Of a DNA stretch of 64,000 nucleotides, positions 1 to 64,000 are shown one piece after another (position 1 is the first letter of the stretch; every line of letters begins with the position of its first letter). The stretch spans positions 1,364,001-1,428,000 of the forward strand of contig NZ_JARUBH010000009.1 in assembly GCF_029626105.1 (NCBI RefSeq), given 5' to 3'. Made by a program: the position numbers and the translations under genes. The notes beneath the pieces are model-generated. The model was not told where the DNA came from, searched no databases, and was given only the letters and a program-made list of their open reading frames with translations. The stretch comes from Solwaraspora sp. WMMD792. GTDB lineage: Bacteria > Actinomycetota > Actinomycetes > Mycobacteriales > Micromonosporaceae.

Positions 1-1
1 C

Positions 2-97
2 TGGATGGCCAGCAACAACGCCCTGTCGTGGATCGTCGGGATCGTCGGGTTCCTGCTTGCCCGCGACGCGCTGGTCCGTCTCGACGTTCTCGACTGA
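2..97 (+). CDS. C-terminal end of an unidentified membrane protein (partial)
   Basis: Only the last 31 codons lie in the window, read in frame 2 and ending at TGA 95-97. The residues are a hydrophobic stretch (LSWIVGIVGFLL) followed by a short charged tail (ARDALVRLDVLD), which looks like a last transmembrane helix with a cytoplasmic end. Nothing here allows a family assignment. It is convergent with the SARP gene that ends at 138. Confidence 0.5.
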   Translation, partial: WMASNNALSWIVGIVGFLLARDALVRLDVLD

Positions 98-137
98 GCG
101 CCGACTGGGCACCGGGACCGGTCACGCCGGGAGCGTC

Positions 138-2102
138 TCACCGACCGAGCGCCGCGTCGAGGTCGTCGAGGTGACCGGCGACCGGGCCGACGGTGAGCAT
201 GCCGCTGCCGGCCCCGGCCAGCTCACCGACGGCCGGCGCGAGTGCGGTCCGGGCGCGGCGCATCGCCGTACGGTCGTCGAGGGCGATCGCGGCCCGCGCG
301 GTGAGGCACCACAGCGCCTCGGCCAGCAGGTCGCGCGGTGGGTCCGGGGTCTGCCGCAGTGCCGTCGCGGCGTCGGCCGGTCGGCCCCGCGCCAGCAGCA
401 GGATCGGTCGCGCCCAGGGCCGGTAGGGACCCCAGTCGGTGTCGTCGTCGAAGCGGATCGCCCCGCCGCGCCAGACCCGCAGGCACAGCAGCGCCAGCGG
501 GAGCAGACCCCGCTCGACGCCGGGCATGCCGGCGGTGGCGAGCCGCGCCGCCGCGTCACGGTAGGCGGCCTCGGCGGCGGCCGACGACGACCCGGTCGCG
601 GCCAGCCGCAGCGCCCGGTACCACCCGGTGAACACCCCGACCAGCGGGCGGTCGTGCCGCTGCCCGAGCCGGTCCGCGGCGGCGGCGTGCCGGTCGGCGG
701 CGGCGAAGTCGGCGAGCCCGCTGCGGGCCTGCAACCGGACGAGATGACCGAGGATCTCGTACGTCGCCAGACCGTTGCGGGCGCAGAGCGCGACCAGTTC
801 GGCACCGATCTCGTCCCGCTCGGCGGCCAGACCGGTCCGGTGGAAGGTCTGCATGAACACGCCGTTGAGCGCGAACGCCAGCAGGGCCGGATCGCCCAGC
901 CGCCGCGCGATCCGCTCCGCCTCCCGGGCCGCCTCGAACCCGCGTGCCGCGTGCGTGCCGCGTGACTCCACTGCGACCGTGGCCAGCAGCCGGGCCCGGA
1001 TGGCGTCAGACAGCCCGGGACGGGCGGTGGCCAGGGCCCGCTCGGCGGCCGTGACGATCTGCGTCGCCTGCGCCGGGTCGTCCGAGCGGGTCCAGATCGC
1101 GGGTACGTCGTACCCGCCGATCACCCGGGCGGCGAGCTCAGGATCGCCCAACTGCTCGGCCACGGTGATGGCAGTGATCCGCTGCTCCCGTGCCGCTTCG
1201 AGACCGCTCGCCCCGGTCACGGCGAGACTGCGCAGCAGACCGACCGTCGACTCCAGCCGGGCTCCGGAACCGGACGGCACGCTCCGGTCGTACGCCGCCG
1301 TGGCCTCCGCCCAGAGCCGTTCCGGCGCGGCCGGACCCGGACCGTCGTCGACCCGTTCGGTCTGGCGCAGGATGTCGGCCTCCAGGTGCCGCAGTCGCGG
1401 GCCCGGATCGATGCCCAGCTCGTCGAGCAGCAGCCGGCGGGCCCGGCGCAGGACGGCGAGCGCGTCGCCTTGGCGGCCGGCCCGGTACAGCGCGAGTGCC
1501 AGCAGCCGCCACGCCTCCTCCCGCCACGGATGCCCGGCCACGTGGGCGTCGAGATCCGGTACGGCGTCGGCGGCCCGCCCGAGGCCCAACAGCGCCTCGG
1601 CCCGCTGCTCGACGGCGTTGAGCCGGAGCTGATCGAGACGGGACCGCTCGACCTGCGCCCACGGCTCGTCGTCGAATCCGGCGTACGCGGGCCCGCGCCA
1701 CCAGCTCAGCGCACGATCGAGCTGGTCGAGCGCCGGGCGTGGGGCAGCCGAGGGCGTGGCAGCGACCGTGTCCTCGAACCGCCAGGCGTCGACCGCCTCC
1801 GGCGTCGGCCGCAGCGCGTACCCCGGGCCCTCGGTGACCAGCAGCCGGGCCGGCGACCGCGGCGGACGCTGCGGCTCCAGCGCGCGCCGCAACGCCGCGA
1901 CGAAGGTTCGTACGGCGCTCACCGCGCCCGGCGCGGGCTCCGGCCACAGATCGTCGACGAGGCGGTCGACCGGGACGACCCGGCCCCGGGCGACGACGAG
2001 CCGGGCGAGCACCGCCCGGTGCTTCGGCCCTTTCAGGTCGATCGGCGCGCCGACGTCGTCCCAGGCGACGACCGGGCCGAGGACACCGAAGCTGACCTGC
2101 AC
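138..2102 (-). CDS. SARP/BTAD-family transcriptional regulator
   Basis: 654 aa from a GTG start at 2102. Residues 1-100 form the OmpR-like winged-helix domain (FGVLGPVVAW start, LKGPKHRAVLARLVVARGRVV helix region), and residues ~105-250 form the bacterial transcriptional activation domain ending in the usual DELGIDPGPRLRHLEADIL motif. The remaining ~400 residues are Ala/Leu/Arg-rich helical repeats with no P-loop, so this is a medium SARP without NB-ARC. Known SARPs activate secondary-metabolite or morphological genes by binding 11-bp-spaced direct repeats. It is divergent from the hydrolase at 2211, and two GCTCATC heptamers 11 bp apart lie in the shared spacer. Family sure; target unknown. 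Confidence 0.9.
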   Translation of the reverse strand: MQVSFGVLGPVVAWDDVGAPIDLKGPKHRAVLARLVVARGRVVPVDRLVDDLWPEPAPGAVSAVRTFVAALRRALEPQRPPRSPARLLVTEGPGYALRPTPEAVDAWRFEDTVAATPSAAPRPALDQLDRALSWWRGPAYAGFDDEPWAQVERSRLDQLRLNAVEQRAEALLGLGRAADAVPDLDAHVAGHPWREEAWRLLALALYRAGRQGDALAVLRRARRLLLDELGIDPGPRLRHLEADILRQTERVDDGPGPAAPERLWAEATAAYDRSVPSGSGARLESTVGLLRSLAVTGASGLEAAREQRITAITVAEQLGDPELAARVIGGYDVPAIWTRSDDPAQATQIVTAAERALATARPGLSDAIRARLLATVAVESRGTHAARGFEAAREAERIARRLGDPALLAFALNGVFMQTFHRTGLAAERDEIGAELVALCARNGLATYEILGHLVRLQARSGLADFAAADRHAAAADRLGQRHDRPLVGVFTGWYRALRLAATGSSSAAAEAAYRDAAARLATAGMPGVERGLLPLALLCLRVWRGGAIRFDDDTDWGPYRPWARPILLLARGRPADAATALRQTPDPPRDLLAEALWCLTARAAIALDDRTAMRRARTALAPAVGELAGAGSGMLTVGPVAGHLDDLDAALGR

Positions 2103-2142
2103 TGACCGGACCGCCCTTCTGCACCTGCGCTCAACGTATCGC

Positions 2143-2160
2143 GCTCATCGGTTGCTCATC
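2143..2160. promoter_or_regulatory. Direct heptamer repeat, possible SARP box
   Basis: GCTCATC occurs at 2143-2149 and again at 2154-2160, exactly 11 bp apart; a related GCTCAAC lies at 2129-2135. SARP regulators bind heptamers at this spacing, and a SARP gene starts 40 bp away. The site lies in the 108-bp divergent spacer and could control either gene. No binding evidence; the consensus differs from the classical TCGAG-type repeats. Confidence 0.3.
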
Positions 2161-2210
2161 CGGGCCCGGCACGCTGGATTCCGGCACCGACCAGAAGAAA
2201 GGGTACGATC

Positions 2211-3089
2211 ATGACTTTTGCTATCCCCGGCTTCGACTACCGGCGGGTCGCGGTAGACGGCGACGTGGCACTGAACGTGGCGGTCGGCGGTACGGGCCGC
2301 CCGATCGTGCTGCTGCACGGCTTTCCGCAGACCCACGCCATGTGGCGGCACGTCGCCGCCGACCTGGCCGCCGACCACACGGTGATCGTGCCGGACCTGC
2401 GCGGCTACGGCGCGAGTGACAAACCCGAGGTGGTCGACCGGGACACGTACTCGAAGCGGACCATGGCCGCCGACATCGTCGCGCTCGCCGGCAAGCTCGG
2501 CCACGAACGTTTCGCCCTGGCCGGCCACGACCGCGGCGCCCTGGTCGCCATCCGCGCTGGCCTGGACCATCCCGGCAAGATCAGCCACCTGGCCTCGCTC
2601 GACGTGCTGCCGACCCTGGACATGTGGGATGTTCTGCACGGCTCCACCGCCGCGGTCGCGTTCCACCTGTACCTGATGGCCCAGCCACCCGGTCTGCCCG
2701 AGCAGATGATCGGCGCCAGCGCGGACGCCTTCTTCGGTTACTTCCTCGACCTGTGGACCCGCGACCCGCAGGCCATCCCCGCCGACGCACGGGCGGAGTA
2801 CCTGCGGGCCTCGCGCGAGGCGGTCACCTCGATCGTCGCCGACTACCGGGCCTCGGCCGACATCGACATCGAACACGACCGGGCCGACCGGACGGCCGGT
2901 AACCGGCTGGTCATGCCGGTCACCGTCGTGCAGCAGGACTGGGGTGCCGCACTCGGGTTCGACGCCGCCGCGCTGTGGCGTACCTGGGCCGACGACCTGG
3001 AGCACCGCACCACCTCGGCCGGACACTTCATGGCCGAGGAGGCACCCGAGGAGATCATCAAGATGCTGCGTTCGCTGCTTGAGCGCTAG
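2211..3089 (+). CDS. Alpha/beta hydrolase, haloacetate dehalogenase / epoxide hydrolase type
   Basis: 292 aa, cytosolic, no signal peptide. Start ATG 2211 follows AGAAAGG. Motifs in order: oxyanion HGFPQ (~res 36), DLRGYGASDKPE (~63), nucleophile elbow GHDRGA (~105) with Asp rather than Ser, and a C-terminal SAGHFMAEE carrying the catalytic His (~273). An Asp nucleophile with RGYGxSDKP is typical of fluoroacetate dehalogenases and soluble epoxide hydrolases, which form an alkyl-enzyme ester on Asp and hydrolyse it with the His. Length fits the family. The exact substrate cannot be read from sequence. It is convergent with the esterase gene, with a strong hairpin between. Confidence 0.85.
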   Translation: MTFAIPGFDYRRVAVDGDVALNVAVGGTGRPIVLLHGFPQTHAMWRHVAADLAADHTVIVPDLRGYGASDKPEVVDRDTYSKRTMAADIVALAGKLGHERFALAGHDRGALVAIRAGLDHPGKISHLASLDVLPTLDMWDVLHGSTAAVAFHLYLMAQPPGLPEQMIGASADAFFGYFLDLWTRDPQAIPADARAEYLRASREAVTSIVADYRASADIDIEHDRADRTAGNRLVMPVTVVQQDWGAALGFDAAALWRTWADDLEHRTTSAGHFMAEEAPEEIIKMLRSLLER

Positions 3090-3113
3090 CGCTCTCATGC
3101 CCCGGTGGACGGG

Positions 3114-3155
3114 CCGCTGGCCCGGCCCCGGGACGGGTCGGGGCCGGGCCAGCGG
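3114..3155. terminator. Bidirectional hairpin terminator
   Basis: A perfect 16-bp GC-rich inverted repeat (arms 3114-3129 and 3140-3155, 10-nt loop) lies between two converging stop codons. It has no T-run, which is common for actinobacterial terminators. Confidence 0.7.
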
Positions 3156-3159
3156 TGGT

Positions 3160-4491
3160 TCAGTTCGCGGTGCAGGTGGGGGTCATGCCGGTTCCGCTGC
3201 CGTTGCCCTGGAAGCCGAATTCGGTGACCTGGCCGGGGTTGAGCTGGCCGTTGTAACTGACGTTGGTGAATCGGACGGTGCCGGTGCTCCCGCTGGCGCT
3301 GGCGTTCCAGGTGTTGGTGACGCTGGCACCGCCGGGCAGGGTCATGGTGACGGTCCACCCGTTGGTGCCGGCGGAGCCGGCGGTGATGCGGATGGTGGCG
3401 ACGAAGCCGCCGGTCCAGGAGTTCAGCGAGACGGTTGCGGTGCAGCCACCGTTGCCCGGCGGCGGCGTGGTCGGGCCCGGCGGGGGAGTGGTGGGGCCGG
3501 GTGGCGGCGTGGTCGGGTTCGGTTGGCCGCCCTGGAACTGGGAGAAGAACTGCCAGATCTCGCCCTTGGTCCAGGTGTTGACGCCGCTCTCGGTGTAGGT
3601 GCCGTCGACCGGGCCGGGGGTGTGCCCGTTGTCGTAGGCGGCCCACTGCACCGGGTACCCGGAGCGGCAGCCCGTGTAGGCGGTGGTGATGTGCGCCCGG
3701 CTGCCCTGCGCGGGCTCCCGGGGGCTCTGCTGCGTGCAGCCGTTGTTGCGGACGAACGTGTCGCGCAGTGACCGTCCCATGGAGATGGGCAGGACGTTGT
3801 CGGTGATGCCGTGCAGTCCGAAGTACGCGACCGGCTGGGTGCCACCGCTGCACCCGCTGATCAGCCCGCCGGAGATGACCGCCACGGCCCGGATCTCGTT
3901 CGGCCGGGCGCAGGCGAGCGCGTAGCTCATCCCGCCGCCCCAGCTGAAGCCGAGGGCGAAGCGCTGGGTGGTGTCCACGCAGAGGTCGCTCTCGATCCGC
4001 CGGATCATGTCGTCGAAGAAGGTGACGTCCTGTCCACCGGGGTTCGCCCAGCCGTTGTCGATCCCCTGCGGAGCGACCAGGATCGCGCTGTTGTTCGACA
4101 GTTGCTGCTGGCCGTAGTAGGCCCAGGCGGCGCCGCTGCTGCCACCTGAGTTGACGTCGTTGGCGGTGCCGCCGCGCCAGTGGTACGCGATGATCAGCCG
4201 GTACTGACGGGTGTTGTCGTAGTTGGCTGGCAGCCGCAGGATGAAGCTGCGGCTGCGGCCGCTGCTCTGGACCGTGTGGGTGCCGTTACCCATTGTCGGG
4301 TTTCGTCCGCATCCGGCGCTCGCTGCGGCAGCGCCGACGTCCGTGGCGGACACCGCGCCGGTGCCCACTGTCGTGCTGGTGCTGTCGAGATCTGCGCTGT
4401 CGAAGCCGCGGCCGAGTGCCGTGCCGGCCGCAGCCACCGCGACCAACGCCGCGAGCAGGAGAGGTCCGGGAAAGAATCGAGTTCCTGACAT
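3160..4491 (-). CDS. Secreted CE1-type feruloyl/acetyl-xylan esterase with C-terminal CBM2
   Basis: 443 aa. Start chosen at 4491 because AAGGAAG sits just upstream; a longer in-frame ATG at 4539 has no ribosome site. An N-terminal signal peptide (MSGTRFFPGPLLLAALVAVAAAG) is followed by a poly-esterase domain: CGRNPTMGNGTHTV entry, GFSWGGG nucleophile elbow (GxSxG) and a DNGHTPG segment that should carry the catalytic His. A Pro/Thr/Gly linker and a ~100-aa CBM2 (GCTATVSLNSWTGGF to the terminal CTAN) follow. The family (PHB-depolymerase-like / CE1) removes ferulate or acetate from arabinoxylan; the CBM2 targets cellulose or xylan. Feruloyl versus acetyl specificity is inference. Confidence 0.85.
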   Translation of the reverse strand: MSGTRFFPGPLLLAALVAVAAAGTALGRGFDSADLDSTSTTVGTGAVSATDVGAAAASAGCGRNPTMGNGTHTVQSSGRSRSFILRLPANYDNTRQYRLIIAYHWRGGTANDVNSGGSSGAAWAYYGQQQLSNNSAILVAPQGIDNGWANPGGQDVTFFDDMIRRIESDLCVDTTQRFALGFSWGGGMSYALACARPNEIRAVAVISGGLISGCSGGTQPVAYFGLHGITDNVLPISMGRSLRDTFVRNNGCTQQSPREPAQGSRAHITTAYTGCRSGYPVQWAAYDNGHTPGPVDGTYTESGVNTWTKGEIWQFFSQFQGGQPNPTTPPPGPTTPPPGPTTPPPGNGGCTATVSLNSWTGGFVATIRITAGSAGTNGWTVTMTLPGGASVTNTWNASASGSTGTVRFTNVSYNGQLNPGQVTEFGFQGNGSGTGMTPTCTAN

Positions 4492-4932
4492 TGCCACTTC
4501 CTTGGATTCATGGCACAGGTGGGATGCGCACGCTGGCACGTGCGATCGATGTGTCGGTTGGTCGTCTCCGCCGGCTCGGGCGTTGGCCGGATCCCGGCTC
4601 GGCGCTCGGCGTGCCCTGGGCGGACGACTCGATCTGGGGGTTCGACCAGCGGCCCGCCCGGTGAGTCGCAGGTGTCACCCAAGACATCGATTGTGATCGA
4701 TAACAAGGTGGTCGTCAAGTCGTATCGGCCGGGATCGGCCCAAGAAGGTTGGGAGCTCACCGGCCGTCCCCCGATCGGATCGGTCCGTCGAGCGGGGGCG
4801 TTGTGAGCGGTAACAGCGATCGCTCCGGGCGCAGCGCCGTGGCAAACTACCTAGAGTTCTAGAACAGATGGTGATAGTTATAGAGTTGTCGAGGATGACT
4901 CGGACGGCTGACAGACGGAGAGGTGTGGCATC
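4492..4932. promoter_or_regulatory. Divergent control region between esterase and trpB
   Basis: 441 bp without a credible gene. It contains a LacI-like palindrome TGTGATCGATAACA (4692-4705), a perfect AGCGATCGCT (4815-4824) and a perfect GTTCTAGAAC (4856-4865) 68 bp upstream of the trpB start. The TCTAGA core of the last resembles operators of HutC-type GntR proteins, and such a regulator is the third gene of the trpBA operon. No Trp-rich leader peptide is visible, so classical attenuation is not supported. Confidence 0.45.
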
Positions 4933-6162
4933 GTGACCGACGTACTGCAGAGGTCCAGGAGTACCGGGATGGGTGACCCCGGTCCGACCGGGCGGTTCGG
5001 CCACTACGGCGGCGGGTACGTGCCGGAGTCGCTGGTCGAGACCTGCCGGCAGGTGGCGGAGGCGTTCCGGCGGGCGTGGTCGGACCCGGAGTTCCGGGAT
5101 GGCCTCACCCGCCTGCTGGCGGTGCACGTCGGCCGTCCGACGCCGCTCACACCGGCGCTACGCCTCTCCGCGGAACTCGGCGTCCACCTGATGCTCAAGC
5201 GGGAGGACCTGACCCACACCGGCTCCCACAAGATCAACAACGTGCTCGGCCAGGCACTGCTCGCCCGCCGGATGGGCCGGTCGCACCTGATCGCCGAGAC
5301 CGGCGCCGGGCAGCACGGCGTCGCCACCGCCACCGCAGCGGCGCTGCTCGGCCTACGCGCCACCGTCTTCATGGGCGAGCGGGACATCGAACGGCAGGCG
5401 CTCAACGTGTTCCGGATGCAACTGCTCGGTGCCGAGGTGGTCCCGGTCGGCACCGGCAGCCGCACTCTCTCCGACGCCACCGGCGAGGCCATACGCTATT
5501 GGGTCGGGCGTACCGACGAGGCGCACTACTGCGCCGGCTCGGTGATCGGACCGCACCCGTATCCGTGGATGGTGCGGACCTTCCAACGGGTCATCGGCGA
5601 CGAGGCTCGCGGCCAGTGCGCCCGCGAGTTGGCCACTGCGGTGCCGGACTACGTCGTGGCCTGCGTCGGCGGCGGCTCCAACGCCGCCGGCACCTTCGCC
5701 GGTTTCGTCGACACATCCGCCCGGCTGGTCGGGGTGGAGGCGGCCGGTGGCGCTGGTGCGACGCTCGGTCGGGTCGGCGTCCTGCATGGATGCCGCTCCC
5801 GGTTCCTGCAGGACGACGCCGGGCAGATCGTCGAGGCGCACTCCATCGCCGCCGGACTCGACTACCCGGGCGTCGGGCCCGAGCACGCCCACCTGCGTGA
5901 CCTTGGTCGGGCCCGGTACGAGACGGTGACCGACGACGAAGCGGCCGCCGCCGTGGTCCGGTTGGCCCGTACCGAGGGAATCGTCCCGGCCCTGGAATCG
6001 GCACACGCGCTCGCCTGGGTCGTCCGCGCGGCCGGCGCCGGTGAACTGCCGCCCGGCGCGACCGTCCTGCTCACTCTCTCCGGGCGCGGCGACAAGGACG
6101 TCTCGACGCTCAAGGACGTTTCGACCAGCAACGACACGCCGACCCCCGGTGACCCGGCATGA
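4933..6162 (+). CDS. trpB: Tryptophan synthase beta chain
   Basis: 409 aa, full length. GTG start at 4933 preceded by GGAGAGG. It condenses indole with L-serine to tryptophan using PLP. The PLP lysine lies in HTGSHKINN (~res 95), the phosphate-binding loop is GGGSNAAG, and the GRFGHYGGGYVPE amino-terminal signature is present. The last ~20 residues are low-complexity (repeated KDVST). trpA overlaps by 4 bp and a GntR regulator follows. There is no trpC, trpD or trpE here, so this is a stand-alone trpBA pair, perhaps a second copy serving a specialised pathway or induced separately; that is inference. Confidence 0.96.
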   Translation: MTDVLQRSRSTGMGDPGPTGRFGHYGGGYVPESLVETCRQVAEAFRRAWSDPEFRDGLTRLLAVHVGRPTPLTPALRLSAELGVHLMLKREDLTHTGSHKINNVLGQALLARRMGRSHLIAETGAGQHGVATATAAALLGLRATVFMGERDIERQALNVFRMQLLGAEVVPVGTGSRTLSDATGEAIRYWVGRTDEAHYCAGSVIGPHPYPWMVRTFQRVIGDEARGQCARELATAVPDYVVACVGGGSNAAGTFAGFVDTSARLVGVEAAGGAGATLGRVGVLHGCRSRFLQDDAGQIVEAHSIAAGLDYPGVGPEHAHLRDLGRARYETVTDDEAAAAVVRLARTEGIVPALESAHALAWVVRAAGAGELPPGATVLLTLSGRGDKDVSTLKDVSTSNDTPTPGDPA

Positions 6163-6965
6163 CGCTCGAAGACCGGCTGCGGCGGCGCCGGGCCGCCGGG
6201 CGCAAACTGCTGATGCCGTACGTCACCGGTGGGATCACCACGACCTGGCTCGACCAGCTGCGGGCCTTCGTCGAGGCCGGAGCCGACGCGGTCGAGGTCG
6301 GTCTGCCGTTCTCCGACCCCACCCTGGACGGTGCCACCATCCAGGAGGCGACCCACCGGGCGTTGGCGCGCGGGGCGACGACCCGGGGCATCCTCGACGA
6401 CCTCGCCGGCGCCGCGACCGAGGTGCCGCTGGTTGCCAGCACCTACTACAACCTGGTCCTGCACGCCGGCCCTCAGCGGTTCTGTGCCGCGCTGCGCGAC
6501 GCCGGAGTCAGCGGCCTGATCGTGCCGGACCTGCCGCTCGGCGAGGCCGACGAGTTGGCCGGCTCGGCCGCCTCCGCCGGCATCGACCTGGTCCTGCTGG
6601 CCGCCCCGACCACCCCGCCGCCCCGGCTGGCACAGATCGCCGAGCGCAGCCGGGGCTTCGTCTACGCCGTGTCGGTGATGGGCACCACCGGTGAACGGAC
6701 CACGGTCGCCGCCTCCGCCGGGGCACTTGTCGACCGGCTACGGTGCGCCACAGACCGGCCGGTCCTGGTGGGATTCGGCATCTCCACTGCGGAGCAGGCC
6801 GCGCACGTCGCCAGCACCGCCGACGGTGTCGTCGTGGGAGCCGCGCTGATGCGTCGGGTGCTCGATGGAGCCAGCCCGTACGATGTCGGCAGCTACCTCG
6901 CCCGGATGCGCCATGCCCTCGACCAGGACCTGCCTCCGGGCGGTGGACAGTGGACCAGAGCGTGA
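6159..6965 (+). CDS. trpA: Tryptophan synthase alpha chain
   Basis: 268 aa. Start ATG 6159 overlaps the trpB stop (ATGA), indicating translational coupling. It cleaves indole-3-glycerol phosphate to indole, which is channelled to TrpB. The catalytic Glu lies in VEVGLPFSDP (~res 47) and the catalytic Asp in LDGATIQ, followed by PDLPLGEADEL and GFGIST of the phosphate-binding loops. The usual PFSDPxADGP reads PFSDPTLDGA, a mild deviation. Length is normal. Confidence 0.96.
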   Translation: MTLEDRLRRRRAAGRKLLMPYVTGGITTTWLDQLRAFVEAGADAVEVGLPFSDPTLDGATIQEATHRALARGATTRGILDDLAGAATEVPLVASTYYNLVLHAGPQRFCAALRDAGVSGLIVPDLPLGEADELAGSAASAGIDLVLLAAPTTPPPRLAQIAERSRGFVYAVSVMGTTGERTTVAASAGALVDRLRCATDRPVLVGFGISTAEQAAHVASTADGVVVGAALMRRVLDGASPYDVGSYLARMRHALDQDLPPGGGQWTRA

Positions 6966-6986
6966 CCGAGCAGGAGCGAGACGACC

Positions 6987-7742
6987 GTGACCGCGAGCCC
7001 TGGACCCGCCCCGAGGTACCAGGCCATCGCCGCCGACCTCGCGGCGAAGATCCGGGGCGGCGAGTACACCCCCGGCGATGCGCTGCCCCCGCAACGCGAG
7101 CTGAGCGCGGCCTACGGCGTCACCCTGATGACCCTGCGCCAGGCCCTGCGCCGGCTCAGCGACGACGGGCTGATCGTGCAACAGCCCGGCCGGGGCACCT
7201 TCGTCGCCCCGCCGCACCTGGCGTACGAACTCGGCTCGCTGCACAGTTTCGCCGACGACCTGGTCAGACAGGGCCACGCGGTACGCACGACCGTGCTCGC
7301 CCGGTCGGTGCGGCGCGCGTCGGCTCGCGCCGCGACCCAGTTGCGGATCGCGCCGGGCGAGCACGCGCTGCGGCTGGAGCGACTGCGTGAGTTCGCCGGC
7401 CGCCCCGCGATCCACCAGGTCTCCTGGGTACGCCAACCGCACGCCGACCGGATTCGCGGCCGGGACTTCACCGCCGAGTCGCTGTACGGCGCTCTCGCCG
7501 AGATCGGCGTCTCGGTCGCCAGGGCGACCGAGACGGTTCACCCCGGCCTGCTCGACTCCGTCGTCGCGCCCCTGCTGAAGGAACCGGCCGGCAGCGCCGT
7601 GTTCGTCAGTGACCGGATCACCTACGCCGTCGACACGACCGCCGTCGTCGTCGACCGGGCCACCATCCTCGGCAGCATGATGGAGATCCGTACCGAGCGG
7701 GCGGTCACCGGTCTGTCGCTGCGCTGGGGCGCGACCGGTTGA
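6987..7742 (+). CDS. GntR/HutC-family transcriptional regulator
   Basis: 251 aa, GTG start at 6987 with AGGAGCGAG upstream, 21 bp after trpA. N-terminal winged helix (RYQAIAADLAAKIRGGEYTPG, LPPQRELSAAYGVTLMTLRQALRRL) is followed by the GTF elbow and a UTRA effector domain (~res 85-245; LRLERLREFAGRPAIHQVSW). HutC-type regulators usually repress neighbouring genes and release DNA on binding a small metabolite. Being in the trpBA operon, with a TCTAGA palindrome in front of it, suggests autoregulation of this operon. The ligand is unknown. Confidence 0.9.
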   Translation: MTASPGPAPRYQAIAADLAAKIRGGEYTPGDALPPQRELSAAYGVTLMTLRQALRRLSDDGLIVQQPGRGTFVAPPHLAYELGSLHSFADDLVRQGHAVRTTVLARSVRRASARAATQLRIAPGEHALRLERLREFAGRPAIHQVSWVRQPHADRIRGRDFTAESLYGALAEIGVSVARATETVHPGLLDSVVAPLLKEPAGSAVFVSDRITYAVDTTAVVVDRATILGSMMEIRTERAVTGLSLRWGATG

Positions 7743-7753
7743 GTCGACCTCGG

Positions 7754-10315
7754 CTAAGCCCGATGGTCGTCGCGGCGGGCGAGGGCGAGGCACCGCAGTC
7801 GCTCGGCCGCCCCGGTGGCCCGGGTGAGCGCGGTCCTGACCTCGGCCGCTCCCCGCCCACACTTGATCATGTAGAAGAGGAAGAGGTTGATCGACGCCAC
7901 GGACAGGGCGTACACGTACACGTCCTGCAGCGCGCCCTGGTAGACCGCGAGGCCGATCGTCCAGACGATCCCCGCGTAGAACAGCGAGGTCGGCGTCCAC
8001 TCCGCGAACGACGCGAGCCCGGTGACCTTCGCGTCGCTCGACGGCACGGTGCTCAACCCCCGTCGACGCGCGTCCGTGAGGGCACGCCGGGCGAACAGGA
8101 GCGTCGCGCTGTTCGTGAACAGTGACAGGGTCTGGCCGATGGCGCTGTTGATCGGCCAGAGCCGAGGGTCGTAGAGCACGATCGGCAGCACCAACGCGGC
8201 ACCGGTGACCGTCTGTATCCGGATGGCGAACTGGGCGAGGGCGGCTCGGATGGTGAGTCCGCCGGCCCGCCAGCCGGCGGCCAGCGGATTCATGCCGGCG
8301 AAAATGTTGTGGTAGTACTTCGCGGACACCATCGCATACGTCAGACCGACCAGCAGGGCGGGCGCGTTCGCCTCGATGTCCGGCATCGAGTATCCGGGAG
8401 CGCGCAGCGAGTCGAGGAACGGGAAACGGTCCTCCGAGCCACCGACCACCTGTTGCAGCGCCTCCACCAACCGGTTGCCCCAGGACCAGTCGAGCTGCCG
8501 GACGATCCAGATCAGGGTGATGGAGAACGTCACCGCCCAGGCCACCGAGGAGAGCCAGGACCAGGCCAGCAACCGGGCCGCTGCGAGGGCTGACGAGCGA
8601 CTGGCGGCACCCGGCTCACCCCGGCGGGTCCGGTAGATGCGGCGCAACTGGCCGGGGGCTCCGGCGAGTGGCCGGAACAGCCCGAGGGTCAGCCGGGTCT
8701 GGAACAGCTCCCAGGTGCCACGGACCAGGTGGCCGTCCGTCGGCGGCGTCCGGGCCGCTTCGGCGTCGAGTTCGGCGGTGAAGGCGGCGTGGAGTCGGGC
8801 GTACCGGGAGATCTCCGGTGCCGGTCGCTGTTCCTGGTCGCTTGCGGCGTGCTGCCCGGTGGGTGCGGCGTCCGGAGAGAACAGCAGCAGCCGGTGGTCC
8901 GGGTGGGTGTCGATGAGATCCTCGATGAACCGGGCCAGCAGCGGCGCGTGGGCGTAGAACTCGTCCGGAACGACATCGCCCGGTTCCCCGCCACCGAACA
9001 TGGTCAGCAACTTGCCCAGCGAGTAGACGTCGGACTTGTCACCGGCCGCCCCGTCGGTCTTGACCTCGGGAGCGACGAACTGTCCGTCCGGGCCTTCGAG
9101 CGCGCCGAAGGCGTACGTGTACAGGTAGTTCGCGCCGATGTCGATCAGCCGGAAAACGGGCCGGCCGTCCCGGTAGGTCACGATGATGTTCGATGGGGCG
9201 AGGTCGCCGTGCCCCCGCCGGGTCGGCTCGGCGGGGTGGTTGTCGGCGTTGAGGAACCGGTCGAGCTCTGCGAGCGCCAGGAAGGCAGCCGTGCCGTAGT
9301 CCCGCAGGTCGGCCAGGAGCACGAACCGGTCGACCGAGGCTTCACCGAGGCCCTGGTCGTCGCCGGGAGTCGCCCGCCGTCCGGGCCGCGCGCGTCGCGC
9401 GGTACGGCGTCGCGCGGTGCGCTCCCGCCACACCTCGTGCAGCCCACGCCCGGCGACGAAGTCCATCAGGATCCAGCTGTGCGAGCTGGCCCAGACCGCG
9501 ACCAGGTGTTCCGCCTGGACACCGGCGAGATCGTAGAGCCCGGCGTACGCCCTGGTCGTGCTCGCGATGCGCGGGATCCGCAGGTACGGGTAGAGGATCA
9601 ACTTGAGGGCGAAGGGTCGACGCAGCCCGCCCCGTCGGGTGCCGGACCCGCGCAGGATCACCGAGGTGGTCCCGTGTTCGTGGAACTCGAGGGTGTCGAA
9701 GTCGATCCCGTGGGCCCACTCGGAGCTTGCGACGGCGTCCTGACCGTCCTGGTCTGGCAGCGGTCCGCCCGCTGGCCGGTACAGTTCGCGGATCGTCTCC
9801 CGTACCGGCCGCTGTCGGACGAGGCGCCGGCACACGCCGGGACAGTCGTGACCGGGCGGGGGCGCGTCGCCGTCGGCGGTGCCCGCCCGGGCCGGCCCCG
9901 TGGCGGTCCGCCGGTCACTCGACTCGGCCAGGCCGGTCAGGGTGATCAACATCAGCGCCAGGAAGCCGACCGTCTGCCGACGCGGTACCGGCAGGGCGGC
10001 GGCACCGTCGGCGAGCCGGTCGCAGTGCCGCGCCAGACCGTCGAGGACCGCGGTCCAGCTGCCCGGGCGGAACCGGTCGTCGAAGGACCGCCGGTCGAAC
10101 GGAACGTCGCGCAGCAGCGCCCGCCAGGAGGCCAGGTCGTCGGCCGTGGGTCGGTTCGTCGCAGTCGTCCGCCGTGCGCCCGCCGTCTCTCCGGCGGCCG
10201 TCGCACCGCTGGCCGGCAGCAGCAGCTTCGCCAACCGGTCGAGGTCCGGCCCGGCCGGGCCGGGCGGTCGGGAGAGCTCCTCGACCAACTGGTCGAGGGT
10301 CGGCCGGGCGGCCAT
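7754..10315 (-). CDS. Membrane-anchored protein-kinase-like protein
   Basis: 853 aa. Start ATG 10315 overlaps the stop of the patatin gene (ATGA). The N-terminal ~200 residues are unassigned. A kinase-like fold follows: FALKLILYP (ATP-anchoring Lys), HSWILMDFVAG hinge, HGDLAPSNII catalytic loop (HxDxxxxN complete), DIGANY in place of DFG, and APEV. The C-terminal ~270 residues hold several hydrophobic helices (for example WLSSVAWAVTFSITLIWIV and LFYAGIVWTIGLAVYQGAL), so it sits in the membrane. The order kinase-then-multi-helix differs from ordinary PknB-type kinases, which have one TM segment and outer PASTA domains. Translationally coupled to the phospholipase, so they probably act together. 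Whether it phosphorylates protein or another substrate is open. Confidence 0.7.
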   Translation of the reverse strand: MAARPTLDQLVEELSRPPGPAGPDLDRLAKLLLPASGATAAGETAGARRTTATNRPTADDLASWRALLRDVPFDRRSFDDRFRPGSWTAVLDGLARHCDRLADGAAALPVPRRQTVGFLALMLITLTGLAESSDRRTATGPARAGTADGDAPPPGHDCPGVCRRLVRQRPVRETIRELYRPAGGPLPDQDGQDAVASSEWAHGIDFDTLEFHEHGTTSVILRGSGTRRGGLRRPFALKLILYPYLRIPRIASTTRAYAGLYDLAGVQAEHLVAVWASSHSWILMDFVAGRGLHEVWRERTARRRTARRARPGRRATPGDDQGLGEASVDRFVLLADLRDYGTAAFLALAELDRFLNADNHPAEPTRRGHGDLAPSNIIVTYRDGRPVFRLIDIGANYLYTYAFGALEGPDGQFVAPEVKTDGAAGDKSDVYSLGKLLTMFGGGEPGDVVPDEFYAHAPLLARFIEDLIDTHPDHRLLLFSPDAAPTGQHAASDQEQRPAPEISRYARLHAAFTAELDAEAARTPPTDGHLVRGTWELFQTRLTLGLFRPLAGAPGQLRRIYRTRRGEPGAASRSSALAAARLLAWSWLSSVAWAVTFSITLIWIVRQLDWSWGNRLVEALQQVVGGSEDRFPFLDSLRAPGYSMPDIEANAPALLVGLTYAMVSAKYYHNIFAGMNPLAAGWRAGGLTIRAALAQFAIRIQTVTGAALVLPIVLYDPRLWPINSAIGQTLSLFTNSATLLFARRALTDARRRGLSTVPSSDAKVTGLASFAEWTPTSLFYAGIVWTIGLAVYQGALQDVYVYALSVASINLFLFYMIKCGRGAAEVRTALTRATGAAERLRCLALARRDDHRA

Positions 10316-11367
10316 CAGCGCTGGTCCACGACCATCAGGCGGGGCACCGCGTGCAGCCGCCCCGACCGGAGCAGGTCCACCGGTCGTCCCTCGACCGCGC
10401 AGTACATCAGGGAGTACGCCCGGCGCGCCGCGCTGATCAGCAGGTGCGAGCGCAGTTCGTGCCGTTTGACCTCGGTGTCCTCCGGCAACGGGGCGAGGTC
10501 GAGGACGTACGGCGCCAGGCGGCTCGCGACGTCGCGCCGGGCGGTGAGGTCGACCTGGTCGCGGAGCCGTTGCCGGACCGACGCCAGGTAGGCGGCGCCC
10601 AGCCCTTTCTTGATTTTCTCCAGGTAGCGGTGGGTGTACCGGTGCTGCAGGCCGAGCCCGCCGTTTCCGCTGCGCATGGGACGGGTGCTGAGGGAGAGCA
10701 CGTGGGTGCATCCGTCGCGCAGCGCCAGCCGGAACGGCAGGGCGGTGACCACGCCACCGTCGAGGGCCCGCCAGCCCCGGAACTGCGCCGTTCCCCGTAC
10801 GGCGATCGGCAGCCAGGCGGAGGCCAGCAGCGCGGCTTTGAGGTCGGTGCGGTCGGTGAAGTCGGATATCAACCGGGTGCGAATGGCATCGACATCGGTA
10901 ATAGCCACATGAAGTGGGGTATCGGCCACCAGAACACGATCATAGGCGAGCGGCTTGATGATCTCCACGACCTCGCCGAACGCGTAGTCGAGATCGAGGA
11001 CGTTCCCGCCACGGAGGCCGCGGGCGAAGTCGATGAATCGGCGGCTGGTCAGATCGTCGTAGTAGATCGAGACGGGGTACCAGGTCCCGCCGGCGAGGAA
11101 ATAGGCGCTGTTCACCGCGCCGGACGAGCATCCGTACACCGCGTCGAACGCGTCGCTGAAACCCTGGTCCTCCAGTGCCGCGAGCATCGAGGCGGAGACG
11201 ACTCCCCGCATCCCGCCACCCTCGACGGCGAGGCCGACCTTCGCCGTGTCACCGTGATCGCGGGCACCGGGCCGGCTGCCGGAGGCGCGCCGCTCCCGGA
11301 TGATCTCCAGTACCGGGTGTTCGGCGTCCCAGGGCTGGGTGGCGATGGCGTCCGGCGGCCCGCCCAT
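10315..11367 (-). CDS. Patatin-like phospholipase
   Basis: 350 aa, no signal peptide. Shows the patatin signature: GGGMRG oxyanion loop (~res 53), GCSSGAV nucleophile elbow (GxSxG, ~81) and DGGVV carrying the catalytic Asp (~205), the Ser-Asp dyad of phospholipase A/lysophospholipase enzymes. Start ATG 11367 has only a weak GAGAGC upstream. Its stop overlaps the start of the kinase-like gene. Patatins occur in lipid metabolism and as membrane-attacking effectors in bacterial defence; nothing here decides between them. Confidence 0.85.
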   Translation of the reverse strand: MGGPPDAIATQPWDAEHPVLEIIRERRASGSRPGARDHGDTAKVGLAVEGGGMRGVVSASMLAALEDQGFSDAFDAVYGCSSGAVNSAYFLAGGTWYPVSIYYDDLTSRRFIDFARGLRGGNVLDLDYAFGEVVEIIKPLAYDRVLVADTPLHVAITDVDAIRTRLISDFTDRTDLKAALLASAWLPIAVRGTAQFRGWRALDGGVVTALPFRLALRDGCTHVLSLSTRPMRSGNGGLGLQHRYTHRYLEKIKKGLGAAYLASVRQRLRDQVDLTARRDVASRLAPYVLDLAPLPEDTEVKRHELRSHLLISAARRAYSLMYCAVEGRPVDLLRSGRLHAVPRLMVVDQR

Positions 11368-11695
11368 GCTCTCAGCCGACCTGCTCGGCGAGGCGGGGAC
11401 CGGCGGGCGACACCATCGACGATGGACTCACTCTGTCGATGTTGCCAGTCGATGGATCTGTTCGGCAAACGCGAATATTCGCAGATGCCGGACACGAGGC
11501 GAGACCCCCGGGAATTGATCTTCGAATTCGGCGTCCCCTTCGTGAAGAATACTCTGATGGTCCAGGTCTCGCCGCCGTTGTTGCTCGACTGTCACGTCGC
11601 GCGTCACGCACGTCACCGTCCCCGTCGGGTTTGAGCGGGCGGTCCCGGGGCAGATGAACCGACTGGACACCGTACGCGAGTGAGAGGAGCCGCAG
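11368..11695. promoter_or_regulatory. Spacer with a 12-bp palindrome
   Basis: 328 bp, less GC-rich than its surroundings, with no credible gene. The perfect palindrome GCGAATATTCGC at 11471-11482 is the most striking element and lies between the divergent patatin and DJ-1 genes; it could be an operator for either. Nothing else recognised. Confidence 0.3.
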
Positions 11696-12244
11696 ATGGC
11701 GACGACACTGCAGGGCAAACGGGTCGCCTTCCTGGCCGCCGACGGGGTGGAGGAGGTCGAGTACACCCAGCCACGCGAAGCGGTCGAGGCGGCCGGTGCC
11801 ACCGTCGAACTGGTGTCGGTCCAGCCGGGCGAGATTCGGGCCTTCAACCACCTGGACAAGTCCCGGACGTACCCGGTGGACGTCACCGCGGACAAGGCGG
11901 ACCCGGACTCCTACGACGCGCTGGTGCTGCCCGGCGGGGTGGCGAACCCGGACTTTCTGCGTACCGACCCGGACGCGGTCGACTTCGTCCGGTCGTTCTT
12001 CACCGCCGGCAAGCCGGTCGGGGCGATCTGCCACGCGCCGTGGACGATGATCGAGGCCGGGGTGGTGCAGGGCCGCACCCTCACCTCCTGGCCGAGCCTG
12101 CGCACCGACCTGACCAACGCCGGGGCGACCTGGGTGGACACCGAGTGCCAGGTGGACAACGGGCTGGTCACCAGTCGCAGACCGGACGACCTGCCGGCGT
12201 TCTGCGCGAAGCTGGTCGAGGAGATCGCCGAGGGCCGGCACTGA
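11696..12244 (+). CDS. DJ-1/PfpI-family protein (type 1 glutamine amidotransferase-like)
   Basis: 182 aa, ATG with AGAGGAG upstream. Rossmann-like start (RVAFLAADGVEEVEY), the nucleophile elbow GAICHAP with the catalytic Cys (~res 115) and the acidic residue in EEVE place it in the PfpI/YhbO branch. Such proteins act as stress-related glyoxalases/deglycases or peptidases. Single gene ending before a strong terminator; the physiological substrate is not predictable. Confidence 0.88.
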   Translation: MATTLQGKRVAFLAADGVEEVEYTQPREAVEAAGATVELVSVQPGEIRAFNHLDKSRTYPVDVTADKADPDSYDALVLPGGVANPDFLRTDPDAVDFVRSFFTAGKPVGAICHAPWTMIEAGVVQGRTLTSWPSLRTDLTNAGATWVDTECQVDNGLVTSRRPDDLPAFCAKLVEEIAEGRH

Positions 12245-12272
12245 CCATCGCAGGTGGACGCCTACCGACAGC

Positions 12273-12308
12273 AGCCGGTACGGGCGCGTCGTTGAGCCCG
12301 TACCGGCT
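12273..12308. terminator. Hairpin terminator between convergent genes
   Basis: 13-bp perfect stem (12273-12285 with 12296-12308) and a 10-nt loop, placed between the DJ-1 gene and aceB, which converge here. Confidence 0.65.
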
Positions 12309-12370
12309 GTCGGTCCGCCGCCGGGAAGCCGGCGGCGCGTCGGTGACCCGCGACGACCGCGGGGGTGACG

Positions 12371-13975
12371 TCAGCGGCGGTCCGCCGCCATGGCGGGGGA
12401 GAGGTGCCGGGCGTACGCCTCGGTGGTGAAGAACGCCGGCAGGTCCTCGCCGAGCGCCGTCTCCTCGACGATCCGGGCCGCCGCCTCGGCGCGGTCCCGG
12501 TCCGGACCGTCGCGTCCGTCGACCAGCGCGGCCAGCTCCTCGGCGAGCATCGACCGGACCAGCTCCTCGGTCACGCACCCGCCGTCGGCCAGCGGGGTGC
12601 CGTGGTGCAGCCACTGCCAGACCTGGCAGCGGGCGATCTCGGCGGTCGCCGCGTCCTCCATCAGGTTCCACAGCGCCACCGCGCCGGCACCGCCCAGCCA
12701 GGCGTCGACGTACCGCAGCGCCACCGCGACGTTCGACCGCACCCCGGCCGCCGTCACCTGGCCGGGCGTCTTGTCCACCGCCAGCAGCTCGGTCGCGGTC
12801 ACCGCGACCTCGTCACGCAACCGGTCGACCTGGTGCGGCCGGTCGCCGAGCACCGCGTCGAAGACCTCCCGGCAGGTCGGCACCAGGCCCGGGTGGGCCA
12901 CCCAGGAGCCGTCGAAGCCGTCGCCGGCCTCGCGCTGCTTGTCCGCCCGTACCTTGCCCAGCGCGGCCTCGTTGACCTGCGGGTCCCGGCTGGGGATGAA
13001 GGCCGCCATCCCGCCGATGGCGTGCGCGCCGCGTCGGTGACAGGTCCGCACCAGCAGTTCGGTGTACGCCCGCATGAACGGCACCGTCATGGTCACCTCG
13101 GCACGGTCCGGCAGCACGAAGTCCGGCCACTGCCCGAAGTTCTTGATCACGCTGAAGATGTAGTCCCACCGGCCGGCGTTCAACCCGGCCGAGTGCTCCC
13201 GCAGCTCGTACAGAATCTCCTCCATCTCGAACGCGGCGGTGATCGTCTCGATCAGCGTGGTCGCCCGGATGGTGCCCGGCGGCAGGCCGAGCCGGCGCTG
13301 GGCGAGGACGAACACCTCGTTCCACAGCCGCGCCTCGCGGTGGCTCTCCAGCTTCGGCAGGTAGAAGTACGGCCCGGCACCGGCGTCGAGCTGTCGGCGG
13401 GCGCAGTGGAAGAAGTACAGCCCGAAGTCGACCAGGCTGGCCGAGATCGGCCGACCGTCCACCACGATGCCCTTCTCCACCAGGTGCCAGCCGCGCGGAC
13501 GGACCACGATCGTCGCGAGGTCGTCGCCCAGCGCGTACCGCTTGCCGCGCTCGTCGGTGAAGTCGATCCGCCGGTCCAGGGCGTCCATCAGGTTCAGCTG
13601 CCCGCCGATCACGTTGCGCCAGGTCGGGCTGGTGGCGTCCTCGAAGTCGGCCAGCCACACCTTCGCGCCCGAGTTCAGCGCGTTGACGGTCATCTTCCGG
13701 TCGGTCGGTCCGGTGATCTCCACCCGCCGGTCGAGCAGCCCGGGTGCGGCCGGGGCGACCCGCCACGTCGGGTCGGTGCGGATGTGTTCGGTCTCCGGCA
13801 GGAAGTCGGGCAGCTGGCCGGAGGCGTACCGGGCCCGCCGGGCGCGGCGGGTGTCCAGCAGCGCCACCCGCCGGGCGGCGAACTCGCCGTCCAGGGCGAT
13901 CAGGAACTCCAGCGCCTCGGCGGTGAGCACCTCGTCGAACCGGTCGGCCATCGGGCCGAGAATCTCGTACCTCAC
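12371..13975 (-). CDS. aceB: Malate synthase A
   Basis: 534 aa, typical for the A isoform. GTG start at 13975 preceded by GAGGAGGAA and overlapping the aceA stop (GTGA). It condenses glyoxylate with acetyl-CoA to malate. Diagnostic segments: [33 protein letters not shown], the [11 protein letters not shown] signature and [12 protein letters not shown] near the active site. Coupled to aceA, it forms the glyoxylate bypass used for growth on acetate, fatty acids or ethanol. Confidence 0.97.
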
Positions 13976-15309
13976 GCGAACTGTTCCTCCTCGGTCGAGC
14001 CGCGCAGCGCGGTGGTCTCGCCGGCCGGGTTGAGCACCGTCGAGATCAGGTCGAAGTAGCCGGTACCCACTTCCCGCTGGTGTTTCACCGCCGTGTAGCC
14101 GGCCGGTTCGGCGGCGAACTCGCGCTCCTGCAGCGACACGTACGCGCTCATCCCGTCACTGGCGTAGCCGCGGGCCAGGTCGAACATCGAGTAGTTCAGC
14201 GCGTGGAAGCCGGCCAGGGTGATGAACTGGAACTTGTACCCCATGTGGCCCAGCTCCCGTTGGAACTTACCGATCGTCGCGTCGTCGAGGTGCTTGCGCC
14301 AGTTGAACGACGGCGAGCAGTTGTACGCCAGCAACTGGTCCGGGTACTCGCGCTTGATCGCCTCGGCGTACCGGCGGGCGACCTCCAGGTCCGGGGTGCT
14401 GGTCTCCATCCACAGCAGGTCGGCGTGCGGCGCGTAGGCCAGCCCTCGGGCGATGCACGGTTCGATGCCGTTGCGCACCCGGTAGAAGCCCTCGGCGGTG
14501 CGCTCGCCGGTGACGAACGGCCGGTCCCGTTCGTCGATGTCGGTGGTGAGCAGGGTGGCCGCCTGCGCGTCGGTGCGGGCGATGATCACGCTCGGCACGC
14601 CGGCCACGTCGGCGGCCAGCCGGGCGGCTTCGAGGGTGCGGATGTGCGCGCCGGTCGGGATCAGCACCTTGCCGCCGAGGTGGCCGCACTTCTTCTCGGC
14701 GGCCAACTGGTCCTCCCAGTGCACCCCGGCCGCGCCGGCGGCGATCATCGCGGTCATCAGCTCGTACGCGTTGAGCACCCCGCCGAAGCCGGCCTCGGCG
14801 TCGGCGACGATCGGGGCCAGCCAGTCGGTCGCCGGGCCGCCCGCACCGCCCGGCCCGGCGCTGTCGGGTCCGGTGCCGTCCGCGCCGCTCTCGGCGGTGC
14901 TGATCTGCGCGGCCCGCAGCAGCGCGTTGTTGATCCGGCGGACCACCGCCGGCACCGAGTTCGCCGGGTAGAGGCTCTGGTCGGGGTAGGTGTGCCCGGC
15001 GAGGTTGGCGTCGGCGGCCACCTGCCAGCCGGACAGGTAGATCGCCTTCAGCCCGGCCCGGACCATCTGCACCGCCTGGTTGCCGGTGAGCGCGCCGAGG
15101 GCGTGGACGTAGTCCTCGCCGTGCAGCAGCTGCCACAGCCGCCGGGCACCGTGCCGGGCCAGGGTGTGCTCCTCGGTGATGGCGCCGCGCAGCCGCACCA
15201 CGTCGGCGGGGCGGTAGCTGCGCCGCACCCCGTGCCAGCGCGGGTCGGTGTCCCATTCGTGTCGCAACTGATCCACTGCGGTCCGCGCGGTCTCCACTGC
15301 GGTGTGCAT
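13972..15309 (-). CDS. aceA: Isocitrate lyase
   Basis: 445 aa from ATG 15309, chosen because AAGGAGAC lies 7 bp upstream; an in-frame GTG at 15339 is less likely. It splits isocitrate to succinate and glyoxylate. The catalytic signature [10 protein letters not shown] with the nucleophilic Cys is present at ~res 210, and the [15 protein letters not shown] metal-binding segment precedes it. A Gly/Pro/Asp-rich insert (~res 150) is a local peculiarity. Co-transcribed with aceB and divergent from ramB. Confidence 0.97.
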
Positions 15310-15407
15310 CGTCGTCTCCTTCGGGTGGCGTGCGACCAACGGTCACATGACGTCGGCGACTGGTCGAGAGACGGAAGTAGCCAATTATTGAAAAGTCGTC
15401 GGCCCAT

Positions 15408-15425
15408 TTTGCCAACTTGCGAAAG
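15408..15425. promoter_or_regulatory. Putative RamB operator
   Basis: TTTTGCCAACTTGCGAAA-type sequence at 15408-15425, inside the 186-bp aceA/ramB spacer. AACTTGCGAAAG closely resembles the corynebacterial RamB consensus (AACTTTGCAAA). RamB controls aceA, aceB and its own gene in Corynebacterium and Mycobacterium; the placement here fits both jobs. Sequence match only. Confidence 0.5.
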
Positions 15426-15495
15426 CATCCCTTCGCAGCCCTGCTAATGCTGGCCGGGTGCGTGTTAACGTTGGCGGATCGCAGCGGGGACGAGC

Positions 15496-16896
15496 GTGGA
15501 GGTGAGGGCGATCGCCAAGACCTTCGCCGGTGCCAGACTGCGCCGGATGCGCGAGGACCGGGGGATCAGTCAGACCGAGTTGGCCCGCCAGCTCAACATA
15601 TCAGCGAGCTATCTCAACCAGATCGAACACGATTCCCGGCCACTGACCGTCGCGGTGCTGATGCGGATCACCGAGGTCTTCGGCGTCGACCCGACCAGCT
15701 TCGCCCCGCACGACACCCCGCGCCTGGTCGCCGGGCTGCGCGAGGCGCTCGGCTCCCGCACCGGCATCGGCGACCTGGCCGAGTTCGCCTCCCGGCTGCC
15801 CGAGGTGGCCGAGGCCGTGCTCGACCTGCACCGCCGCTACCAGCAGGCCGACGAGCAGCTTTCCGAGCTGGTCGGCGACCGGGAGCGGATCGGCCACAGC
15901 CCGCACGACCAGGTCACCGAGTTCTTCTACCGGCGGCAGAACTACGTCCCGGCGGTCGACGAGGCCGCCGAGCGGCTGGCCGACCAGATCGGCATCCGCC
16001 GGGGCGAGGCGCGGTCGGCGCTGCAGGACCGGCTGGCGCAGCGGCACGGCGTACGGATCTCCCGCGACGACGCCGACTCCCTCGGTGGCGAGCTGCACCG
16101 CTACCGGCCGCAGACCCGCACCCTGCACCTGTCCACCTCGCTACGACCTGGGCAGGAGGCGATCCGGATGGCCGCGCAGATCGCCCTGCTGGAGTACGCC
16201 GACGTGATCGACGAGATCATCGAGGAGGAAGGGTTCGGCGACATCCAGACGCAGATCCTGACCCGGGTCGGCCTGGCGAACTACTTCGCCGCCGCGCTGA
16301 TCCTGCCGTACGAGCGGTTCCTCACCGCCGCCGAGACCCGCCGCTACGACATCGACCTGCTCACCGAGCACTTCGCGATGGGCTGGGAGACGGTCTGCCA
16401 CCGGTTGAGCACCCTGCAGCGGCCCCGCTCGCGCGGGGTGCCGTTCTCGTTCGTCCGGGTCGACCGGGCCGGCAACATGTCCAAGCGTCAGTCGGCGACC
16501 GGGTTCCCGTTCTCCCGTACCGGCGGCACCTGCCCGCTGTGGAACGTCTACGAGGCGTTCGGCTCACCGGGCCGGGTGGTCACCCAGGTCGCCGCGATGC
16601 CGGACGGCCAGCGCTACCTGTGGATCGCCCGGACCGTCATCCGCCACCACGGCGGCTACGGTCAACCCGGCAAGGTGTACGCGATCGGCCTCGGTTGCGA
16701 GACCCGCCACGCCGGTCGGCTGGTCTACTCGGCCGGGATGGACCTGCACGCCGCCGACGCCGCCACCCCGATCGGCCCCGGCTGCAAGACCTGCGAACGG
16801 ATGACCTGCCCGCAGCGGGCCGCCCCACCGATCAGCCGGCGGCTCGACGTCGACGAGAACCGCAGCACCTTCATCCCGTACCCGCTGCGGGACTGA
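15496..16896 (+). CDS. ramB: RamB-type regulator of acetate/glyoxylate metabolism
   Basis: 466 aa. GTG start at 15496, with an alternative GTG at 15502. N-terminal XRE helix-turn-helix (GARLRRMREDRGISQTELAR, LNISASYLNQIE), a middle IrrE/ImmA-like region (~res 150-300) and a Cys-containing C-terminal domain (GPGCKTCERMTCPQRAAP) that marks the short-chain fatty-acid regulator family. RamB represses or tunes aceA/aceB according to carbon source. Divergent placement next to the two target genes supports the call. Confidence 0.9.
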   Translation: MEVRAIAKTFAGARLRRMREDRGISQTELARQLNISASYLNQIEHDSRPLTVAVLMRITEVFGVDPTSFAPHDTPRLVAGLREALGSRTGIGDLAEFASRLPEVAEAVLDLHRRYQQADEQLSELVGDRERIGHSPHDQVTEFFYRRQNYVPAVDEAAERLADQIGIRRGEARSALQDRLAQRHGVRISRDDADSLGGELHRYRPQTRTLHLSTSLRPGQEAIRMAAQIALLEYADVIDEIIEEEGFGDIQTQILTRVGLANYFAAALILPYERFLTAAETRRYDIDLLTEHFAMGWETVCHRLSTLQRPRSRGVPFSFVRVDRAGNMSKRQSATGFPFSRTGGTCPLWNVYEAFGSPGRVVTQVAAMPDGQRYLWIARTVIRHHGGYGQPGKVYAIGLGCETRHAGRLVYSAGMDLHAADAATPIGPGCKTCERMTCPQRAAPPISRRLDVDENRSTFIPYPLRD

Positions 16897-16913
16897 TTCC
16901 GGTCCCGCAGCGG
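16882..16913. terminator. Terminator overlapping the ramB stop codon
   Basis: Perfect 12-bp inverted repeat (16882-16893 with 16902-16913), 8-nt loop; the ramB TGA lies at the foot of the loop. It can serve ramB and the convergent GH43 gene. Confidence 0.65.
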
Positions 16914-16926
16914 ACACGGCGCAGAT

Positions 16927-18423
16927 TCAGGAGACCCCGACCCGCTGCCACTGCTGGTTGCCGCCAGTGCCGCAGGTGTACTGGATCACCCGGGCGCTGT
17001 CGGCGGTGGAGTACCCGGCGACGTCGAGGCACTTACCGCTGTGCCGGGCCACGATCCGCTGGTAGCCGGAGCCCGCGTCGACCAGTTGCCACTGCTGGTC
17101 GGTGCGGCCCGGCTGGCAGGCGTACTGGGCGACGGCGGTGTGGTCGGCGGTGGAGCCGTTCGACACGGTCAGGCAGCGGTCGCTGTGGCGGGCCACCAGC
17201 TGGTGGTAGCCGGTGCCCAGGTCACGTAGTTGCCAGTGCTGGTTGCCGCCGTTGTGGCAGCCGTACTGGGCGACGCCTGCGCCGTCCGCGGTGGACTCGT
17301 TGAGCACGTCGAGGCACTTGCCGCTGTGCCGGGCCCGTAGCGTCTCGTAGGCGTACCCGCCGCCGACGCCGGTGACCTGCCCGGTCGCGGTGTCGATGCT
17401 GACCTGCGGATGCCAGCTCATGCTCAGCGACGTGTTCGACGGAAAGGTCAGCGGCAGCCAGACGTAGCGGGACTCGTTGACCCGGCCACCCCAGGCGCTG
17501 GCCCAGCGGTCACCGAGGTACAGGTACGAGGTGGTGGCGGTGCCCTGCACCGGCAGGACGTAGGCCGGCTGGGAGCCGTAGGTGATGCTGTCGCCGAACG
17601 CGGTCGGCGCGGTCCAGGTGCCGGTGATGCTGCCGGCGGTGGCGTACCGGGCCTGGTTGGGCTGCCAGCCGGTGGCGCCGGAGGTGACCAGGAAGTAGAC
17701 CCCGTTGCGTTTGAACATGGCCGGCGCCTCGCGGTAGTTGCCGGGCCACAGGGTCTGCACCAGGGCGGCGACGCCGGTGTAGTCGGGGGTCAGCCGGTAG
17801 ATGTTCAGGTCCGCGTTGACCCGGGTCGAGGAGATCAGGTACGCGGTGCCGTCGTCGTCGCGGAACACGGTCATGTCCCGTGAGTCGTAGCCGAGCGGCC
17901 GGAAACTGCCCAGGTACGTGTAGTTGCCGTCGACGGTGTCTGAGCTGGCCACCGCCACCCGGGCCTGGCCGTAGTCGACGCCGTTCTCCCAGTGCATCCA
18001 GAGCACGTACCTGCCGGTGGCCGGGTTGTAGAGGATCTTGGGGCGCTCGATGTTGGCGACGGCGAGCTCCGGGCTGCTGGACTGCCGCAGCACGTGGTTG
18101 CGCAACTCCCAGGTACGCAGGTCGGTTGACCGGTAGACGGAGACGTACCGGAAGGTGTGGTCGTCGTGGCGGTTCTCGCCGAACCAGTAGTAGTACCCGC
18201 CCACCTTGATCATGCCGCCGCCGTGGGCGTGGACGCCGGCGCCGGTGGTGTCGGTGAACTGGGTGGCATTGGTGACGGTGACCGGTGCGGCGGCGGCCGG
18301 CGGGGTGGCCAGCGCGAGCGCGGCGACCAGCATGAGCGGGACGGACAGGGCGGCGCAGGCGGTGCGGACCAGGCGCCGCCGCCAACGGCGGGGGTGTTCC
18401 CCGGGGCGGGGTGCGGCAGGCAT
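16927..18423 (-). CDS. Secreted GH43-family glycosidase with C-terminal CBM13 (ricin-type lectin)
   Basis: 498 aa from ATG 18423, preceded by AAGGAGG; upstream codons to 18690 lack a start signal and include tandem repeats. Signal peptide with a basic start (MPAAPRPGEHPRRWRRRL) and hydrophobic core ending AAA. Five-bladed GH43 domain (~res 45-350: HGGGMIKVGGYYYWFGENR entry, RDMTVFRDDDGTAYLI, REAPAMFKRNGVYFLVTSG). A ~130-aa ricin-B trefoil has three ARHSGKCLDV-type repeats and QHWQL motifs. The architecture resembles actinobacterial exo-beta-1,3-galactanase-type GH43 enzymes (subfamily 24/34 region), fitting attack on arabinogalactan side chains of pectin. Specificity inferred. Confidence 0.8.
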   Translation of the reverse strand: MPAAPRPGEHPRRWRRRLVRTACAALSVPLMLVAALALATPPAAAAPVTVTNATQFTDTTGAGVHAHGGGMIKVGGYYYWFGENRHDDHTFRYVSVYRSTDLRTWELRNHVLRQSSSPELAVANIERPKILYNPATGRYVLWMHWENGVDYGQARVAVASSDTVDGNYTYLGSFRPLGYDSRDMTVFRDDDGTAYLISSTRVNADLNIYRLTPDYTGVAALVQTLWPGNYREAPAMFKRNGVYFLVTSGATGWQPNQARYATAGSITGTWTAPTAFGDSITYGSQPAYVLPVQGTATTSYLYLGDRWASAWGGRVNESRYVWLPLTFPSNTSLSMSWHPQVSIDTATGQVTGVGGGYAYETLRARHSGKCLDVLNESTADGAGVAQYGCHNGGNQHWQLRDLGTGYHQLVARHSDRCLTVSNGSTADHTAVAQYACQPGRTDQQWQLVDAGSGYQRIVARHSGKCLDVAGYSTADSARVIQYTCGTGGNQQWQRVGVS

Positions 18424-18508
18424 CGGCTGCCTCCTTCGGGGTGGCCGGGTGTGGCGTCGCGGACGTACGGCACCACGTGTGTCGATCCAGACTAGGCGTA
18501 AAAGCGAC

Positions 18509-18522
18509 ATGAATCGATGCAA
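18509..18522 (-). promoter_or_regulatory. LacI-type palindrome upstream of the GH43 gene
   Basis: Read on the minus strand it is TTGCATCGATTCAT, an imperfect palindrome with a central CG, 86-99 bp upstream of the GH43 start. A near copy (TTGTATCGTTTCAT) occurs at the same distance before the PL11 gene. LacI-family sugar regulators bind sites of this form. Confidence 0.4.
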
Positions 18523-18562
18523 TGGTTCGCCGGTCGCCTGTGGATCGTCGTACGGTCGTACC

Positions 18563-18593
18563 GACCGCCGACCGCCGACCGCCGACCGCCGAC
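18563..18593 (+). repeat. Heptanucleotide tandem repeat
   Basis: GACCGCC repeated 4.4 times, followed at 18590-18640 by two copies of CGACACTTGACT and a CGACCT run. It lies between the GH43 gene and the nitroreductase, outside coding sequence. Low complexity suggests a slippage-prone spacer. Confidence 0.75.
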
Positions 18594-18650
18594 ACTTGAC
18601 TCGCGACACTTGACTCTCGACCTCGACCTCGACCTTGACAGGAGCACCTG

Positions 18651-19253
18651 GTGTCCGACGCCCCGAAGACCGCGACCACGGCCGAGCCACTGCACCCGCT
18701 ACTCGCCGACCGGTGGAGCCCGCGCGCCTTCGACCCCGAGCACCGGCTCACCGACCGGCAGCTGACCGCGCTGCTGGAAGCCGCCCGCTGGGCACCCAGC
18801 TGCGGAAACAGTCAACCCTGGCGGTTCGGCGTGGTCCGCCGTGGCGACGCCGCCCACGCCAGCCTGCTCGCCGCGCTCGACCCGGGGAACCGGGTCTGGG
18901 CGCACGCCGCCGCCGCGTTGATCGTGGTGGCTGCGCAGACCGTCGCCGACAACGGCGCGAGCCGCCCGTGGGCCGCCTACGACACCGGACAGGCGGTCGC
19001 GCACCTGTCGATCCAGGCCCAGCACGAAGGGCTCGCCGTGCACCAGCTCGCCGGCTTCGACGCCGACCGGGTCGCGGCGCTGCTGCCCACGGCGGCGCTC
19101 ACCCCGCTGGTCGTCGTCGCCGTCGGTCGCCGGGCGGCGACAATCGAGCTCGACGAGCCGCTCGCCACGAGGGAGCGCGCCGCCCGGCACCGGCTGCCCG
19201 TCGCCGACCTGCTGCTGTCGGTACGCCCGGCTTCGGTGCCCGACCCGGCGTAG
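18651..19253 (+). CDS. Nitroreductase-family flavoprotein
   Basis: 200 aa, GTG start with CAGGAGC upstream. RWSPRAFDPEHRLT and ARWAPSCGNSQPWRF are the FMN-binding signatures of the nitroreductase fold; the usual C-terminal VAVGRRA segment is present. Members reduce nitro compounds, quinones or enones with NAD(P)H, or act in dehalogenation. Monocistronic; substrate unknown. Confidence 0.88.
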   Translation: MSDAPKTATTAEPLHPLLADRWSPRAFDPEHRLTDRQLTALLEAARWAPSCGNSQPWRFGVVRRGDAAHASLLAALDPGNRVWAHAAAALIVVAAQTVADNGASRPWAAYDTGQAVAHLSIQAQHEGLAVHQLAGFDADRVAALLPTAALTPLVVVAVGRRAATIELDEPLATRERAARHRLPVADLLLSVRPASVPDPA

Positions 19254-19350
19254 CCGTCACCCTGGTTGACCTGGGTGGCTAGCATTTCGCGGGACCGGTG
19301 CGCCGAGCTGGCCGAGCCGGGCGCCGACCGAGATCTGCGGAAGGGGAACC

Positions 19351-20994
19351 GTGTCACGGGTCCAACAAGGTATACGCAACGCCGCATATGCGATAGCCGA
19401 AGGTAACGATCCTCGCCAGATGGCCATGGCCGAGCTGCGCCGCCGTGGCGGTGCCGTGACCGGTGGGGCTGGCGGGGCGGGCGGCGGTCAGCCGGCCGAG
19501 GACGGGATGGATCCGGTCGACTTCCCGGCGGCCCGCGACCTCGGTGGCAGCATCGACACCGTCATGGAGCAGCGCCGGGTGCCGCTCGACGACGCGGGCG
19601 AGGTGCTCAACCGCAGTGAGCAGCGGCGCGGCGAGGGCGGGGCGGCGCACGTCATCTGCCCGATGGTGATCCCGCGCGGACGTTCGCTGGTCACCATGCT
19701 GCCGGTGTCGCTGCTGCTGGTGCTCGGCGTGCTCGGCTCTGCGGTCGTCGCCGCCGCCGGCGGCAACCTGTTGCTCAACCCGCTGTTCGGTATCCACTAC
19801 TGGTTGCTGTCACTGTTCGCCGTCGGTTTCGTCTGGTGGCGCCAGGGCATGGTGATGGTGCCGGACGGCTGCGCCGCGCTGATCACCCGGTTCGGCAAGC
19901 TGGAGCAGGTCGTCGGCCCCGGCCGGGTGATCCTGCTGAACCCGTGGAAGCGGGTGTCGTACATCGTCAACACCACCCGCGAATACCCGTTCAACGCCCC
20001 GGTGCGCGAGGCCCCGACCAAGGGCGGGGTGAAGGCGTCCATCGACCTGTTCATCCAGTTTCGGATCAGCGACCCGGTGGAGTTCGTCTACACCCTCGGC
20101 GCGGTCCGTGGCTTCGAGGAGAAGCTCAGCAACGCGGTCAGCGAGACCATCCGCAGCCTGATCTACGAACAGCAGGCCGCCGACATCTACAACATGGTCG
20201 GCGAGGACACCGGCCGCCTGCTGGAGCAGCTCAACCAGCAGTTCCTTCCGGCGGTCGAGCTGACCAACGCCAACATCACCCACGCCGAGCCGTCCGACCG
20301 GGAGTACCGGATGGACCTCGCCGCGCCCGAGATGGTGCGGGTCGCCAAGGACGCCTACACCCACCAGTACGCGCTGCAGCTGCGTAAGGAGCAGGACGAG
20401 GGCGACCTGACCAAGGAGCTGGCCACCCTGCACGAGACCCTGTCCGGCATCCAGGCCGAGATCGCCCAGTACCAGGCGCAGATGGACACCGCGGTGGAGC
20501 GGGAGACCAACCGCGCCGAGGCGCTGGCCCGCCAGCGGTACGTGCTGGCCGAGTCCGAGGCACGGGCCAACGCCGCCCTGCTGGAGGCGCAGGCCCTGGA
20601 CATCAGGGCGGTCACCGCCGCCGAGGCGCCGGAGATCCTCGACTACCGCTACCAGCGGGAGGTGCTGGACACCCTGGAGGAGGTCGCCGACCACCTGCCC
20701 CGGCTGGTGCGCATCGGCGGCTCCACCGACCCGGACGGCGCGGTCGGGGTGGACCTGCTGAAGCTGGCCCGTGAGCTGGTCGGCGAGCGGGGTGCCGACC
20801 TGTTCAGCGAGACCGACATGGCCGCGATGCGCACCCGGCTGGCCGAGGTCGCCGCCCGGATCGCCGAACGTGAGCCGGAGATCGCCGCGCTCCGTGCGGC
20901 CGACCAGCCGACCGTGCCGGGCACCGACGCCGGCATTTCCCCGGCCCCCGGTGCGCCGGAGCCGACCGACGACGACCCGGAGGCACAGCGGTGA
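19351..20994 (+). CDS. SPFH/band-7 membrane protein (first of a tandem pair)
   Basis: 547 aa, GTG start after GGAAGGGGAACC. Residues 1-105 are polar with Gly-rich stretches. Two hydrophobic helices (~res 115-165) precede the SPFH domain (VPDGCAALITRFGKLEQVVGPGRVILLNP to ~res 330). A long charged helical region (~res 345-450, HETLSGIQAEIAQYQAQMD) is likely coiled coil. SPFH proteins (flotillin, prohibitin, HflK/C) form oligomeric membrane scaffolds. The stop overlaps the start of a second SPFH gene, so the two probably form a hetero-oligomer like HflK/HflC; that is inference. Confidence 0.8.
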   Translation: MSRVQQGIRNAAYAIAEGNDPRQMAMAELRRRGGAVTGGAGGAGGGQPAEDGMDPVDFPAARDLGGSIDTVMEQRRVPLDDAGEVLNRSEQRRGEGGAAHVICPMVIPRGRSLVTMLPVSLLLVLGVLGSAVVAAAGGNLLLNPLFGIHYWLLSLFAVGFVWWRQGMVMVPDGCAALITRFGKLEQVVGPGRVILLNPWKRVSYIVNTTREYPFNAPVREAPTKGGVKASIDLFIQFRISDPVEFVYTLGAVRGFEEKLSNAVSETIRSLIYEQQAADIYNMVGEDTGRLLEQLNQQFLPAVELTNANITHAEPSDREYRMDLAAPEMVRVAKDAYTHQYALQLRKEQDEGDLTKELATLHETLSGIQAEIAQYQAQMDTAVERETNRAEALARQRYVLAESEARANAALLEAQALDIRAVTAAEAPEILDYRYQREVLDTLEEVADHLPRLVRIGGSTDPDGAVGVDLLKLARELVGERGADLFSETDMAAMRTRLAEVAARIAEREPEIAALRAADQPTVPGTDAGISPAPGAPEPTDDDPEAQR

Positions 20995-22295
20995 TGAGCA
21001 AACTCAGCGGCGGCAGGTCGGTCATCTCCGAGGCGGTGGCGCCGTGGAGCGAACTCGCCCAGCTGCTGCGCGGCGGTGACGCGGGCAGCCTCGTACCGGT
21101 GGTGATCCCCAAGCACCGGCGGCGGCTGGGGTGGATGGTGCCGCTCTGGCTCGGCCTGCTCGCCCTGCTGTCCGGCGTGATGTTCACCCTGAACGGTGCC
21201 GACGGGCTGATCGGCGCCGCGTACGGTGCCCTCGCCACGGCCAGCTACCTCGCCGGCGTCGTGCTGCTGCTGCTCGGCGCGCTCTGGTGGTGGCGGTCGT
21301 CCATCGTGGAGATCGAACAGGGCACCCACGGGGTGCTGACCCGCTACGGGGCGGTCGTGCGGACCCTGGAACCGGGCCGGCACTACCTGTGGCATCCGTG
21401 GTCGCGGGTCGACTTCGTCGTCGACGTGGCCACCGAGATCCCGTACTCGGCGCCGGTGATGGCCTGCCCGACCCGGGAGAACGTGCCGCTGCGCTCCATC
21501 GAGTTCTTCATGAAGCTGCGGATCACCGACGCGGTGCTGTTCGTCCGGACCATCGGCGCCGGCAACTTCGACCTGGTGCTGTCCAGCGCCGTACAGGACG
21601 CCATCCGGCAGCGGGCCCGCCAGGTGCAGACTGAACGGGCGTACGACCTGCGCGGCTCCGACGTCGCCGACATGCAGGAACTGCTCAACCGGCAGCTGTC
21701 CCGCTACGGCGTGCGGATCACCGGCTGCAACATCCCCGACGTGCAGCTGCCCACCCAGTACCAGCAGCACCTGGCCACCCGGGAACGGGTCGCCAAGGAG
21801 CACGCCGCGTACGAGCAGGAGTGGGGGCTGACCCGCAAACGGCGCATCGACAGCCTGCAGATGGACATCGAGCGGGCCAAGAAGGTGCGCGACGCCCGGT
21901 TCGTCGAGGTCAAGGCGGCCCTGAACAAGGCCCGCGAGCAGGTCGCGCAGCTGCTGGAGGAGCAGGAGACCAACGCGCAGCGGGTCCGGTTCGAGATCGA
22001 GACCCGGGGCCGCAGCGGGCTGATCGCCGCCGAGAACGAGGCCAAGGCGCAGCGTCGACTGGCCCAGGCGTACCGGGACAACCGGGCGGTGCTGCAGTAC
22101 GAGCTGGCGCTGCGCCGGCTGGAGGTGGGTGCCGCGCTCGCCGGCAAGGCCCCCCAGCCGGTGGTGGTCCGCACCGACGGCACCGGCGGCGGAGACGTCT
22201 CGGCACTGTCCACCCTGCTCACCGCGCAGCTGTTGCCGCGTACCGTGGCGCTGCCGGCGCGCGGTGCCACCGCGGGCGGGGACGACGCCGGCTGA
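20991..22295 (+). CDS. SPFH/band-7 membrane protein (second of a tandem pair)
   Basis: 434 aa. GTG 20991 overlaps the previous stop; the next codon is ATG and could equally be used. Two hydrophobic helices (~res 48-105, WMVPLWLGLLALLSGVMF and LAGVVLLLLGALWWW) lead into an SPFH domain (EQGTHGVLTRYGAVVRTLEPGRH, VPLRSIEFFMKLRITD). A highly charged coiled-coil region (~res 265-370) follows. It differs clearly from its upstream partner, so the pair is not a recent duplication. Confidence 0.8.
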   Translation: MMSKLSGGRSVISEAVAPWSELAQLLRGGDAGSLVPVVIPKHRRRLGWMVPLWLGLLALLSGVMFTLNGADGLIGAAYGALATASYLAGVVLLLLGALWWWRSSIVEIEQGTHGVLTRYGAVVRTLEPGRHYLWHPWSRVDFVVDVATEIPYSAPVMACPTRENVPLRSIEFFMKLRITDAVLFVRTIGAGNFDLVLSSAVQDAIRQRARQVQTERAYDLRGSDVADMQELLNRQLSRYGVRITGCNIPDVQLPTQYQQHLATRERVAKEHAAYEQEWGLTRKRRIDSLQMDIERAKKVRDARFVEVKAALNKAREQVAQLLEEQETNAQRVRFEIETRGRSGLIAAENEAKAQRRLAQAYRDNRAVLQYELALRRLEVGAALAGKAPQPVVVRTDGTGGGDVSALSTLLTAQLLPRTVALPARGATAGGDDAG

Positions 22296-22366
22296 CCGAC
22301 CCGACCGAGGTCCGACCCCGGTCCGGGTACGGTGCATCCACCGCACACCGGACCGGGGAGGACGAC

Positions 22367-23887
22367 ATGACAGTGGACGGATGGGTCGACGGCGGGTTCA
22401 GCAACCCGGTGCTGCCCGGTTTCCACCCGGACCCGAGTGTCTGCCGGGCCGGCGACGACTACTACCTCGCCTGCTCCAGCTTCGAGTACTTCCCCGGCGT
22501 ACCGATCTTCCACAGCCGTGACCTGGTCAACTGGACCCAGATCGGCAACGTGCTGGACCGCCCCGACCAACTGACCATCCCGTCGTCGGCCCCGTCGTCC
22601 GGCGGGGTGTACGCGCCCACGCTGCGCCACCACGACGGCCGGTTCTGGCTGATCACCACGAACGTGGCGGACGGCGGCGGCAACCTGCTGGTCACCGCCG
22701 CCGACCCGGCCGGGCCGTGGTCCGGGCCGGTGCGGCTGCCCGGCGTGGCCGGTATCGACCCCGACCTGGCCTGGGACGACGACGGCAACTGCTGGTGCAC
22801 GACCGCCGGCGTCGGGCAGGTACGCATCGACCCACGCACCGGTGCCGCGCTCGGGCCGACCCGCCAGCTGTGGTCCGGCAGCCCGGGAGCCCAGGCACCG
22901 GAGGCACCGCACCTGTACCGGATCGGTGCCTACTGGTACCTGCTGATCGCCGAGGGCGGCACCGAGCGCGGCCACGCCATCTCGATCGCCCGGGGGCCGG
23001 CACCTGACGGCCCGTTCGAGCCGTGCCCGGCCAACCCGATCCTCACCCACCGCGGCACCGACCGGCCGATCCAGAACACCGGCCACGGCGACCTCATCCA
23101 GGCACCGGACGGCTCCTGGTGGCTGGTGCTGCTCGGCGCCCGGCCACGCGGCGGCACCCCCGGCTGGCACGTGCTCGGCCGGGAGACGTTTCTCGCCCCG
23201 GTCGACTGGGTCGACGACTGGCCGGTGGTCGGCGCGCTCACCGAGCGGATGCCCGCGCCGCGCTGGCCGGCGGCGCCGGTGCCGCCACCACCGACGCGGG
23301 ACGATTTCGACGCGGAGCGGCTGCACCCACGGTGGCTGTCGGTGCGGTCCCGGCCTGACGACGTGTGGTCGACGACCCGGCCGCCGGGCTGGCTGACCCT
23401 GCAGGCGCGCGGTCCGTCGCTCGACGCCGCCGACGTCACCTTCGTCGGCCGCCGCCAGCAGCACCTGTCCTGCCAGGTACGGGCCCTGATCGACCCCGGT
23501 GACGGCCGGGGCGGGCTGGCGGTACGGATGGACGAGACCCACCACTACGCGGTCGAGGTCGGCGGCGGCGAGGTGTACGCCTCGGCCCGGATCGGCCCGC
23601 TGCGGCCGGTACTGGAGCGCCGGCCGGTGCCGCCCGGGCCGGTGGTGCTGCGGGCCGACGTCACCCCGTCGCCGACCTGGCATCCCCGGCAGGGGCCGGA
23701 CGTGGTTCGGCTCGGCTTCGAAAACGCCGACGGCGGGTTCACCGTACTGGCCGAGCTCGACGGCCGTTACCTGTCGACCGAGGTCGCCGGAGGCTTCACC
23801 GGCCGGGTGATCGGCATGTACGCCGCCGCCGGTACAGTCCGCTTCGACTGGTTCGACTACCTCCCGGACCAGGGCTGCCAGGTGTGA
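22367..23887 (+). CDS. GH43-family beta-xylosidase / arabinofuranosidase-like enzyme
   Basis: 506 aa, ATG 22367 with GGGGAGGA upstream. No signal peptide, so probably cytosolic. Five-bladed GH43 domain: catalytic base in GFHPDPS (~res 19), pKa modulator Asp in GIDPDLAWDDDG, general acid Glu in QAPEAPHLY. Residues ~315-505 form the beta-sandwich C-terminal domain seen in XynB-type xylosidases. The family trims xylo-oligosaccharides or arabinose side chains after import. No transporter gene is adjacent. Confidence 0.88.
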   Translation: MTVDGWVDGGFSNPVLPGFHPDPSVCRAGDDYYLACSSFEYFPGVPIFHSRDLVNWTQIGNVLDRPDQLTIPSSAPSSGGVYAPTLRHHDGRFWLITTNVADGGGNLLVTAADPAGPWSGPVRLPGVAGIDPDLAWDDDGNCWCTTAGVGQVRIDPRTGAALGPTRQLWSGSPGAQAPEAPHLYRIGAYWYLLIAEGGTERGHAISIARGPAPDGPFEPCPANPILTHRGTDRPIQNTGHGDLIQAPDGSWWLVLLGARPRGGTPGWHVLGRETFLAPVDWVDDWPVVGALTERMPAPRWPAAPVPPPPTRDDFDAERLHPRWLSVRSRPDDVWSTTRPPGWLTLQARGPSLDAADVTFVGRRQQHLSCQVRALIDPGDGRGGLAVRMDETHHYAVEVGGGEVYASARIGPLRPVLERRPVPPGPVVLRADVTPSPTWHPRQGPDVVRLGFENADGGFTVLAELDGRYLSTEVAGGFTGRVIGMYAAAGTVRFDWFDYLPDQGCQV

Positions 23888-23978
23888 CGGCTACCGCCAT
23901 CGTCGCTGGTGACAGCCGGGGCGGCAGGTGTGACCGGCGTCCTTGGTGCCGATGATCACCGGTGGCTAGCGTGGCCGG

Positions 23979-25259
23979 ATGGTCTCACCCGGCACGGTCC
24001 CCGTCGACAGGCCGGCCGGGGTCCCGCGGCCGCAGATCCCGCTGCTGCTCGGGGCGGTCTTCCTGGTCTTCCTCGGCCAGATGTCGATGAACCCGATCAT
24101 CGCCCCGTTGGCCCGCGAGATCGGCCTCGCCGAGTGGCAGGTCGGGGTGACCATCAGCATCTCCGCGCTGATGGTGGTGGTCACCAGTCAACTGTGGGGC
24201 CGCCGGTCCCAGTCGTGGGGCCGCAAGCCGGTGCTGATCGCCGCGTTCGCCCTGGCCACCCTGACGATGGCGCTGTTCGCCCTGCTCGCCGACCTCGGCA
24301 TGCGGGGCGTCGTCACCGGCACCACGCTGTTCCTGCTGTTCGTGGCGTTCCGGGGCGTCGGGTTCGGCGCCGCGCTCGCCGCCGTGCCGCCGACCGCGCA
24401 GGCGTACATCGCCGACGTCACGGTCGACCAGTCCGCCCGGGTCAGAGGGATGGCCGGGATCGGGGCGGTGCAGGGCGGTGCGATGGTCGCCGGTGCGCTG
24501 GTCGGCGGGCTGCTCGCCGGTTTCGGGCTGATGGCTCCGCTGGTGGTGGTGCCGGTGCTGCTCGCGGTCGGGCTGGCCGTGGTCGCGGTGCGGCTGCGTC
24601 GGGAGAGCCGTACCGAGCTCGTCGAGAAGCCGGTGCGGGTCAGCCCGTTCGACGCCCGGGTGTGGCCGTTCCTGCTCGCCGGGTTCGGCATGTTCACCGC
24701 ACTCGGTTTCGTCCAGGTGGTCAGCGGGTTCCTCGTCCAGGACCGGTTCGGGCTGGACGCGGAGGCCACCGGCCTGATCACCGGTGCGGCGCTGCTCGCC
24801 GCCGGCGTCGGGATGGCGTTCGCGCAGACCGTCGTCGTGCCGCGCAGTGGCTGGCGGCCGGCGAGGCTGCTGCGGGTCGGCGGGGCTGTCGGCCTGGTCG
24901 GGTTCCTTCTGCTGGTGCCCGACACCTACGTCGGGTTCCTGGTCGCCGCGATGGCCATGATCGGGCTGGGTCTCGGCATCGCGATGCCCGGCTACGTCGC
25001 CGGTCCGACGTTGGCGGTACGCCGCGACGAGCAGGGCGGGCTGGCCGGGGTGATCGGTGCCACCAACGGACTCACCTTCGTACTGGCGCCGACCGCCAGC
25101 ACAGCGCTGTACGCCGTCTGGGCCCCGCTGCCGGTACTGATCGGCGCTGCGGTGATGGCGTCGGTCACGGCCTTCGTCCTGGCCCATCCCACGTTCCGTC
25201 GGCCCGTCCGAGGCGGCGGCGGACGAGGGTACGCCGCCGCCGCCGGCCGGGCCGGGTGA
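23979..25259 (+). CDS. MFS transporter, drug-efflux type
   Basis: 426 aa, about twelve hydrophobic helices. LWGRRSQSWGRKPVLI between helices 2 and 3 matches the MFS signature loop, and GLLAGFGLMAPLVVVP fits helix 5-6 of the drug:H+ antiporter group. There is no ribosome site; a possible -10 TAGCGT (23967-23972) with -35 TTGGTG 18 bp upstream would place the transcript start at the ATG, so a leaderless mRNA is likely. Ends 2 bp from the stop of the convergent sigma gene. Confidence 0.85.
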   Translation: MVSPGTVPVDRPAGVPRPQIPLLLGAVFLVFLGQMSMNPIIAPLAREIGLAEWQVGVTISISALMVVVTSQLWGRRSQSWGRKPVLIAAFALATLTMALFALLADLGMRGVVTGTTLFLLFVAFRGVGFGAALAAVPPTAQAYIADVTVDQSARVRGMAGIGAVQGGAMVAGALVGGLLAGFGLMAPLVVVPVLLAVGLAVVAVRLRRESRTELVEKPVRVSPFDARVWPFLLAGFGMFTALGFVQVVSGFLVQDRFGLDAEATGLITGAALLAAGVGMAFAQTVVVPRSGWRPARLLRVGGAVGLVGFLLLVPDTYVGFLVAAMAMIGLGLGIAMPGYVAGPTLAVRRDEQGGLAGVIGATNGLTFVLAPTASTALYAVWAPLPVLIGAAVMASVTAFVLAHPTFRRPVRGGGGRGYAAAAGRAG

Positions 25260-25261
25260 CC

Positions 25262-27490
25262 CTACGGCGCGAGCATCGACGCGCCGATGCCGGTGTCGCT
25301 GGTGAGAAACGTCGTCTCCGGTAGCCGTCCGTCGGGCCGGCGCGGGCCCTGGGCAGTGGCGGGGTCGATGGACCGGAACGACTCCGCCGACCAGGATCCG
25401 CCGTCCCAGGTGTTGCCCTGCGACCGGCTGCCGCGCAGCTGCACGTTGCCGTTGTCGCCGTCCGTGCCGTTGCCGACGGCGGCGTTGTCGACCAGGGTCG
25501 CCTGCGGGACCGGCAGGTGGAATCCGGCGCCGCCGTTGCGGAACGCCGTGTTGCCGGTCAGGTCGAGGGCACCGGCGTTGCCGCCGTCGGCGAACCCGTG
25601 ACCGGTGTTGTCCCAGGCGGCGTTGTCCCGCAACAGGTGCCCGGCGGCCGGTGCCGGGCTGCCGCCACCGAGCCGGAAACCGTCGGCCGCGCCGTGCCAG
25701 TCGGCCACCGCCCAGCGGTTGACTCCGTTGCCGTACGCCCAGTTGGCCTCCAGCAGCACCGGGTCGGCGAAGTGGCCGACGTCGAAGCCGTCGCTGGCGT
25801 TGCCGAACGCGCGGCAGCCGCGAACGACGTTGCCGGTGCCGTCGCCGAACTTGACCGCCAGCCCGACGCCGGCGCCGCCGGCCTCCGCCGGGTCGTAGTT
25901 GGTGTGGAAGTCGCTGTCCAGCACCTGGTTCCCGGTGGTGCCCTCGTCACGCAGGGTCAGTCCGGACCGGGCGTTGTGGTGCATCGACAGTCGCCGGAAG
26001 ATGTTGTCGCGGCAGGAGACACAGACGTACGCGTGGCTGCCCGAGTTCATCACCTCCAGCCCCTGCACGGTCCAGAAACTGCCCCGGTGGGTGACCATCC
26101 ACTTGTCCGCCGGGACCCCGCTCGCGTCGATGACCGGCCGCTCCCCGGCGTAGTTACTGAGCGTGATCCGGCGTTCCGGTGCACCGTTGACGTCGATCAC
26201 CACGGGATCGCTCGGACGGTACGTACCCCCGCGCAGCGCGATGGTCTGGCCCGGCTCGACGACCGACACCGCCTTGTCGAGGGTGGCGTACGGCCGCTGC
26301 CGGCTGCCGTCGCCGTCGTCCGAGCCGTCCGGCGCGACGTACACGTCGGCGCTGGTCACCCCGTCGGCCGGGGACACGGCCGGTGGCGACGTCGGTACCG
26401 CCGTAGCGGATGCCGGCGGTGAGCTCGCCACCGGCGCCGGGACGGCCGGGACCGCCGCCCGGCGGGCTGCGGTCGGGCTGGCGACCGCGCTCGCGTCACC
26501 GCCGCCGGGCAGCGGCTTCTCCTGCACGGCGTAGACGAACCCGCCGCCGGCGGCGACGGCCACGGCCGTGGCCACCGCCGCCGCCTTCTGCTGGAACAAC
26601 CCGTTCAGCTGGGTCAGGACCAGTTGCCCGATCGACTGCCCGCCGGCCGCAGCCGGTGTCAGCGTCGCTGGTGCGGCGGCTTCACAGGCGATCCGTACGC
26701 CTTCCAGCAGCGCCAGCGGCAACGGCAGGGGCGCGACGCTGGGCAGTAGCTCCTCGGGCGCGACCAGGCCGACTCGGTGGATGCCGCACCGGTCGCAGGT
26801 CCGGCAGTGCCGGATCAGTCGTTTCCGCCAACGACCGTCGGTGCTGCCGTCCCAGCCGTGCAGCAGGTCGCGCAGCCCGGTGCAGCGGGGGGCGGCCCGC
26901 AGTACGCGGACCACCGTCCGGGTGGCGTCGAGCCGGTCGCGCAGGCGTTGCAGCCGTACCGCGGCGTGTGGCGGTGGGACGCCGAGCGCGGCGGCCAGTT
27001 CACTGCGGGTCAACTCGCCGCTGACCTCCTGCCACCAGAGGGCGAGCAGCCGGCGGTCGTCTGGTTCGAGCCATCGAACCGCTTCCGCGAGTTCGCGTCG
27101 TTGCCCGGTCAGCATCAGTTCACCGACGGTGCGTTCGGCGACGTCGTCGGGGTCGGCCAGCTCGGCGGGGGTGGCGTCGTCCCGGACGCGGAGCAGCGCA
27201 CGCTTGCGCTCCCGCAGGTACTGCTGGATCTGCCGGTAGGTCACCGACACCGCCCAGGCGCGGAACCGGCCCGGCTCCCGCAGCGACGGTAGCCCGCGGA
27301 TCAGCCTGAGCGCGGTCTCCTGCACGAGATCGTCCACATCGGCGTGTCCGTGCAGAGCCCGACCGACGATGTTGTAGATCAACGGCAGGTGTCCGGCGAT
27401 GAGCTCGTTGAGTGCCTGTTGGTCGCCGGCCTGGGCGTCGAGCACCAGGGCGGGCAGTCCCAACTCAGCCTCGGCGCTACTGTGCGTCAT
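25262..27490 (-). CDS. Membrane-tethered ECF sigma factor fused to an extracellular PL9-like beta-helix
   Basis: 742 aa, ATG 27490. Residues ~15-100 are sigma region 2 (NELIAGHLPLIYNIVGRAL, DVDDLVQETALRL) and ~130-190 region 4 (TRSELAAALGVPPPHAAVRLQRL). A HCRTCDRC segment (res 228-235) could bind zinc. One TM helix (res ~303-321) is followed by a ~60-aa Pro/Ala/Thr linker. Residues ~382-742 are a right-handed beta-helix resembling the PL9 lyase encoded at 32229. The lysine of the PL9 K-x-G-x-G segment is kept (AVKFGDGTGN), but the SDDGFD calcium cluster reads ASDGFD. ECF factors with sugar-binding C-terminal extensions are known in Actinobacteria. Here the domain order suggests a one-protein pectin sensor driving the adjacent pectinase genes; that role is inference. 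Confidence 0.85.
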   Translation of the reverse strand: MTHSSAEAELGLPALVLDAQAGDQQALNELIAGHLPLIYNIVGRALHGHADVDDLVQETALRLIRGLPSLREPGRFRAWAVSVTYRQIQQYLRERKRALLRVRDDATPAELADPDDVAERTVGELMLTGQRRELAEAVRWLEPDDRRLLALWWQEVSGELTRSELAAALGVPPPHAAVRLQRLRDRLDATRTVVRVLRAAPRCTGLRDLLHGWDGSTDGRWRKRLIRHCRTCDRCGIHRVGLVAPEELLPSVAPLPLPLALLEGVRIACEAAAPATLTPAAAGGQSIGQLVLTQLNGLFQQKAAAVATAVAVAAGGGFVYAVQEKPLPGGGDASAVASPTAARRAAVPAVPAPVASSPPASATAVPTSPPAVSPADGVTSADVYVAPDGSDDGDGSRQRPYATLDKAVSVVEPGQTIALRGGTYRPSDPVVIDVNGAPERRITLSNYAGERPVIDASGVPADKWMVTHRGSFWTVQGLEVMNSGSHAYVCVSCRDNIFRRLSMHHNARSGLTLRDEGTTGNQVLDSDFHTNYDPAEAGGAGVGLAVKFGDGTGNVVRGCRAFGNASDGFDVGHFADPVLLEANWAYGNGVNRWAVADWHGAADGFRLGGGSPAPAAGHLLRDNAAWDNTGHGFADGGNAGALDLTGNTAFRNGGAGFHLPVPQATLVDNAAVGNGTDGDNGNVQLRGSRSQGNTWDGGSWSAESFRSIDPATAQGPRRPDGRLPETTFLTSDTGIGASMLAP

Positions 27491-27532
27491 CCGTGCACCG
27501 TTGCCTCGCTGGTCGACATCTTACCTGAACCG

Positions 27533-27548
27533 ATCGTTGCATAACGAT
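27533..27548. promoter_or_regulatory. Inverted repeat upstream of the sigma gene
   Basis: ATCGTT-GCAT-AACGAT, 43 bp from the sigma start, in the 265-bp spacer dividing the sigma gene from the pectinase genes. Perfect 6-bp arms. It could be an operator for the sigma gene; too short to be a terminator. Confidence 0.3.
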
Positions 27549-27755
27549 GCCTGTCTGTAAAGAAGGTCAACTTGCGCTACAAACTCCCTGCTGGTGGTGG
27601 ATGTATCGAAGTTCTTCGCCGGTTTCTGTTATCCCCGAGTTAGTTGTGACGTCTACCTAAAAGCCGCACCCGTCCAGGGCGGCATGTGCGTTGCGTGACC
27701 GCCTGCTGCTTCGTCCGGCAGCTCGCGCGGCCCGCGTCGAGGAGGAAGGAAGACC

Positions 27756-29242
27756 GTGCAGAGACTCAGGAACCGAGGTGGGCCCGCCCGTCGGTGGGCG
27801 GCCGTGGCGGTGGTCGCGGTGGCGTTGCCGGTGGCGGTGGTGTCGACGGTGGCGGTGTCGGTGTCGCCGTCGTACGCGGCGACGATCGACACGGGTGCGT
27901 ACTACGTGTTGACGTCGCGGCACAGTGGTAAGGCGGTGGATCTGTTCGAGTGGGCGACGCATGATGGTGCGCCGATCGTGCAGTGGGCGCGTAATGATCT
28001 TGCGGTGCAGCAGTGGCAGTTCGTGCCGGTGGGTAGTGGCTACTACCAGGTGCGGTCGCGGCATTCGGGCAAGGTGTTGCAGGTGGCGAATGCGCAGGAT
28101 GGTGCGGAGTTGACGCAGCAGGTTGCGGGTTCGGACACGCGGCAGCATTTCGGTGTGGTGGATTCGGACAGTGGTTTTGTGCGGTTGATCAATCGGCACA
28201 GTGGTAAGGCGTTGGATGTGTGGGAGTGGTCTACTGCGGATGGTGGGCGGATCTCGCAGTACACGGACACCAACGGCTGGAACCAGCAGTGGCAACTGCA
28301 CAAGATCGGATCCGACGTGCCGCCGGGTGCCATCGTCGTCGCCGCCGACGGCAGCGGCCAGCACACCACCGTCCAGGCGGCGGTGAACGCCGCGCCGAGC
28401 AACAGCGGGGCCCAGGTCACCATCGCGATCAGGCCAGGCAGCTACCGGGGGTGGTGTCGATACCGTCGAACAAGACCAATCTGCACCTGCAGGGGCTCGG
28501 TACCGGGCCGTCCGAGGTGGTCATCGTCGAGAACCACTCGGCCGGGACGACCCGGCCGGACGGCGGTACCTACGGCACCGTCGGCAGCGCCACGATGACC
28601 GTGGCCGGCAGCGGGTTCACCGCGACGAACCTGACCATCGCCAACGACTTCGACGAGGCGGCCAACGCCAGTCAGCCGGGTCATCAGGCCGTCGCGCTGC
28701 ATCTCAACGCGGACCGGTCCGTGCTTCGCGACGTCCGGCTTCTCGGCGACCAGGACACCTTCCTGGTCGGCGGCAACGCACGGTCGTACGTGCGCAACTC
28801 CTACGTCGAGGGCACCGTCGACTTCATCTTCGGCGACGGTGTCGCCGTGATGCACAGTTCGCAGATCCACGAGAAGCGGGCCACGGGTGGCCCGATTACC
28901 GCGGCGCGTACGCCCGCGTCGCGACAGTACGGATTCCTGTTCTACCGCTGCAACCTGACGAGCTCGGCGGCGGCCGGATCGAGCAGTCTGGGCCGGCCGT
29001 GGGGTCCGGACGCACAGGTGCTCTACCGGGAGTCGACCCTCGGGGCTCATATCGACACTGGTCAGCCGTGGACGAACATGTCCAGCAACACCTGGCAGAA
29101 CGCCCGGTTCCGGGAGTACCGCAACAACGGGCCGGGATCGGGTTCCGGCGGCAACCGTCCGCAGCTCACCGACGCCCAGGCCGCCGACTACACGCCGCAG
29201 CGCTACCTGGCTGGCACCGACGGCTGGAATCCGGTCGGCTGA
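27756..29242 (+). CDS. CBM13-pectin methylesterase (CE8), frameshifted
   Basis: GTG 27756 follows a strong GAGGAGGAAGG. Signal peptide and a ~140-aa CBM13 lectin (three RHSGKA/V-type repeats, QQWQ motifs) are in frame up to ~28447. From there the pectinesterase continues in the next frame to 29242. One base is missing in a GGGGG run near 28446-28451; restoring it gives ~495 aa. CE8 residues are intact downstream: GDQDTF (Gln), GTVDFIFG (Asp) and LGRPWG (Arg). The enzyme removes methyl esters from homogalacturonan, preparing it for the lyases next door. Either a sequencing error or a real recent null mutation. The first 513 bp after codon 11 are identical to the next gene. Confidence 0.85.
27789..28301 (+). 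repeat. 513-bp direct repeat, copy 1 (signal peptide + CBM13)
   Basis: Identical by eye, base for base, to 29305-29817 (offset 1516 bp). It encodes the signal peptide core and the whole lectin module of the methylesterase. Codons are richer in TTG, GGT, GAT and CAT than in neighbouring genes. Confidence 0.9.
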
Positions 29243-29277
29243 ATTGTCCTCGTCCGTTTCGTAGAAAGGGTCCTTCC

Positions 29278-30735
29278 ATGTTGAGAATTCTCAGCCGTCG
29301 TACGCGTCGGTGGGCGGCCGTGGCGGTGGTCGCGGTGGCGTTGCCGGTGGCGGTGGTGTCGACGGTGGCGGTGTCGGTGTCGCCGTCGTACGCGGCGACG
29401 ATCGACACGGGTGCGTACTACGTGTTGACGTCGCGGCACAGTGGTAAGGCGGTGGATCTGTTCGAGTGGGCGACGCATGATGGTGCGCCGATCGTGCAGT
29501 GGGCGCGTAATGATCTTGCGGTGCAGCAGTGGCAGTTCGTGCCGGTGGGTAGTGGCTACTACCAGGTGCGGTCGCGGCATTCGGGCAAGGTGTTGCAGGT
29601 GGCGAATGCGCAGGATGGTGCGGAGTTGACGCAGCAGGTTGCGGGTTCGGACACGCGGCAGCATTTCGGTGTGGTGGATTCGGACAGTGGTTTTGTGCGG
29701 TTGATCAATCGGCACAGTGGTAAGGCGTTGGATGTGTGGGAGTGGTCTACTGCGGATGGTGGGCGGATCTCGCAGTACACGGACACCAACGGCTGGAACC
29801 AGCAGTGGCAACTGCACCGGATCGGCGGCGGGGACCCGGGGGCGCCGTACGGCAACACCCCGGACGGGTTCGCCCAGGGCACGACCGGCGGTGCCAGCGG
29901 TCAGACCGTCACCGTCACCAACCAGGCCGACCTCAACCGGTACGTGACGGCCAGCGAGCCGTACGTTATCCGGGTCGCCGGGGCGATCACCATCAGCCCG
30001 CGGGGCACCGAGCTGCGGGTGGCGTCGAACAAGACGATCGTCGGGGTGGGCACCGGCGGCGAGATCGTCAGCGGCGGCTTCTTCATCGGTACGGGCGTGA
30101 GCAACGTGATCATCCGGAACCTGACCATCCGGGACACTCTGATGCCGGACGACGACCCGGGTGACGACGCCTACGACTACGACGCCATCCAGATCGACAC
30201 CGCCTCAAACATCTGGATCGACCACAACCGGCTCACCCGGATGAACGACGGTCTGTTGGACAGCCGCAAGGACGCGACGAACATCACCGTGTCGTGGAAC
30301 CAGTTCCTCGACAACAACAAGACGTTCGGCATCGGCTGGACCGACAACGTGACCGCCCGGATGACCATCCACCACAACTGGTTCCGGGGCACCAACTCGC
30401 GGAACCCGAGTGCGGACAACCTGGCGTACCTGCACATGTACAACAACTACCTGCAGAACGTCACCGGGTACGGCAACTATGTGCGCGGCTACACCAAGGC
30501 GGTCATCGAGAACAGCTACTACGACAACGTCCGCGACCCGTACTACGTCGAGGCGGGCGAGCTCGTCCAGCGGGGCAACATCACCGTGAACAGCAGTTGG
30601 CGCAGTGGTCGGGTGACGTCGCGGGGCAGCGCGTTCAACCCGGGCAGCTTCTACTCCTACACGCTGCACCCGGCGTCGGACGTGCCGAGCCTGGTGTCGA
30701 CCTACTCCGGCCCGCAGGCCGCCATCGGCGGCTGA
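29278..30735 (+). CDS. CBM13-pectate lyase, family PL1
   Basis: 485 aa, ATG 29278 with AGAAAGG upstream, 35 bp after the methylesterase, so probably one operon. Signal peptide (res 1-40), CBM13 (~41-180), then a PL1 beta-helix: ASNKTIVGVGTGGEI, the WIDHN motif, DGLLDSRKDATNITVSWN and IHHNWFRGTNSRNPS, where the catalytic Arg and calcium site of PL1 enzymes lie. It cuts de-esterified homogalacturonan by beta-elimination with calcium, outside the cell. Its 5' module is an exact duplicate of that in the upstream gene while the catalytic domains are unrelated. Confidence 0.92.
   Translation: MLRILSRRTRRWAAVAVVAVALPVAVVSTVAVSVSPSYAATIDTGAYYVLTSRHSGKAVDLFEWATHDGAPIVQWARNDLAVQQWQFVPVGSGYYQVRSRHSGKVLQVANAQDGAELTQQVAGSDTRQHFGVVDSDSGFVRLINRHSGKALDVWEWSTADGGRISQYTDTNGWNQQWQLHRIGGGDPGAPYGNTPDGFAQGTTGGASGQTVTVTNQADLNRYVTASEPYVIRVAGAITISPRGTELRVASNKTIVGVGTGGEIVSGGFFIGTGVSNVIIRNLTIRDTLMPDDDPGDDAYDYDAIQIDTASNIWIDHNRLTRMNDGLLDSRKDATNITVSWNQFLDNNKTFGIGWTDNVTARMTIHHNWFRGTNSRNPSADNLAYLHMYNNYLQNVTGYGNYVRGYTKAVIENSYYDNVRDPYYVEAGELVQRGNITVNSSWRSGRVTSRGSAFNPGSFYSYTLHPASDVPSLVSTYSGPQAAIGG
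29305..29817 (+). repeat. 513-bp direct repeat, copy 2 (signal peptide + CBM13)
   Basis: Second copy of the module at 27789-28301, in the same codon phase, fused here to a PL1 domain. The identity stops abruptly one base into the linker codon. Confidence 0.9.
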
Positions 30736-30793
30736 CCGGCGTCGCCGGGTCGCCCGGTCGGCTCGACCCGGCTGGACGACCCCCGACCGGACA

Positions 30794-30839
30794 TTGACGA
30801 AATTGAAACCTATCAATACGATGTCTGGAAAGCGCTTTC
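30794..30839 (+). promoter_or_regulatory. Sigma70-like promoter with LacI-type operator before the PL3 gene
   Basis: TTGACG (30794-30799), 17-bp spacer, TACGAT (30817-30822), then the perfect palindrome GAAAGCGCTTTC (30828-30839) over the expected transcript start. The palindrome has the central CG and form of LacI/CcpA-type sites. Repression by a sugar-responsive LacI-family protein is the simplest reading. Confidence 0.6.
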
Positions 30840-30888
30840 ATGCACGTGGACGCGGGGCCACGTGACCCGTCCCAGGAGGTAACGCACC

Positions 30889-32154
30889 ATGAGTCAACCC
30901 GTGGATGCCGGCGTCGGCGGCCGCCGACGCCGGCATCGCATGGCGATCCTGGCCGGCGCCATCGCCGCCATCGCCACCGCCGCCATCGGCGCGATCGGCG
31001 TCACCACCGCATCCGCCGCCACCGTCGACACCAACGCCACCTACGTCTTCGTCAACCGCCACAGCAACAAAGCCATGGACCTCTACAACTGGGCCACCAA
31101 CGACGGCGCACCCATCGTCCAGTGGACCCGCAACGACCTCGCCGTCCAGCAGTGGCGCTTCGTCGACGCCGGCAGCGGCTACTACAAGATCCGCTCCGTG
31201 CACAGTGGCAAGTACCTCGAACTACCCGACGCCAACGACGGCACCGCACTGGTCCAGAACGCCGACAACGGCACCACCCGCCAGCACTTCCGCCTCGCCG
31301 ACTCCGACAGCGGATACGTCCGCTTCGTCAACCGGCACAGCAACAAGGTGATCGACGTCTGGGAGTGGTCCACCGCCGACGGCGGCACCCTCGCCGGGTA
31401 CAGCGACCTCAACGGCTGGAACCAGCAGTGGCAACTGAACACCGTCGGCGGCGGCAACCCCACCCCACCGCCGAGCACCTCCTGGCCGACCCCGACCGGG
31501 CAGGTCAACGTCAACGGCACGATCCAGGTCTCCGGGACGCTCGACGGTGGCATGCGTCGCTACTGCTGCATTGGTGACGGCGGCCAGGAGGAGAGCCAGG
31601 ACCCGGTGTTCCAGCTCGCGGCCGGAGCCACCCTGCAGAACGTCATCATCGGCGCGCCGGCCGGCGACGGCGTGCACTGCTCGGGACCGTGCACGCTGCG
31701 CAACGTGTGGTGGGAGGACGTCGGCGAGGACGCCGCGACCTTCCGTGGCAGCGGCAACCCGAGCTTCCTGGTCGACGGTGGTGGCGCCCGGGCCGCCAGT
31801 GACAAGGTCTTCCAGCACAACGGTCCGGGCACGCTGACCATCCAGAACTTCCAGGCCAGCAACTTCGGCACCTTCTACCGCTCCTGCGGGAACTGCTCCA
31901 CCCAGCACCAGCGCGACGTGGTGATCCGCAACGTGACGTTGACCCGGCCGGGCGGCACCGTCGCCGGCATCAACGTCAACTACGGAGACACCGCCCGGTT
32001 CAGCGGGGTCACCATCGTCAACGACTCCAGTCGGTCGATGGTGATCTGCCGCAAGTACAACGGCAACAGCAGCGGCGACGAGCCGAGCCAGGTCGGTACC
32101 GGCCCGGACAGCACGAACTGTCTCTACTCATCGTCGGACCTCACCTACCGCTGA
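30889..32154 (+). CDS. CBM13-pectate lyase, family PL3
   Basis: 421 aa, ATG 30889 after CAGGAGGT. Twin-Arg-rich start and signal peptide (ends ASAA ~res 43), CBM13 (~45-185) homologous in protein to the two preceding genes but with ordinary C-ending codons, a short Pro linker, then PL3: RNVWWEDVGEDAATF, KVFQHNGPGTLTIQNF and the Cys-rich RSCGNCSTQHQRDV are typical of the fungal/actinobacterial PL3 fold. It cleaves low-methyl pectin and polygalacturonate. It has its own promoter, so it is controlled separately from the PME-PL1 pair. Confidence 0.92.
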   Translation: MSQPVDAGVGGRRRRHRMAILAGAIAAIATAAIGAIGVTTASAATVDTNATYVFVNRHSNKAMDLYNWATNDGAPIVQWTRNDLAVQQWRFVDAGSGYYKIRSVHSGKYLELPDANDGTALVQNADNGTTRQHFRLADSDSGYVRFVNRHSNKVIDVWEWSTADGGTLAGYSDLNGWNQQWQLNTVGGGNPTPPPSTSWPTPTGQVNVNGTIQVSGTLDGGMRRYCCIGDGGQEESQDPVFQLAAGATLQNVIIGAPAGDGVHCSGPCTLRNVWWEDVGEDAATFRGSGNPSFLVDGGGARAASDKVFQHNGPGTLTIQNFQASNFGTFYRSCGNCSTQHQRDVVIRNVTLTRPGGTVAGINVNYGDTARFSGVTIVNDSSRSMVICRKYNGNSSGDEPSQVGTGPDSTNCLYSSSDLTYR

Positions 32155-32165
32155 TCCCGGTTCAC

Positions 32166-32196
32166 GGTGGGCGCGCCCGACACGTGCGCGCCCACC
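32166..32196 (+). terminator. Terminator after the PL3 gene
   Basis: 11-bp perfect stem (32166-32176 with 32186-32196) and 9-nt loop directly after the PL3 stop. Confidence 0.6.
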
Positions 32197-32228
32197 GGCG
32201 AACGTCGGTCGACTGATCAGGAGCTTCC

Positions 32229-33836
32229 ATGTCTCGATACCCGCGTCGGGCGGCGTGGCCGGTGGTGGCTCTGGCCACCGCGGCTGCCACCGCCGGGATG
32301 ACCGTGGTGACCACGCTGTCGGCCAGCGCCGCGAGCGGCTGCCAGGTCACCTACACCATCGGTGCGCAGTGGCCGGGTGGCTTCGGCGCCAACCTCGCCA
32401 TCACCAACTACGGCGAGCCGATCGACGGATGGACGCTGAGCTGGACATTCGCCGCCGGCCAGACGATCACCCAGTCGTGGGGGTTCACCGCGGATCCGGC
32501 CAGCGGCACCGTCGTGGCCCGCAACGCCAGCTACACCGGGTCGATCCTGACCGGCGCCACCGTCGGCGGCGGCTTCAACGGTACGTGGAACGACTCGTCG
32601 AACCCGGTTCCGTCGACGTTCACTCTCAACGGCACGGTCTGCACCGGTCCCGGCCCGACGAGCCCGCCCGTGACCACGGCTCCGCCGACCCCGCCGACCA
32701 CGGCTCCGCCGACCACGGTGCCCCCACCGACGGACACACTGTTCGTGGCGACCAACGGCAACGACGCCAACCCCGGTACGGTGGGTGCCCCGCTGGCGAC
32801 GTTGGCGCGTGCCGTGGCGCTGGCGACCCCGGGCACTACGATCACGCTACGCGGGGGCACCTACCAGTTCGACACCAATGTGCGGATCATGAAGGACGGC
32901 ACTGCGGCCAACCCTTACACGATCACCAGCTACGACGGTGAACGGGTGGTGCTCGACGGGGAGAATCTGCCGCATACGCCGGCTCCGGTCGGCGGCAGCA
33001 TCCCGAACCTCGAACGCGGCGTGCTGCATATCGAGGCCGACTACTGGCGGGTGCGTGACCTGGAGATCGCGCACGGACCGTACGCGATCTTCTGCCGCGA
33101 CTGCAGCAACAACGTCTTCGAACGGCTGGTAACCCGCGACAACTACGAGTCCGGGCTGCAAATCCAGGGCGCGGCCAGCAACAACCAGGTGATCGACCTC
33201 GACTCGTACGGCAACCGGGATCCGCGCAAGAACGGCGAGAGCGCCGACGGCCTGGCCATCAAGGAGGGTTCCGGCAGCGGCAACGTGGTGCGCGGTGCCC
33301 GGTTGTGGAACAACTCCGACGACGGTTTCGACGCCTGGCTGTTCACCTCGCCGATTCTGATCGAGGACTCGGCGGCCTGGGGCAACGGCTTCAACCGGTG
33401 GGACCTGCCGGGCTACTCCGGTGACGGCAACGGGTTCAAGATGGGTGGCGGCGATCCCGACCCGCCGGCGAACCACACCATTCGCAACAGCTTCGCGTTC
33501 GACAACGCGGTCGGCGGTTTCATCGACAACGGCAACCCGGGCACCATCACCGTCGAGCGCAACAGCGCCTGGCGCAACGGTGACGGTGGCTTCAAGTTCG
33601 CCAACTCCACGTCCCGGCTGACCGGCAACCTGGCGATCGGCAACGGTGCGGGGGTGTCGCTGGGCAACTCGACGGCGACCGGCAACTCGTGGAACATCAA
33701 GAGTTCCTGGAGCGCCGCCGATCTCGTCAGCACGGACCCGTCGCTGCTGATCGGGCCACGCGACGCCGACGGCGGCATCCGGAGCTCTGCCTTCCTGCGG
33801 CCGCACAGCTACCCGAACCTTGGTGCCCGCAGCTGA
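32229..33836 (+). CDS. CBM2-pectate lyase, family PL9
   Basis: 535 aa, ATG 32229 with AGGAGC upstream. Signal peptide (1-36), CBM2 (~37-138, GCQVTYTIGAQWPGGFGANL), Thr/Pro linker, then a PL9 beta-helix (~172-535). The candidate catalytic Lys lies in LAIKEGSGSGN and the calcium-binding aspartates in NNSDDGFDAW, the arrangement known from Dickeya Pel9A. Secreted endo-lyase on polygalacturonate. Its catalytic domain is the closest relative in the window of the sensor part of the sigma factor at 25262. Confidence 0.92.
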   Translation: MSRYPRRAAWPVVALATAAATAGMTVVTTLSASAASGCQVTYTIGAQWPGGFGANLAITNYGEPIDGWTLSWTFAAGQTITQSWGFTADPASGTVVARNASYTGSILTGATVGGGFNGTWNDSSNPVPSTFTLNGTVCTGPGPTSPPVTTAPPTPPTTAPPTTVPPPTDTLFVATNGNDANPGTVGAPLATLARAVALATPGTTITLRGGTYQFDTNVRIMKDGTAANPYTITSYDGERVVLDGENLPHTPAPVGGSIPNLERGVLHIEADYWRVRDLEIAHGPYAIFCRDCSNNVFERLVTRDNYESGLQIQGAASNNQVIDLDSYGNRDPRKNGESADGLAIKEGSGSGNVVRGARLWNNSDDGFDAWLFTSPILIEDSAAWGNGFNRWDLPGYSGDGNGFKMGGGDPDPPANHTIRNSFAFDNAVGGFIDNGNPGTITVERNSAWRNGDGGFKFANSTSRLTGNLAIGNGAGVSLGNSTATGNSWNIKSSWSAADLVSTDPSLLIGPRDADGGIRSSAFLRPHSYPNLGARS

Positions 33837-33887
33837 CCACGAAAGCGACAATCAGCAGTTAATTACATGAAAGCGACGGTACCCCCA

Positions 33888-33918
33888 GCGCCTGGCGGGC
33901 CCTGCGCCCGCCAGGCGC
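33888..33918 (+). terminator. Terminator after the PL9 gene
   Basis: 13-bp perfect stem (33888-33900 with 33906-33918), 5-nt loop, 50 bp past the PL9 stop. Confidence 0.7.
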
Positions 33919-33943
33919 ACTCGTGTTGTCGTCGACGGATTGG

Positions 33944-33953
33944 CGATATATCG
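33944..33953. promoter_or_regulatory. Palindrome upstream of the PadR gene
   Basis: CGATATATCG, followed within 25 bp by two ATCG half-sites (AGTATCGAC, ACATCG). PadR proteins often repress their own gene through such ATAT-centred dyads. 34 bp from the start codon. Confidence 0.4.
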
Positions 33954-33987
33954 TCAAAGTATCGACAAGACATCGTAGGAGGCAGAC

Positions 33988-34596
33988 ATGAGGTTCCACC
34001 ACCGATTCCACGGCGGACCGCAGGCCTGGATGCGGGGCGGATTCGGATTCCCGCCGTTCGGTCCCGGTCCCGGCCCCGGCTTTGGTCCCGGCTTCGGCGC
34101 CGGGCCGGGCGGCGGCGGCCCGCGGCGGGGCCGGGGCGGCGGACGCGGCCGGCGTCGGCCGAACGTGCGTGCCGCTGTGCTCGCCCTGCTCGTCGAAGGA
34201 CCAATGCACGGGTACGAGATGATCCGGGAACTCGACTCCCGTACCGGCGGTGCCTGGCGACCGAGCCCGGGATCGATCTACCCCACCCTGCAACTGCTCG
34301 AGGACGAAGGGCTGATCGTCGGGACCGTGGACGCGGCCGGCGGCAGCCGCCGGCAGTACGCGTTGACCGACGCCGGCCGCCCCGAGGCCGAGCAGGCCGC
34401 CGAGCAGGCGCCGTGGACGCAGTTCGCCCCGGAAACCGTGGAGAGCTGGCACGACGTGCGCGAATCCGGTATGCAGACGTTGCACGCGCTGCGGCACGTG
34501 ATGATGAACGGTACCGCCGAGCAGCGGGAGCGGGCCCTGGCCGTACTCGACGAGACCCGCCGCAAGCTGTACGCCATCCTGGCCGACTCCGAGTAG
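33988..34596 (+). CDS. PadR-family transcriptional regulator
   Basis: 202 aa, ATG with GGAGGCAGAC upstream. A Gly/Pro/Phe/His-rich head (res 1-58) precedes the winged helix (VRAAVLALLVEGPMHGYEMIREL, PSPGSIYPTLQLLEDEGLI) and a C-terminal dimerisation helix. PadR repressors commonly control transporters or stress genes. No target gene follows directly; autoregulation is likely from the dyad upstream. Confidence 0.9.
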   Translation: MRFHHRFHGGPQAWMRGGFGFPPFGPGPGPGFGPGFGAGPGGGGPRRGRGGGRGRRRPNVRAAVLALLVEGPMHGYEMIRELDSRTGGAWRPSPGSIYPTLQLLEDEGLIVGTVDAAGGSRRQYALTDAGRPEAEQAAEQAPWTQFAPETVESWHDVRESGMQTLHALRHVMMNGTAEQRERALAVLDETRRKLYAILADSE

Positions 34597-34617
34597 GTCG
34601 CCGGTCACGGCAGGATT

Positions 34618-34656
34618 CGCCGGATCGGCTGTCGATCCGGCGGCCCGCCGATCGTC
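34618..34656 (+). promoter_or_regulatory. ECF42-type promoter overlapping a hairpin
   Basis: TGTCGA at 34630-34635, 17 bp, then CGTC at 34653-34656, matching the TGTCGA / CG(A/T)C signature reported for ECF42 sigma factors. The -35 lies in a 10-bp hairpin (34618-34627 with 34633-34642) that may end padR transcription. The next two genes are the DGPF protein and ECF42 sigma, so the pair is probably autoregulated. Confidence 0.5.
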
Positions 34657-34698
34657 GTCAAGGCGTACGGCAACGCCACTACCTGCGAGGAGCCCGAC

Positions 34699-35049
34699 AT
34701 GAAGTACATGCTGTTGTTCGTCAGCCCGCCGACCGACAGCCCGGACCAGCCCGGGGCGCAGTGCACCGTCGAGGACTGGATGGCCTACGACAAGCAGATG
34801 AAGGACGCCGGCATCTGGGTCAGCGGCAACGCCCTGGCCGACCTGACCACCTGCACCTCGGTCAAGGTCGACGTCGACGGACAACGGATCGTCACCGACG
34901 GTCCGTTCGCCGAGAGCCGTGAGGTGCTCGGCGGGTACGACGTCATCGACGTACCGAACCTGGACGTCGCGCTGGACTGGGCGGCCCGTTCGCCCGGTGC
35001 CCGGGATGGATCGGTGCAGGTGCGTCCGATCGCCGAGTTCGGGCTCTGA
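34699..35049 (+). CDS. YCII/DGPF-domain protein
   Basis: 116 aa, ATG with GAGGAGCC upstream. MKYMLLFVSP start, the TDGPFAE motif that names the family and a REVLGGYDVIDV strand. These small ferredoxin-like proteins are the standing partners of ECF42 sigma factors and are usually their main target. Their biochemical role is not settled. The sigma gene starts 6 bp after the stop. Confidence 0.9.
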   Translation: MKYMLLFVSPPTDSPDQPGAQCTVEDWMAYDKQMKDAGIWVSGNALADLTTCTSVKVDVDGQRIVTDGPFAESREVLGGYDVIDVPNLDVALDWAARSPGARDGSVQVRPIAEFGL

Positions 35050-35055
35050 CACCGG

Positions 35056-36366
35056 ATGGTCGGCGGCGAGCCGCAGAACCAGCCGGCCGCCCGGGGCCCG
35101 GAAACGGACCCGGCGGCGGTACGCGCGTCGGTGGCGGCCGTGTTCCGCGAGGAACACGGCCGGCTGCTCGCCACCCTGGTACGCCGCTTCGGTGACCTGC
35201 ACCTGGCCGAGGAGTCCGCCGCCGAGGCCATCGAGGCGGCGCTGACGCACTGGCCGGTCTCCGGGGTGCCGACCCGCCCCGGCGCGTGGCTGCTGACCAC
35301 CGCTCGCCGCCGGGCCGTCGACCGGATCCGCCGCGACCGGACGCTGGCCCTGCGGATCGCGGTGCTGCAGGCCGAGGCGGACCGGGCCGACCCGGCTCCG
35401 GCGGCGGACGTCGACCGGGACCTGCCCGACGACCGGCTGGCCCTGTTCTTCACCTGCGCCCACCCGGCGCTGACCGAGGAGGACCGGGTGGCGCTGACCC
35501 TACGCTGCCTCGGCGGGTTGACCACCGCCGAGGTGGCCCGGGCCTTCCTGGTGCCGGAGGCGACCATGGCCCAGCGGATCGTCCGGGCGAAACGCAAGAT
35601 CCGCGACGCGCGTATCCCGTTCCGGGTGCCCGGTGCCGACGAGTTGCCGCAGCGGCTACCCGGTGTTCTGCAGGCGGTGTACTCGATCTTCACCGAGGGG
35701 TACGCGGCCAGCTCCGGTCCCCGCCTGCAACGCCTGGACCTGGCCGAGGAGGCCATCCGGCTGGCCCGCATCCTGCACCGGCTGCTGCCCGCGCAACGGG
35801 AGACCGCCGGACTGCTCGGCCTGCTGCTGCTGGTGCACGCCCGCCGACATACCCGGACCGGCCCGGACGGGGTGCCGGTGCTCCTCGACGAGCAGGACCG
35901 GCGTCGGTGGGACCGACCAATGATCGGGGAAGGCTGTGCGTTGGCCCGCGCGGCGTTGACCGGCGGCCCACCGGGCCCGTACGGGCTGCAGGCCGCCATC
36001 GCCGCGCTGCACGACGAGGCGCCCGACGTCGCCGGCACCGACTGGCCGCAGATCGTCGCCCTCTACGACGTACTGCTGGGGGTGGCACCGTCGCCGGTGG
36101 TGGCGTTGAACCGGGCGGTGGCGGTGGCCATGCGGGACGGCCCGGCAGCCGGTCTGGTCCTGCTCGACGAGCTGGCCGCCGATCCGCGCCTGCGGTCGTA
36201 CCACCCGTTGCCGGCCGCCCGGGCCGATCTGCTGCACCGGCTCGGCCGGCACGCCGACGCGGCCGACGCCTACCGGCAGGCGGTGGACCTGGCCGGCACC
36301 GAACCGGACCGGGAACATCTGCGGCGTCGGCTGGCCGAGGCCGAGGCCGCGACCCGCGTCGACTGA
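35056..36366 (+). CDS. ECF42-group RNA polymerase sigma factor
   Basis: 436 aa, ATG 35056. Sigma region 2 (~res 30-100, REEHGRLLATLVRRFGDLHLAEE), region 4 (~140-185, GLTTAEVARAFLVPEATMAQRIVRAKRKI) and a ~230-aa C-terminal extension of helical TPR-like type (ALNRAVAVAMRDGPAAGLVLLDEL) needed for activity in this group. No anti-sigma gene is present, as is usual. Operon with the DGPF protein; convergent with the ABC transporter. Confidence 0.92.
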   Translation: MVGGEPQNQPAARGPETDPAAVRASVAAVFREEHGRLLATLVRRFGDLHLAEESAAEAIEAALTHWPVSGVPTRPGAWLLTTARRRAVDRIRRDRTLALRIAVLQAEADRADPAPAADVDRDLPDDRLALFFTCAHPALTEEDRVALTLRCLGGLTTAEVARAFLVPEATMAQRIVRAKRKIRDARIPFRVPGADELPQRLPGVLQAVYSIFTEGYAASSGPRLQRLDLAEEAIRLARILHRLLPAQRETAGLLGLLLLVHARRHTRTGPDGVPVLLDEQDRRRWDRPMIGEGCALARAALTGGPPGPYGLQAAIAALHDEAPDVAGTDWPQIVALYDVLLGVAPSPVVALNRAVAVAMRDGPAAGLVLLDELAADPRLRSYHPLPAARADLLHRLGRHADAADAYRQAVDLAGTEPDREHLRRRLAEAEAATRVD

Positions 36367-36419
36367 GCCGGTACCGGGCCGCCCGACACCCGCCCGCCAC
36401 CCACCGATCCAGGTGCGGC

Positions 36420-37407
<988 letters not shown>

Positions 37408-37415
<8 letters not shown>

Positions 37416-38418
37416 CTCCACCGTCCGTACCGGTGGCGGTGCCACCGACGACGTCGTAGAAGCAGGCCACCCGGTGGTCCGGGCCGACCGTGCGCAGCGG
37501 CGGCACCTCGGTGGCCGCCCGTGGGTCGTGCCGGTAGCCGCAACGTGGATGGAACGCGCAGCCCGGCGGCAGCGCCGTCGGATCCGGCGGCTGGCCGGGG
37601 ATCGTCGTCAGCCGGCGCGGCCGATCGGCGCCGACCCGGGGCACCGCCGCCAGCAGTCCCATCGTGTACGGGTGCCGGGGCGCGGCGTACAGCTCGTCGA
37701 CCGGTGCCTGCTCCAGGATCCGGCCGGCGTACATGACCGCGACCCGGTCGGCGATCCCGGCCACCACCCCCAGATCGTGGGTGATCCAGACGACCGCGAG
37801 GCCCAGCCGTCGTTGCAGCCCGGCGACCACCTCGAGGATCTGCGCCTGGGTGGTGACATCCAGCGCGGTGGTCGCCTCGTCGGCGAGCAGCACCTTTGGC
37901 TCACAGGCCAGCGCCATCGCGATCATGACCCGCTGGCGCATCCCGCCGGAGAACCGGTGCGGGTAGTCGCCGAGCCGGTCCCGGGCGTCCGGCAGCCCGA
38001 CCTGTTCGAGCAGCTCCACCGCCCGGTCGCGGGCCGCCGCGCCGGTGGCCACGCCGTGCAGCTCGATCGGCTCGACCAGCTGCGACCCGATCGTCTTCAC
38101 CGGGTTGAGGGAGGTCATCGGGTCCTGGAAGACCATCGCGATCTCGTTGCCCCGGATCCGCCGCAGCTGTCGCTCACCGGCGGCCAGCAGGTCCACACCG
38201 TCCAGCAGCACCTGCCCGGTGGCGGTGGCCGCCTCGTCGAGCAGGCCGAGGACCGCCAGCGCGCCGACGGACTTGCCCGACCCCGACTCGCCGACGATGG
38301 CCAGCGTTTCACCCGGGTGCACGTCGTAGCTGACCCCGTTGACCACCCTCGCCACGCCCCGCCGGGTGCCGATGCGCACCGTCAGGTCCCGTACCGACAG
38401 CACCGGGTCGCCGGCCAT
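37408..38418 (-). CDS. Oligopeptide/nickel-type ABC transporter ATPase (OppD/DppD-like)
   Basis: 336 aa from ATG 38418, overlapping the permease stop (ATGA). Walker A GESGSGKS, signature [14 protein letters not shown], Walker [15 protein letters not shown]-terminal [10 protein letters not shown] segment. Pairs with the OppF-like ATPase to power the importer. Confidence 0.93.
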
Positions 38419-39275
38419 CAGCCCTGCCCCCTCGACTCGATGACCGACCGTTGCCGTGGGTCGAGCGCGTCGCGCAGCCCGTCGCCGACGACGTTGAACG
38501 CCAGCACGGTCGCGAAGATGGCCAGACCGGGGAAGATGCCCATCCACGGTGCCTGACTGACGAAGTCGCGGCCCTCGGCGAGCATCCGTCCCCAGGCCGG
38601 ATCGGGTCGCTGCACGCCCAGACCCAGGAACGACAGCGCCGCCTCGGCCAGGATCGCGAACGCCAGGCTCAGCGACGTCTGCACGATCACCGGCGCGGCG
38701 ATGTTCGGCAGCACGTGGCGGAGCAGGATCCGCAGGTCGCCGGCGCCGACGGCGCGGGCCGCCCGGACGTACAGCTGGGCCGAGACGACGAGCGTCGCGG
38801 CCCGCACGATCCGGGCGAAGATCGGCGTGTAGACGATGCCGATGGCGATCATCGCGTTGGTGATGCCCGGGCCGAGGATGGCCAGCACCGCGATCGCCAG
38901 CAGGATCGCCGGGAACGCGAACAGCACGTCCATGGTGCGCATCAGCAGCGCGTCCGTCGCGCCGGAGTAGAAGCCGGCGACCAGCCCGATCAGCAGGCCG
39001 GCGGTCAGCGAGATGCCCACCGCGACGAACCCGACCTGCAGCGACACCCGGGCTCCGACCAGCACCCGGCTGAGCACGTCGCGGCCGAGATTGTCAGTGC
39101 CGAACGGGTGCGCCCACGACGGGCCCGCGAGCCGGCCCGGCACGTCGACCGCGTTCGGGTCGTACGGGGCCAGCCACGGCCCGACCACGGCGACCACCGC
39201 CAGCCCGGCCAGCACCAGCAGCCCGGCCAGGGCCAGCCGGTTGCCCAGCAGCAACAGGAACAGGCGGCGGGTCAT
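38418..39275 (-). CDS. ABC transporter permease (DppC/OppC-like)
   Basis: 285 aa, about six helices. HPFGTDNLGRDVLSRVLVGAR is the family's N-terminal motif and RAARAVGAGDLRILLRHVLPN the EAA coupling loop. Overlaps both neighbours by 4 bp or less. Confidence 0.93.
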   Translation of the reverse strand: MTRRLFLLLLGNRLALAGLLVLAGLAVVAVVGPWLAPYDPNAVDVPGRLAGPSWAHPFGTDNLGRDVLSRVLVGARVSLQVGFVAVGISLTAGLLIGLVAGFYSGATDALLMRTMDVLFAFPAILLAIAVLAILGPGITNAMIAIGIVYTPIFARIVRAATLVVSAQLYVRAARAVGAGDLRILLRHVLPNIAAPVIVQTSLSLAFAILAEAALSFLGLGVQRPDPAWGRMLAEGRDFVSQAPWMGIFPGLAIFATVLAFNVVGDGLRDALDPRQRSVIESRGQG

Positions 39276-40216
39276 CGGCGCCGCACCCGCGGGTCGAGGT
39301 AGCCGTACAGCAGGTCCACCAGGAAGTTGACCACCAGGAACATCAGCGCGATGGCCAGCACCGCGCCCTGCAGCAGGCTGTAGTCACGCCGGACGACCGC
39401 GTCGTACGCCAGCCGGCCCAGACCGGGCCACTCGAAGATCACCTCGACGATCACCACCCCGCCGAGCAGGAATCCGAGCTGCAGACCGACGGCGGTCACG
39501 ATGGAGATCCAGGCGTTGGGCAGCACGTGCCGGCGGACCGTCTGCCAGCGGGACAGCCCCTTGGCCCGGGCGGTACGGGCGTAGTCCTGGTGCAGCGCCT
39601 CCAGCACCGCCGAGCGGACGAACCGGGTCAGCACCGAACCGGAGATCAGCCCCACGGTCATCGCCGGCAGCACCAGGTGGTGGGCCGCCCGGACCGGATC
39701 GTCCAACGGCGACACGTAACCGGAGGCCGGCAGCCAACCCAGCAGCAGCGCGAAGAGCAGGATGTACATGATCCCGCTCCAGAAGTCCGGCACCGAGATC
39801 CACAGCTGGCTGAACCCGGTGGCGATCCGGTCCACCAGTGACCCGGAGCGCACCGCAGAGACGATGCCCAACGGCAGCGCGATCGCCAGCGCGACGGCGA
39901 GCGCCGCGCCGGCGAGCAGGCTGGTCGGGCCGAGCCGGGCCAGCAGCAGCCGGGTGACCGGCTCACCGCTGCGGAAGCTGACCCCCAGGTCGCCGGTGAC
40001 CGCGCGGGCCAGCCAGCCGCCGTACTGGGTCAACAGCGGCTGGTCCAGCCCGGCGCGGGCCCGCATCGCCTGGTACAGCTCCTCGTCGAAGCGGGTGCCC
40101 AGGGCCAGCCGGATCGGGTCGCCGGGCACCAGCTGGACGATCAGGAAGACCGCGACGCTGACCCCGAGCATCGCGACGACCGTCTGCAGCGCCCGCCACA
40201 GTAGGAAACGCGCCAT
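39272..40216 (-). CDS. ABC transporter permease (DppB/OppB-like)
   Basis: 314 aa. The N-terminal helix (ALQTVVAMLGVSVAVFLIVQL) with PGDPIRLALG and the coupling loop (YARTARAKGLSRWQTVRRHVLPN) are typical. The stop overlaps the next permease start. Begins 9 bp after the binding-protein gene. Confidence 0.93.
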   Translation of the reverse strand: MARFLLWRALQTVVAMLGVSVAVFLIVQLVPGDPIRLALGTRFDEELYQAMRARAGLDQPLLTQYGGWLARAVTGDLGVSFRSGEPVTRLLLARLGPTSLLAGAALAVALAIALPLGIVSAVRSGSLVDRIATGFSQLWISVPDFWSGIMYILLFALLLGWLPASGYVSPLDDPVRAAHHLVLPAMTVGLISGSVLTRFVRSAVLEALHQDYARTARAKGLSRWQTVRRHVLPNAWISIVTAVGLQLGFLLGGVVIVEVIFEWPGLGRLAYDAVVRRDYSLLQGAVLAIALMFLVVNFLVDLLYGYLDPRVRRR

Positions 40217-40225
40217 CGCGGCGGC

Positions 40226-41803
40226 TCAGTCGGTCAACCGCACGGTCCGCAGCCGGGTCTTGCCGTCCGGGTGCATCTCCACGCCGGACACCTGCGGCGC
40301 CCAGGCCAGCGTGGCCTGCGGGCTGTACAGGTAGCCGTAGCTGACCTCGTCGATGATCAGCTCGGCCGCCTGGTGGTAGAGGTCGCGCCGTTCGGTGTCC
40401 TCGACGCTGGCCCGGGCCTGGTCGAGGTACTGGTCGACCTGCGGGTTGGCGTAGCCGTGGAAGTTGAACGATCCGGCGGAGTGGTGCTGGGCGTAGTAGG
40501 CGTACTCGCCGTCGAGGTTGTTCAGCCAGCCGAGGACGTAGCAGTCGTAGCTGCCGTTGCCCTGCTCGTCGAGCCAGCTGGCGAAGTCGAGGGTACGGAT
40601 TTCAGCGTTGACGCCGACGTCGCCCCACTGGCTGGCGATCACCTCGGCGGCGGCCAGGGTGTGCGGGTACTCGTTGGTCAGCATCAGGTCGACGGTGAGG
40701 TCGGTGACGCCGGCATCGGCGAGCAGCTCGCGGGCCTGGTCCGGATCGTGGCTGAACGGGGCGTAGTCGGTGGCCCAGAAGTTGCCCGGCGGCATCGCCG
40801 ACTGCACCGGCGTCGCGGCGTCGAAGAAGGCGGCCTGGGCCACCTGTTCGCGGTCGATGGCGAACGACAGCGCCCGGCGTACGTCGATGTCGTCGAACGG
40901 CGGCCGGTCGAAGTTGCAGGTGAAGTACCAGTAGTCGTTGCTGGCCTGCTGGCCGAGCTCGACCTCGGGGTCGTCGCGCAGGGTGGCGATCTCCTGGGCC
41001 GGCACGTTGTTGGTCAGGTGCACGGCACCGGTGCGCAGGTTGGTCAGCGCGGTGGTCGGCTCGGAGACGAACCGGAACTCGACCCGGTCGACGTACGGAC
41101 CGTCGCCCCAGTAGTCCGGGTTGGCCTCCAGCACGATCCGGTCACCGGGGGTGTAGCTGACGAACCGGAACGGCCCGGTGCCGATCGCGTCGGTGGTCAG
41201 CCCGTCGCCGTCGATCAGCTCGGGGGCGACGATCGCCATCCCCTTGAACCCGCCGATGTTGGCCAGCAGGTTGGGGGTCGGCTGGTTGAGGACGAACTCG
41301 ACGGTGCGGTCGTCGACCTCGCGTACCTCGTCGACGGTCTCGAACCGCCAGGCGTTCGCGGCGGTCTCCGCGTCGGTGATCCGTTCGAAGCTGGCCACCA
41401 CGTCGCTGGCGGTGAACTCCCGCCCGTTGTGCCAGGTGACGCCGTCGCGCAGCTGGAAGGTCCAGGTGAGCAGGTCCTCGCTGACCTCCCACTCGGTGGC
41501 CAGCGCGGGTTGGAAGCTCAGGTCGGGGGCCGGCTCCACCAGGGTGTCGTAGACGTTCTCCAGCACCAGGAAGGTGGGCGACGCGGTGGAGACGTGCACG
41601 TCGAGGCTGTCCGGCTCGCTGGAGATGGCCACCACCAGGGTGCCGTCGGAGGTGGGGGTCCCGTCGTCGGTCTCCAGGGACTCGCCGGCCGAGCAGCCGG
41701 CCAGCGCGAGCGCCGCGGCGGCGGCGAGGCTCGTCGCCCGCCCGGCCGACCGGTTGGTACGCGCGGATCGCCGCCGGTGCGGGAACGCTGGGGAGGGATT
41801 CAC
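40226..41803 (-). CDS. Extracellular solute-binding lipoprotein, family 5
   Basis: 525 aa, GTG 41803 with TAGGAGA upstream. Lipobox ALAGC (~res 35-39) shows membrane anchoring. SBP family 5 body: SSEPDSLDVHVST, LTWTFQLRDGVTWHNGREFTASDVV, VRRALSFAIDREQVA. Family members bind oligopeptides, nickel complexes or, less often, oligosaccharides. Being divergent from a rhamnogalacturonan lyase makes uptake of pectin fragments possible, but peptides are the default. Confidence 0.9.
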   Translation of the reverse strand: MNPSPAFPHRRRSARTNRSAGRATSLAAAAALALAGCSAGESLETDDGTPTSDGTLVVAISSEPDSLDVHVSTASPTFLVLENVYDTLVEPAPDLSFQPALATEWEVSEDLLTWTFQLRDGVTWHNGREFTASDVVASFERITDAETAANAWRFETVDEVREVDDRTVEFVLNQPTPNLLANIGGFKGMAIVAPELIDGDGLTTDAIGTGPFRFVSYTPGDRIVLEANPDYWGDGPYVDRVEFRFVSEPTTALTNLRTGAVHLTNNVPAQEIATLRDDPEVELGQQASNDYWYFTCNFDRPPFDDIDVRRALSFAIDREQVAQAAFFDAATPVQSAMPPGNFWATDYAPFSHDPDQARELLADAGVTDLTVDLMLTNEYPHTLAAAEVIASQWGDVGVNAEIRTLDFASWLDEQGNGSYDCYVLGWLNNLDGEYAYYAQHHSAGSFNFHGYANPQVDQYLDQARASVEDTERRDLYHQAAELIIDEVSYGYLYSPQATLAWAPQVSGVEMHPDGKTRLRTVRLTD

Positions 41804-42197
41804 CGTCTGTCTCCTACCTCGTTGTCGCCGTTACGGGCTTGACGGGCCGGGTTGCGTCGACGGGATGGTGCACGTCGGGGCTGGTGCACATCGCCAACTG
41901 CGTGGTGCCGCCGGATGATGCCGCGACTGGCTGCGGATCGGTGCACCGACCCTAGTCGATCGCTGCAGGGGTCACAACTCGATGACCTCAGGTGACCGTG
42001 GTCCACGTCGGGTCGGTCCGCAGTCCGAATGGAACGGTTCATTCGACGACAGCTCGCCTTGACACACTGGCGAACGCATCCATAGCCTTCAGTCTCTTGT
42101 ATCGTTTCATCGACTGTCACGGGTGCCTGACACCGTCCCGCGGCCGGCCGCTCGGCCAGAGCCGGCCGCGCCGCCCGTCGACCGAGGAGATTTCCGG
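41804..42197. promoter_or_regulatory. Divergent control region, ABC importer / PL11
   Basis: 394 bp without a gene. Elements seen: an 18-bp imperfect dyad with perfect GAATG...CATTC ends (42027-42044), a TTGACA box (42059-42064) with TAGCCT 18 bp on (42083-42088), and TTGTATCGTTTCAT (42097-42110), which is a near copy of the site before the GH43 gene. The last lies just after the putative -10, a repressor position. Confidence 0.45.
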
Positions 42198-44804
42198 ATG
42201 AACCGTCGTACCCGACGTCGCCGTCCCCACCGTCCACCCACCGCCGTGGCGTTGCTTGCCGGCGTCCTCACGCTGACCCTCGGCGTACCGGCCGGCGCCG
42301 CCCCCGTCGACCGGGCCGACGATGTCCACGGCCCCGCCGACGGACCGGCCGGCGGTGGTCGCCCCGACGCCGTCCAACTCGAACATCTCGACCGCGGCCT
42401 GGTCGCCGCCGCCACCGACCAGGGCGTCTTCCTCGGTTGGCGACTGCTCGGCCACGAGGTGACCGGCTCCGGTGCCACCGGCGTGACCGGTACCGACTTC
42501 CACGTCTACCGGGACGGCCGGCGGCTGGCCACCGTCACCGACAGCACCAACTACCTGGACACCGACCCCGCGACCGGCGCCGGCTACCAGGTCGCCGCCG
42601 TGGTCGACGGCGTCGAGGTCGACCGCAGCGATCCGGTGCACCCGTGGTCGCAGGCCTACCACGATCTGCCGCTGCGTCGGCCCGCCGACGGGGTCACCCC
42701 GGCCGGTGAGGCGTACACCTACTCCGCCAACGACATGAGCGTCGGCGACGTCGACGGCGACGGGCGGTACGAGTTCGTCGTCAAGTGGGACCCGTCCAAC
42801 TCCAAGGACGTCTCCCAGGTCGGCTACACCGGACCGGTCTACCTCGACACGTACCGGCTGGACGGCACCCTGCTGCACCGCATCGACCTCGGGGTCAACA
42901 TCCGGGCCGGCGCCCACTACACCCAGTTCCTGGTCTACGACTTCGACGGCGACGGCCGCTCGGAGATGATGCTCAAGACCGCCCCCGGCACCAGGACGAT
43001 CAGCTACCGGCCCGACGGCCGGGTCGCCGACGAACGCTACGTCACCATGCCGGAGTCCGACCGGCGGGCCGGCTACTCGCACCGCGACGACTACCGGATG
43101 TCCGCCGCCGACTACCACGACCACCTGGTCGACATGTTCCAGGGCTGGCACGCCCACCCGGAGGTGGTCGCCGGCAACTGGCCCGCCACCCTGGAGGCGG
43201 CGTTCGGCATCGACCCGGCGTACGAGTATCCGCTGTCGCGGGCCGCCGCGCAGGCCCTCGCCGACCACTTCATCGACGTCTACGCCCCGGCCCGCAGCAG
43301 CCGCAACAACCTGCGTGCCTTCGAAGGCTTCATCGTCGACGGCCCCGAGTACCTCACCGTGTTCGACGGCGCCACCGGGCGGGAGTTGCAGACCGTCCAC
43401 TACCAGCCCGGTCGGCACGACGACGGTCTGATGTGGGGCGATTACGCGATGTCGCGCATCGAGCCGGGCAACCGGGTCGACCGGTTCCTCGCCGCGGTGG
43501 CCTACCTGGACGGCCGCCGGCCGTCGGCGGTCTTCGCCCGCGGCTACTACACCCGCTCCACCCTGGTCGCCTACTGGTGGGACGGGCGCAAGCTCACCGA
43601 GCAGTGGTACGTCGACAGCGGCTGGACGCCGATGACCAACCCGTTCAACGACTCGCCGCACGGTCGCGACGGCACCGACGACGAGTTCGCCACCATCACC
43701 ACCCAGGGGCAGCACTCGATCAGCGCGGCCGACGTCGACGGCGACGGCCGGCACGAGATCGTCTACGGCGCCGCCACCATCGACGACGACGGTAGCCTGC
43801 TGTACAGCGCGTTCGCGCAGTTGCCGCCGGACAGCGCGGCCCCGGGCACCATGGCCCGGCTCGGCCACGGCGACGCCATGCACGTCACCGACATCGACCC
43901 GCGCCGCCCCGGCCTGGAGGCGTACCTGGTCTTCGAGGGCGGGCGGTGGGCGCCGTACGGGCACGGACTGCTCGACGCCGCCACCGGTGAAGTGATCTTC
44001 GGCGCCTACTCCGGAGTGGACACCGGCCGGGGCATGATCGGCGACATCGACCCGCAGCACCCCGGCCACGAGGTGTGGGCGGTCAGCGGACTCGGCCTGC
44101 ACACCGCCGCCGGCGAGCCGCTCGGCTCGCAGATCCCCGGCACCAACATGAGCATCCGGTGGGCGGCCGACGGCAGCACCCAGATCGTCGACGGCGCGAT
44201 CGACCAGACCCCGACCATCGACGACTGGCGCCGGGGTCGGCTGCTCACCGCCGAGGGCACCCGGACCAACAACTACACCAAGGGCAACCCGGGCCTGGTC
44301 GCCGACGTCTTCGGTGACTGGCGGGAGGAGTTGCTGCTGCGTACGGTCGACAGCACCGCGATCCGGATCCACCTGAGCACCGAGGTGACCGATCGCAAGA
44401 TGTACACCCTGATGCACGATCCGCAGTACCGCGCCGAGGTGGCCCGCCAGCAGACCACCTACAACCAGCCGTCGTACCCCGGCTTCTACCTGGCCGCCGA
44501 CACCGACTTCGGAAAGGTGCCGGTGCCGGACCTCTGGGCACCGGGCAGCCTGCCCGCGCTGCGGACCGCGTACGACGGATTCCGGCGCGACGGCGCGATC
44601 ACCGGACCGGTCACCCACCGGCTGTCCGCCGCGCTGGATCAGGCGCAGTGGCACCTCGACCGGGGCCGCACCGGCCCGGCGACGCAGGCCCTGCAGCGCT
44701 TCGTGCACCATCTGGCGCATCCGCACCGGCGTGACCGGGTCGACCCGGCCGCCGCGGCAGCGCTGACCCACCAGGCCCGGACCGTCATCGGCATGCTCGG
44801 CTGA
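42198..44804 (+). CDS. Secreted rhamnogalacturonan lyase, family PL11
   Basis: 868 aa. ATG 42198 chosen because GAGGAG precedes it; the frame is open back to 42123. Signal peptide (MNRRTRRRRPHRPPTAVALL). PL11 body: QLEHLDRGLVA, GVFLGWRLLG, repeated calcium-binding DVDGDGRYE / DFDGDGRSE / DVDGDGRHE loops of the beta-propeller, SDRRAGYSHRDDY, and GLHTAAGEPLGSQIPGTNMS. The last ~75 residues are a helical FIMAH-like tail (LDQAQWHLDRGRTGPATQALQRF). Cuts the rhamnose-galacturonate backbone of RG-I by elimination, complementing the homogalacturonan lyases at 29-34 kb. Confidence 0.93.
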   Translation: MNRRTRRRRPHRPPTAVALLAGVLTLTLGVPAGAAPVDRADDVHGPADGPAGGGRPDAVQLEHLDRGLVAAATDQGVFLGWRLLGHEVTGSGATGVTGTDFHVYRDGRRLATVTDSTNYLDTDPATGAGYQVAAVVDGVEVDRSDPVHPWSQAYHDLPLRRPADGVTPAGEAYTYSANDMSVGDVDGDGRYEFVVKWDPSNSKDVSQVGYTGPVYLDTYRLDGTLLHRIDLGVNIRAGAHYTQFLVYDFDGDGRSEMMLKTAPGTRTISYRPDGRVADERYVTMPESDRRAGYSHRDDYRMSAADYHDHLVDMFQGWHAHPEVVAGNWPATLEAAFGIDPAYEYPLSRAAAQALADHFIDVYAPARSSRNNLRAFEGFIVDGPEYLTVFDGATGRELQTVHYQPGRHDDGLMWGDYAMSRIEPGNRVDRFLAAVAYLDGRRPSAVFARGYYTRSTLVAYWWDGRKLTEQWYVDSGWTPMTNPFNDSPHGRDGTDDEFATITTQGQHSISAADVDGDGRHEIVYGAATIDDDGSLLYSAFAQLPPDSAAPGTMARLGHGDAMHVTDIDPRRPGLEAYLVFEGGRWAPYGHGLLDAATGEVIFGAYSGVDTGRGMIGDIDPQHPGHEVWAVSGLGLHTAAGEPLGSQIPGTNMSIRWAADGSTQIVDGAIDQTPTIDDWRRGRLLTAEGTRTNNYTKGNPGLVADVFGDWREELLLRTVDSTAIRIHLSTEVTDRKMYTLMHDPQYRAEVARQQTTYNQPSYPGFYLAADTDFGKVPVPDLWAPGSLPALRTAYDGFRRDGAITGPVTHRLSAALDQAQWHLDRGRTGPATQALQRFVHHLAHPHRRDRVDPAAAAALTHQARTVIGMLG

Positions 44805-44833
44805 CCACGACTCGACAGACCGGGAGCTGACCC

Positions 44834-44867
44834 GCGGTGCGCGACGGCTTGGCCCGTCGCGCACCGC
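44834..44867 (+). terminator. Terminator after the PL11 gene
   Basis: 14-bp perfect stem (44834-44847 with 44854-44867), 6-nt loop. Confidence 0.65.
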
Positions 44868-44897
44868 TGGTGGCGCCTACCGATAGGGTCGTCGGTC

Positions 44898-45380
44898 GTG
44901 GGAAGACTGTGGCAGGGCGTGACCGCGACCGTCGGCCGGCTGGCCGGTCAACGCGTACCGGCGCAACGGCGCCCGACACCGGCCAAGCTGGCCCGCCGCC
45001 GGCAGGTGGCCGCGTTGCAGCGGCGGCAGCTGTCGTACGCACCCGAGCTGGACGGGCACGCCGATCCCGGCGAGATCGTCTGGACCTGGGTGTCGTACGA
45101 GGAGGACCCCCGGCAGGGCAAGGACCGCCCGGTCCTGGTGGTGGGCCGGCGCAGCCGCACGCTGTTCGGGCTGATGCTGTCCAGCCAGTCCGACCGCGAC
45201 GGGCAGCGGCACTGGCTGTCGCTGGGCACCTGGGGCGACGACGGCCGGCCGAGTTGGATCCGGCTCGACCGGGTGCTCACCATGCGGGAGGACAGCATCC
45301 GGCGTGAGGGTGCCATCCTCGACCGGGGCCGGTTCGACCGGGTGTGCCAGGCGTTGCGGGCCGGTTACGGCTGGTCCTGA
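44898..45380 (+). CDS. PemK/MazF-like protein
   Basis: 160 aa, GTG start; TAGGGT at 44884-44889 would make it almost leaderless. A ~50-aa basic head precedes a MazF-type SH3-like barrel (DPGEIVWTWVSYEED, KDRPVLVVGRRS, LDRVLTMREDSI). No antitoxin gene lies on either side, so action as a classical toxin is doubtful; many actinobacterial orphans of this type are chromosomal and uncharacterised. Confidence 0.75.
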   Translation: MGRLWQGVTATVGRLAGQRVPAQRRPTPAKLARRRQVAALQRRQLSYAPELDGHADPGEIVWTWVSYEEDPRQGKDRPVLVVGRRSRTLFGLMLSSQSDRDGQRHWLSLGTWGDDGRPSWIRLDRVLTMREDSIRREGAILDRGRFDRVCQALRAGYGWS

Positions 45381-45509
45381 CCGGGTCAACGCCCGCCGGT
45401 GCCCGACGACGACGAAGATAGCCGTCGGGCACAGTTCGCCGACACGTCACGATCGTGTGCCCTGCCCGCCGCCCGGCGGTTGCCATGCTGGCCGGATGGT
45501 GACGGCATC

Positions 45510-46787
45510 ATGAGGATCGTTCGGCTGGCGAATTTCATCACCGGCAGCTCCGGTGGGTTACGGACCGCGCTGCGGGAACTCGGCACCGGCTACCTTGCCG
45601 CCGGCCACGAGCCGGTGCTGGTGGTGCCGGGGGCGGCCGACGCGGAGGAGGACACCGCACAGGGGCGGGTGATCACCGTCGCCGGGCCGGCGGTGCCCGG
45701 CACCGGCGGCTACCGGGTGCTGCTTGGCCGTTCCCGGGTACGCCGCCTACTCGCCGAGCTCGCCCCGGACCGGCTGGAGGTCTCCGACCGCACCACGCTG
45801 CGGTGGACCGGACAGTGGGCGCGGCGGCACGGCGTACCCGCGTTGATGGTCTCCCACGAGACGCTCGACGGCCTGTTGCGGTTGCCGTTCGGCGTCCGAT
45901 CCGCCGGCCCGGCGAAGCTGACCGACCGGATCACCGAGCGGATCGCCGACCGGCTCAACGCGGCGACCGCCGCCGGATACGACCGGGTGGTGTGCACCAC
46001 CGAGTGGGCCGCGCGTGAGTTCACCCGGATCGGGGCGGACAACCTGGCCCGGGTGCCGCTCGGCGTGGATCTCGACCAGTTCCACCCCCGCCGGCACGAC
46101 GAGGCGGTCCGCGAGCAGTACGCGCCCAACGGTGAACTGCTGGTGCTGCACTGCGCCCGGCTGTCCGCCGAGAAGTGCCCCGAGCGGGTCCTCGCGGCGC
46201 TGGCCGCGCTGCGCGACCGCGGCGTACCCGCCGTCGGGGTGATCGTCGGCACCGGCCCTCGTCAGGCGGGTCTGCGCGCACACGCCGTCGAGGCCGGGCT
46301 GACCGTGCACTTCGCCAACTACGTCGGCGACCGCGACGAGGTCGCCCGGCTGCTGGCCGGCGCCGACGTGGTGATCGCACCCGGGCCGGTGGAGACCTTT
46401 GGACTGGCCGCCCTGGAAGCCCTGGCCAGCGGCACCCCGGTGGTGGTCGCCGCGGAGAGCGCGCTGCCGGAGGTGATCGGAGACGCTGGGCTGGCGGTGG
46501 CCGGCGGCGGGCAGGAGTACGCGGACGCGATCTGCGAACTGGCCGGCCGACCGGTGGCGGCGCGACGCGCGGCGGCCCGCCGCCGGGCGGAGGGCTTTCC
46601 CTGGTCGGCGGCGGTCGACGGCTTTCTCCGTGCCCACCGGGTCGACGCTGGCGCTGACCAGTCTGCTGGCGCTGACCAGTTCGCTGGCGCTGACCGGATT
46701 GCCCGTGCTGCTCGCTCCGGGTCCGAGTCCGGTTCCGCGTACGACAGCGCCGGGCGTGGGCATCGAGCTGCCCGCGCCCGGCGCTGA
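45510..46787 (+). CDS. GT4-family glycosyltransferase
   Basis: 425 aa from ATG 45510. N-terminal Rossmann domain (MRIVRLANFITGSSGGLRTAL) and C-terminal GT-B donor site (LSAEKCPERVLAAL, the ETFGLAALEALASGTPVV EX7E motif). Related to the PimB/MshA mannosyl- and GlcNAc-transferases. Acceptor unknown. After the conserved end (FLRAHRV) there is a ~50-aa Ala/Ser/Asp tail built on a hexapeptide repeat, AGADQ(S/F), which is unusual for the family. Confidence 0.85.
   Translation: MRIVRLANFITGSSGGLRTALRELGTGYLAAGHEPVLVVPGAADAEEDTAQGRVITVAGPAVPGTGGYRVLLGRSRVRRLLAELAPDRLEVSDRTTLRWTGQWARRHGVPALMVSHETLDGLLRLPFGVRSAGPAKLTDRITERIADRLNAATAAGYDRVVCTTEWAAREFTRIGADNLARVPLGVDLDQFHPRRHDEAVREQYAPNGELLVLHCARLSAEKCPERVLAALAALRDRGVPAVGVIVGTGPRQAGLRAHAVEAGLTVHFANYVGDRDEVARLLAGADVVIAPGPVETFGLAALEALASGTPVVVAAESALPEVIGDAGLAVAGGGQEYADAICELAGRPVAARRAAARRRAEGFPWSAAVDGFLRAHRVDAGADQSAGADQFAGADRIARAARSGSESGSAYDSAGRGHRAARARR
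46647..46700 (+). repeat. 18-bp tandem repeat in the glycosyltransferase tail
   Basis: Three in-phase copies of an 18-bp unit beginning GCTGGCGCTGACC, encoding AGADQS-type hexapeptides; the third copy has diverged. Confidence 0.8.
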
Positions 46788-46803
46788 CTGGTGGATCAGG
46801 TGG

Positions 46804-47454
46804 TCAGCACCTGACCCAGTCCAGGTTGAACAGGGTGTCGACGTTGCCTTCGGTCGTGGTCATCGACATGCTGGCCTGGCCGCTGGAGGTGCCGGCGTCC
46901 ACTCGCAGTTCGGTGTTGATGTTCAGCACCCGCTGCTGCCCACAGGGGACGTACACCAGCACTGGTGCGTGGTCCGCAGTGGCCCAGAAGCCGTTGTACG
47001 GTCCGCCGAACGTGGCGTCGGTACGGCTGTTGTCGGACGAACCCTGCCAGTAGTAGTTCGTCCGCTGCCGGCCGGTCGCTCCACTGGGAATCCGGGCCCG
47101 ACCCCGGTAGTCCGCGGTGGCGACCGCGAAGGTCCAGCCCGCCGGCACCTTGACGAGCACACCGAGTTGGCAGTTCTTCCGGCTGTCCGTCGGGTCGGCC
47201 CCGTCACCGACGGTGGCGAGGAAGTCGTAGTAGCGGATCCGGAAGCCGGTGTTGTCGGGGTTGGCAACGACCCTGGCCGTGCCGGGCGCGCAGCCTGAAC
47301 CACTGGCGGCCACCACCTCCACGGTGATGTCGCTGTCCGGCACGGCGCTCGGCGTCGCCGGGGAGGCATGGGCCGGAGCGGTCAGGGTCAGCGCGAGAAC
47401 CGTGCCGAGTGCGGCGAACATTCCGTGTCTCGTGCCGGTGAGGCTTCTTTTCAT
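46804..47454 (-). CDS. Secreted DUF4360-like protein A
   Basis: 216 aa from ATG 47454 (GAGGGGAA upstream). Signal peptide MKRSLTGTRHG...PAHA. Conserved GSGCAPGT, RKNCQLGVLVKVPAGWTF, NYYWQGS, a Cys near CGQQRVLNINTEL and a C-terminal NLDWVRC. Four cysteines suggest disulfides. Domain function unknown; such proteins are secreted by fungi and actinomycetes. Divergent from a paralogue (47936). Confidence 0.75.
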   Translation of the reverse strand: MKRSLTGTRHGMFAALGTVLALTLTAPAHASPATPSAVPDSDITVEVVAASGSGCAPGTARVVANPDNTGFRIRYYDFLATVGDGADPTDSRKNCQLGVLVKVPAGWTFAVATADYRGRARIPSGATGRQRTNYYWQGSSDNSRTDATFGGPYNGFWATADHAPVLVYVPCGQQRVLNINTELRVDAGTSSGQASMSMTTTEGNVDTLFNLDWVRC

Positions 47455-47935
47455 TCCGTTCCCCTCAGGGCTCAGGTTATGACGGCTGGGGCACACACGA
47501 CTTTGCGGAACAACCGCGCCGTGGATCTTTGTCTGCTGGGCCCTTTGGATCATGGGGGATTGGGTCCAGAGTGTTTCGGCGGGGCGTCCTGCGAAAGGAT
47601 GATAGCGACGAGCATCGATGCATGCAAGTATCTGCCAGGATCGATATGTTGATATTGATTCTGCCCAGGTCGTATGTCGTGTGCCCGTTTCGGCGGGATC
47701 AACTAGCTGGTCATTGGAGGCAATTGGGTCAACCTCTTGTCATGTTATGGGCGATTTACACGGTTGGTGCTGGCGCCGTCTGATCTACCGGCTGGGCTGG
47801 AAGGGTCGGCGGCGAGATCGCGTGCGATCAATTTAGAAAAACCCCTGTGGCAATTAAATTTACGTTGACAACCATCAATGTCTGTACGTAGATTGTTGCG
47901 CACGCATCGTCGCATCACACATCGGAGGAGGTTTC
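47455..47935. promoter_or_regulatory. AT-richer divergent promoter region between the two DUF4360 genes
   Basis: 481 bp, clearly richer in A+T than the rest of the window, no convincing gene. TTGACA (47865-47870) with TAGATT 18 bp later (47889-47894) is a good sigma70-type promoter for gene B, 42 bp before its start. Nothing comparable was identified for gene A. Confidence 0.55.
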
Positions 47936-48583
47936 ATGCGCAAACTGCTGACGCGTGGCGGCGTGGTGCTTGCGTTGCTCGCCTCATCGTTGATCTCGGG
48001 CGCACCCGCGTCCGCCAAGGGGATCCTGGATGACCCACCGGATGACCAGGTTGTGATCGATCTGGTCGCGATGGCGGGTTCCGGTTGTCGGCCAGGTACC
48101 GCCGACGTCGCCGTCTCGCCGGACAACACCGCCTTCACCACCATCTACAGCGACTACCTGGTACAGGCGGGTCCGGGTATCTCGGTCACCGACGGTCGCC
48201 GTAACTGTCAGCTCAACGTGCTGGTGCACGCGCCGGCGGGCTACACCTTCGCGATCGTGAAGGTGGACTACCGCGGCTACGGGCTGCTCAGCCCGGGCGC
48301 CATCGCCACGCAGCGGGCCAACTACTACTTCCAGGGAATGACTCAGGGCACCTTCAGCAGCCATCCGATTCCGGCTCCGCTGGACGACAACTGGATGGTG
48401 AGCGACGAGGTGCCGATCGCCTCCGTGGTCTGGCATCCGTGTGGCGAGATCCGCAACCTCAACATCAACACCGAGTTGCGCCTGAGCAAGGGATCGTCGA
48501 CGGACGTTAGCTTCCTGACCATGGACTCGACGGACGGCAGCATCGAGACGATGTACCACCTGGCCTGGCAGCCCTGCCCGTGA
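47936..48583 (+). CDS. Secreted DUF4360-like protein B
   Basis: 215 aa, ATG after GGAGGAGG. Signal peptide ends ASA (~res 23). Shares GSGCRPGTADV, RRNCQLNVLVHAPAGYTF, RANYYFQG, CGEIRNLNINTELRL and LAWQPC with protein A at 46804. Divergent paralogues sharing one intergenic region. Role unknown; possibly surface-associated. Confidence 0.75.
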   Translation: MRKLLTRGGVVLALLASSLISGAPASAKGILDDPPDDQVVIDLVAMAGSGCRPGTADVAVSPDNTAFTTIYSDYLVQAGPGISVTDGRRNCQLNVLVHAPAGYTFAIVKVDYRGYGLLSPGAIATQRANYYFQGMTQGTFSSHPIPAPLDDNWMVSDEVPIASVVWHPCGEIRNLNINTELRLSKGSSTDVSFLTMDSTDGSIETMYHLAWQPCP

Positions 48584-48609
48584 ACTGACTGACCCCGTAC
48601 CCGATGACA

Positions 48610-48638
48610 GAGGGTGGCCGGCGCGACCGGCCACCCTC
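48610..48638 (+). terminator. Terminator after DUF4360 gene B
   Basis: 12-bp perfect stem (48610-48621 with 48627-48638), 5-nt loop. Confidence 0.65.
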
Positions 48639-48721
48639 GATCGGGACCCGATCGCCAGTCTGTAACTGTCCTGACACGAACTTCATCTTCTGCCGGATAG
48701 CCTCGAACCCGGGGAGCATCG

Positions 48722-51700
48722 GTGGAGTTCGAAGTTCTTGGTGCGCTGACCGTGCGCGATCATGCCCGCCGAGTGGTGACGGTGCCGCCGGGGCGGCCCA
48801 CCCGGTTGCTGGTCGGACTGCTGCTGCGGGCCGGCCGACGGGTGCCGGTCGGCGAGCTCGCGGAGCTGCTGTGGGAAGGCGATCCGCCCAAGTCGTACCT
48901 GGCGAATCTGCAGACCCACGTGTCCCGGCTACGCCGGCTGCTGCCGCACACCCCGATCCGCTGGCAGGTCGACGGATACCGGATCGACGCCGATCCGGAC
49001 CAGATCGACGTGCACCTGTTCGCGCACGAGATCGACGCGGCCCGCGATGCCGCCTCGAACGGCGACGTACGGCTGGCAGCGATGTCGTTCCGACACGCAC
49101 TTGACAGGTTCGCCGGACCCCCGCTCGCTGGGGTTCGTGCGGGTAGCTTCACGGCCGACCTGGCCCGGCTGGACGAGCTACGGCTTGCCGCCGAGGAAGG
49201 GCTGCTCACCGCCGAACTGGCCATCGGCCGGCACCAGCCGGCGGTCGCGCGGGCCGAGGCGCTGGTTCGCCAGCACCCGCTGCGCGAACCGTTCTGGGCC
49301 CTGCTCATGCGGGCGCTGGCCGCCGACGGGCGCGTCGCCGAGGCACTCGACACGTACCAGCGGGCGCGTGACGTCCTGCGGGACGAACTCGGCACCGAGC
49401 CCGGCCCCCGGCTGGCCGCCGTGCATCGCGCGGCGCTGCGGGGTGAACTGCCGATGGCTGCGGATGCGACGCCGACGGCCGTGCCGGTAGCCGGCGGGGC
49501 CGCCGTGCCGGCGTCCCCCGCCGTGCCACCGGTGTGCCAGCTGCCGCCGGCGGTCGCTGACTTCACCGGACGTGGCAAGGTGGTCACTGATCTGCTCGCC
49601 CGGCTGACGCCTGCGGCGCGAACCGCGCCCCCGGTGGTGGTCGTCTCCGGACCGCCAGGCGTGGGAAAGACAGCGGTGGCTGTGCACGCCGCACACGCGG
49701 TACGTCGGGCCTACCCGGACGGCGTCCTGTTCGTTCGGTTGTCCGGTGCGACCGAGCGCAGCCGTGCCTCGGCCGACGTCCTGCGAGACCTGATCGAGGG
49801 TCTCGGAGCCAGCGTACGATCGGTGCCCGACCGGCTCGACGCCAAGTCGGCCGCCTGGCGGTCCTCGGTCGCCGACCGCCGCCTACTGGTCGTACTGGAC
49901 GACGCGGCCTCCGCCGGTCAGGTGCTGCCGCTACTGCCCGGCACCCCCGGCTGCGCGGTCCTGGTCACCAGCCGGTGGCGACTCAGCGACCTGCCCGGGG
50001 CCGGCCTGCTGGTGCTGCAACCGTTGGCCGACGACGACGGGCTGGTCATGCTCTCCCGCATCGTCGGACCGGACCGGGTCGCCGCTGAGCCGGCAGCGGC
50101 GGAACGGGTCCGGGACTACTGCACGAACCTGCCGCTGGCGCTCCGGATCGCCGGGGCCCGGCTGGCGGCCCGGCCGGACCTCGCCCTGTCGACTTTCGCC
50201 GATCGGCTCGCCGATCGGCGTCGCCGACTCGACGAACTGGCCACCACCGACCAAGCGGTCCGCGGCAGTCTGCACCTCAGCTACGTCGGCCTGGCCCCGC
50301 CGGCCCGGCAGATTCTGCGCCGGATCGCCGTGCTCGGCGCGCGGGACGTTCCGGCCCGAGCGCTCGTCCTACTCTGCGGCACCGGTACCGGCCCCGCAGC
50401 AGCCGAGGCCGCCGTCGATCAGTTGATCGGCGCCAACCTGGTGGAGGTCGACACCGCCCATCCCGAGCCCCGCTACCGGCTGCACGACCTGCTGCGCGCC
50501 TACGCACGGGAGCGCGCGGACACAGAGGAACCGGCCGGGAGTCTCGACGAGGCGCTGTACCGGTTGATCACTGCGGCCTGCTGTGCCGCCCAACTGGCCA
50601 CCGCGCGGTTGCCGCGCCCGTCGTTCGACCCCTCGCCGCCGGGCGACCCGGCGCAGACGTGGCCGGGCGACCGGCCGGCCGGACCGCTGGGCGGTGAACT
50701 GGTCCGGCAGATCCGCCGCGAACCCCGCGCCTGGTTGCGGGCCGAGCAGCGCAACCTGGTAGCGGCCTGCCGGTACGCCGCCGTACGAGGCTGGCTGGAC
50801 CAGTCCGTCGTGCTGGCTGCCGCGCTCAACTCCCACCTGTGGATGGAGGGGCATCTGGACGAGCTGGCCGCCGTGCACCGCACGGTACGCGCTGCCGCCG
50901 TCCGGCACGGGCATCGGAGGTACCTGGCCTGGTCCGTCTTCATGAACGCCCGGGTAGCCAGCTTGCGGGGCGAGCTGACGGCGGCGGTCACCGGCTTCCG
51001 CGCCGCGCGGGCACAGGCATCGGAGCTGTCCATGAGCGACCTGGTCGGGCACGCGCTGAGTGCGCTCAGTTTCTACCTGGCCGAGGGACGGGCCGGTGAC
51101 GACCTCGCCGTCCGGTACGGACGCCTCGCTGTGGCCGTGTTCCGCAGGATCGGCCAGCGGGCCGGCGAGGCCGAGGCGCTGCGGGTGACCGCGCTGGCGC
51201 TCAACCGTCCGGACCGTTCCGATGCCGCGCTCGCCGTGATGGACCAGGCGGTGCCGATTACCGAGTCGCTGGACGATCCGATGGCCCTCGCGATGCTGCT
51301 CAACGCGAGGGCCGGGATCCTGACCGTCGCGGGCCGCTACGCCGCCGGCGCGCGAGACTCCCAACGCTGTGTCGACCTGCTGGCCAGCATCGGAGAGCGG
51401 GTGGTCCGGGCGTACGCGCACAGCCAACTCGGCTACCTGCTGCTCGGGCTGGCCCGGGTCGACGACGCGGTGGTCCAGTTCGTCGCCGCGCTCGACCTCG
51501 GGGTGCAGATCGGGGACCAGACACTCATCCTCAGCATGGAGCGGAACCTCGCGTTGCGTCTGTGCCGGCGGGGCATGGACCGGCAGGCGGCGGCGGAGGT
51601 ACGTCGGTGCGGCTTGGCCCTGCGGCGGCTCGGCAACGACGGGCGCGCGGCGCTGACCCTGCGGCTGCTCGCCGAGCTGTACGAGCGGCTCGGCGACCGG

Positions 51701-51868
51701 GGCGCAGCCGGCTGGGCGCGAGCGCAGGCCGGCCAGCTCGTCGCCGCCGACCCCTTCCTCGACGAGCGGCTCAACCTGCTCCGTCAGCTGACCGGCAGCC
51801 ACCCGGCACCGGGCGGCGACCCGGCGAACGGCCGGGACGGAACCCCCGTTGATCCGTCCCGGCCGTGA
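48722..51868 (+). CDS. Large SARP regulator with NB-ARC ATPase and TPR domains
   Basis: 1048 aa, GTG 48722 after GGGGAG. Winged helix (res 1-95), BTAD (~100-245, ending DELGTEPGPRLAAVHRAAL), NB-ARC/STAND ATPase (~285-560: P-loop SGPPGVGKTAV, Walker B LLVVLDDA, LPLALRIAGARL) and a long TPR region to the C-terminus. This is the AfsR layout: signalling proteins act on the ATPase, which licenses DNA binding. No biosynthetic core genes are near, so its targets may be distant. Confidence 0.92.
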   Translation: MEFEVLGALTVRDHARRVVTVPPGRPTRLLVGLLLRAGRRVPVGELAELLWEGDPPKSYLANLQTHVSRLRRLLPHTPIRWQVDGYRIDADPDQIDVHLFAHEIDAARDAASNGDVRLAAMSFRHALDRFAGPPLAGVRAGSFTADLARLDELRLAAEEGLLTAELAIGRHQPAVARAEALVRQHPLREPFWALLMRALAADGRVAEALDTYQRARDVLRDELGTEPGPRLAAVHRAALRGELPMAADATPTAVPVAGGAAVPASPAVPPVCQLPPAVADFTGRGKVVTDLLARLTPAARTAPPVVVVSGPPGVGKTAVAVHAAHAVRRAYPDGVLFVRLSGATERSRASADVLRDLIEGLGASVRSVPDRLDAKSAAWRSSVADRRLLVVLDDAASAGQVLPLLPGTPGCAVLVTSRWRLSDLPGAGLLVLQPLADDDGLVMLSRIVGPDRVAAEPAAAERVRDYCTNLPLALRIAGARLAARPDLALSTFADRLADRRRRLDELATTDQAVRGSLHLSYVGLAPPARQILRRIAVLGARDVPARALVLLCGTGTGPAAAEAAVDQLIGANLVEVDTAHPEPRYRLHDLLRAYARERADTEEPAGSLDEALYRLITAACCAAQLATARLPRPSFDPSPPGDPAQTWPGDRPAGPLGGELVRQIRREPRAWLRAEQRNLVAACRYAAVRGWLDQSVVLAAALNSHLWMEGHLDELAAVHRTVRAAAVRHGHRRYLAWSVFMNARVASLRGELTAAVTGFRAARAQASELSMSDLVGHALSALSFYLAEGRAGDDLAVRYGRLAVAVFRRIGQRAGEAEALRVTALALNRPDRSDAALAVMDQAVPITESLDDPMALAMLLNARAGILTVAGRYAAGARDSQRCVDLLASIGERVVRAYAHSQLGYLLLGLARVDDAVVQFVAALDLGVQIGDQTLILSMERNLALRLCRRGMDRQAAAEVRRCGLALRRLGNDGRAALTLRLLAELYERLGDRGAAGWARAQAGQLVAADPFLDERLNLLRQLTGSHPAPGGDPANGRDGTPVDPSRP
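51830..51864. terminator. Terminator overlapping the SARP 3' end
   Basis: 12-bp perfect stem (51830-51841 with 51853-51864), 11-nt loop, immediately before the TGA at 51866; can also serve the convergent gene. Confidence 0.6.
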
Positions 51869-51882
51869 CCATCGCCCGTTGG

Positions 51883-52386
51883 TCAGCCGCAGTTACCCAG
51901 CTGGGTGCGGCCGCCGGAGGCGAGCGTGCCGGCGGCGGTGGAAGCGGTCGGCACGTTCCAGATCCAGCCGAAGTAGTTGACGCATCGGTCGGCCGCGTAC
52001 ACGGTCCGGTTGGCGTAGTGCGAGTAGTCGCCCGCGTCGTCGTAGTAGACAACGGTGCCGTTCGACTGCTGTACCCCGATCTGCACCCGGGTCCGGGTCG
52101 GCGTGCCGTGGTAGGCCGTCTTGCGGGTCACCACGCAGTTGTTGCCGTTGCTGGCGTTGTAGGTCAGGTACACGTAGCCGTAGACCGTCCCGGACGGGGT
52201 CCGGATGGTCCGCGTCCCGTCGCTGACGATGTTGTATCCGGAGCCGCAGGCGGCCTGGATTACCTCAGCCTGTGAGTGGGCCGAGGCCGGCGCGGCGGAC
52301 AGGGTCACCACCGTGGTCACCGCCAGGACGAGGGCTCCTGCCGTGGCGAGCAACTGGCGGCCGGTGCGGGGTAGCGCGCGAATCAC
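51883..52386 (-). CDS. Secreted SapA-like (spore-associated protein A type) protein
   Basis: 167 aa from GTG 52386 (GGGAGGACC upstream). Signal peptide to SAHS. Mature part: QAACGSGYNIVSDG, VYLTYNASNGNNCVVTRKT and a YANRTVYAADRCVNYFGW tail, the Cys pattern and LxYN...NCVVTxKT motif of Streptomyces SapA. Function of the family is unclear. Similarity is by pattern only. Confidence 0.6.
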   Translation of the reverse strand: MIRALPRTGRQLLATAGALVLAVTTVVTLSAAPASAHSQAEVIQAACGSGYNIVSDGTRTIRTPSGTVYGYVYLTYNASNGNNCVVTRKTAYHGTPTRTRVQIGVQQSNGTVVYYDDAGDYSHYANRTVYAADRCVNYFGWIWNVPTASTAAGTLASGGRTQLGNCG

Positions 52387-52576
52387 TGGTCCTCCCGTTG
52401 TGGCGGGTCCGTCCCGCCTCACCGACGACCCTTCGCGGTCCGGCCACATCGCCACCACATCGCCACCACATCGCGTCCGGCGTCAATGTTCGGAGGGGGA
52501 ACGGTCGATGGCGGGCCCGGAGGATCGGCCGCGTCGCCACCCGGACTCACGCCTACGTCGGTGCCGGGACTCTCGT

Positions 52577-53185
52577 CTACCCGGTGACGACCGTCGGTGT
52601 CCGGCGCGCAACGTGGACGCCAGGTCCCAACCTGACGGCGACCCGGGCCAGGGCCCGGTCACCGGGCCGGGTCGCGACGTGGAAGTGCGAGGCCGTCGCC
52701 GGCGACAGGTCACCACCCCAGACCACGGTGCCTTCGCAGTCGGCGAGTATGTCCCGTACGACCGCCTCCTGGTGCGGCCACAGCGACTCGCTACCGCCCA
52801 GCGGGTAGGCGGTCGGGTGCAGGGCGATCGCGGTGCCGGAGAGGTAGTTGGATTCGACGGCGGTGCGCACCACGCGGTCGGCAGCGTAGCCGGCGACGCC
52901 GCCGCCTTCGCCGGTGTCGACCGGGCCGATCTCGTAGTGCCAGCGGCGGGCGACGTGCAGCAGCACCCCGGCGGCGGGACCTCGGCGCAGCGCTACCGAG
53001 GCGGTGGAACCCTCGATCCGGTGGACAGCGATGGCGGCCGGATCGATCCGCCAGCCGTTTGCGGATACCTCGTGGATTTCGTTCCGCGCCTCGGCAACCC
53101 CGGTCGCGTGGGCGGCGCCAGTGGGCGTCAGGGCGAGCACGCCGGTGCCGACGGCGCCGCCGAGCAGGACACGTCTGCTGATCAT
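52577..53185 (-). CDS. M15/VanY-like secreted protein with altered zinc site
   Basis: 202 aa from ATG 53185 (GAGGAGC upstream). Tat-like start (ISRRVLLGGAVGTGVLAL). The C-terminal ~90 residues resemble the L-Ala-D-Glu / VanY-type peptidases seen in phage-like lysins (SNYLSGTAIALHPTAYPLG, VRDILADCEGTVVWGGDL, SHFHV). The usual HxSGTAxD zinc motif reads YLSGTAIAL, so the His and Asp ligands appear replaced, while the last His is kept. Probably a non-catalytic wall-binding protein. Follows the DUF1906 gene by 38 bp. Confidence 0.6.
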   Translation of the reverse strand: MISRRVLLGGAVGTGVLALTPTGAAHATGVAEARNEIHEVSANGWRIDPAAIAVHRIEGSTASVALRRGPAAGVLLHVARRWHYEIGPVDTGEGGGVAGYAADRVVRTAVESNYLSGTAIALHPTAYPLGGSESLWPHQEAVVRDILADCEGTVVWGGDLSPATASHFHVATRPGDRALARVAVRLGPGVHVARRTPTVVTG

Positions 53186-53197
53186 CTCGGGCTCCTC

Positions 53198-53245
53198 ACT
53201 CACTGGCCGGAAACGAGCGCGACTCACTGGCCGGAAACGAGCGCG
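53198..53245. repeat. 24-bp perfect tandem duplication
   Basis: The 24-mer beginning ACTCACTGGCCGG occurs at 53198-53221 and 53222-53245. One copy contains the stop codon of the DUF1906 gene and its last codons; the other follows the stop. Recent slippage or unequal exchange. Confidence 0.9.
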
Positions 53246-54828
53246 GCGACCCCCGGATCGGCTCCGTCCCGCCATACGTCGTGCTCCAGTCCCCAGCCAG
53301 GCGTGAACTCGTACTCCCGGATCTGGTTGAACGCCCAGTTCGCCGGCAGCGGGAAGCCGAGGTTGCCGGAGTAGCCCCAGGACATCCCGGAAACCAGCGA
53401 CCACCGGGCGCCGACCTCCTGCGAGACGCGGCTGCAGACGTTGCGCGAGCCGTAGACTCCGAACTGGTAGTGGTCGCCCAACTCGGCGAGCGCCGCCTTC
53501 ACCCCTTGGAAGTACGGCTTGACTCCGCTGTCGATGTCGACGTCCAGAGCGTCGAAGTCGACCGCGAAGTAGATGCAGGTACCGGCGGGAATCCGGTGCG
53601 CTACGGCCTTTTGATGGGCGATCCGCCCCTGGTCGTACCCCTTCGGGTAGGTGAAGTTGCCCAGCTGAGTGCCGTTGTACTGGAAGATCGGGAAGAATCG
53701 CAGCCCGGCGTCCAGGATGGTCTCCGGTTCACCGGGCTTGAGCGCCTTGTCCAGAAAGTACGGGTCCGACGGCGGCAGATGCTCGTCGAGGTAGCGCCCG
53801 ACGATCCGGTAGCCGGCCGCGACGAGCTGCGCGCCACGGGCCGCGGTGATCTCGGTGATGCAGTCGCAGCCGGTGGCGGGCCGGCCGGTGTCGCCGCAGG
53901 AGACGAGCAGCTGGGCCCAGGTGGTGTAGTCGTTGGTGCCGCTCTCGGGGATCTGCGAGAAACGCTGGAAGGCGCGCAGCCACGCCAGGTGGGTGGCGGT
54001 CTCCACATCGGTGTCGATGTCCTGCGGGTGGTACGCCAGCGGCAGCTGTGGATCGCCCGGCAGTAAGGTCGGCGAGTTGACGTAGCACGCCGACCGGAAC
54101 AGGTGCCGCAGATCGCCGGTGAGCCGGCCGGAGCCGACCCCACGCAGCCCGGCCTGGGTGCCCGGCCCGAAGTTGCCGTTGATCGAGCCCAGCGGGATGC
54201 CGACCTCGTACTGGATGGCCATCATCAGCCCTTGCTGCACGTCCCGGGAGTAGAACCCGTCGCAGGGCACCAGGCTCATCGCCGGGATGCCGACGCCGGC
54301 CACGTAGCGCGAGTTCAACCGCTGCTGGATGCCCCGGACGGTGCTGTCACCCTGCGGCACCAGGCGGAACTGGTCCATCCGCAGCATCGCCCGCGCGACG
54401 TGCGGCCACATCGCCCGCCGGGCCGACAGGCCGGCGTACGACAGCCCGGCGTCGACGTAGAGCTGACTGAACGAGTCCTCCGAGCCGGCGGTCCAGACTC
54501 CTTGATCGGTGGCGGCCCAGTAGCCCTTGCACCACAGCGCGGCGTTGTAGATGCGGACCAGGTTGGTGTTGGTCTCCTCGGCTGGCAGCCGGTTACGCGT
54601 GCGGACCGCGGCGAGGGTGCCAGGCCCGAAGTTCTGCACCGTCGGCGAGATGCCGAGCTCGTACTGCAGCCCCTGGGTCAGCGAGAGTACGGTCGGCCAG
54701 CCGGTGCGCCCGTCTTCCGGGCAGCTGAGGTATCCCGGCGCGCCGGCGTAGGTGGCGTTGACCCACTGCTGGGCCGCGAGTACGTGGCTGTCCGCCAGGC
54801 TGGTCCGTGGCAGGCCGGAATCGATCAT
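53224..54828 (-). CDS. DUF1906 glycoside-hydrolase-like protein with peptidoglycan-binding repeats
   Basis: 534 aa from ATG 54828, for which GGGGG at 54838-54842 is well spaced; ATG 54837 is an alternative. No signal peptide. Two peptidoglycan-binding-like units (LTQGLQYELGISPTVQNFGPGTLAA ~res 55, and MMAIQYEVGIPLGSINGNFGPGT ~190) precede an Rv2525c-type TIM-barrel domain (~340-534: YRIVGRYLDEH, LRFFPIFQYNG, CIYFAVDFDALD). Such domains resemble GH25 lysozymes; export route unclear. Likely acts on the cell wall with its M15-like neighbour. Confidence 0.75.
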   Translation of the reverse strand: MIDSGLPRTSLADSHVLAAQQWVNATYAGAPGYLSCPEDGRTGWPTVLSLTQGLQYELGISPTVQNFGPGTLAAVRTRNRLPAEETNTNLVRIYNAALWCKGYWAATDQGVWTAGSEDSFSQLYVDAGLSYAGLSARRAMWPHVARAMLRMDQFRLVPQGDSTVRGIQQRLNSRYVAGVGIPAMSLVPCDGFYSRDVQQGLMMAIQYEVGIPLGSINGNFGPGTQAGLRGVGSGRLTGDLRHLFRSACYVNSPTLLPGDPQLPLAYHPQDIDTDVETATHLAWLRAFQRFSQIPESGTNDYTTWAQLLVSCGDTGRPATGCDCITEITAARGAQLVAAGYRIVGRYLDEHLPPSDPYFLDKALKPGEPETILDAGLRFFPIFQYNGTQLGNFTYPKGYDQGRIAHQKAVAHRIPAGTCIYFAVDFDALDVDIDSGVKPYFQGVKAALAELGDHYQFGVYGSRNVCSRVSQEVGARWSLVSGMSWGYSGNLGFPLPANWAFNQIREYEFTPGWGLEHDVWRDGADPGVAALVSGQ

Positions 54829-54978
54829 TTCAGACATCCCCCGTGCTGTCGTCCGATGATGTGGACGATACGGCCCATCAGACCGGGTTGTAAGTTGTCT
54901 GTCGTCGATCAACATCCTGGCCGGGGTCGGTCTTGACCTGGTCGATGGTGTGCCCAGCGGGTCCCGTCCGGACATGGC

Positions 54979-55011
54979 GAGGCCCGGAGAGCTGTCCTGT
55001 CTCCGGGCCTC
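54979..55011 (-). terminator. Terminator of the tRNA-like transcript
   Basis: 12-bp perfect stem (54979-54990 with 55000-55011), 9-nt loop, downstream of the tRNA-like units on the minus strand. Confidence 0.6.
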
Positions 55012-55071
55012 TGGGCTGCCGCCCATTTGCTGTCGCCAGTACGTTTAAAAGGGACAGATCACTCTTTATGA

Positions 55072-55138
55072 CGCCGGGTTTTGCCCTTAAACTACCGCGC
55101 CGCGGTGGAGGCGCGAGCTGGAATCGAACCAGCATCCA
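55072..55138 (-). tRNA. Permuted tRNA-like unit 2
   Basis: Read on the minus strand: T-arm GCTGG-TTCGATT-CCAGC (55133-55117), acceptor 3' strand TCGCGCC (55116-55110), T, CCA (55108-55106), a 4-nt linker, then acceptor 5' strand GGCGCGG (55101-55095), TA at positions 8-9, and a perfect D-arm GTTT-AAGGGCA-AAAC (55092-55078). The two acceptor strands pair in all seven positions (one G-U). So the 3' half lies before the 5' half. CGGCG (55076-55072) would be the anticodon-stem 5' strand; its partner cannot be placed with confidence, and no anticodon is assigned. Confidence 0.5.
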
Positions 55139-55214
55139 GCTGTCCCTGTCCGTCCCTCCTCGACCTGACAACCGGCGGCGAATGCTGAGCGTGGAGCGAG
55201 AGCCTGAGTGTGTG

Positions 55215-55296
55215 GCGGCTGCCTCTACCAGTTGGGCCACCCCGGTGTGGCTGGTACCGGGGGCGGGACTCGAACCCGCACTGGGACCGCTTCGTC
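55215..55296 (-). tRNA. Permuted tRNA-like unit 1
   Basis: Minus strand: candidate anticodon-stem 3' strand GCGGT (55290-55286), T-arm GCGGG-TTCGAGT-CCCGC (55279-55263), acceptor 3' strand CCCCGGT (55262-55256), discriminator A, encoded CCA (55254-55252), 5-nt linker, acceptor 5' strand ACCGGGG (55246-55240; perfect 7-bp pairing), U8, D-arm with AACTGGTAGA loop (55239-55221), and anticodon-stem 5' strand GCCGC (55219-55215), which pairs with GCGGT. Every helix closes only if the halves are swapped. The anticodon loop would be split across the ends and is not readable; no U33 is evident on the 5' side. Confidence 0.55.
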
Positions 55297-55331
55297 AGAT
55301 TCGTCGTCAGCTTCAGCTTGGTGCTCCTCCA

Positions 55332-55380
55332 CCGTCAGCCGGTGCGAACCCGGCTGACGGCCACCCCGGGGCTCAGTCCG
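55332..55380 (-). ncRNA. Leader hairpin and decayed junction upstream of the tRNA-like units
   Basis: A perfect 11-bp hairpin (55332-55342 with 55350-55360, 7-nt loop) lies upstream of unit 1 on the same strand. Just before it, CCCCGG...CCGGGGTGGCC resembles the acceptor-linker-acceptor junction of unit 1 without its CCA, and may be a degenerate third copy. Probably part of the same transcript. Confidence 0.35.
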
Positions 55381-55419
55381 GGGAGACTGTGATCGTATCC
55401 ACCGGCAGGTGGCTTGCGA

Positions 55420-56160
55420 CTACCCGAACAGGTAGCCAAAGACCGCGTCGCCGATGCGCTGGTCGGTGACCTCGGCGCCGTTGGCCTCCTCGCGGGCGAA
55501 CTTGACCGCGGTCTGCAGCGCCGCGATCCGGTCCAGCAACTCGTTGACCCGCCGGGCCGGCAGCGCACCGGAGAACTTCACCGTCGTCCAGTAGCCGACC
55601 GGTACGTCCTCGTAGTAGACCTCGACCTGCGCCGGGTGTTTGTCAGTCGCCTCGGCCTTGACATGGTTGCGGGGCACCTTCTTCGTCTTGACCGTACGCA
55701 CCGGATCGGTACGCCAGGAGTCGGTCGACTCGTCGCGGCTCCACGACTCGGCCGCGTCCAGCACCGGCAGCTTCTTGACGAAGGTGTGCAGGTCGACCAG
55801 CTGCTTCTCCAGGAACAGCAGGTACGACACCGGTGCGGCGGTGACCAGGGTCCGGCCGTCGACCACGACATCGGCGGTGGCCCGGGTGTTCGCCCAGTCC
55901 TTGGTCGCGGTCACGTCGAACAGCCGGGTCAGCGTCTTCGCCACGTCCCGCAGCACCTGCTCGGCGTGCACCTGGACCCGGGTCGACTCGGGCGGGAACT
56001 GCTCACCCTCCTCGTCCTTCGGCTGGTAGGTGCGGGAGATTCCGGACAGCAGCGGCTGCTTCTGCACCGCGTGGTGCGCCTCGGTCAACTCCGCGAAGGA
56101 CTTGCTCTTGACGCCCTTCTCCACCGCGATGATCTGGTTCAGCTTGGTCACGGCGATCAT
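55420..56160 (-). CDS. Conserved hypothetical protein upstream of the tRNA-like locus
   Basis: 246 aa from ATG 56160 (an in-frame start at 56178 is possible). Soluble, charged, no signal peptide or TM. Recognisable stretches: VTKLNQIIAVEKGVKSKS, LTEAHHAVQKQPLLSGISRTYQPKDEEGEQ, LPVLDAAESWSRDEST, EVYYEDVPVGYWTTVKFSGALPARRVNELL. I recall similar proteins in actinobacteria and their phages but cannot name a function. Same strand as, and directly upstream of, the tRNA-like units, so they may share a transcript. Confidence 0.7.
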   Translation of the reverse strand: MIAVTKLNQIIAVEKGVKSKSFAELTEAHHAVQKQPLLSGISRTYQPKDEEGEQFPPESTRVQVHAEQVLRDVAKTLTRLFDVTATKDWANTRATADVVVDGRTLVTAAPVSYLLFLEKQLVDLHTFVKKLPVLDAAESWSRDESTDSWRTDPVRTVKTKKVPRNHVKAEATDKHPAQVEVYYEDVPVGYWTTVKFSGALPARRVNELLDRIAALQTAVKFAREEANGAEVTDQRIGDAVFGYLFG

Positions 56161-56474
56161 GCTCGCAGACGACGTCAACCCGGCCGAACGGATTAACTCC
56201 GTCCGGGCCGGCTGAACCGGTCATTGTATCGATCATTGTTGCGTGCCAGAATTCGCCTCAGCCGCACCGGGAGCCAACGCGAGCGGCTCGTTTCAGACCG
56301 AGGGGACCGCCGGGGGTGACCACCATCCGGCGCCGGGCACTCCTCTCCCCAGCCCACCACGTCGACCGTCCTCGACCGTGCGGCCGCACCGTCCGAGGCA
56401 GATCCGGTCGCAAGCCGGTTCAGACCGACACTCCGGCCCGTGGTGGCAGCCCTGCGGATCTGTAGGAGAACGCA
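56161..56474. promoter_or_regulatory. Divergent spacer, hypothetical gene / GH6 cellulase
   Basis: 314 bp without a gene. TTGTATCGATCAT (56224-56236) resembles the LacI-type sites before the GH43 and PL11 genes but is one base shorter and closer to the minus-strand gene. No typical CebR box was seen. Confidence 0.3.
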
Positions 56475-58304
56475 ATGCCATCCGTCCCGAGACGCACCGT
56501 ACGCCGTAATCTGCTGGCCGTCGGCGGCGCTACCGCACTGGTCGCCGCAGCCCTGATCGTCCCCACCACCGCCGCACACGCCGCGGTGGTCTGCAACGTC
56601 ACCTATCAGGCGAACACCTGGAACGAAGGCTCCGGCTCCGGCGGATTCACCGCCAACATCACCATCAACAATCGGCAGGATCCGGTCAACGGCTGGAGCC
56701 TGCGCTTCACCCTGCCGTCCGGTCAGACCCTGACCCAGGGCTGGTCGGCGAACTGGAGCGGCAGCTCCGGCGCGATCACCGCGACCAACGCCTCGTGGAA
56801 CGGCAACCTGGGCACCGGGGCGTCCACCTCGATCGGCTTCAACGGGCGGTGGACCGGCAGCTACTCCAGCCCTACCGCGTTCACCTTGAACGGGGTGGCG
56901 TGCAACGGTGGCATCGGCCCGACGACTCCGCCGCCGGTCACCACCGTGCCGCCGCCGGTCACCACGGCGCCTCCGCCGGTCACGACAGCACCTCCGCCGG
57001 TCACGACAGCGCCCCCACCGGTCACCACGCCACCGCCGACGGGTGGGCCGCGGGTGGACAACCCGTACGTGGGTGCGGACGTGTACGTGAACCCGATTTG
57101 GAGTGCGAACGCGGCGGCTGAGCCGGGTGGTAGCCGGATCGCGGACGAGCCGACGGGTGTGTGGCTGGACCGGACGAGTGCGATCTACGGCAACAACAGC
57201 CCGACGACGGGTGACATGGGTCTGGCGGACCATCTGGACGAGGCGGTGGCGCAGGACGCGGCGAACGGTAGCCGTCCGTTGGTGTTCCAGGTGGTGATCT
57301 ACAACCTGCCGGGTCGGGACTGTGCGGCGTTGGCCTCCAACGGTGAGCTGGGGCCGACGGAGATCGACGCGTACCGGGACGACTACATCGATCCGATCGC
57401 GGAGATCGTGGGTCGGGCGGAGTACCGGAACCTGCGGATCGTGGCGGTGATCGAGATCGACTCGCTGCCGAACCTGGTGACGAATGTGGGTTCGCGGGCG
57501 ACGGCGACGCCTGAGTGCGACGTGATGCTGGCGAACGGCAACTACGTCACGGGTGTCGGTTACGCGATCTCGCAGTTGGCGGATGTGCCGAACGTGTACA
57601 ACTACATCGACGCCGGGCACCACGGTTGGATCGGCTGGGAGGACAACTTCGGGCCGACGGCGCAGATCATCGCGCAGGCGGCGAACGCGTCGGGTGCGTC
57701 GCCGTCGGACGTGCACGGGTTCATCACGAACACGGCGAACTACTCGGCGTTGCGGGAGCCGTACATCACGGTGGACTCGACGACGCGTCCGTCGACGTGG
57801 ATCGACTGGAACAACTACAACGACGAGTTGTCGTTCGCGCAGGCGTTCCGGCAGCGGCTGGTGCAGGCCGGGTTCCCGTCGGGTGTGGGCATGCTGATCG
57901 ACACGTCGCGTAACGGCTGGGGTGGCCCGGACCGTCCGACGGGTCCGAGCAGTGCCAGTGATGTGAACACCCGGGTGGACGAGTCGCGGATCGACCGGCG
58001 GTTCCAGAAGGGGAACTGGTGCAACCAGTCGGGTGCGGGTCTGGGTGAGCGTCCGACGGCGGCGCCCGCTTCGGGTATCGACGCGTACGTGTGGATCAAG
58101 CCGCCGGGTGAGTCGGACGGTTCGAGCTCGGAGATCCCGAACGACGAGGGTAAGGGTTTCGACCGGATGTGTGATCCGACGTACACGGGTAACCCGCGGA
58201 ACAACAACAACATGAGTGGTGCCCTGCCGAACGCGCCGGTTTCCGGGCACTGGTTCTCGGCTCAGTTCCAGGAGCTGATGGCGAACGCGTACCCGCCGCT
58301 GTGA
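56475..58304 (+). CDS. Secreted GH6 cellulase (cellobiohydrolase type) with N-terminal CBM2
   Basis: 609 aa, ATG after TAGGAGA. Signal peptide (1-37, ends AHA), CBM2 (~38-142, NVTYQANTWNEGSGSGGFTAN), a linker of five PPPVTTA-type repeats, then GH6 (~190-609). Catalytic Asp region YNLPGRDCAALASNGE, VIEIDSLPNLVTN, NYIDAGHHGWIGW and IDTSRNGWGG match actinobacterial exoglucanases, whose long loops roof the active-site tunnel. Releases cellobiose from cellulose chain ends. The catalytic part uses many G-ending codons (ACG, GTG, GCG), unlike the C-ending habit of nearby genes. Confidence 0.94.
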   Translation: MPSVPRRTVRRNLLAVGGATALVAAALIVPTTAAHAAVVCNVTYQANTWNEGSGSGGFTANITINNRQDPVNGWSLRFTLPSGQTLTQGWSANWSGSSGAITATNASWNGNLGTGASTSIGFNGRWTGSYSSPTAFTLNGVACNGGIGPTTPPPVTTVPPPVTTAPPPVTTAPPPVTTAPPPVTTPPPTGGPRVDNPYVGADVYVNPIWSANAAAEPGGSRIADEPTGVWLDRTSAIYGNNSPTTGDMGLADHLDEAVAQDAANGSRPLVFQVVIYNLPGRDCAALASNGELGPTEIDAYRDDYIDPIAEIVGRAEYRNLRIVAVIEIDSLPNLVTNVGSRATATPECDVMLANGNYVTGVGYAISQLADVPNVYNYIDAGHHGWIGWEDNFGPTAQIIAQAANASGASPSDVHGFITNTANYSALREPYITVDSTTRPSTWIDWNNYNDELSFAQAFRQRLVQAGFPSGVGMLIDTSRNGWGGPDRPTGPSSASDVNTRVDESRIDRRFQKGNWCNQSGAGLGERPTAAPASGIDAYVWIKPPGESDGSSSEIPNDEGKGFDRMCDPTYTGNPRNNNNMSGALPNAPVSGHWFSAQFQELMANAYPPL

Positions 58305-58319
58305 CCTGACGACCCGGGT

Positions 58320-58350
58320 GTCGGCCGCCGTCGTCCTGACGGCGGCCGAC
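58320..58350 (+). terminator. Terminator after the GH6 gene
   Basis: 13-bp perfect stem (58320-58332 with 58338-58350), 5-nt loop, 15 bp past the stop. Confidence 0.65.
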
Positions 58351-58377
58351 GCCCGGCCAGAGCGAAGGAGTTCCTTG

Positions 58378-58587
58378 ATGCTGTACCGGATCGGTGCCCT
58401 GCTCGCCGCCTCGATCGTGACCGTCGCGGGCTGGGCCGGCCCGGCGCAGGCCGAGCCCTGGCCTGCGACCGTTTCCACCCCGACGCCGACCCCGGCGTGC
58501 CCGCCCGCACTGCCGCTGACGGGCTTGGTCGCCGGCGTGACCCAGACCAGTGTGACCGTGAGCTACCGGAATGCGGGCCAGTGCTCC
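58378..58587 (+). pseudogene. 5' part of an FN3-CBM2 secreted protein gene, interrupted by an IS element
   Basis: ATG 58378 with GAAGGAG upstream. Signal peptide (MLYRIGALLAASIVTVAGWAGPAQA), a Thr-Pro linker and the start of an FN3 domain (LTGLVAGVTQTSVTVSY). The frame runs into the element and stops at 58608. The remaining sequence resumes at 60341. Joined, the protein would be ~239 aa. Confidence 0.8.
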
Positions 58588-58648
58588 GGCCTCCAGGCCC
58601 GGGGGTGAAGGCCCGCGCTGGGAGGGCCGCCAGGGTCCGAGCAGTGCT

Positions 58649-59065
58649 CTAACCTGGCCGGTTTTCCTGCTCGATGTACTGCGTCACGATGCTTGGTGGC
58701 GCGCGGCCGACGGAGCCGGCGAAGTACGAGCCCGACCAGAGCTTGTTGGCCCGGTGGTAGTGGCGTGCGAGGTCGGGAAATTCCTGCCGCGGGCGGCGCG
58801 ACGGGACGCCCTTGAGTGAGTTGACCAGGCGGGCGACGGCGACTTTGGGTGGGTGGTCGACCAGCAGGTGGACGTGGTTGTGGCCGCCGTTGAACTCGAC
58901 CAGTTCGGCCTCGAAGTCCGTGCATACGTCCCGCATGATCGCCTCCATGCGGGTCAGGTGCCGGTCGGCGAACACCGTGTGCCGGAACTTCGTCACGAAA
59001 ACCAAGTGAACGTGCATCGCGAAAACACGGTGCCTGCCGGTACGGATACCTTCGAGTTCTGCCAT
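58649..59065 (-). CDS. tnpA: IS200/IS605 Y1 transposase
   Basis: 138 aa, full length. HUH motif in NHVHLLVDHPP (~res 62), the MHVHLVFVTKFRHTVF start and the catalytic Tyr in SIVTQYIEQ (~res 132). Cuts and rejoins single-stranded DNA at the hairpin ends during replication. Starts 16 bp from the divergent tnpB. Confidence 0.93.
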   Translation of the reverse strand: MAELEGIRTGRHRVFAMHVHLVFVTKFRHTVFADRHLTRMEAIMRDVCTDFEAELVEFNGGHNHVHLLVDHPPKVAVARLVNSLKGVPSRRPRQEFPDLARHYHRANKLWSGSYFAGSVGRAPPSIVTQYIEQENRPG

Positions 59066-59081
59066 AGACCAACATGATATC

Positions 59082-60320
59082 GTGTGGTTCGTGCAGCTCC
59101 GGTACCAGTTCCGGGTCTACCCGACACCCGGCCAGCAGATCGCGCTGGCCCGGGCGTTCGGATGCGCCCGGGTGGTGTTCAACGACGGGCTGCGCCTCCG
59201 GCGGACCGCCCACGAGCAGGGCCTGCCGTACGTGTCGGACGCCGAACTGTCCAGGCGGGTCATCACGCGGGCCAAGACGACTCCGGAGCGGGCGTGGCTG
59301 GGTGAGGTGTCGGCGGTGGTGTTGCAGCAGGCACTCGCGGACCTGAACACCGCGTACCGCACCTTCTTCGCCTCGATCACCGGCAGACGCAAGGGTGCGA
59401 AGGTGGCGCCGCCGAGGTTCCGGTCCCGTAAGGACAACCGGCAGGCCATCCGCTTCACCCGCAATTCCCGGTTCACGGTCCTGGACAACGGTCGTCTGCG
59501 GCTGCCGAAGATCGGCGACCTCACGGTCCGCTGGTCCCGGATACTGCCGTCGGACCCGTCGTCCGTGACGGTCATCCGGGACGCGGCCGGAAGGTATTTC
59601 GCCTCGTTCGTCGTCTCGGCCACGGACGAGCCGTTGCCGCCGACCGACGCCGAGGTGGGGATCGATCTGGGGCTGACGCACTTCGCGGTCATGTCGGACG
59701 GCGCGAAGGTGGCCGCGCCCAGGTTCCTGCGCCGCGCGGCCCGCAGGCTCAAACGGCTGCAACAGGGTCTGTCGCGCAAACAGCGGGGCAGCAACCGCCG
59801 TAGGAAGGCCGTCGTGAAGGTCGCCAGGGCGCACGCCCGGGTGGCCGACACCCGGCGGGACTGGCAGCACAAGCTGTCCACGACGATCATCCGCGAGAAT
59901 CAAGCGGTGTACGTCGAGGACCTGTGTGTCGTCGGTCTCGGCCGGACCCGGCTGGCGAAGTCGGTGCACGACGCCGGATGGTCGTCGTTCGTCGCCATGC
60001 TGGAGTACAAGGCGGCGAGGTCCGGACGCACGTTCGCCCGGGTGGACCGGTGGCTCCCGTCCACCCGGATGTGCTCGGACTGCGGCCGGATCAACGAGCG
60101 GATGGCGTTGAACGTGCGGTCGTGGGTCTGTCCGTGTGGCAGTCTCCACGACCGGGACGTCAACGCCGCGATCAACATCAAGGCCGCCGGGCAGGCGGAC
60201 TTCAACGACCGTGGAGCGCGGGTAGGACCGGGACCCGTCCCGGCACCGCGCGGTGAAACGGTAACCCACCAGAACACCGCGCGTGTCACGCGCGGCGTGG
60301 CTGGAATCGCCGCCGTTTAG
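59082..60320 (+). CDS. tnpB: TnpB RNA-guided nuclease of IS605-type element
   Basis: 412 aa from GTG 59082; GTG 59091 (giving MQLRYQFRVYPTPGQ) is an equally good start. Complete RuvC triad: Asp in GIDLGLTHF, Glu in VYVEDL, Asp in HDRDVNAAINIKAAG, with the zinc finger CSDCG...CPCG between. TnpB cuts DNA matching a guide carried by the RNA from the element's right end, next to a TAM, helping the element persist. No sign of decay. Confidence 0.93.
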   Translation: MWFVQLRYQFRVYPTPGQQIALARAFGCARVVFNDGLRLRRTAHEQGLPYVSDAELSRRVITRAKTTPERAWLGEVSAVVLQQALADLNTAYRTFFASITGRRKGAKVAPPRFRSRKDNRQAIRFTRNSRFTVLDNGRLRLPKIGDLTVRWSRILPSDPSSVTVIRDAAGRYFASFVVSATDEPLPPTDAEVGIDLGLTHFAVMSDGAKVAAPRFLRRAARRLKRLQQGLSRKQRGSNRRRKAVVKVARAHARVADTRRDWQHKLSTTIIRENQAVYVEDLCVVGLGRTRLAKSVHDAGWSSFVAMLEYKAARSGRTFARVDRWLPSTRMCSDCGRINERMALNVRSWVCPCGSLHDRDVNAAINIKAAGQADFNDRGARVGPGPVPAPRGETVTHQNTARVTRGVAGIAAV

Positions 60321-60360
60321 GGCGGCGAGGATGTCAACTTCCGCCGGTCACGGTGACTCT
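60190..60360 (+). ncRNA. Probable omega RNA of TnpB with guide in the host gene
   Basis: The tnpB 3' end and right end hold stable hairpins (CCGCGCGTG/CACGCGCGG around 60276-60295; GCCGCC/GGCGGC near 60310-60326). In characterised elements this region is the scaffold, and the guide is the flanking host DNA, here from about 60341. Extent estimated from the family, not measured. Confidence 0.4.
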
Positions 60361-60850
60361 GTTCGCCAGTCGGACGGACGCCCAGCAGTGGCGCGACCCG
60401 GTGGCGGCGAACGTGTCCGGGCCGGAACCCAACGGCGACGTCACGATCGACGGGCTGACGCCGGACACCGAGTACTGGTTCCGGTTCACCGACGCCGACG
60501 GTCGGCGAGACACCTACGTGCTCGGTGGACCCGCCCGAACCCTGCCGGTGACGGGCTGCGTCGCGTCCAGCGTGGTGGATGCCAGCTGGGTCGGTGGGTT
60601 CATCGCCACGGTCACCGTTCGCAATATCGGCGCCGAGTCGATCGACAGCTGGCAGGTGTCCTGGCAGTGGCCGGGTGACGAGCGGATCCTGTCGATCTGG
60701 GGTGGACAGGCCGGCGGCGACGGGTCGGCCGTCGAGGTACGGAACGTCTCGTACAACGGCATGGTCGAACCGGACGGGACGACCACCTTCGGCCTGTTGG
60801 TGGCGACCAGTCGGGCCCCGGCGGCGATCAGCCCGGACTGCACCGCCTGA
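60341..60850 (+). pseudogene. 3' part of the interrupted FN3-CBM2 gene
   Basis: Continues the FN3 domain (PPVTVTLFASRTDAQQW, LTPDTEYWFRF) and ends with a CBM2-like module (CVASSVVDASWVGGFIATVTVRN, VRNVSYNGMVEPDGTTTFGLL, SPDC). It lacks its own start signal. Located after GH6, it was probably an accessory cellulose-binding protein. Confidence 0.8.
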
Positions 60851-60960
60851 CCGTATGGTGAACTCGTCCTAGGATGCTCTACAGGTGGTGCGCCGGTTCA
60901 CCCGGCACGGCTCCGGCCCACCCGTCGGACGGACACCGGGAGAGCGACGGCGGTCCGCGA

Positions 60961-61006
60961 GCAGACCAGGAGCCGGGCGGCCTGGGCCGCCCGGCTCCTG
61001 GTCTGC
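60961..61006. terminator. Very long bidirectional terminator
   Basis: 22-nt perfect inverted repeat (60961-60982 with 60985-61006) between converging genes; the strongest hairpin in the window. Confidence 0.8.
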
Positions 61007-61019
61007 TGTTACCTGCTGG

Positions 61020-62966
61020 TCAGGGCTGGCTACGCGGGCTGTCGGGGCCCAGCGTGTCGATGAACTCGTGCGGTCCGGTCAGCTCAGACGCCGTCCGGGC
61101 CTGCTGCGCCCGGGCAGACATCTGCTCGGCCACGGTCCCCGCCGGCACTCCGGCGCGCCCGGCAGCGTCGACGACCTTCCCGTACGCCTGCTCGGCGAGG
61201 ACCAGCGCGCGCCGGTAGTCGTGCCGGGCGAGCGCGTGCTCGGCCGCACCGATCAGCCGGTCGGCGGCCCGCAGGTCACGGTGGGCCCGGCCGGGGTGCG
61301 GACCGTCCAGCACCGACTCGGCGAGCCGGTTCGCCGCCTCGTTGTACGTGGCGGTGAGGAACCGGTCGCTGTTGTCCCGGTCGAACTGGCTGAAGTCCCA
61401 GTTCAGGTCGATGTAGCTCATCATCGAGTTGACCTGGTCGCCGGACCAGGCGAAGAAGAAGTCGTCCTCCGGGCCGTAGTCGACGCCGGACTCGCTGTCG
61501 TAGCCGTCGTGCGGATGACTCATGCCCAGGTGGTGTCCCACCTCGTGGATCAGCGTGGTGGTCAGCCCGTAGCCGCTGTCGACGATCTCCGGGGAGACGA
61601 ACGCGAAGACGTACGATTGCGTACCGTCGGTGTAGTTGTCGTCGGCGAAGCCCAGCGCCGGCACCGGGGTGCCGGCCGGCAACGCGTAGCTGAACACCGG
61701 CAGTTCGTAGTCGACCCGGTCCTGATCGTCGAGCACCCGGTCGAGTTCGAAACTGTTCTGCAGATAGAAGTTGGCGAACGGCGGGTAGCCCAGCTCCGGG
61801 TAGCAGGACTCGTCGTCGAGCAGCACGGCGTAGTAGCAGCGTTCGGCGTCACCTTCGAACGCGAGGTTCTGGCCGTCGTAGTCCAGCACGTTGCGCCACC
61901 GCAGTTCCCGCAACTCCAGCTGCAGTAGCTCCTCGTCGATGTAGCGGACCGAGGCGTCGACGCCGTCCCAGCCTTCGTAGACGTTGCTGTCGATGTTGAT
62001 CGACTTCGGTGGTGCGGCACTCGGCAGCTCCGCCGGGTAGAGCGGCGACGTGGTGAACAGCAGGTTGATCGCCACGTAGCGGGTGATCAGAGCGAGGTCG
62101 CCGGTGAGCGCGTCGGGGGAGCGGTAGCCGTCGGCGGCGTACTCCCAGACCGGCGGCATCCGGTAGTCCTCGACGCCGTTGCCGTCCAGATCGGGATCGT
62201 CGACGTTCCAGTTCTCGGTCCACGACTCCGGCCCGGCCGACAGGTCGTGGAACCACACCCGGCGGGTGGAACCGAGACCGTTCTCCTCGTCGTCGGCGGT
62301 GGTGCCGCCCCACGCGGAGATCTTCCGGCTGTCCCGCTCGGCGCCGAAGTTGTGCCCGGTGTCCGGATCAGGTTCGTCGGTCTTGGTGTAGACGTGGAAC
62401 TTGAAGTCCGACCGGCCGAACCAGTTGATGAAGAACACGGTGTTGCGTCGGGTGTCGACGCCGGCCGGTGGGTTGAGGGCCAGCCACCGCTCCACGCTCG
62501 GCGCGTCGATGTGGTGATTGTCGGTGATCGTGGCGACGTTGCCCTGCTGCTCGTTGTAGAGCTCCTGGTAGGCGGTGAGCGGTGCGGGTGTGGCCAGCCG
62601 CTGCAACTCGGCGAAGAACCGGTCCTCGTACCGCTTGTTCGCGTACCGGACGTGGTAGTCGTAGGTGTAGGTCAGGCCCAGCTTCTCGACCTGGTCGTAC
62701 CACAGCCGGGAGCGGACCACCGGCTCGTAGCGCTGTGGCAGTTCGTCGAGGTACGCCGACCGGTCCACCTGCGTCCGGCTGTAGCCGAGGAAGACCACGT
62801 TGACCGGGACCTTCTCGGTGAGTGCCGGCGCACCGCCCGGATTGAGATGCGCGAAGTGCGGCGTCGCCGCCTGACTGGCGGGTGCCGCGGCGACGATCAT
62901 CAGCAGTGCCGCCACCGCCGCTATCAGGGTTGCCGCTGTGGACCTCGTCGTTGTCCTTGTCGACAT
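61020..62966 (-). CDS. Secreted zinc metalloprotease
   Basis: 648 aa from ATG 62966 (GAGGGAAAC upstream). Signal peptide ends SQA (~res 33). The zinc motif HEVGHHLGMSHPHD (~res 510) fits HExxHxxGxxH metzincins, and SMMSYIDL just after it provides a Met-turn-like SMMSY. A large N-terminal region (~res 35-450) is unassigned; the C-terminal ~110 residues are helical. Substrate unknown; no inhibitor or partner gene nearby. Confidence 0.82.
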   Translation of the reverse strand: MSTRTTTRSTAATLIAAVAALLMIVAAAPASQAATPHFAHLNPGGAPALTEKVPVNVVFLGYSRTQVDRSAYLDELPQRYEPVVRSRLWYDQVEKLGLTYTYDYHVRYANKRYEDRFFAELQRLATPAPLTAYQELYNEQQGNVATITDNHHIDAPSVERWLALNPPAGVDTRRNTVFFINWFGRSDFKFHVYTKTDEPDPDTGHNFGAERDSRKISAWGGTTADDEENGLGSTRRVWFHDLSAGPESWTENWNVDDPDLDGNGVEDYRMPPVWEYAADGYRSPDALTGDLALITRYVAINLLFTTSPLYPAELPSAAPPKSINIDSNVYEGWDGVDASVRYIDEELLQLELRELRWRNVLDYDGQNLAFEGDAERCYYAVLLDDESCYPELGYPPFANFYLQNSFELDRVLDDQDRVDYELPVFSYALPAGTPVPALGFADDNYTDGTQSYVFAFVSPEIVDSGYGLTTTLIHEVGHHLGMSHPHDGYDSESGVDYGPEDDFFFAWSGDQVNSMMSYIDLNWDFSQFDRDNSDRFLTATYNEAANRLAESVLDGPHPGRAHRDLRAADRLIGAAEHALARHDYRRALVLAEQAYGKVVDAAGRAGVPAGTVAEQMSARAQQARTASELTGPHEFIDTLGPDSPRSQP

Positions 62967-63205
62967 CCAGTTTCCCTCCGTTGACGACAGGTGGTAGCCG
63001 GTCCGGCCAGCCACCCGTGGCAGGGGCGTTTGCCCTCCGCTGTGGACACGGTGTCATTGATCATCAGCGCTGTAAATCCGCCGCCGGTAAAACCTGACGA
63101 ACCCGCCGGGGGTGTGTGCCCAGTCGGTTGAACCGGGCATCCGTCGGAGCCGTATCCCGGGTTGACGGCGGGCGGTCCGCTGGGTACGGCGATTCGGGAG
63201 GCCAC

Positions 63206-63574
63206 GTGGGGGAGCGGGAGCTGGGGCTGCGGCGGGTCACGATGATCACCGGCGGGCTGGCCGTGGCGAGCATCGCCGGCACGCTCGGCGTCGCCGTGGT
63301 GGCGCACGCCGATCACACGGCGGACCAGGACGCGAACACTCCGGCGGGCAGCGTGCAGGGCGAAACCGCGCCGCAGCCGGCCGGTGCCGACGGGCAACCC
63401 GCCCCGGGTGAGGCGGGTACCGATGCGGCGGCGACGGCCGGCGACGGACAACCTGCCCCGGACGGCGCGGCCGAGCCGGACCAGCCGGTCGACCAGGCCC
63501 CGCCGACGGCGGAGTTTCCGCCGGTGACCGGCGGTGGTGGCGAACCCGGCCAGGCCACCTCCGGCGGGTCGTGA
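63206..63574 (+). CDS. Small membrane-anchored Pro/Ala/Gly-rich protein
   Basis: 122 aa, GTG after GGGAGG. One N-terminal hydrophobic helix (MITGGLAVASIAGTLGVAVVA) then a low-complexity acidic tail rich in Ala, Gly, Pro and Asp. No domain recognised. The next gene, an ApbE-type protein, starts 4 bp later, so they are probably co-transcribed; a role in flavoprotein electron transfer at the membrane is a guess. Confidence 0.65.
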   Translation: MGERELGLRRVTMITGGLAVASIAGTLGVAVVAHADHTADQDANTPAGSVQGETAPQPAGADGQPAPGEAGTDAAATAGDGQPAPDGAAEPDQPVDQAPPTAEFPPVTGGGGEPGQATSGGS

Positions 63575-63578
63575 GGCG

Positions 63579-64000
63579 ATGCCGCTGCTGGAGACCATCC
63601 CGGTCGGGCCGGACTGCGCACAGTGGCAGGTGTGGGGGACGCTGGCCCGGGTGGTGGTGAGCGACCCTGCGGCGGTGCCGGCGGCCCGGACGATCGTCGA
63701 CGACGTGCTGGCCGCCGTCGACGCCGCCTGCAGCCGGTTCCGCGCCGACTCCGAACTGGTCCGGGCGTGCCGCAGCGGAGGAACGCCGGTGCGGATCAGT
63801 CCGCTGCTCGCCGGTCTGGTGTCGGTGGCGCTGCGGGCGGCCCGGGAGACCGACGGCGACGTCGACCCGACCGTCGGTTCGGCGCTGTGCCGACTGGGCT
63901 ACGACGAGGATCTGCGCTGGGTGACTCTGCATGGCCGGCCCGCCGTGGCGCGGACCGTTCCGCCGGCCGCGGACTGGCGTCAGGTCCGGCTCGACGGGAC
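63579..64000 (+). CDS. ApbE-type FAD:protein FMN transferase (5' part)
   Basis: 140 codons before the window ends. CSRFRADSELVRA and ETDGDVDPTVGSALCRLGYD match the ApbE/Ftp N-terminal region, in which FAD is split and FMN attached to Thr of target proteins. ATG 63579 follows TGAGG. The active-site C-terminal half lies outside the window. Confidence 0.85.
   Translation, partial: MPLLETIPVGPDCAQWQVWGTLARVVVSDPAAVPAARTIVDDVLAAVDAACSRFRADSELVRACRSGGTPVRISPLLAGLVSVALRAARETDGDVDPTVGSALCRLGYDEDLRWVTLHGRPAVARTVPPAADWRQVRLDG

Follow-up and report, generated by a model that had tools for sequence, protein, structure and literature searches.

Organization of the DUF7873 locus

On the minus strand of the window (the whole stretch of 64,000 nt of Solwaraspora sp. 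WMMD792 DNA that was analysed), a gene encoding a DUF7873 protein was followed directly, at its 3′ side, by an RNA-like element. The element extended from approximately 55319 to 54979, exceeding the interval 55072-55296 to which the original prediction had confined it. Direct reading confirmed the predicted order on this strand, that is, T-arm, acceptor 3′ strand, CCA, linker, acceptor 5′ strand, positions 8-9, and D-arm, occurring twice in a row, and the GCCGC of unit 1 was read at 55219-55215 facing the GCGGT at 55290-55286, as had been proposed. The linker previously given as 4-5 nt held for the bases after CCA; counted from position 73, the acceptor linkers were 9 nt in head 1 and 8 nt in head 2. 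The parts of the locus, with the evidence in parentheses, were as follows.

55420-56178, minus strand: DUF7873 (PF25283) gene, the proposed companion of the RNA (Pfam, E = 1.1e-119)
55332-55385, minus strand: a pair of hairpins separating the RNA core from the DUF7873 stop codon, possibly the 5′ boundary of the RNA
55291-55319, minus strand: S0, 5′ strand of stem P1, with repeats of about 6 nt (AAGCUGAAGCUGA..CUGA) and its partner at 55214-55181 (75-82% of alignment cells paired)
55286-55290, minus strand: GCGGU, 3′ strand of the anticodon-stem equivalent of head 1 (column pair 54:126 covaries)
55263-55279, minus strand: T-arm of head 1 (direct reading and covariation)
55256-55262, minus strand: acceptor 3′ strand of head 1, CCCCGGT (99.3% of cells paired, double changes in all 7 pairs)
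55247-55255, minus strand: acceptor linker of head 1, A73-CCA plus 5 nt, the CCA ending at 55252 (direct reading)
55240-55246, minus strand: acceptor 5′ strand of head 1, ACCGGGG (free pairing test and alignment)
55239-55238, minus strand: U8 and G9 of head 1 (direct reading)
55221-55237, minus strand: D-arm of head 1 (unit script and comparison of loci)
55215-55219, minus strand: GCCGC, 5′ strand of the anticodon-stem equivalent of head 1 (direct reading and alignment)
55181-55214, minus strand: mid region, 3′ strand of stem P1 (CUCAGGCUCUCGCUCC..CUCAGCAUU), highly conserved (alignment)
55146-55179, minus strand: 5′ strands of P2a, P2b, and P2c with a conserved internal loop of AUCGA type, here GUCGA (alignment)
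55117-55133, minus strand: T-arm of head 2 (covariation)
55110-55116, minus strand: acceptor 3′ strand of head 2, TCGCGCC (99.0% of cells paired, free pairing test)
55102-55109, minus strand: acceptor linker of head 2, U73-CCA plus 4 nt, the CCA ending at 55106 (direct reading)
55095-55101, minus strand: acceptor 5′ strand of head 2, GGCGCGG (free pairing test and alignment)
55094-55093, minus strand: U8 and A9 of head 2 (direct reading)
55078-55092, minus strand: D-arm of head 2, whose Levitt pair 15:48 covaries across loci (covariation)
55018-55057, minus strand: 3′ strands of P2c, P2b, and P2a with a conserved UUAAACG internal loop (covariation)
54979-55011, minus strand: P3, the 3′ hairpin, with a conserved loop of the GGN[TC]A class, here CAGGACAGC (comparison of loci)

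The true start of the DUF7873 gene probably lies a little inside the ORF of 55420-56178. Neither ARAGORN (no tRNA) nor Rfam at the gathering threshold (no family) reported anything on the element. Elsewhere in the window, ARAGORN listed an undetermined tRNA with a 2-base anticodon at 4504-4595 on the plus strand, which is probably a false positive. The first listed start of a 600-aa ORF at 53224-55026 on the minus strand overlapped the P3 hairpin of the RNA; a start further downstream is more likely for this ORF.

Permuted units and conserved structure of the RNA

DUF7873 loci were collected from 150 genomes of the family of the organism (gene present in 80), 396 genomes of the phylum (gene present in 7), 73 records of named phages, 4 plasmid records, the best 80 of 567 GTDB genomes, and the best 80 of 326 IMG/VR entries. 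With a relaxed script that demands acceptor pairing, at least one permuted unit was found within 700 nt 3′ of DUF7873 in 193 of 206 loci, and exactly two in 148; bacterial loci had at least one in 119 of 119 cases and viral loci in 74 of 87. The same script found units in 0/206 reverse complements, 0/206 shuffles, and 9/204 upstream stretches. A strict script, which also demands the pairing, gave 186/206 loci with at least one unit and 124/206 with two (upstream, 6/204). All 13 loci lacking a unit by the relaxed script were viral. Nine of them yielded the RNA at 49.8 bits or more with the covariance model R1 (see below) and one (L047) gave only a distant match of 34.5 bits, while in the remaining three (L158, L159, and L189) the RNA was found neither by the unit scripts nor by R1.

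In a free test, only the T-arm and D-arm served as anchors and acceptor pairing was not demanded. Among 275 units from 168 loci, 263 showed 7/7 acceptor pairs and 272 at least 6/7, upholding the pairing within each unit that had been predicted, whereas swapping acceptor strands between units gave 7/7 in 7.6% and at least 6/7 in 25.8%. The mismatch noted earlier in the linear reading was also borne out, since the 5′ strand of unit 1 matched the 3′ strand of unit 2 at 6/7 or better in only 16/125 loci and, on the alignment, linear acceptor pairs filled 61.3% of cells versus 59.5% in shuffles, 74 of 500 shuffles being as high. The permuted arrangement is real and exceeds chance.

The conserved structure was derived from an alignment (A3) of 41 diverse elements picked from loci that had already passed the T/acceptor/D filter. 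The 23 most strongly covarying column pairs belonged to the T stems and acceptor stems of the two units, to the D stem and the anticodon-stem equivalent of unit 2, or to P2b and P2c; of the top 110 column pairs, 45 were paired in more than 80% of rows, and much of the lower part of this ranking is background. A 78-pair model, whose counts lean towards the model because it was drawn from A3 and from folds of A3 rows, had 87.2% of cells paired and changes on both sides in 62 pairs, with none of 500 shuffles as high; its covariation score was 0.472, compared with 0.187 for shuffles and no more than 0.131 after sliding the model. Double changes occurred in all 14 pairs of the two acceptor stems, the compensatory changes between acceptor strands of homologous loci by which two tandem permuted tRNA-like units in an actinobacterium, as first proposed, gain strong support. 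P2b (99.2% of cells paired) and P2c (88.5%) had double changes in every pair, while P2a had 73.2% of cells paired, and P1, the weakest supported stem, had 75-82% paired with few double changes. RNAalifold on A3 predicted both heads, P2b, and P2c, and predicted neither P1 nor P2a. The unconstrained fold of the window RNA contained head 2 and P2 and lacked head 1, with a z of only -1.97. The anticodon-stem positions were paired in 67% and 60% of cells in the two heads, and the stretch at the place of a closing anticodon loop varied in length and sequence.

The Levitt pair 15:48 of head 2 was A:U in 114/125 loci and G:C in 11/125, with no mixed pair, and that of head 1 was A:U in 123/125; because this tertiary pair is retained and covaries, the heads look like genuine tRNA elbows. 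P3 was present in 95/125 loci, 85 of these 95 having a GGN[TC]A loop, which is conserved in hosts and phages alike on a stem that varies. Among 194 distinct units, the acceptor linker measured 5-12 nt in 144, was longer in 48, and was 4 nt or less in 2; counted by locus, linkers of 4 nt or less occurred in head 1 of 9/125 and head 2 of 1/125. The linker started with N73-C74 in 180/194 distinct units and had CCA after N73 in 66/194. In head 2, N73 followed the pair 1:72, with G73 in 15/15 distinct units having U1:A72, and U73 in 65 and G73 in 11 of those having G1:C72. The base at -1 was U in 39/61 distinct viral units and 30/133 distinct bacterial units.

Linkage to DUF7873 and distribution

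The model R1 covers head 2 plus P2 and was built from 40 rows, taken in part from the same genomes and viral loci that were later searched with it. In the window it matched 55034-55170 with 109.8 bits, a score that is high by construction, the window copy being a row of the model. With a line of 57 bits, chosen after the match list had been seen, all 80 matches in the 150 family genomes lay within 556 nt of DUF7873, and 80 of the 81 DUF7873 copies had such a match within this distance; the exceptional copy was partial (residues 48-185). No match of at least 57 bits occurred in the 70 family genomes lacking DUF7873. The next match below the line (G029:C54:4691-4812, 54.0 bits) came from a genome with neither DUF7873 nor a TROVE match and is possibly a lone RNA, while weaker matches lay beside TROVE genes or elsewhere, as expected of YrlA. 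The distance between gene and RNA was 144-556 nt in the family genomes. In phages and viruses, 76/92 loci had an R1 match of at least 56 bits. In L196 the RNA lay upstream of DUF7873, and L197 had it on the strand opposite the gene; therefore, it is not merely a 3′ UTR.

Two loci carried a damaged gene. At G067:C1:3149090-3149545, the RNA was retained with 107.3 bits and DUF7873 was reduced to a C-terminal match of 32 residues, and a viral DUF7873 (L173, 2501-3235) contained an in-frame stop, the RNA match downstream of it looking intact (85.6 bits). In the congeneric genome G105, the flanks were collinear with those of the window and the equivalent of 54812-56213, that is, gene plus RNA, was absent; the element occupying this gap (L243, G105:C1:4978500-4981600), with serine recombinase and TnpB-like ORFs, is one that we take to be IS607-like.

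DUF7873 had a patchy distribution, being found in 7 of 396 genomes of the phylum and in about half (80/150) of the genomes sampled from the window's family; a DUF7873 match also came from Deinobacterium chartae. Among the best 80 of 567 GTDB genomes, the gene-RNA system occurred in many Streptomyces. Besides soil bacteria, the pair was present in phages with very different hosts, namely Arthrobacter, Gordonia, Rhodococcus, Pseudanabaena, Rhizobium, Vibrio, and Klebsiella. Copies in Arthrobacter, Rhodococcus, Gordonia, and Rhizobium phages lay within tRNA clusters; no tRNA was annotated in the stretches from Klebsiella, Pseudanabaena, and Microcoleus phages. Beside DUF7873 proteins of about 30-41% identity, two permuted units each were found in a Klebsiella phage and a Pseudanabaena phage, and one each in three Rhizobium and two Vibrio phages; in a Microcoleus phage, units beside DUF7873 were not clearly found. 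The tRNA cluster of Gordonia phage Phendrix additionally contained an Rfam tmRNA match of 89 bits (L044, 572-1100), which is absent from the feature table there.

A Pfam search of the protein up to E 0.001 gave DUF7873 as the only family. The AlphaFold model (mean pLDDT 91.0, pTM 0.68) consisted of long helices and a long beta-hairpin bearing a conserved basic RTKKVPRNHVKAEAT-like region. Among the matches listed in the fold comparison, there was no close solved fold, no recognisable fold or motif, and no TROVE chain. It is solely from the gene-RNA linkage that we infer RNA binding by DUF7873, and the beta-hairpin may be the contacting part.

Relation to YrlA and proposed function

At permissive settings, the Rfam model of the bacterial Y RNA YrlA (RF02553) matched both heads in the window (E 0.002 and 0.01; 26.4 and 24.0 bits), below the gathering cut-off of 69 bits. 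In the 150 family genomes, it gave 136 matches at E up to 0.001, none of which exceeded the gathering score. Because the TROVE-linked copies miss the cut-off as well, it is no argument against membership in YrlA. Fifty-seven of these matches lay within 3 kb of a TROVE (Ro60) gene, 48 within 1 kb of DUF7873, and 31 elsewhere, with none near both. An actinobacterial case, of which none had been held to be established, is thus at hand in the YrlA-model matches beside Ro60 genes in relatives of the organism. No TROVE/Ro60 gene was found in the window's genome or in six other genomes of the genus examined.

The two RNAs have in common a permuted head of T-arm, acceptor, and D-arm on a long stem, paired ends, and the lack of an anticodon. 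They differ in that the DUF7873 RNA has two heads (three in 3/4 loci of genus g13), DUF7873 as neighbour instead of Ro60, an extra P3 hairpin, a presence in phages, and an acceptor linker that usually starts N73-C74, whereas TROVE-linked YrlA mostly has a short closing loop. The last feature was taken from the nine TROVE-linked loci that were read, with 14 units, nine having acceptor loops of 4-5 nt such as UUCG, three an 8-nt linker with ends able to extend the pairing, and two differing otherwise; one unit of L218, a TROVE-linked locus, had an ACCACCC linker. Since the DUF7873 RNA, for all its permuted head on a stem of paired ends, has neither the Ro60/TROVE neighbour nor the short closing loop, it was not placed in YrlA. 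In genus g13, the third permuted unit (L022, L021, and L025) lay about 480-570 nt past the DUF7873 stop codon, after the two usual ones, and had a 6-bp acceptor stem and a 4-nt loop. It resembles a YrlA appended to the DUF7873 RNA and thus seems to link the two kinds of RNA.

Other systems resembled the element in part. Two-piece tmRNA also has a permuted gene, for which processing by RNase P and tRNase Z is called probable in a review (PMC3985003), and a cut of RNase P type at the acceptor would likewise leave a nicked RNA held by pairing. The DUF7873 RNA differs in having two acceptor ends, D-arms with GG, and no conserved G3:U70; the pair 3:70 was mostly C:G or G:C in both units, with G3:U70 in 0/15 bacterial and 1/25 viral distinct acceptor stems of unit 1 and in 3/29 and 0/25, respectively, of unit 2. 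The Rfam tmRNA covariance model gave no match on the element. Rfam includes the families GOLLD and ROOL. They are described as large phage-encoded RNAs, often near tRNAs and with function unassigned (PMC12286853), and thus resemble the present RNA as structured RNAs of phages; the present RNA gave no Rfam match to them, is accompanied by a protein gene, and has heads that mimic tRNA.

The reading as tRNA genes whose halves are joined after transcription into decoding tRNAs, as in red algae and some archaea, agrees with the reversed order, the covarying complementary acceptor stems, the canonical T and D arms, and the CCA encoded after N73 in one third of the distinct units. However, there is no conserved anticodon stem-loop to join, and the chain continues without interruption into P1, P2b, and P2c, so that conserved helices run through the would-be join. 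To our knowledge, bacteria lack the splicing endonuclease, and the YrlA module has the same reversed order and needs no ligation. The part of the original prediction that called the units tRNA genes is therefore abandoned as very improbable. Decay of a linear tRNA array with accidental pairing has next to no probability; several phage members do lie within tRNA clusters and the fragments resemble pieces of tRNA, but linear acceptor pairing stays near shuffle level and the permuted pairing is maintained by double changes, which, together with the free pairing test, refute it.

A cis-acting tRNA-like 3′ UTR of the DUF7873 mRNA, serving 3′-end formation or autoregulation, would suit the position of the RNA, which in most loci is 3′ of the gene on the same strand and at short distance. 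It is nevertheless quite unlikely, given the upstream and opposite-strand copies, the complexity of a two-domain structure, and the retention of the RNA beside a 32-residue remnant of DUF7873. That the RNA is a plain member of the YrlA family, with Ro60 lost or swapped and DUF7873 a bystander, we regard as unlikely: the topology is shared, the YrlA model matches, and g13 has a third, YrlA-like unit, yet the two-head architecture, the acceptor linker, the tight linkage to DUF7873 in place of TROVE, and the genomes of the genus without TROVE speak against it.

The secondary structure of the heads and P2, the covarying tertiary pair of tRNA type, and the tight gene-RNA linkage are best explained by an independent non-coding RNA, roughly 340 nt long, acting together with DUF7873 as a Ro60-free, Y-RNA-like ribonucleoprotein, a reading to which we give a probability of about three in four. 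Such a two-headed permuted tRNA-mimic RNA has apparently not been described before. In this RNA, the long hairpins P1 and P2 would follow one another, and each would be topped by a permuted tRNA-like head, in which the chain would enter on the anticodon-stem side, run through the T-arm, the acceptor 3′ strand, a short linker, the acceptor 5′ strand, and the D-arm, and leave again; the YrlA topology would thus be used twice, with a partner protein other than Ro60. DUF7873 would hold the RNA, probably via the P1 and P2 stems and the conserved internal loops. The heads, having elbows and acceptor ends and no anticodon, may recruit or occupy enzymes that recognise tRNA, candidates being RNase P, the CCA-adding enzyme, modification enzymes, and nucleases. 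By analogy, the RNA plausibly works like YrlA, for which modification by TruB and DusA and tethering of PNPase are reported in a review (PMC8394870) and competition with tRNA for an anticodon nuclease is suggested (PMC7790460). Its occurrence in phage tRNA clusters suggests a role in tRNA metabolism, whether as adaptor or as decoy.

With less certainty, cleavage by RNase P at the acceptor 5′ strands may turn the RNA into a nicked molecule of three pieces. N73 tracking the pair 1:72, the prevalence of C74, and U at -1 in viral units are hints of cut acceptor ends. The full form of this idea, in which RNase P cuts both heads and mature CCA ends make a three-piece ribonucleoprotein that lacks an anticodon and has two free acceptor ends, perhaps aminoacylated, is doubtful; if true, it would represent a new class of tRNA-like RNA, spread by phages and drawing on or interfering with tRNA metabolism.

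These findings suggest that Ro60 is not a necessary partner of the permuted tRNA-mimic head known from Y RNAs, there being a second system with its own protein, and DUF7873 gains a likely role as an RNA partner. The system is invisible to ARAGORN and to Rfam at its thresholds. As naturally doubled tRNA mimics, these RNAs may serve as probes for the action of RNase P, the CCA-adding enzyme, TruB, and EF-Tu on permuted tRNA, and their occurrence suggests that phages control tRNA biology at a further level, as yet uncharted.
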